Shown here one piece after another: positions 1 to 20,652 of a stretch of 20,652 nucleotides of DNA. Numbering within the stretch: position 1 is the stretch's first letter; every line of letters begins with the position of its first letter. Location of the stretch: positions 1-20,652 of IMG/VR virus record IMGVR_UViG_3300042516_004210, one strand, 5' to 3'. Both the position numbers and the translations under genes were made by a program. Below the pieces are notes generated by a model that did not search any database, was not told the DNA's origin, and saw only the letters and a program-made list of their open reading frames with translations. The stretch is from a virus.

Positions 1-81
1 TTCAACAGGTGCAGGAGCCGGTGAAGGCGGTATTTCAACAGGTGCAGGAGCAGGTGAAGGCGGTATTTCAACAGGTGCAGG
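1..81. repeat. 33-bp tandem repeat encoding an 11-residue Pro-rich unit
   Basis: Two full copies (1-33 and 34-66, differing at one base) and a partial third copy (67-81) of a 33-bp unit containing GGTGCAGGAG. The array continues past the left edge. On the minus strand it encodes PAPAPVEIPPS. Less regular GGTGATGGT/GGAGCTGGA units go on to about 175 and extend the same Pro-Ala-Ser linker. The in-frame period suggests copy-number change without frameshift. Confidence 0.85.
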
Positions 82-996
82 TGTTGGTGATGGTGATGGT
101 GTTGCAGGAGCTGGAGCTGGAGCAGGTGATGGTGTTGAAGGAGCTGGAGCAGGTGATGGTGATGGTACAGGTATATAGTTAGTATATATACTTCCAGTTA
201 ATGAACCAGTTAATGAACCAGTTAAATATAAAGCTTGATACAATGATCCACTACTACTAGTTGTAAATGAACTAGAAATATAACTACCATTAAAACTCAT
301 TGATAAAAATGAACTTCCACTTGTTGGCCATGCACTTGAAGTATTAGCAGATCCTGATACTGATACTATAATATAATCATCTGTTGATGCTGAAATTATT
401 CCTGATGAGGCCTCAGTAAATGTGAAAGTTTGATAATTTTCAGATCCAGAAGGACTAGCTAAAAATATAGACATTGTTGCTGGAACATTTACATCTGGAG
501 TAAATGAATATTCAAATAATGGATCTGTTGTTTCTTCACCAGTATCAGTAATAGTAACATTATTTGGATCTCCTACTACTAATTGAGGATATTTTCCTTG
601 TTTAACCTTAATTTTTTTAGGAGATTCAACTGGTGTAATTGGTTTTATCCATGGGTTTCCATTACAATCCTCATAATATATTGTAATGTTTTCTGATGTT
701 ATAATTTCAAAATTAGTACATAATTTAATAAGTCCAGCAGTAGTACGAGTTACACTATTTCCACAGTTTTCACCATTATTAGTTATTGTAACAGAAGCTG
801 CTGTTTGACCGGTAGGAATTTTTATAATAACTCCTTCAGATAAACCAACTTCATCATATCCAGTAGCAGGAGTATTATCTTGTAATATAGCAGGGATTAA
901 TGTAGGACTTCCAACTACAGAATAATAAATATCATATGGTCCATTCGGGAAGCCGTTTGGGTTAGGTGATGCTGTTATTTTATAAAATGTAGACAT
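1..996 (-). CDS. Tail adhesin / fibre-like protein, 3' end missing (332 residues seen)
   Basis: The frame opens at an ATG at 996 and stays open to the left edge, so the C-terminus is outside the window. Residues 1-75 resemble the N-terminus of the 724-aa adhesin just upstream: both have a short beta-strand start, then GP(Y/F)DIYY, then a hydrophobic stretch and a late Cys. Residues 93-135 hold one copy of the Cys module found three times in that neighbour (C-x-SENITIYYEDCNGNP here). A Ser/Thr-rich beta region follows, with GSLTGSLTGS near residues 258-269. From about residue 275 the protein is a Pro/Ala/Ser/Glu linker made of PAPAPVEIPPS units. I infer a virion surface protein with a shared attachment domain and a rigid linker leading to an unseen receptor-binding tip. 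The start lies 13 nt after the neighbour's stop and has an A-rich leader without a Shine-Dalgarno box. Confidence 0.8.
   Translation of the reverse strand, partial: MSTFYKITASPNPNGFPNGPYDIYYSVVGSPTLIPAILQDNTPATGYDEVGLSEGVIIKIPTGQTAASVTITNNGENCGNSVTRTTAGLIKLCTNFEIITSENITIYYEDCNGNPWIKPITPVESPKKIKVKQGKYPQLVVGDPNNVTITDTGEETTDPLFEYSFTPDVNVPATMSIFLASPSGSENYQTFTFTEASSGIISASTDDYIIVSVSGSANTSSAWPTSGSSFLSMSFNGSYISSSFTTSSSGSLYQALYLTGSLTGSLTGSIYTNYIPVPSPSPAPAPSTPSPAPAPAPATPSPSPTPAPVEIPPSPAPAPVEIPPSPAPAPVE
194..225. repeat. 12-bp tandem repeat encoding LTGS
   Basis: CCAGTTAATGAA occurs at 194-205 and 206-217, followed by a truncated copy at 218-225. On the minus strand this gives the run LTGSLTGSLTGS just before the Pro-rich linker of the left-edge adhesin. 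The period is a multiple of three, so the frame is kept. Confidence 0.8.
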
Positions 997-1009
997 TTAT
1001 TTTACTATA

Positions 1010-3184
1010 TTAATAAGTTGTATTATCTTTTATTGAAAATCTTGAATTTGGACCTACAGTCCAATTTGATTGTTTAGAAGCTCTACCATCTACAGTACTA
1101 CCATAAAAAACACCCCTTAAATCAATCCAATATAATGTAAATCTAACAAATTCACCACTAGTTAAACTTACGGATGATGAAAAAGCTAAATTTAAATTTA
1201 CTTCACTCTTCATAGCAGAATCAAACCAAAATGTACTTTCTTGTTGATTGTATTTAAATATACTATCTGTATTTTGTTTTAAAGGATTACCTATTAAAGA
1301 ACTAGTAGTATGAGTAATATACTGCCATGATGTAGGATTATTTGTAGTTGAAGATTTTTCTAATACTCCAGCAATTCTAAATACTGCGGGACCTGCTTGA
1401 TCGTTAAAGAAAAATCCAAAATTTTGAGTATCATCCCCTTTAAAAGAAAATGGTATACTTCCAGTAATTGAATATGTGGAAGTTCTAGGAACATAATATC
1501 TATACATTCCTCCCACACTATCAGGTAGTTTATCATATATATAATTTGCGGTTTCTGTATTTGTAATTATATTTCCAAATGTTAAAATTTGATTATTAAT
1601 TGGATATACACGTTGAGCACCTCCTGAAAAGGTTTGTAAAGGAGCACCAGTACCTGATAGATATAAAGAGCTGGTAAATCGCATTTGTGTAGTTGTAGGA
1701 TTTAATCCGTATACATCTTTATGAGGAAATTGATTAGGTAAAAAGAAAGTACTAGCCATTGATTTACTAGATTGTTTTACACCACTTCTTGTATAAACAT
1801 AGCTATGATTTATTCTAGGTAGAAAAAATAATCTTTCTTGACCAATTCGAGTTGATGGATTAGATAGGAAATAAGGTGGGATAGATACTTGATTATCAGT
1901 GTATGAATACGTATAACTATTAGGATCTGTTGCTACTACTTCATATATTATTGGTATTGGAGTTTTAGAAGTATCTTTAATAAGTATAGTTTTAGATGAA
2001 GCTAAAATTATATTTCTACTTGAATTTTCTAAAAAGGCAAATGTATCTTTATCCTTATCCGTTATATTATCTGCTTTAGCTGTTATATCAAATGAAGCTT
2101 TACCATCAGCATTAGTAGTAACAGTTCCTGTAAGTGGTGTGTCAAAATCTCCTGCTAAACCTGAAATCCCCCAATAAAGTGTAGTTCCACTATCAACATT
2201 TTCTGTAGCTATATTTATTGTAACACTTGAACCTTCATTAATTTCAAGTTTAGTAGGAGTTAAAGTATATTTAGGTTCTGGAATTACTGGTGCTGGTGGA
2301 GTATATGTTGCAATAGAAAAATCAAATCCGCAAGTTGATATTGGGGTTACTACACTTAAACAACTACAATCACCCGATATACATTCGTATTTATTAAATA
2401 AAGAAGTAAAGGTTTGAGTTGAACCTGCAGGTAAATCTAAAGTTTGTACTTCATTTTCACAATCAGTATATTTAACAATTATATTAGTATTATCACATTT
2501 ATTTATTGCTTTATATATAGTGCATTTACCTTGAGGAATATCAGGATCTTCTATAGGATCAATTCCAATTCCAATTCCACAATTTCCTCCACTATTATAT
2601 AATGTTCCAGATATACCTTTTACTAAAGTTGTAGTATTAGGTGGAATAGATATTGAAATTCGTTTACCATTACAATCAACATATTTTATATCAACAGATA
2701 TATCAGGACATGGATTAGAAATATTATAAAATTTACAATATTGTGGATCTGGGTATATAATAACAGCATTAGGATCTCCTGAAATCACAGTTGCTGAATC
2801 TAAAAGTCCACTAAATGAACCACTACCTCCTGGTCCTATTGTTATAGTTTGAATATTACCATCACAATCAGTATATTGAATAGTTACTGAGGAGATTGAA
2901 TTATTTTTTACTAAATAAGCAATACATTCGAATGGATTTATTTCAGGAGTTTGAGTTATACTAGCAATATTATTGCAAGTATCTTTTAAATTAAATACAT
3001 TAATACTACTAACTCCATAATCTGCTTGTATATCAACTCCAGATAATAATTGATTTGCAGTAATATTTGTTGCATAACTTCCAGTAACTAAAGGAGCTAA
3101 TACAGATTCATTATTTGATACATAATATATATCAAAAGGACCTGAATTATTATTAGTTGTTAAAGTTACTTTAAATTTCCTCAT
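1010..3184 (-). CDS. Multidomain tail adhesin: Cys-module repeats, Ig-like domain, jelly-roll-like tip
   Basis: 724 aa. Residues 1-75 form an N-terminal domain shared with the left-edge adhesin (GPFDIYY at 15-21). Three related Cys modules follow at about 87-136, 150-200 and 221-276. Each has the core (V/I)x(Y)(T/V)DC(D/N/E), with the core cysteines at 107, 171 and 242. Residues about 306-405 look like an Ig-like/Big-type domain (a regular beta pattern with INEGSSVTINIATENV and ending TILIKD). Residues 430-724 are beta- and aromatic-rich; YYVPRTSTYSITGSIPFSF, then LNLAFSSSVSLTSGEFVRF, resembles C1q/TNF-type jelly-roll receptor-binding tips. I infer a receptor-binding fibre or spike carried on the virion. 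No signal peptide is evident, which fits a virion protein. The exact receptor is unknown. Confidence 0.75.
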   Translation of the reverse strand: MRKFKVTLTTNNNSGPFDIYYVSNNESVLAPLVTGSYATNITANQLLSGVDIQADYGVSSINVFNLKDTCNNIASITQTPEINPFECIAYLVKNNSISSVTIQYTDCDGNIQTITIGPGGSGSFSGLLDSATVISGDPNAVIIYPDPQYCKFYNISNPCPDISVDIKYVDCNGKRISISIPPNTTTLVKGISGTLYNSGGNCGIGIGIDPIEDPDIPQGKCTIYKAINKCDNTNIIVKYTDCENEVQTLDLPAGSTQTFTSLFNKYECISGDCSCLSVVTPISTCGFDFSIATYTPPAPVIPEPKYTLTPTKLEINEGSSVTINIATENVDSGTTLYWGISGLAGDFDTPLTGTVTTNADGKASFDITAKADNITDKDKDTFAFLENSSRNIILASSKTILIKDTSKTPIPIIYEVVATDPNSYTYSYTDNQVSIPPYFLSNPSTRIGQERLFFLPRINHSYVYTRSGVKQSSKSMASTFFLPNQFPHKDVYGLNPTTTQMRFTSSLYLSGTGAPLQTFSGGAQRVYPINNQILTFGNIITNTETANYIYDKLPDSVGGMYRYYVPRTSTYSITGSIPFSFKGDDTQNFGFFFNDQAGPAVFRIAGVLEKSSTTNNPTSWQYITHTTSSLIGNPLKQNTDSIFKYNQQESTFWFDSAMKSEVNLNLAFSSSVSLTSGEFVRFTLYWIDLRGVFYGSTVDGRASKQSNWTVGPNSRFSIKDNTTY

Positions 3185-3218
3185 TTATTATACTGTTATA
3201 TATAAATATATATTAATT

Positions 3219-4154
3219 TTATTGGTCTGAAATTTCTGAAGAACTAACTGCAAAGTTACAATTATTTAATAAATTAACTTTAAGTAATCCCAAATTACTA
3301 GTTAAAGAAGTATCAGCACATGAACTTCCAGTTAAATTTGTATTAAATGTAAAATTAGTTTGATATATTCCTAAAGCAGCACTTCCTGTAAAATCTACAG
3401 TTCCATTATTATTTTTAGTAAAAAAACTAGATTCAAAATTAGATAATGCTAAACTTTCAGTAACTAAATTACTACCTCTAGTAATTATAGACCCAGTAAG
3501 ATTAATATTTCTATTAGTATCAGTATCATAAAATATAACTTCTCTTTGGGTTGCTAATGGAGGTAAAGGAAATAATAATTGATAATCAAGATGAGTTATT
3601 ATTGAAAGTCCTTGAGGATAAAAAATATTACCAACATAAGTATTTGAATTTTTAGTATCAATTAAATTACCTATACCATCGTCTTTAATACAATAAACTG
3701 AAGATGATAATTCAAAAGCATGAGGTAAAATCTTTTGACCATATAAATCTTGGTTTATAGATAATACACGAATACTAGCATTAGCTCCTGTTGGGTAATT
3801 TTTTATTAATGATGGATTCTCATTAAAATCATAAAAAGCATCTGTTGCTCTTAATTGAGATGATGATTCATAATATAATGAAGAAGCTAATGAACTAGTA
3901 TTTAATAATTCAGCACTTGATGAATATTGCTGATAAAATAAATGATTTATCTGAGAATAGACTAATCTTTCATATTGTCCTTCTGTGATAGGGTCTGTAA
4001 TTGGTGAAAAAGAACCAGTTATATTAGTTCCTTTATATATTGTTATATATTGATCATTTTTAGGATACGGACAATAATTAAAAACCCAATTTTTATTGGC
4101 CACATACGGAACGGATATTACATCCGATCTTTTTAATCTTTTAAATGAAGCCAT
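3219..4154 (-). CDS. Baseplate/tail periphery protein, paralogue of the 341-aa neighbour
   Basis: 311 aa, rich in Ser, Thr and Asn. Residues 57-190 follow the same pattern as residues 88-212 of the adjacent 341-aa protein: GQY-x-LVY near the start, then (I/L)xPxxFEL, then a (I/T)DDxx(G/S) turn, then a YGLMFPDLGVI-like strand (here GNIFYPQGLSII). This points to an ancient tandem duplication. The C-terminal third has no counterpart of the neighbour's conserved end and instead has an LTGSSCADTSL stretch and a late Cys. The role is inferred from position, between baseplate wedge genes and adhesins; an adaptor or connector for the fibres is plausible. The gene starts behind AAAATTAATTTAA, 11 nt after the neighbour's stop. 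Confidence 0.65.
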   Translation of the reverse strand: MASFKRLKRSDVISVPYVANKNWVFNYCPYPKNDQYITIYKGTNITGSFSPITDPITEGQYERLVYSQINHLFYQQYSSSAELLNTSSLASSLYYESSSQLRATDAFYDFNENPSLIKNYPTGANASIRVLSINQDLYGQKILPHAFELSSSVYCIKDDGIGNLIDTKNSNTYVGNIFYPQGLSIITHLDYQLLFPLPPLATQREVIFYDTDTNRNINLTGSIITRGSNLVTESLALSNFESSFFTKNNNGTVDFTGSAALGIYQTNFTFNTNLTGSSCADTSLTSNLGLLKVNLLNNCNFAVSSSEISDQ

Positions 4155-4165
4155 TTAAATTAATT

Positions 4166-5191
4166 TTAGTAATCTAATTTTATTCTGATTAAAGATTCTT
4201 TTGTAAAATCTTTAACTAATGGACGTGACAATTTAGCTACAGCTAATAATTCATTATTATCATTATACATACCTACAGTAGTAATATAGGTTTGAGGATT
4301 ATCAATTAATGTATCATATAATAAACTACCACTATTATTTATAATAGATGGATTTGTTGTATAATTAAAATCACTATTTTTAATACGAGTAAAGAAATAA
4401 CGTGATGATACAGTTTCTTGTGATTGTAATGTAAATTGTGACGCATTTGATCCACTAATAGCTCTAAATAAAGTAGCTAAATTAGGAGTTGTTAAAACTC
4501 CAGCACCACCATCTGCTGTATTTGTAGCTAAAGCAACACCTCCTACAGAACCTGTATTTGCCAAAGCTCTTGGATTTAATAAAATAACACCTAAATCAGG
4601 AAACATTAAACCATAACTTCCACTTACTCCTTGAAGTTGAGAATTTGAAATATTTCCTGCACTTCCTGAAATTAATGTATAATAACGATTAGATCCTATA
4701 AAATTTACAATTGATCCACTTATAGTACTATCATCAGTTAATTGTAATACACTTAAACCTCCTGCAGATCCTGTAAGTTCTAAAGTTAAAGAACCAGGTT
4801 TAATAGATTCTTTAAAACGAGATCGAGCTATATTAATAGCATAAAAATCAGGTGAAGTAACATTTCCAAATATAAATGATGAATTTTCATCATTATATAT
4901 TAAACTTCTATATTGTCCGTATGTAACACGAGTTGGAGTAATATTTGCAACAGAAGTATTTATATCTGAAGATCCACTTCCAGCAACATGACCATATTGA
5001 ATAGTAAATTGTAAAGAAGATGCAGATGCTGCAGATGCAGATGAATTAAATACATTTAAATAATATGGACTAGTTACTGCACTAGATGTATGAAAAGTAA
5101 CTAGATTAGGGTTATCATTTACCCACATTCCTCTTGTTATTGTTTCTGCACTTATTACTGAATCATCAGCATTATATCTTATAAATGACAT
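4166..5191 (-). CDS. Baseplate/tail structural protein with YNDNNELLAVAKLS C-terminal motif
   Basis: 341 aa. Residues 1-85 are Ser/Ala-rich beta sequence. The core at 88-212 (GQYRSLIY, then KPGSLTLELTGS, LTDDSTISG and YGLMFPDLGVILLNP) is shared with the downstream 311-aa protein. The C-terminal part has TNPSI, then ITTVGMYNDNNELLAVAKLS and ends in RIKLDY. From memory, that C-terminal pattern is widespread in structural proteins of environmental and Bacteroidota phages next to baseplate genes; a profile search would be needed to confirm it. I infer a virion structural protein of the outer baseplate or fibre base. It begins 1 nt after the stop of the 219-aa gene, so translation is probably coupled. 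Confidence 0.68.
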   Translation of the reverse strand: MSFIRYNADDSVISAETITRGMWVNDNPNLVTFHTSSAVTSPYYLNVFNSSASAASASSLQFTIQYGHVAGSGSSDINTSVANITPTRVTYGQYRSLIYNDENSSFIFGNVTSPDFYAINIARSRFKESIKPGSLTLELTGSAGGLSVLQLTDDSTISGSIVNFIGSNRYYTLISGSAGNISNSQLQGVSGSYGLMFPDLGVILLNPRALANTGSVGGVALATNTADGGAGVLTTPNLATLFRAISGSNASQFTLQSQETVSSRYFFTRIKNSDFNYTTNPSIINNSGSLLYDTLIDNPQTYITTVGMYNDNNELLAVAKLSRPLVKDFTKESLIRIKLDY

Positions 5192-5192
5192 A

Positions 5193-5852
5193 TTATTGGT
5201 TATTTACTTTAATTATATTTACAGGAATTGTAACTCGAGCGCCTGAATCTCTACCTACTACTGTAATTGTAGTTGATAATTGAGATAATGAAGCTCCGAA
5301 TAATGTATTAATTGTAGTACCAGTTAATGTAAATGAAGTTCCAAGAGTTGATTTACTTAATTGAGTACCTGTAGTAGAATTATTATTAGTTATATTATCG
5401 CTTTGTATTCCAACTCCGTTAAATGTAGATAATAATCTAATATCAGCGATAGTAGCTGTATAACCATTAGCTTCAAATGTTGAAGTAGCTCCTAAATAAT
5501 TTAATGTTTGAGGAGTAATAGTTAAAGTAGCTCCTTGGCGTAATGAAATTATATTATAACCTAATGATATAACTGGTAATTTTGATGTACCACGAGGTAA
5601 AGTAACTAATTTATATCTCATAATTTGAGTTTCATTAGGAAATGCTTCCATCATAGGCATAGCTTCAATGGCTTCACCATAAAACGCAGAACCTGAAGGA
5701 TGAGCAGGATTATATAATGTATAATCTATTTCATCATCACCTAATGAAAATTGAGTAATTTGAAAAGAACCGTCATTTCTCGCTAATAACTCACGTCCTT
5801 TTGTAGTTAATATAGCATCTACTGTTACCGTAGTGTTATTTAAAATTGCCAT
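5193..5852 (-). CDS. Tail/baseplate structural protein with C-terminal Ig-like domain
   Basis: 219 aa. Residues 1-95 are a compact domain starting MAILNNTTVTVDAILTTKGR, with FSLGDDEIDYTLYNP at about 35-49 and a Met-rich strand near 65-70. Such N-termini (an ILT-KGRELLA helix followed by a (F/L)xxxDDE(I/V)(D/N)Y turn) recur in phage structural proteins next to baseplate genes; I know the pattern but cannot name a T4 counterpart. Residues 97-219 are a regular beta series (QGATLTITPQTLNYLG through TTITVVGRDSGARVTIPV) like a bacterial Ig-like fold. A 49-bp gap with a near-palindromic A/T run separates it from the 1493-aa gene upstream. Confidence 0.62.
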   Translation of the reverse strand: MAILNNTTVTVDAILTTKGRELLARNDGSFQITQFSLGDDEIDYTLYNPAHPSGSAFYGEAIEAMPMMEAFPNETQIMRYKLVTLPRGTSKLPVISLGYNIISLRQGATLTITPQTLNYLGATSTFEANGYTATIADIRLLSTFNGVGIQSDNITNNNSTTGTQLSKSTLGTSFTLTGTTINTLFGASLSQLSTTITVVGRDSGARVTIPVNIIKVNNQ

Positions 5853-5901
5853 AATTTATCTAATATTTTGGTATAAATATATATATTTTATAATTTTTCA
5901 A
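5853..5901 (-). promoter_or_regulatory. AT-only near-palindromic gap, possible internal promoter
   Basis: With 49 bp this is the largest gap inside the structural block. It holds a near-perfect A/T palindrome (TATAAATATATATATTTTATA at about 5872-5892). Read on the minus strand it contains TATAAAATA (5884-5892), one inserted base away from the T4 late-promoter box TATAAATA. It could be an extra late promoter for the distal tail genes or just a flexible A/T spacer; the evidence is weak. Confidence 0.25.
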
Positions 5902-8900
5902 TTAAAATCCACCTAAATCAGTAGAACCAGCATCAATTAGTTTTTGTTTAACTTCTTTAGTTATAGTATCTATATTACTAAGTACATCAGGATGAATATT
6001 ATTTGGTATTATAAATCCTACAGAAGTTGGATCTGTAGATTTATTAAATGTTAATATCACATTAGTTTCATCAGGAACTCGTCTTAATATAATAAATTTA
6101 TCAACCCCAGCTGTAGTTGTATCAAGAGTATTATTTATTTTAGATCTTAAACTATCTGGAAGATTTCTATCTAAAGTTATACATCTATTACTACCTGAAT
6201 TAAAAGTTCTTGTAATTTTAAATTCTGTAGATTGATTATTCCAAAATACTACTACTACATCTTCTTTCATTGGAGTAAATGCTGTATTTACTCTTCCATA
6301 ATCTGTATATAATTTATTTAAATCTGCTGATCCAGTATCAGGAAGAAATAAATAATTATTAAAAGAACTTAATCCTTCATTAAATACTAAAGTATCTATA
6401 TTTCCTAATGAAGATGAAATAGCTCGACTAATAAAACTATCAGAACTAGATCCAATAGCAAATACAGAATTTCCAGCAATATTAGATGTTAAGTTATTTT
6501 TTAATTCTCCTGGAGATGTAAAAGATGCTGTAAAATTATTTGTTGTTGTATCAACTAATGATAATTTAAAATATATTTTATCATTTTTAACAAGACGAAG
6601 AGAATCCCCCTTATTAACAAATAAATTTAATGTTCCATTTAAATTTTGCTTAATATCATTAGGAGATGATAATGAAGTTATATAATCATCTTTATCAAAT
6701 GTATTATTAGGAGAAGAACTTTTACTAAATACTAAATTTGTACGAGTTGAACCTCCTTGATTCCATGTTATTATATAAGAACGCCAATTATTAGTTCCAT
6801 CAGAATATATATTAGTACTAACATATGATAAATTTAAATCATCTATATCATCATCTAAAAGTAATGGAAAATAAGAAGAAGGAATATCAACACTTATAAT
6901 AGGATTTCTTAATTCGTCAAATACGGCTTCACCTTGATTTACATTATATCCTCGGGCTATTATATCAATTTTATAAGATGTAGTAAATTTTTGTATGCCT
7001 GAGGTTGCTATTATATCTCCTGAAGGAAAGTTATCAATAATTTCACCTTTAATTATATCATATTTAAAAGAAAGATTTTGGTTAGTTGCTTGAAATTGAA
7101 CACCTATATTAATTGATGTATCAAATACATATGTTCCATCAGCCGATACTGAATATGAAGGAAATGTATTTACTATTGAACTACCTGTTTTAAATAATAA
7201 ATTATCATTAAAATCAATTTGATCAAATATATTATATATTACTTTTGCACCTTGTGAACCACTAGGTTTTAAAGGATATACGTTGTTTCCACTACCACTA
7301 ATAAAGCCTCCATTTATATTTGTTGATTTAAATAATTTAGCAATATCTTCTCCACTATATTGAAAATGTAATTTATCTGTAAGAGTTGAACCAGTAGTAT
7401 ATAATATAGGTAAATAATTATATCCACTATTATAAATTAGTTTATCACCATCAGCAACTTTTGAATCTCCATATTTTTCAGGATTAAATTGGGCAACTGT
7501 TAAAAGTTGACCTTCCTTAAATAAATTTTGAACTTCAACCCAATTTTTATTCTTTTTATTTAATTCAGTTAAACTTCCTTCTTCATCAACAAGATATTTT
7601 AAAATTACATTATTTTTTTGTATACTTGTTAATAAATTATTGTTTTTTATTTGAGTAAATAAACCAATTTTTCTTGTATATTGATCAATAACAGCATTTT
7701 TACCAAAAGAACTATCTCCAATATATGCTTCAGATGCAGAACTATATACATTATATTTTAAACTATATATTTTAGTTCCTTCATATCTAGAATTTTCATA
7801 TCCACGTAATGATAAATTACTATCTTGTAATTCAGCACTTGAACTATATTGAGTAATTGCTGATTGAGTTGAAAATACTTTACTATTTATAGCATTATAT
7901 ATATTTTCAGTTTTATATCTTGATATTGATGTTCTACTTCCTGTTACGTTGTTTAACATAACATTAAAATCACTATGATTAAATTTATTTAAACTAAATG
8001 ATCTTGAAGGATAAAGATATGGATTTGGGTTTGATTCAAAAAAATATTTGTACGTATCAATATATGAACCTATTATTTCTCCAGTATAAAATGAAGATTT
8101 ATTTCCTGAAAGTTTATCATAATGATAATCATTATCTTCCTTAATAGTAGGCGCATTATAATTAGCTTGATATGTTTCTTGTTCCGTTACATCAGGTTGG
8201 TATGAAGAGATTTTATTTCTTTCTAATATAGGAGATTTTATTGTTACCCCAGTTAACGCATTTGCTCTAGCAGGAACAAAATCTTTTAACATTTTGAATA
8301 AACTATTATCAAAATATTTTACTAATTCAATAAATTCCTTATAATCTAAACGTTGAGCACTACCAGAAATAGCAGAACTAGCTGAAATAAAATAATTTTG
8401 TTGTATTATTAAATTATCATAAGATGATGATTCCATTAATCTTGGATCTCCAATATATTCATCTAATGAAAATGTTGGGTATGTAGAAGCAATAGATGCT
8501 GATATTCTAGAATTTAATTCATTTTGAGGACTAAATGATAAATCTACAAAATGTAAATCAGTTGAAGTAAATTCTGATGATGCTGTTGGTTGAGTTTGTA
8601 AAGATATAAATGGAGATAATACACTACCTGTAATAGTATTATTTTGGATAGTTATTTTATCATTATCATATCCTTTAATTTCGTTCTTTTTTAAAGATCC
8701 TCCAAATTCTTTAGGAGATAATATAGAACCAGTAATACCAAAAGTAGTAATTAAATTTTGTAAACCAACAGATGTACCTTTACCCTTATTTAATAAAATT
8801 AAATTATGATATATTCTTTTATAAGTTTCAGCTAATAAATCTTTTTTAGATATATTATTTAAATAACTACTTGTTACTGAAAAATCATTATCAAATAATA

Positions 8901-10383
8901 CACTTCCACTATTTAAACCATTTATATAATTATCAAAATTATCATTACCTTTACTATTATATAATTTAACACCTAATGATTTTAATGCATCATATACTAT
9001 ATCTTTAGAAACACCTTTTTCAAGATTATTATCGGCATTATATAATTCATTAATTGATGTAATATAGATCCAAACATTATCAAAATAATGTCCAATCATA
9101 TCTATAAAAGTATAGTATGGTTGATAATTATTAGGATCATTTTTAATATATTCTGGAATGATATTATATAAATGATCTAAATTATCTTGATCATATAATT
9201 CAGCAGAACCAGTATAATTACTATACCATGTTTTAGTTATAGATGATCCGGTAGATAATAAATTATAGGGTTTATTATTTCCTGATTTAGGCCAAGAATA
9301 TGAAGATGATTCGTAATATAAATAGTTTTCAAATCCATCAAAATATTTAACTATATTATCTATTTTTAATTTAATAGATGCAGTTTCAGTATTTTTTAAT
9401 GCTGAAGTTGGATTTATAAGTGTTAAAATATCATTATTATAATTTTCAATTTGTTTAGTTTTATCATAAAATATTTCTAAACGTTTTTTAGCTGAACTAA
9501 AATGAATGAAATTTTCAAATGCTGTATAATCAATATTTAAATCATATGAATTATCATTCATATAATTTAAAACTTTATGGTATGAAGATCCAGTTAGTGA
9601 AGATACTAATGATGAATAAGTTTGATATCCTGTAGCTATATTTTGTTTTATATCTAATTCTATATCAAAATTAGGACCTCTTAATTGAGGAAGAGGAGCT
9701 GGGATAATTGATAAATCTAAATTAATATTAAATACATAAGGTTCAGTAATTTCTTCTGTAACCCATAATGTATCTTTTTCTGATATTTCTGCAGATAAAG
9801 GTTCGTATAATTTAAATAATATTGATGGTATATCAGTAGTATTATCAATAGCAATATTAATTACAGTTTGTTGGATATCAATATCAAAATTAGCTACATA
9901 ATATTTTTGATATGAAACTGAAGTTAATTCGTTGATTAAATTTTGAGCTTCTTTAACTAAATCAGATGAAGATATATTAATAGAATTTACTCTTATTTCT
10001 GTTCTATTTTCTGAAATTTCACTTATGAATAAATCAGTATTAGATGAAGAAAATTTTCTTCTAAAGAAACTATATTGAGATTTAAAAGTACCATTATTAT
10101 ATCCTGCATTTTGGATATCTTGAGTTGGATCTATTTGTATTTCAGGAAGAGTACCATCTGAAAATAGAAATTTGTTAGTTGGTAATTTAAAATTAGTATA
10201 ATTATAATTTACTATAAGTAAATTGTTATTATTATCATAAACAAAAAATTCAATAAAATCTCCTTCATTCCCAAAATTTTGAGGAAGGTTATTAATAGAT
10301 AATAAATCAGTATCAGTTGTTTTAAATCGAGATATACGTTGAATATTATTTACGTTACCTACAATTTTAATATTATCCGCCAT
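5902..10383 (-). CDS. Large baseplate wedge protein with gpI/gp7-like core
   Basis: 1493 aa, the largest gene here. Residues about 400-480 (PEYIKNDPNNYQPYYTFIDM, then NLEKGVSKDIVYDALKSLG) and about 515-560 (ETYKRIYHNLILLNKGKGTS, then LITTFGITGSILSPKEFGG) match the tail-protein-I style core. This is the wedge subunit that pairs with J/gp6 in contractile tails (P2 gpI, T4 gp7, T6SS TssG). The core closes near residue 700 with FKMLKDFVPARANALTG. The remaining roughly 750 residues are Ser/Thr/Asn-rich beta sequence that looks like a surface extension. T4 gp7 is 1032 aa, so this protein is long. Its ATG shares one base with the preceding stop (TAATG), indicating coupling. The T4 gp7 equivalence is inferred from the motif and from gene order after gp25 and gp6. 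Confidence 0.7.
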   Translation of the reverse strand: MADNIKIVGNVNNIQRISRFKTTDTDLLSINNLPQNFGNEGDFIEFFVYDNNNNLLIVNYNYTNFKLPTNKFLFSDGTLPEIQIDPTQDIQNAGYNNGTFKSQYSFFRRKFSSSNTDLFISEISENRTEIRVNSINISSSDLVKEAQNLINELTSVSYQKYYVANFDIDIQQTVINIAIDNTTDIPSILFKLYEPLSAEISEKDTLWVTEEITEPYVFNINLDLSIIPAPLPQLRGPNFDIELDIKQNIATGYQTYSSLVSSLTGSSYHKVLNYMNDNSYDLNIDYTAFENFIHFSSAKKRLEIFYDKTKQIENYNNDILTLINPTSALKNTETASIKLKIDNIVKYFDGFENYLYYESSSYSWPKSGNNKPYNLLSTGSSITKTWYSNYTGSAELYDQDNLDHLYNIIPEYIKNDPNNYQPYYTFIDMIGHYFDNVWIYITSINELYNADNNLEKGVSKDIVYDALKSLGVKLYNSKGNDNFDNYINGLNSGSVLFDNDFSVTSSYLNNISKKDLLAETYKRIYHNLILLNKGKGTSVGLQNLITTFGITGSILSPKEFGGSLKKNEIKGYDNDKITIQNNTITGSVLSPFISLQTQPTASSEFTSTDLHFVDLSFSPQNELNSRISASIASTYPTFSLDEYIGDPRLMESSSYDNLIIQQNYFISASSAISGSAQRLDYKEFIELVKYFDNSLFKMLKDFVPARANALTGVTIKSPILERNKISSYQPDVTEQETYQANYNAPTIKEDNDYHYDKLSGNKSSFYTGEIIGSYIDTYKYFFESNPNPYLYPSRSFSLNKFNHSDFNVMLNNVTGSRTSISRYKTENIYNAINSKVFSTQSAITQYSSSAELQDSNLSLRGYENSRYEGTKIYSLKYNVYSSASEAYIGDSSFGKNAVIDQYTRKIGLFTQIKNNNLLTSIQKNNVILKYLVDEEGSLTELNKKNKNWVEVQNLFKEGQLLTVAQFNPEKYGDSKVADGDKLIYNSGYNYLPILYTTGSTLTDKLHFQYSGEDIAKLFKSTNINGGFISGSGNNVYPLKPSGSQGAKVIYNIFDQIDFNDNLLFKTGSSIVNTFPSYSVSADGTYVFDTSINIGVQFQATNQNLSFKYDIIKGEIIDNFPSGDIIATSGIQKFTTSYKIDIIARGYNVNQGEAVFDELRNPIISVDIPSSYFPLLLDDDIDDLNLSYVSTNIYSDGTNNWRSYIITWNQGGSTRTNLVFSKSSSPNNTFDKDDYITSLSSPNDIKQNLNGTLNLFVNKGDSLRLVKNDKIYFKLSLVDTTTNNFTASFTSPGELKNNLTSNIAGNSVFAIGSSSDSFISRAISSSLGNIDTLVFNEGLSSFNNYLFLPDTGSADLNKLYTDYGRVNTAFTPMKEDVVVVFWNNQSTEFKITRTFNSGSNRCITLDRNLPDSLRSKINNTLDTTTAGVDKFIILRRVPDETNVILTFNKSTDPTSVGFIIPNNIHPDVLSNIDTITKEVKQKLIDAGSTDLGGF

Positions 10384-10715
10384 TATTTTTTAGTTAAATC
10401 TACTAATGTTTTATTAGCATCTAATAATTCTTGTCTTAAAGATGTTATTTCATCTAATAAAATTTGAATATCTATATTTTCATTTATATTTACTCCTAAA
10501 TATTCTGCTGTTTTAATTAATATATATCTATGAGAATTTAAATCTCCTTCTTTAGGAATAGTTTCAAATAAATTTTCATATAATTGAAAAAAATCATCTA
10601 AAGTAAAAGTAGTAGTTGGAACTGTTTTTATTAATTGATTAAACCCAGTATCAATTACTTTTTCAAAATCTTCTTTGATAAAAATTTTTTTATTTAATTG
10701 TATAACTTCAGACAT
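10383..10715 (-). CDS. Small helical protein coupled to the wedge genes
   Basis: 110 aa, predicted mostly helical. A central segment, FTLDDFFQLYENLFETIPKE then NSHRYILIKTAEYLGV (about 37-74), leads into a C-terminal heptad-like helix (IQILLDEITSLRQELLDANK, about 83-102). It has no signal peptide or membrane segment. Both ends overlap the neighbouring genes by a single base, so it is made in step with the DNRLRE-type protein before it and the 1493-aa wedge protein after it. I infer a baseplate component or assembly partner of the large wedge subunit; its molecular role is unknown. Confidence 0.65.
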   Translation of the reverse strand: MSEVIQLNKKIFIKEDFEKVIDTGFNQLIKTVPTTTFTLDDFFQLYENLFETIPKEGDLNSHRYILIKTAEYLGVNINENIDIQILLDEITSLRQELLDANKTLVDLTKK

Positions 10716-11791
10716 TATTGTATAATTTTAAAATAATTACTATCTTCATGTACTATTGTACTTCCACTTATTATAGATTTAATCAATATACTATAATATC
10801 TTTCAGGTTGTAATCCATTCATATATAAATCAAAATAATTACCTTTTGAATCTGCTGATAATTTAGTAAAAGATGTATCAAAATCTATTATTATTTCTTC
10901 AGTTTTGATATCTTTTATAGCATAATATGAAGATGTAGGTAATAATTTATTATTTAAATATACAGAAGAGGTTTGAAACATCCTAGTAGGAAAACGATCT
11001 CTTACATTTACTCTAAAACGATTAATTGATTCTTCTTTAAATTCACCTTTATTATTAGATAACGAAATACTGATATTATCTGAAGATACAGTATTTAATG
11101 AGCCTGTTAAATATGAAAAATCATTCCATCTAAATTCTAAACATGGTGGATAAATAGTATGAGTATCTGTAGAAAAATATTTAGTTTCAAATGATGAACC
11201 TGTAATAAATTCTAAAGAATTAGAGTGTTTAATTATAAAACCATTTTGATAATAACTAGAACTAATAGCATTAGTTACATTTAATTCAATATCTTTATTT
11301 GTAATATAAGTAAAAGATTGAGTAGCAATTAAATTACTTCCAGTATACCAACTTCCTCCTCCAACATTATTTCCATTGTAACTATTAGTAGCTTCAGAAA
11401 TTGAAGAAGTAAATATCTTTCCGTCTAATAAATCTCTATATTTCCAACTAACTCCATCTGTAGTTGCTGGTATATTAGCTGCACGTCCTGTTCCCATATT
11501 CCAAGAACCAGATATCGGATGACAATATATAGTATAATCTAATGGAATTGAAGAAGCATTAGCTAAGTATAATTTTAAATAAGCCTTATAATTAGATAAA
11601 GCTATTTTATTAATTAATAAATCTTGAATTTCTGAAGTAGGAAAAGATAAAAGAATACGAGATACTTCACCTACTTCTTCAATTGATTCATAAATACTTA
11701 AATCTAATATTTCATCAATCCCTGCATTTTTTGTAGGGTAATATGAATATATTGAAGCATCCTTATCGGGAAATATTTTATATACTGCCAT
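10715..11791 (-). CDS. DNRLRE/CBM96-like baseplate-associated protein
   Basis: 358 aa. Residues 1-200 have the layout of DNRLRE-type carbohydrate-binding beta-sandwiches: an N-terminal (K)DASIYSYYPTKNAG (10-24), then RILLSF (45-50), a YLKLYLA strand, SGSWNMGTG (94-102), VSWKYRD, and an (I)ELNVTNAI..YYQNGFII segment. The remaining part is beta-rich with NRFRVNVRDRFPTRMF near residue 257. The family is known as extracellular sugar-binding modules. Its position between gp6-like and gp7-like genes suggests a baseplate part that touches cell-surface polysaccharide, or a gp8-like wedge protein that uses this fold. Sugar binding is inferred. It starts 2 nt after the gp6-like stop. Confidence 0.6.
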   Translation of the reverse strand: MAVYKIFPDKDASIYSYYPTKNAGIDEILDLSIYESIEEVGEVSRILLSFPTSEIQDLLINKIALSNYKAYLKLYLANASSIPLDYTIYCHPISGSWNMGTGRAANIPATTDGVSWKYRDLLDGKIFTSSISEATNSYNGNNVGGGSWYTGSNLIATQSFTYITNKDIELNVTNAISSSYYQNGFIIKHSNSLEFITGSSFETKYFSTDTHTIYPPCLEFRWNDFSYLTGSLNTVSSDNISISLSNNKGEFKEESINRFRVNVRDRFPTRMFQTSSVYLNNKLLPTSSYYAIKDIKTEEIIIDFDTSFTKLSADSKGNYFDLYMNGLQPERYYSILIKSIISGSTIVHEDSNYFKIIQ

Positions 11792-11793
11792 TT

Positions 11794-13611
11794 TTAATAT
11801 GTAATTATTCTACCATTTATATCAATATTAGGATAACGAATTTCAAATATACTAGGATCTATTGATGGATATAAAATACCATTTCTAGTTGCTGATTGAA
11901 CATCATACCCGTATTGAGAATAATTTCCTCCTTGTTTATTTATTACTTCTATTTTATTGACTGATCTAACACCAGAAATTTTAAGTAAAAGCGCATTAAT
12001 CTCGGCTAAAATAATAGGTTGATTTATTTGCCATGAATCTATATTAAAATAATTTTTTACTGAAAATATGCAATTAGATAATAATTCATTATTATTATAA
12101 CTTGGATCAGAATTTATTTCAAAATTAATTCCTAAATTAATATAAAAAGCATTTTTAATATTAATAGCATCAGTAATCATACGATACTGATTTAAATAAT
12201 TTTTTAAATTAGTTTTTAATGTAGGATTAGCTGTTGTTAATGTTTTATCTGAATTATATCCTAAAACATATAAATCTAAACTTAAAGGATTTTTATCTAA
12301 TAAATTACCTAATGAATTATATGTTTCTTGAGTTAAATATGCTTTTGATATAGTACCATATTTAGAAGGCATACTTAATGCACGCATAACATAGTCTTCT
12401 TTTGTTACTGTTCTATTTTGAGATGAATAAGCATTTAAAGCATTTAAACGAACTTCTTCAATAGTATCAGCTCCTCTACCACCTAATGAAGCAGATTCAT
12501 TATTACAAACTACACTACTTAAAATACTTCCAGTAATAGCATTATTTACTAATCCATTATATTTAAAAGATATTGTAGAATTATTAATACTAGTTAATGA
12601 ATTAGCAGAAGTATTAGAAGATAAACCTCCTCCTACTAAATATTTTACAGTTAATGTAGTATTTTGGGGTACTAAACCATATGCTTTAGTATGAAATATT
12701 GATGCTTTATTATAATCATCTATGTTAGTTGATATACTTGGTATTAATCCTAAATTAATATTTTCTGGAGTTGGTAAAATTGAAGTATCAGTATTATTAA
12801 TTGACATACCTGCTCCAAATTGTAATTCTAATTTATCGTTTGGTTTAACACGTGTTACAAAACGACGAGGTACACGTTGAAAATTTAATAAATGATTAAT
12901 TCCATCACTTCCTGATGTAGGATTAGAAATAGGTAAAGGAATTAAATCTTGAGCTAAATAAGGAACTTCATACCATAAATTACTATCACTATCTGTAACT
13001 TCTAATACTTGAAGAATATTAGTATCTTCAATAGTTATAGAATCAAATTTTTTAGGAGAAGTAAAAGAAAAAGTTGAAGTTTTAACTTCAGCTGATATTA
13101 CATTTGTTTGTTTTTTTATTAAAAAATAATTATTATCTACAAAACTTATATCAGCAGATGCAGTATTTGAAAAATCAACAGTAGATAAAGTAAGAAATTT
13201 TTGATTATTTAAATTACTATTTACAATAGTATTTTCAGGTACTAAAAGAGAATATGAAAAATCAGGTTTTATATTTCCACCATCTATTATTGTAGGTAAT
13301 AATTGATATATATCTAAAGTAGTAGTAGAAGCATATGATACTTTAGGACGATAACCAAATGAATAAGCTAAATTATATAAACTTTCTTTTTCTTTTGCTA
13401 AATTCAAAAAGTTTTCTTGAATTTGAGAATCAATATAAAAGGATGAAACATCACCAACATACGATGCCATTTCAATAAACATATTTCCTGGAGATGCTTC
13501 TGAAAAATCATTATAATTATCAGGGAAATATGTTTTAGCAAATTCTTGAAGTGATGATTTAAAATCACTAAAAGTTTTATTTACATATTTTATTTGTTTG
13601 TCCTCAGCCAT
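11794..13611 (-). CDS. Baseplate wedge protein gp6-like (baseplate J family)
   Basis: 605 aa, close to T4 gp6 (660 aa). The N-terminus has the family pattern PGNMFIEMASYVGDVSSFYI (41-60), then ENFLNLAKEKESLYNLAYSF, YRPK. The middle holds GRGADTIEEVRLNALNAYSS (about 377-396), then R-TVTKEDY, the signature segment of baseplate J proteins. The C-terminal part (NIDSWQINQPIILAEINALL) ends in the beta-rich dimer-type region. In contractile tails gp6 dimers link neighbouring wedges into the ring around the hub. The ATG overlaps the gp25-like stop by one base (TAATG), as expected for coupled wedge subunits. Confidence is high from motifs plus gene order. Confidence 0.9.
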   Translation of the reverse strand: MAEDKQIKYVNKTFSDFKSSLQEFAKTYFPDNYNDFSEASPGNMFIEMASYVGDVSSFYIDSQIQENFLNLAKEKESLYNLAYSFGYRPKVSYASTTTLDIYQLLPTIIDGGNIKPDFSYSLLVPENTIVNSNLNNQKFLTLSTVDFSNTASADISFVDNNYFLIKKQTNVISAEVKTSTFSFTSPKKFDSITIEDTNILQVLEVTDSDSNLWYEVPYLAQDLIPLPISNPTSGSDGINHLLNFQRVPRRFVTRVKPNDKLELQFGAGMSINNTDTSILPTPENINLGLIPSISTNIDDYNKASIFHTKAYGLVPQNTTLTVKYLVGGGLSSNTSANSLTSINNSTISFKYNGLVNNAITGSILSSVVCNNESASLGGRGADTIEEVRLNALNAYSSQNRTVTKEDYVMRALSMPSKYGTISKAYLTQETYNSLGNLLDKNPLSLDLYVLGYNSDKTLTTANPTLKTNLKNYLNQYRMITDAINIKNAFYINLGINFEINSDPSYNNNELLSNCIFSVKNYFNIDSWQINQPIILAEINALLLKISGVRSVNKIEVINKQGGNYSQYGYDVQSATRNGILYPSIDPSIFEIRYPNIDINGRIITY

Positions 13612-14021
13612 TATTGTAATTCTAATGTAATATTATCTTTTTGTCCTGAAAGATTTAATTTATAATCTATAGTAATATTAACTGTATTATAATCAATATT
13701 AGGAGTTATTTCGATATTTAAAATAGTAATTTCAGGAATATATATTCGTACACTTGATATTATTTGATTTTGTATTTTAGGATATAAATTTTCAGTTAAT
13801 GGTTCAAATAATAATCGAAGTAAATCAGCTCCAAACTCTGGATTTTCAATTCTTTCTCCTTTATAAGTTAATAAAAGATTAATTAAATTAGATTTAATTT
13901 GATCTTTAGTTGAATATGTTTGATTAAATACACCTCCAGCACTAAAAGGAATACTAACTCCTATTGCTCTATTTTTATCTAAATCTCTAGGATCTATCCT
14001 AACTACTTGAGGTATTGGCAT
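13611..14021 (-). CDS. Baseplate wedge protein gp25-like (GPW/gp25 family)
   Basis: 136 aa, against 132 aa for T4 gp25. Diagnostic features are IKSNLINLLLTYKGERIENP (about 43-62), then EFGADLLRLLFEPL (63-76) with the EFG-x-x-L-x-x-LFEP motif, then IQNQIISSVRIYIPEI and a terminal pair of beta strands. The family also covers P2 gpW and T6SS TssE. It binds gp6 and the first sheath ring, starting sheath assembly. The gene is followed with a 1-nt overlap by the gp6-like gene, the canonical W-J pair. Confidence 0.92.
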   Translation of the reverse strand: MPIPQVVRIDPRDLDKNRAIGVSIPFSAGGVFNQTYSTKDQIKSNLINLLLTYKGERIENPEFGADLLRLLFEPLTENLYPKIQNQIISSVRIYIPEITILNIEITPNIDYNTVNITIDYKLNLSGQKDNITLELQ

Positions 14022-14023
14022 AA

Positions 14024-14329
14024 TTATTCGCTATATTGTCTCATTTGAGCTAACTCTTGTGGAGTCATAGTAGCTGCAGTTTCAGCAATTATATCTAAAT
14101 ATGGATTACCAGTTGATGGAGATTTAGAAATAGAAGATTGCATAGAAGGAGCTTGTAAACCCATCATGTTAGCTAAATTATTTCTATAGGCTACCATATC
14201 AATATCTTGAGTAGTAAAACTCATAGCTCTATTTTCTTGTATTGGAGCTGATTGGATTTGTGATAATTCTTCTCTTAGAACTTCACGTACTGATTCTTTA
14301 ATAAGTTTTTTAAATACGTCTACTTTCAT
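14024..14329 (-). CDS. Small hypothetical protein with N-terminal amphipathic helix
   Basis: 101 aa. The N-terminus (MKVDVFKKLIKESVREVLRE) is a charged amphipathic helix of a kind I have seen at the start of several unrelated small phage proteins, possibly a docking helix. The middle is Gln/Ser/Met-rich and probably disordered (about 25-75). The C-terminus (YLDIIAETAATMTPQELAQM) forms two short helices. It lies between the 425-aa tail protein and gp25, 2 nt ahead of the latter, so it is likely a late gene. I do not recognise a function; a minor virion or assembly protein is plausible. Confidence 0.6.
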   Translation of the reverse strand: MKVDVFKKLIKESVREVLREELSQIQSAPIQENRAMSFTTQDIDMVAYRNNLANMMGLQAPSMQSSISKSPSTGNPYLDIIAETAATMTPQELAQMRQYSE

Positions 14330-14340
14330 GATTATAAATA

Positions 14341-15618
14341 TTAAGCTACGAGACCTTTTTGGTCTATTTGTAATTTTAATTCTTCAATTAACACATCAGG
14401 AGATAAAGTAAATGAAGAAGTACTTTTTAAAATATCATTTCCATCTTTATTAACTGCTGTTGCATATTTACGTTTATTTCCTTTAACAACAAATTTAGAA
14501 TTATTTTCTTCTTTTATAAAAAATTTAAATCCTTTATAATCATATCCTTGTAAATACCCTAATTGAGGTCCTAAATTTTGAATTTGTTGTGAAGTTAAAT
14601 TATTTAAACCAGAATCTAATAACCCTTCAATAGGTAATAATCTACTTTCTTGATAATCTAGATCAGCTAATAATTTAGATACTATTTTATTTGCTATACG
14701 TAATAATACAGAAGCAGCTAATTTTAAATCATCTAATGTTTTAGTTTTAGAATCTATAGTATTAATAGCACCTAAAGGAACACCAACTCCAGGAGGAACA
14801 GATGAAGGTACAGGATTAGATTTAAATAAACTTAATATAATATCTAATAAAGGAATTAATATTTCAAGAATTGATAATATTGTTTGAATTGTTTCTAATC
14901 TTTGTCTGTTTACATTTATTATAAGTTTAGCTCTATTAACATATAGTCTAGCTTTTTGGATATCTTTTTCAGTTTTTATATTTTTTATAAATAGATTTAC
15001 TTGATCTACTAATTTTTCTATTTTTTTATTACCTATAGATACTGTACCTAATAAATAATCAGCTAAAACACCAACAAGAGTAATAACACTAGATGCAGAA
15101 ACTTTAATTCTATTTCCATTTCTAATATCATTTTGTTTTGATTCTATAGTATCTTGAGCTGTTTTATATGCTGATTCTACTTCTTGTAATTCTTGAGGTA
15201 AATAACCTTTTATTTTATTTTCTAATGTTTTTTGTTTTGATTCAATATTATCTTTAATAGCTTTTTGTTCTGTTTCAAATGCTTTTTTAGCTTCGTTTTG
15301 TTCTTGTTGATTAGTATCATCCGTATTAGTATTATTATTTCTAATAGAAGCAGCAGCAACAGTACCTACAGCAACTCCAGCCACAACTGCAGTTTCTGTT
15401 GATATATTACCAAGTGATTTTAATTTATTTTCATAGTCTTTAGCAGATTGTTCTAATTGTTTTCCTAAATCTTCAATTTCCTTTTTTAATTTTTCATATG
15501 ATTGTTTTTTAGCTTCAATAAAAGCTTCAGCTTTATCTTTTAAAAAGTTTTTAGCATTTTCAGCTATATTACCTTTTCCTAATTCTGCTACACTAGATAT
15601 ATCTTCTGTATTAATCAT
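14341..15618 (-). CDS. Helical tail protein with hydrophobic segments, hub or tape-measure-associated
   Basis: 425 aa. The N-terminal half is helical with Lys/Glu-rich coiled-coil stretches (about 20-70 and 108-165). Hydrophobic segments lie at 76-92 (VVAGVAVGTVAAASI), 175-193 and 243-265 (TIQTILSILEILIPLLDIIL). A Pro/Gly linker (269-284) leads to another helical region and a beta-rich end: YDYKGFKFFIKEENNSKF (359-376), then KRKYATAVN and SSFTLSPDVLIEELKLQID. Coiled coil plus membrane-like segments next to the hub gene is the layout of tape-measure or hub-tail proteins that may enter the host membrane. The size is short for a full-length tape measure of a long tail. It overlaps the hub stop by 1 nt. 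The role is inferred. Confidence 0.55.
   Translation of the reverse strand: MINTEDISSVAELGKGNIAENAKNFLKDKAEAFIEAKKQSYEKLKKEIEDLGKQLEQSAKDYENKLKSLGNISTETAVVAGVAVGTVAAASIRNNNTNTDDTNQQEQNEAKKAFETEQKAIKDNIESKQKTLENKIKGYLPQELQEVESAYKTAQDTIESKQNDIRNGNRIKVSASSVITLVGVLADYLLGTVSIGNKKIEKLVDQVNLFIKNIKTEKDIQKARLYVNRAKLIINVNRQRLETIQTILSILEILIPLLDIILSLFKSNPVPSSVPPGVGVPLGAINTIDSKTKTLDDLKLAASVLLRIANKIVSKLLADLDYQESRLLPIEGLLDSGLNNLTSQQIQNLGPQLGYLQGYDYKGFKFFIKEENNSKFVVKGNKRKYATAVNKDGNDILKSTSSFTLSPDVLIEELKLQIDQKGLVA
14351..14365 (-). other. Perfect stem-loop at the 3' end of the 425-aa gene
   Basis: On the minus strand AGACC-AAAAA-GGTCT forms a 5-bp perfect stem with a 5-nt loop, ending about 10 nt before the stop codon. 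It is not followed by a T-run, so it is not a classical terminator. Its arms match the arms of the hairpin at 17035-17054. It may be an RNA processing or stability element, or a by-product of coding. Confidence 0.3.
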
Positions 15619-16796
15619 TATACTGTATATGATTTAGTGGATTTTAATTTATTTAAATTATCAGTAACAGTAGTTATGTCTTCTAAAGCTGTATATAATG
15701 ATTTAGCAGCTATTGTAACATCTGTTAATGGAGTACCAGCTGGAGTTGTTTCTACAGTTTTTAAAGAAGTACAAAATGATTTTAATTCTTTTATTAAAGA
15801 TGATAAAGTGGCAATTGTTTGATTACCTAATAATATAGGTTCAATAGCGGCGGATCCTTCAATGGTTAATCCTAAATTAATTTTAGGAGCATCTAAAATA
15901 ATATCAACATCAGAATTTAAATAAATAGTATTAGTTGAAGATAAACCTACTCCATTTCCATAAATTAATACTTCATCTTTTTTAGCATTTAATATAATTC
16001 TATCACTAGATAATATAGCTTGAGAAGAATTAAAATAAGAATCAGGTTTGATTGGATTAAACAAAAGATTATAAGTAAAATTTCTTGTTTTAATGGGAAC
16101 TTTTTGAGTTGAAGTTAAATATAATGATGCGTGATCATTATTTATGTTTTCAATATATGGTTTTAATGAACCTGAATTAAATTTATGTCCATTAGTTAAT
16201 AAAGTAATAGGATCTCCATTAGTTCCAGTTAAACTCCAAAAATTTTCTTTAGTATTAAATTTCGTTGTGCTTGAAAAACGTAATGAATTACCTACTCTTC
16301 CTTCAAATATACTATCACCTTCAAAAGGTAATAATGCTTTAATATTAGCATTTTCAAAAAAAGTTTTACCTAAAGTTTCATCAGCTAAAAGTTGAGCATT
16401 ATGATGATTATTATTCCATAGATTTAAAACACTTAAATAATATTTTTTAGTTTTTCTAGAATTATCTTGAGTTTCAGGAGATGGTAGATCAAATATTAAA
16501 ACTAATTCTCCTTTTAAAGGAATATATTTTTGATTAGGTATAAAAGGAGTAGCAGTATTTAACGTTGCTAAATTAACATTTTTTATATTTTTATTAGTTG
16601 GATAATTTACATAATATATAGTACCTATTCCTCCCCACCCTCCATCACGAATAAATAATTCATTATTAGGAGTATTTTCATCCATAATAATACCCATTAC
16701 TTTTCCTATTTTAAAAGGAATAGATGAAGATATTTTTTTATTAGATAATGTTGAAGTTAATGCTCCTCCAATAGTATTTTTAGCAACCCTAGTCAT
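15618..16796 (-). CDS. gp5-like baseplate hub / central spike protein lacking lysozyme
   Basis: 392 aa. Residues about 28-125 look like the OB-fold of gp5/VgrG hubs (FKIGKVMGIIMDE, then a GGWGGIGTIYYVNY insertion, P-x-x-GELVLIFDLPS). The motif FEGDSIFEGRVGNSLRFSST (158-177) is typical of these hub proteins. Residues 262-312 carry short beta repeats (DRIILNAKKDEVLIYGNG, IYLNSDVDIILDAPKI) like the needle of T4 gp5. The C-terminus (325-390) turns helical. I see no lysozyme domain between the OB-fold and the needle, unlike T4 gp5 (575 aa). Trimerisation and membrane-puncturing function are inferred from the family. The start overlaps the preceding gene by 8 nt. Confidence 0.8.
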   Translation of the reverse strand: MTRVAKNTIGGALTSTLSNKKISSSIPFKIGKVMGIIMDENTPNNELFIRDGGWGGIGTIYYVNYPTNKNIKNVNLATLNTATPFIPNQKYIPLKGELVLIFDLPSPETQDNSRKTKKYYLSVLNLWNNNHHNAQLLADETLGKTFFENANIKALLPFEGDSIFEGRVGNSLRFSSTTKFNTKENFWSLTGTNGDPITLLTNGHKFNSGSLKPYIENINNDHASLYLTSTQKVPIKTRNFTYNLLFNPIKPDSYFNSSQAILSSDRIILNAKKDEVLIYGNGVGLSSTNTIYLNSDVDIILDAPKINLGLTIEGSAAIEPILLGNQTIATLSSLIKELKSFCTSLKTVETTPAGTPLTDVTIAAKSLYTALEDITTVTDNLNKLKSTKSYTV

Positions 16797-17148
16797 TAAT
16801 TTTTACAGGTTTATTTATTTCTTCACCTATTTTTTGAACTTCACCTCTTAATTGTTCTAATTCAGATTCACTTAAAAAATCTCCATCTCCTCCATTTTTA
16901 GAATTAGCCATAGCACGTTGAACTATACCTGCCATTTTAATTAATGAATCATCATTTTTAACAGATATATCAAGATATTCTTTAATTAAAGGAACTACCA
17001 TTAAAGCTGATTGAGTATCAGATATAAGAGGTTTAAGACCTGAAATAAGGTCTTTTATTTGTTTTTCTTTTTCTTTAGAATTATCATAGATATTTTTTAA
17101 AATATCTGAAAATGTTTTTTGTCCGAATATTTTTTGTTCGAAATCCAT
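16789..17148 (-). CDS. Helical protein of unknown function between late sigma and hub
   Basis: 119 aa, almost all helical. A charged segment (NIYDNSKEKEKQIKDLISGL, 19-38) is followed by a hydrophobic helix (SALMVVPLIKEYLDI, about 47-61), a Gly/Asp linker (NGGDGD) and an acidic C-terminal coiled coil (SESELEQLRGEVQKIGEEI). It has no signal or clear membrane span. Its stop overlaps the hub start by 8 nt, tying it to the baseplate operon, while 29 bp of A/T sequence separate it from the sigma gene. It may be a tail-assembly or hub chaperone, but I do not recognise the family. Confidence 0.6.
   Translation of the reverse strand: MDFEQKIFGQKTFSDILKNIYDNSKEKEKQIKDLISGLKPLISDTQSALMVVPLIKEYLDISVKNDDSLIKMAGIVQRAMANSKNGGDGDFLSESELEQLRGEVQKIGEEINKPVKIND
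17035..17054 (-). other. 7-bp perfect hairpin inside the 119-aa gene
   Basis: On the minus strand AAGACCT-TATTTC-AGGTCTT, encoding KDLISGL. The stem is perfect over 7 bp with a 6-nt loop. It shares the AGACC/GGTCT arms with the hairpin at 14351-14365. It lies within coding sequence and could be chance. Confidence 0.25.
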
Positions 17149-17177
17149 AATATTTATTTTGTTATAAATATAATTTT

Positions 17178-17933
17178 TTATATTTTTACAAAACCGTTTT
17201 CGTAATATTCATTATATGTATTATAATATACTCGTTTTAAAACTTTAATTACTTTAGTTATTTGAAAAGTATCAACATCTATCATTTCACGAATGTAGAT
17301 ATAAATTGCTTTTTTATTAAAAATTTCTAAATTTTCTCGTTTACGAAATAATTCTAAGATAACATCTGCTGTTTTTTGATCTTGAATTCGAGGAAATAAT
17401 TTTTCAAGATGTGTATCAACATATAAAACAAAATAATCAATAAAATCATTTATTAAATTTTTATCATCGTTTGATTCACGAACTAAATCTTCAACAATAA
17501 TTTTATCTTCATCTGCTTCTTCTAATGTTCCTTTTTCTTTAACTTTTTTATAATTTTTTTCATTATAAATAATTAAATAACGTTTAGCAATAGTTCCAAA
17601 ATAAGAAAATGCTTTACCTTTAGTTGGATTATATAAATGTAGTTTTTCAAGTAAAAAAGAAACTACTTCATGTTTTAACTCATTAATAGTATCAACATCA
17701 GTATAATAAAATTTAAATGTATGAATAATATTTTCTGCTAGTTTATGAAAAGCATAATCAATTTTTTCATCAAAAATACGATTACGAAACATTTGATCTT
17801 TAGAAGCTAAATAAGCTATAATTGCATCCTCAGTTTCTTGAGTAAAATATATATTTGATTTTTTAGGTTTACGTTTACGAAGAGTGCCCTTCTTAGTGAA
17901 GAGCACTTCTTCAGTCGTTTCGACTGTAATCAT
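17178..17933 (-). CDS. Late-transcription sigma factor (T4 gp55-like)
   Basis: 251 aa, longer than T4 gp55 (185 aa). A basic N-terminus (KKGTLRKRKPKK, 14-25) is followed by IYFTQETEDAIIAYL (28-42), then a long helical region. The region-2-like segment is VVSFLLEKLHLYNPTKGKAF (90-109) and SYFGTIAKRYLIIYNEKNY (110-128), the part of gp55-type factors that binds RNA polymerase and the promoter -10 box. The C-terminal part (AIYIYIREMIDVDTFQITKV, 209-228) looks like a helix-turn-helix. It would direct host RNA polymerase to late promoters and stands immediately ahead of the late tail genes. The first 17 codons are unlike the rest of the gene in codon use and fold into two hairpins. The gene starts 1 nt after the membrane-protein stop. 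Confidence 0.82.
   Translation of the reverse strand: MITVETTEEVLFTKKGTLRKRKPKKSNIYFTQETEDAIIAYLASKDQMFRNRIFDEKIDYAFHKLAENIIHTFKFYYTDVDTINELKHEVVSFLLEKLHLYNPTKGKAFSYFGTIAKRYLIIYNEKNYKKVKEKGTLEEADEDKIIVEDLVRESNDDKNLINDFIDYFVLYVDTHLEKLFPRIQDQKTADVILELFRKRENLEIFNKKAIYIYIREMIDVDTFQITKVIKVLKRVYYNTYNEYYENGFVKI
17883..17926 (-). promoter_or_regulatory. Two strong consecutive hairpins at the start of the sigma-factor coding sequence
   Basis: On the minus strand, counting the A of ATG as +1, hairpin 1 is CAGTCG-AAA-CGACTG (+8 to +22, perfect 6-bp stem). Hairpin 2 is AGTGCTCTTC-ACTAA-GAAGGGCACT (+27 to +51, 10-bp stem with one G-T wobble). In this stretch 8 of the 16 codons after ATG end in G or C, against 1 of the next 20. 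This suggests that the nucleic-acid structure itself is selected, for example to limit translation of the late sigma factor. Confidence 0.55.
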
Positions 17934-17934
17934 A

Positions 17935-18219
17935 TTAATTATTTCGTGTTTTAAAAGAATTTAATTGATTTTGAATTTCTTGTAAGGTTTCAAAAAAGAA
18001 ACCAATTTCATCATCTGCTTTAAAAGCTTGAGCAACTTCAGATTCTTTTATTTTTTTATTTGATAATTCAATTAACTCAGAAATATTAGTAATATATTGA
18101 TTTTGTTGGTCAACTATTTTTTCTAATCGTTCTGTTTTTGAAAATAAATTATAACAAGCATAAATAGCTGCTATAAGTAATGTTGCAATAATATATAATA
18201 AAATATCCATATTATTCAA
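17935..18219 (-). CDS. Small single-span membrane protein with cytoplasmic coiled coil
   Basis: 94 aa. Residues about 4-25 (MDILLYIIATLLIAAIYACY) form one N-terminal transmembrane helix without a clear cleavage site. A coiled-coil stretch (TERLEKIVDQQNQYITNISE, about 29-48, continuing to 60) and a conserved-looking segment, KADDEIGFFFETLQEIQNQL, follow. It probably sits in the inner membrane with the coil in the cytoplasm. Its start overlaps the HD gene by 8 nt and its stop is 1 nt from the sigma start, so all three are co-expressed. Function is unknown; no holin-like second span is present. Confidence 0.65.
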   Translation of the reverse strand: MNNMDILLYIIATLLIAAIYACYNLFSKTERLEKIVDQQNQYITNISELIELSNKKIKESEVAQAFKADDEIGFFFETLQEIQNQLNSFKTRNN

Positions 18220-18988
18220 AAAATGTATCCATTATATTCTTTAAATTTGCATTAGGAGCAATCGAATCTAATGATATTTGTTTTGGTTTAACGTAAGTTG
18301 ATGTTGATGTTATTAGTTTTGGTTTATCTACAGGAGTTGTATTGAATTTATCTAAATTTTCACGTTCAAACTCAACACGAGCTGCTAATAAATCAGCCTG
18401 ATGTATAATATAAGGTAATGATGTTCTTAATTTAGTTTCTGGAGCCCAAGATATTAAATAAGGTTTATTTGATTCATCATATAAACCATCATGTAATTTA
18501 ATAGCTAAATATTCGTTTTTAGAAATTTCAATACCTAATTGATTTAATAACCATAAGCCACGATCAGGTACAGTCATATAATCTAACTGAGTATTAAATG
18601 TATAAATTTCACCTCTATTCTTAACATGCCATTCAGATGGATTAGGTAAAACAGCTTCATGTTCTAAAGATCCAAATTTACCTAAATCATGGTTTAAAGC
18701 AGAAAATACAACTTCTTCAAGTGTATATGTATCTTTAACTTCAAATTGTCTCCAAATTTTATCTATCTCGATAGAAGCTGATACCACACGGTTAACATGT
18801 TCAATATACCCTCCAGGGAAACAATTGTGATATTGGGGCTTATGTGATGCTGGAAGTAAAATAAAACGTTCTTCATATTTGTTATAAAAATCTAATAAAC
18901 GTTGTTTACGATCACCCGTAATATATGTTTTAATATAATTTAAAAATTGTTCCCAATTGGATAACAATTGTTCTTCGTTTAATGTCAT
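18212..18988 (-). CDS. HD-domain phosphohydrolase with clamp-binding-like C-terminus
   Basis: 258 aa. The metal-binding HD set is visible: H64 in FPGGYIEHVNRVV (57-69), H100-D101 in ALNHDLGKFG, H166 in AIKLHDGLYDE, and H196/D199 in YIIHQADLLAARVEFE. This matches HD hydrolases acting on nucleotides or other phosphate esters; the substrate cannot be read from sequence. After a Thr/Lys/Pro-rich, probably disordered linker (about 213-245) the last residues are KNIMDTFFE (250-258). This resembles a PIP-box (K in place of Q, then M, then FF) or the acidic-hydrophobic tails by which phage proteins bind the sliding clamp. The start is clear (ATG 16 nt after the previous stop). Confidence 0.8.
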   Translation of the reverse strand: MTLNEEQLLSNWEQFLNYIKTYITGDRKQRLLDFYNKYEERFILLPASHKPQYHNCFPGGYIEHVNRVVSASIEIDKIWRQFEVKDTYTLEEVVFSALNHDLGKFGSLEHEAVLPNPSEWHVKNRGEIYTFNTQLDYMTVPDRGLWLLNQLGIEISKNEYLAIKLHDGLYDESNKPYLISWAPETKLRTSLPYIIHQADLLAARVEFERENLDKFNTTPVDKPKLITSTSTYVKPKQISLDSIAPNANLKNIMDTFFE

Positions 18989-19004
18989 AACCTATTTATA
19001 TTAA

Positions 19005-19196
19005 TTAGTTTCCGTATGTTTCGAACTCGTTATGTTCGATTGAAATTAACGAACGTAATTCTTCTACTTTTTCTTTTAATTCTTCAATTGCTTGAACAGC
19101 TTCATTTTGTTGACCACGCAAAACAAGAAACTCAACGTTTTTAATACGATTATTTACTTGCTCAATTTTATTCAAAGATTGTTCCTTATATCTCAT
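19005..19196 (-). CDS. Small coiled-coil protein
   Basis: 63 aa, helical throughout, in two heptad-like stretches: LNKIEQVNNRIKNVEFLVLR (8-27) and NEAVQAIEELKEKVEELRSL (31-50), then an acidic end. It has no membrane segment. The ATG at 19196 lies 7 nt downstream of a TATAAACATA box. I have seen similar very short coiled-coil proteins beside phage regulatory genes but cannot assign a function. Confidence 0.6.
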   Translation of the reverse strand: MRYKEQSLNKIEQVNNRIKNVEFLVLRGQQNEAVQAIEELKEKVEELRSLISIEHNEFETYGN

Positions 19197-19338
19197 TCTA
19201 TCCTATGTTTATACGTATATACAACATGTTATACGTGTTATAACGCGTTACACGCGTTTTATTTAATTTATATGTTAAATGTTTTACTTCTCTTTCTTCC
19301 CACGTTTGAATATATTGAGGAAAGGACTCGACGCCAAA
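19197..19338. promoter_or_regulatory. Palindrome-rich intergenic spacer
   Basis: This 142-bp spacer encodes no convincing gene. It is dense in short palindromes: TATACGTATA (19210-19219), ACATGT, AACGCGTT and a second ACGCGT. It shares TATACGTGTT (19230-19239) and CGTATATAC (19214-19222) with the larger spacer at 20141-20528. CpG is frequent here and rare in the structural genes. It probably carries promoter or protein-binding sites for the 63-aa gene and those after it. Confidence 0.45.
19204..19213 (-). promoter_or_regulatory. TATAAACATA box, candidate promoter element
   Basis: On the minus strand TATAAACATA ends 7 nt before the ATG of the 63-aa gene. The identical decamer occurs upstream of the preceding gene (19641-19650). 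It differs by one base from the T4 late box TATAAATA plus TA. The short distance to ATG would leave almost no leader, so promoter function is uncertain. Confidence 0.3.
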
Positions 19339-19623
19339 TTATTTGCGTTTTTTCTTTGAATATTTTTGAGATTCTTTAACCATTGATTTTAAATCAATTT
19401 GACGTAATGGAAATCCAAAATGTTTATCTTCGATTGCTTGATCAATTATTGAAATTTGTTGTGGATCCTCAGTAACAAACAAAGTAAATTCTGCTTTATT
19501 TGGAGGTGTATCTAATAAATCTGCTTGAGAAATTTCTTGTTCTAAACCATTTTTAGAAAATAATGAATTTGCTCCATTTACAAATGCAGCTTTATTTTCA
19601 TCTTTAAAAAGATATGTTGCCAT
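19339..19623 (-). CDS. Small protein with basic C-terminal tail, unknown
   Basis: 94 aa. The N-terminus (MATYLFKDENKAAFVNGANS) looks like a short beta strand and helix. The middle (AEFTLFVTEDPQQISIIDQA) has a beta-helix alternation. The C-terminus is strongly basic (VKESQKYSKKKRK), suggesting nucleic-acid contact. A late-transcription co-activator or a DNA-associated protein would fit the position close to the sigma factor, but nothing in the sequence proves it. The ATG has an A-rich leader, 17 nt downstream of TATAAACATA. Spacers of 142 bp and 49 bp isolate it from its neighbours. Confidence 0.55.
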   Translation of the reverse strand: MATYLFKDENKAAFVNGANSLFSKNGLEQEISQADLLDTPPNKAEFTLFVTEDPQQISIIDQAIEDKHFGFPLRQIDLKSMVKESQKYSKKKRK

Positions 19624-19640
19624 ATTAAATTTTTATTTTG

Positions 19641-19650
19641 TATGTTTATA
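19641..19650 (-). promoter_or_regulatory. TATAAACATA box upstream of the 94-aa gene
   Basis: On the minus strand TATAAACATA lies 17 nt upstream of the ATG at 19623. At this spacing a -10 element would give a leader of roughly 10 nt. It is identical to the box at 19204-19213. Likely a promoter recognised by host or phage sigma; not proven. Confidence 0.38.
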
Positions 19651-19672
19651 ATAAATATATAACGTTGGATAT

Positions 19673-20140
19673 CTAGTCGATATCCCCGTCGCTAATACCA
19701 AGTACTTCAAAAATCACGGAACGTACCATATCATAAGGAGCAATAAAACCTTCCGTATTTTCAATACGATATTCTTTTAATTGTTCGAATATTTCTTGTT
19801 CTTTTAAGTATGGTGTTAAACAATAGAAAAAATCTCTTATTTGCCATGGTGTAATCATCCCGGCTGAACGATTAATATCATGTAAACGTTCCGAAATTAA
19901 CCGTTCAGTAAAACCAATTTTAAAAACTCCAGGAAATGAAGTATTTTGAAGAACGTAGATATGCCCGGTAGAATATGGTGATTGACGCTTTCCATATTTA
20001 CGTTTATAATATGTAACATTCCACGCGTTTTCATCGGTTTTTTTAAACGAATATGCATGTGCTGATTTAACGTTTAGACGAATTTGACTTTCATCCATTT
20101 CATAATAATTTGACTTTTCCTTATCTGTTATGTTTTTCAT
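19673..20140 (-). CDS. T5orf172 / GIY-YIG-like nuclease-domain protein
   Basis: 155 aa. Residues 59-145 fit the T5orf172 (Mug113) branch of the GIY-YIG superfamily: GHIYVLQNTSFPGVFKIGFT (59-78) supplies the IYVL and KIGFT strands, R85 lies on the next helix (ERLHDINRS), and an acidic residue in the EQEIFEQL helix (E115/E117) could be the metal ligand. GFIAPYDMV closes the domain. Residues 1-58 are charged and basic and may bind DNA. The family contains stand-alone phage proteins of unclear role. Base and codon use is less AT-biased than in the tail genes. The start at 20140 has the A-rich leader AAATAAAACATT. Nuclease activity is inferred. Confidence 0.78.
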   Translation of the reverse strand: MKNITDKEKSNYYEMDESQIRLNVKSAHAYSFKKTDENAWNVTYYKRKYGKRQSPYSTGHIYVLQNTSFPGVFKIGFTERLISERLHDINRSAGMITPWQIRDFFYCLTPYLKEQEIFEQLKEYRIENTEGFIAPYDMVRSVIFEVLGISDGDID

Positions 20141-20235
20141 AATGTTTTATTTAACATATGAATATGGTAAGGAAAGTCTGGAATACCAAAAATCGTATAT
20201 ACGTTTAGTTTTACAAAAATTTTTATAAAGGTTAA

Positions 20236-20281
20236 AATTTCGGATCTTGGATTTTAAATCCAAAAGGGTTATTTCGAAATT
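20236..20281. repeat. Nested inverted repeat
   Basis: Outer arms AATTTCG (20236-20242) and CGAAATT (20275-20281) enclose a perfect inner repeat, TTGGATTT-T-AAATCCAA (20247-20263). The right outer arm is part of its own palindrome, ATTTCGAAAT (20271-20280). No T-run follows on either strand, so it is more like an operator or leader structure than a terminator. Confidence 0.5.
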
Positions 20282-20482
20282 ATGGAATTAAGAATTTCTC
20301 AAATATATTCGTATATATGGGGGGTTGGTGTAAAGATCGTATACGTGTTGAAAGTGTACATACACGATACACGGATAACCACGGCGTTTATAGGGAACGC
20401 AATTAACGTGGGAGCGGTACGCGGTCATATCGATACCGATCCGCTATTGATCGAGTTCTTTGAAATTTTTTTAATAGACGGG

Positions 20483-20510
20483 AAAACGCACATATTTTTT
20501 TGATATGCGC
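20483..20510 (-). terminator. Possible terminator after the right-edge gene
   Basis: On the minus strand GCGCATAT-CAAAAAA-ATATGTGC (stem 20503-20510 with 20488-20495, one G-T wobble, 7-nt loop) is followed by GTTTT. It begins 19 nt after the stop of the right-edge gene. An overlapping 8-bp inverted repeat, TATGCGCG (20504-20511) with CGCGCATA (20536-20543), could form an alternative structure. The T-tract is short. Confidence 0.4.
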
Positions 20511-20528
20511 GCTTCTCGATAAGTTTTT

Positions 20529-20652
20529 TTAATCTCGCGCATACACGCGATCTTTTTTAGTATAATATGTTACTTCGCCATTTTCAGTCATTCTATAACC
20601 ATCACAGTGAAATTCTAATTGATATTTAATTTTACGTAATGTATGACCGAAT
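20529..20652 (-). CDS. C-terminal 40 residues of an unidentified gene
   Basis: A frame entering from the right edge reads HTLRKIKYQLEFHCDGYRMT, then ENGEVTYYTKKDRVYARD, and stops with TAA at 20529-20531. The first complete codon is at 20651. It is Tyr/Lys-rich with an alternating beta pattern. The 5' part lies outside the window. The pattern fits a small beta-rich phage protein; no family can be named. It is on the same strand as everything else. Confidence 0.55.
   Translation of the reverse strand, partial: FGHTLRKIKYQLEFHCDGYRMTENGEVTYYTKKDRVYARD

Follow-up and report, generated by a model that had tools for sequence, protein, structure and literature searches.

The gp55-like gene and its surroundings

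The window (the whole stretch of viral DNA that was analysed, 20,652 nucleotides) carries on its minus strand, at 17178..17933, an open reading frame of 251 amino acids, which on the basis of family profile matches and a structural model we assign as a gp55-like phage sigma gene, and whose 5' end holds the two hairpins described below. Comparison of the AF2 model (pLDDT 75) with known structures indicates a sigma region 2-like fold related to gp55: the closest VIA match is T4 gp55 (7d7c_F; Z 9.9, 3.4 Å, 109 residues), and the remaining listed structural matches are almost all sigma factors. Foldseek by itself gave no match with E below 0.001 for this model. The window protein matches a PHROG sigma profile weakly (E 0.48) and has no match in Pfam; 14 of the 26 family members match Sigma70_r2 (best 6e-4), two match the late sigma PHROG 234 (best 0.0075), and a PDB sequence search with the family found no match. 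The gp55-like late-sigma identity suggested in an earlier note, made from the letters of the window, is thus supported by the model and by the Sigma70_r2 matches, and the gene probably gates late phage transcription.

Immediately upstream lies a small gene (17935..18219, minus strand) with a weak Rz-like spanin match (E 0.004). Its stop codon TAA and one further nucleotide precede the sigma ATG (17934..17937, minus strand), with no Shine-Dalgarno (SD) sequence. Such a stop-start arrangement, with the ATG one nucleotide after the upstream stop, suggests translational coupling, of which it is typical, and the relatives have an identical or similar junction. An SD-like motif is absent from 18 of 19 starts and most have A at -3, a pattern that agrees with Bacteroidota-type initiation (PMC6847099). 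Among cultured phages the relatives are Flavobacterium phage immuto (55% identity) and a Microcystis phage; in immuto the gene order is similar, with a phosphohydrolase, a small gene, the sigma-like gene and then baseplate genes. The phosphohydrolase-like neighbour gene (MTLNEEQLL...), found in the window at 18212-18988 (-) and also in the relatives L105, L139, L082 and L108, has in several relatives one of the most structured ORF starts (-10 to -12 kcal/mol).

Two adjacent hairpins and the codon block

Folding of the mRNA strand of 17933-17883 (51 nt) bears out the two adjacent stems described in the earlier note, one of 6 bp and perfect, the other of 10 bp with one wobble. Hairpin 1, CAGTCG-AAA-CGACTG, occupies mRNA positions +8 to +22 within codons 3-8 (17912..17926, minus strand), and hairpin 2, AGTGCTCTTC-ACTAA-GAAGGGCACT, extends from +27 to +51 (17883..17907, minus strand), overlying the conserved peptide EVLFTKKGT and containing the single G.U pair. 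Together they have a predicted energy of -21.3 kcal/mol (z -5.54), and none of 200 dinucleotide shuffles is as stable. When a longer segment is folded, an alternative extended stem 2 of 14 bp appears (17879..17912, minus strand), with one bulged A and outer GAAGA/TCTTC pairs, at -24.1 kcal/mol over the first 60 nt; formation of this stem competes with the basal pair of hairpin 1.

The codon usage of this stretch is equally unusual, and the counts given previously for this AT-rich gene are reproduced: 8 of the 16 codons after the ATG (GTC, ACG, GTG, CTC, TTC, AAG, AAG and GGC) end in G or C, against 1 of the next 20, the background GC3 being 6.4% for the window and 4.3% for the remainder of the sigma gene. 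The eight G/C third positions coincide with those joined in the four third:third G-C pairs of the stems (mRNA 12-18, 30-48, 33-45 and 36-42), and all four thirds that stay unpaired after the ATG (6, 15, 24 and 39) are A or T, so that the stems and the abnormal codon block are one phenomenon. In stem 2, six of the ten pairs are fixed by first and second codon positions and the other four join third to third. Read from the codons, the third positions are set to form two adjacent hairpins against a strong AT bias, with the conserved peptide over stem 2 unaltered. Elsewhere in the window similarly many G/C-ending codons occur only in two other blocks, both near gene ends, at codons about 138-155 of 19673-20140 (-) (8 of 18) and codons about 46-63 of 19005-19196 (-) (7 of 16).

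Pairing strength compared with synonymous controls

Could such a structure arise by chance from this peptide and this codon usage? We kept the peptide and drew codons from the usage of the window in 5,000 recodings, none of which reached -21.3 kcal/mol (mean -4.6, sd 2.2, best -13.3); for the 22 nt part with hairpin 1, five of the 5,000 fold equally well. The suggested comparison with codon-shuffled controls therefore leaves the structure standing, as the controls are clearly weaker. The 16-codon block has the highest G/C-ending count of 5,940 sixteen-codon windows, and no other 51-nt stretch in the 20.6 kb window is as stable as the first 51 nt of the gene. This gene start is also the most structured of 996 distinct ORF starts, taken from the window and the fetched related loci (mean -3.9 kcal/mol, sd 2.6), with the next at -13.7. 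Enumeration of all 24,576 synonymous encodings of EVLFTKKGT yielded 24 as good or better for the stem, 16 of them strictly better, and at equal GC3 only 4 of 4,032 encodings are as good in stem strength; the encodings used by the relatives L105 and L108 have ordinary stem strength. From these sequence comparisons, selection for pairing in the lineage of the window and contig L001 appears well supported.

Distribution among relatives

In scans of viral contigs for either hairpin, both were found in only two sequences, the window and one contig (L001/L082), which was assembled separately and is 83% identical to the window over the shared 3.5 kb, making an assembly error unlikely. A tree built from the remainder of the gene places the two as sisters (SH-aLRT 97) within a clade of 26, and the nearest outgroups have weaker A-T forms. 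In L105, L143 and L149, and also in L159, two adjacent hairpins are present but weaker, and their stem 1 is a different one; stem 2 contains mismatches in the commonest, L086-like subgroup. Hairpin 1 of L143 and L149, within the first 51 nt of their sigma genes, is CCTC-TACG-GAGG, whose C(UACG)G tetraloop belongs to the extra-stable UNCG class. Stem 1, with its loop, already differs among the closest relatives.

Among 46 distinct sequences with the motif EV[LF][LF]TKKGT[LIV]RKRK, all ten pairs of stem 2 are formed by just two, that of the window and L001 and that of L105, and third:third pairing across the 46 is near chance. As far as it has been sampled, the structure is confined to one lineage of two genomes. 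Most relatives retain the peptide and have lost the stem, which is what had been named as grounds for abandoning a cis element, and for the family as a whole those grounds hold: this is no conserved riboswitch, a conserved thermosensor or protein operator finds no support, and the hairpins lack the covariation across homologues expected of an Rfam-like riboregulator. Family-wide conservation of the hairpins was accordingly rejected, and the search for a known RNA family found no Rfam match at the gathering score, the weak matches being far below it.

Evolution of the block

The block differs from L105, L108, L143 and L149 at 18-20 of 48 sites, compared to about 12-17% in the next 349 nt. Over mRNA 25-51 all of the differences from L105, L108 and L143 are at thirds that pair with each other (30, 33, 36, 42, 45 and 48), and the unpaired thirds are the same as in these relatives. 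Between the window and L001 there are no changes over 27 codons from the start (P 0.004 under random placement), within an identical run of 88 nt. We do not take this run as sole proof of constraint, since an 89-nt (29-codon) identical run exists elsewhere in the same gene, so that the stasis of the hairpin block is not unique. This second run (window 17527-17615) spans codons about 107-135 and covers the conserved KAFSYFGTIAKRYLI motif.

Compensatory changes, which the earlier note proposed to look for among homologues, are seen in modest form in one clade, in contrast to the near-chance pairing across the 46 family sequences. Stem 2 covariation in the clade is 0.159 against 0.096 +/- 0.015 in shuffled alignments (0 of 500 as high), with shuffles that ignore relatedness; it also exceeds slid controls, the nearest of which reaches 0.148 at +2. 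One pair of stem 2 occurs in the clade as A-U, U-A, G-C and U-G, and two of the three double-changed pairs rest on the lineage of the window and L001 only. Fifteen of 16 distinct clade heads are more structured than codon-matched controls, with a mean z of -2.1, compared to +0.6 in the sister clade. However, an internal stretch of the same gene (17664-17717 (-), codons 73-90) has a clade-wide mean z of -2.31, as negative as that of the start. The clade-wide excess is therefore not significant alone; as proof it is weakened, and it can be considered suggestive only. In the window sequence itself this internal stretch folds with only -6.1 kcal/mol.

A possible brake on independent initiation

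What would such a structure do at the start of this gene? We propose, with a probability of roughly 0.45, that it is a recent, lineage-specific RNA structure within the opening 17 codons of a sigma cistron that is stop-start-coupled and has no SD, where it dampens independent initiation. A weaker A-T stem 2 would already have existed in the clade and been reinforced on the branch leading to the window and L001. The hairpins, from +8 to +51, would form in the mRNA and sit in and just past the footprint of the initiating ribosome. Hairpin 1 (+8 to +22) would fall inside this footprint or at its edge, and hairpin 2 (+27 to +51) a little past it. In this position they may lower independent ribosome loading at the SD-less start, the sigma factor would be made mainly by ribosomes coming from the upstream gene one nucleotide away, and the effect would be to limit or delay late-sigma production. 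Expression would fall owing to the hairpins, and the arrangement has the look of a local expression control that arose recently, not of an ancient switch. Of the earlier suggestion that a cis RNA element delays or conditions production of the late sigma factor, the part that stands is thus a structure selected in one lineage, to which the window and L001 belong; the part that does not is a thermosensor or protein operator conserved in the family, most homologues having no stems.

The kind of element can be narrowed further. A thermosensor is not indicated: the prediction gives a single fold throughout the range of 4 to 37 °C, with energies of -35.6 to -21.3 kcal/mol for the hairpin region, and the AUG lies outside the stems, whereas a thermosensor would be expected to have a weak stem that covers the start and opens within the physiological range. 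A terminator or attenuator was rejected, as there is no T-run and no terminator was found at the hairpins. A promoter scan with the sigma-70 consensus had no match there.

Of known systems the nearest in kind are T4 genes e, soc, 49 and I-TevI, which have inhibitory hairpins at their translation starts (PMC3014915). The likeness is that of an RNA structure at the gene start of a T4-type phage, proposed to limit translation. However, the T4 hairpins sequester the SD and/or AUG, while the stems here begin after the AUG, span +8 to +51 in coding sequence and have no SD to cover; and the block in T4 is relieved by a late promoter, while for the sigma gene the sigma-70 consensus scan identified none. 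Between -20 and +20, RNA structure tunes initiation in Flavobacterium and is depleted (PMC6847099). The same region is concerned here, but what is normally depleted in Flavobacterium and other bacteria is strongly enriched in the sigma gene through near-optimal synonymous choice.

Alternative origins of the hairpins

The alternative that survives best, which we nevertheless consider unlikely, is a mutational by-product: DNA replication would have switched templates between imperfect inverted repeats and so homogenised the arms, leaving a tolerated structure with no function. Template switching is known to create and perfect hairpins (PMC8794818, PMC8604942), and near-perfect inverted repeats then appear suddenly in a lineage, as here. 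EVLFTKKGT already sets six of the ten pairs, a weak quasi-palindrome is present in relatives, and hairpin 1, which is within a fast-changing, unconserved part of the protein, is perfect and would qualify as an exact reverse-complement copy. Stem 2 does not: copying of either arm as one tract would yield VPF or KKST in the peptide and abolish the G.U, and since the G.U is retained between changed thirds, one template-switch tract cannot explain all of the changes in stem 2, which are confined to third positions. Moreover, arm copying alone explains neither the source of the extra G/C nor the later unchanged block.

We regard as improbable that the structure acts at the DNA level, as a protein operator, a nickase or packaging site or a cruciform that happens to fall in the gene. 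The stems are inverted repeats and also fold when treated as DNA (-13.5 kcal/mol, z -6.05), but the G.U of stem 2 would be a mismatch in a DNA cruciform, the position is exactly at the gene start, and all of the changes in stem 2 are at third positions. As a repeated operator it was rejected, as no second copy of stem 2 exists in the window at up to 3 mismatches. Just as little probability attaches to import: an unsampled relative whose codon usage is rich in G/C would have donated the segment, which then passed between the lineages of the window and L001. Such an import would account for a burst of change limited to the first 17-27 codons followed by identity between otherwise 83%-identical contigs, but a G/C-biased donor is expected to carry G/C also at the unpaired thirds, all of which are A or T, and no donor was found in viral contigs or in genome contigs with the same peptide.

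Least probable, in our view, is an operator at which the sigma factor or a host or other protein binds the hairpins and represses translation, as do T4 gp32 and gp43: T4-type phages do use such control at the starts of regulatory genes and the hairpins adjoin the start, but the T4 gene 32 pseudoknot and gene 43 hairpin bind their own product upstream of the start, in the leader or ribosome-binding site (PMC3014915), while the hairpins here are downstream of it, stem 1 and its loop are variable, and RNA binding by a sigma-like protein is only a supposition.

Implications

Returning to the brake on independent initiation, the reading can be taken a step further, to a version we regard as doubtful. 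In it, a new control element would have arisen through rewritten synonymous positions and a few unconserved N-terminal residues, and late-sigma production would depend, in an SD-less host, on translation coupled to the upstream gene; it would be an RNA switch born in coding sequence, with a G-U intermediate visible in a relative. If true, a regulatory RNA structure would have been born inside a coding sequence through paired synonymous changes, and at a gene that probably gates late transcription, in phages with SD-less starts, where structure is normally avoided. With 60 nt, synonymous variants and known precursors, the locus would also offer a small system for direct tests of how initiation and coupling in Bacteroidota-type translation respond to strong post-start structure.
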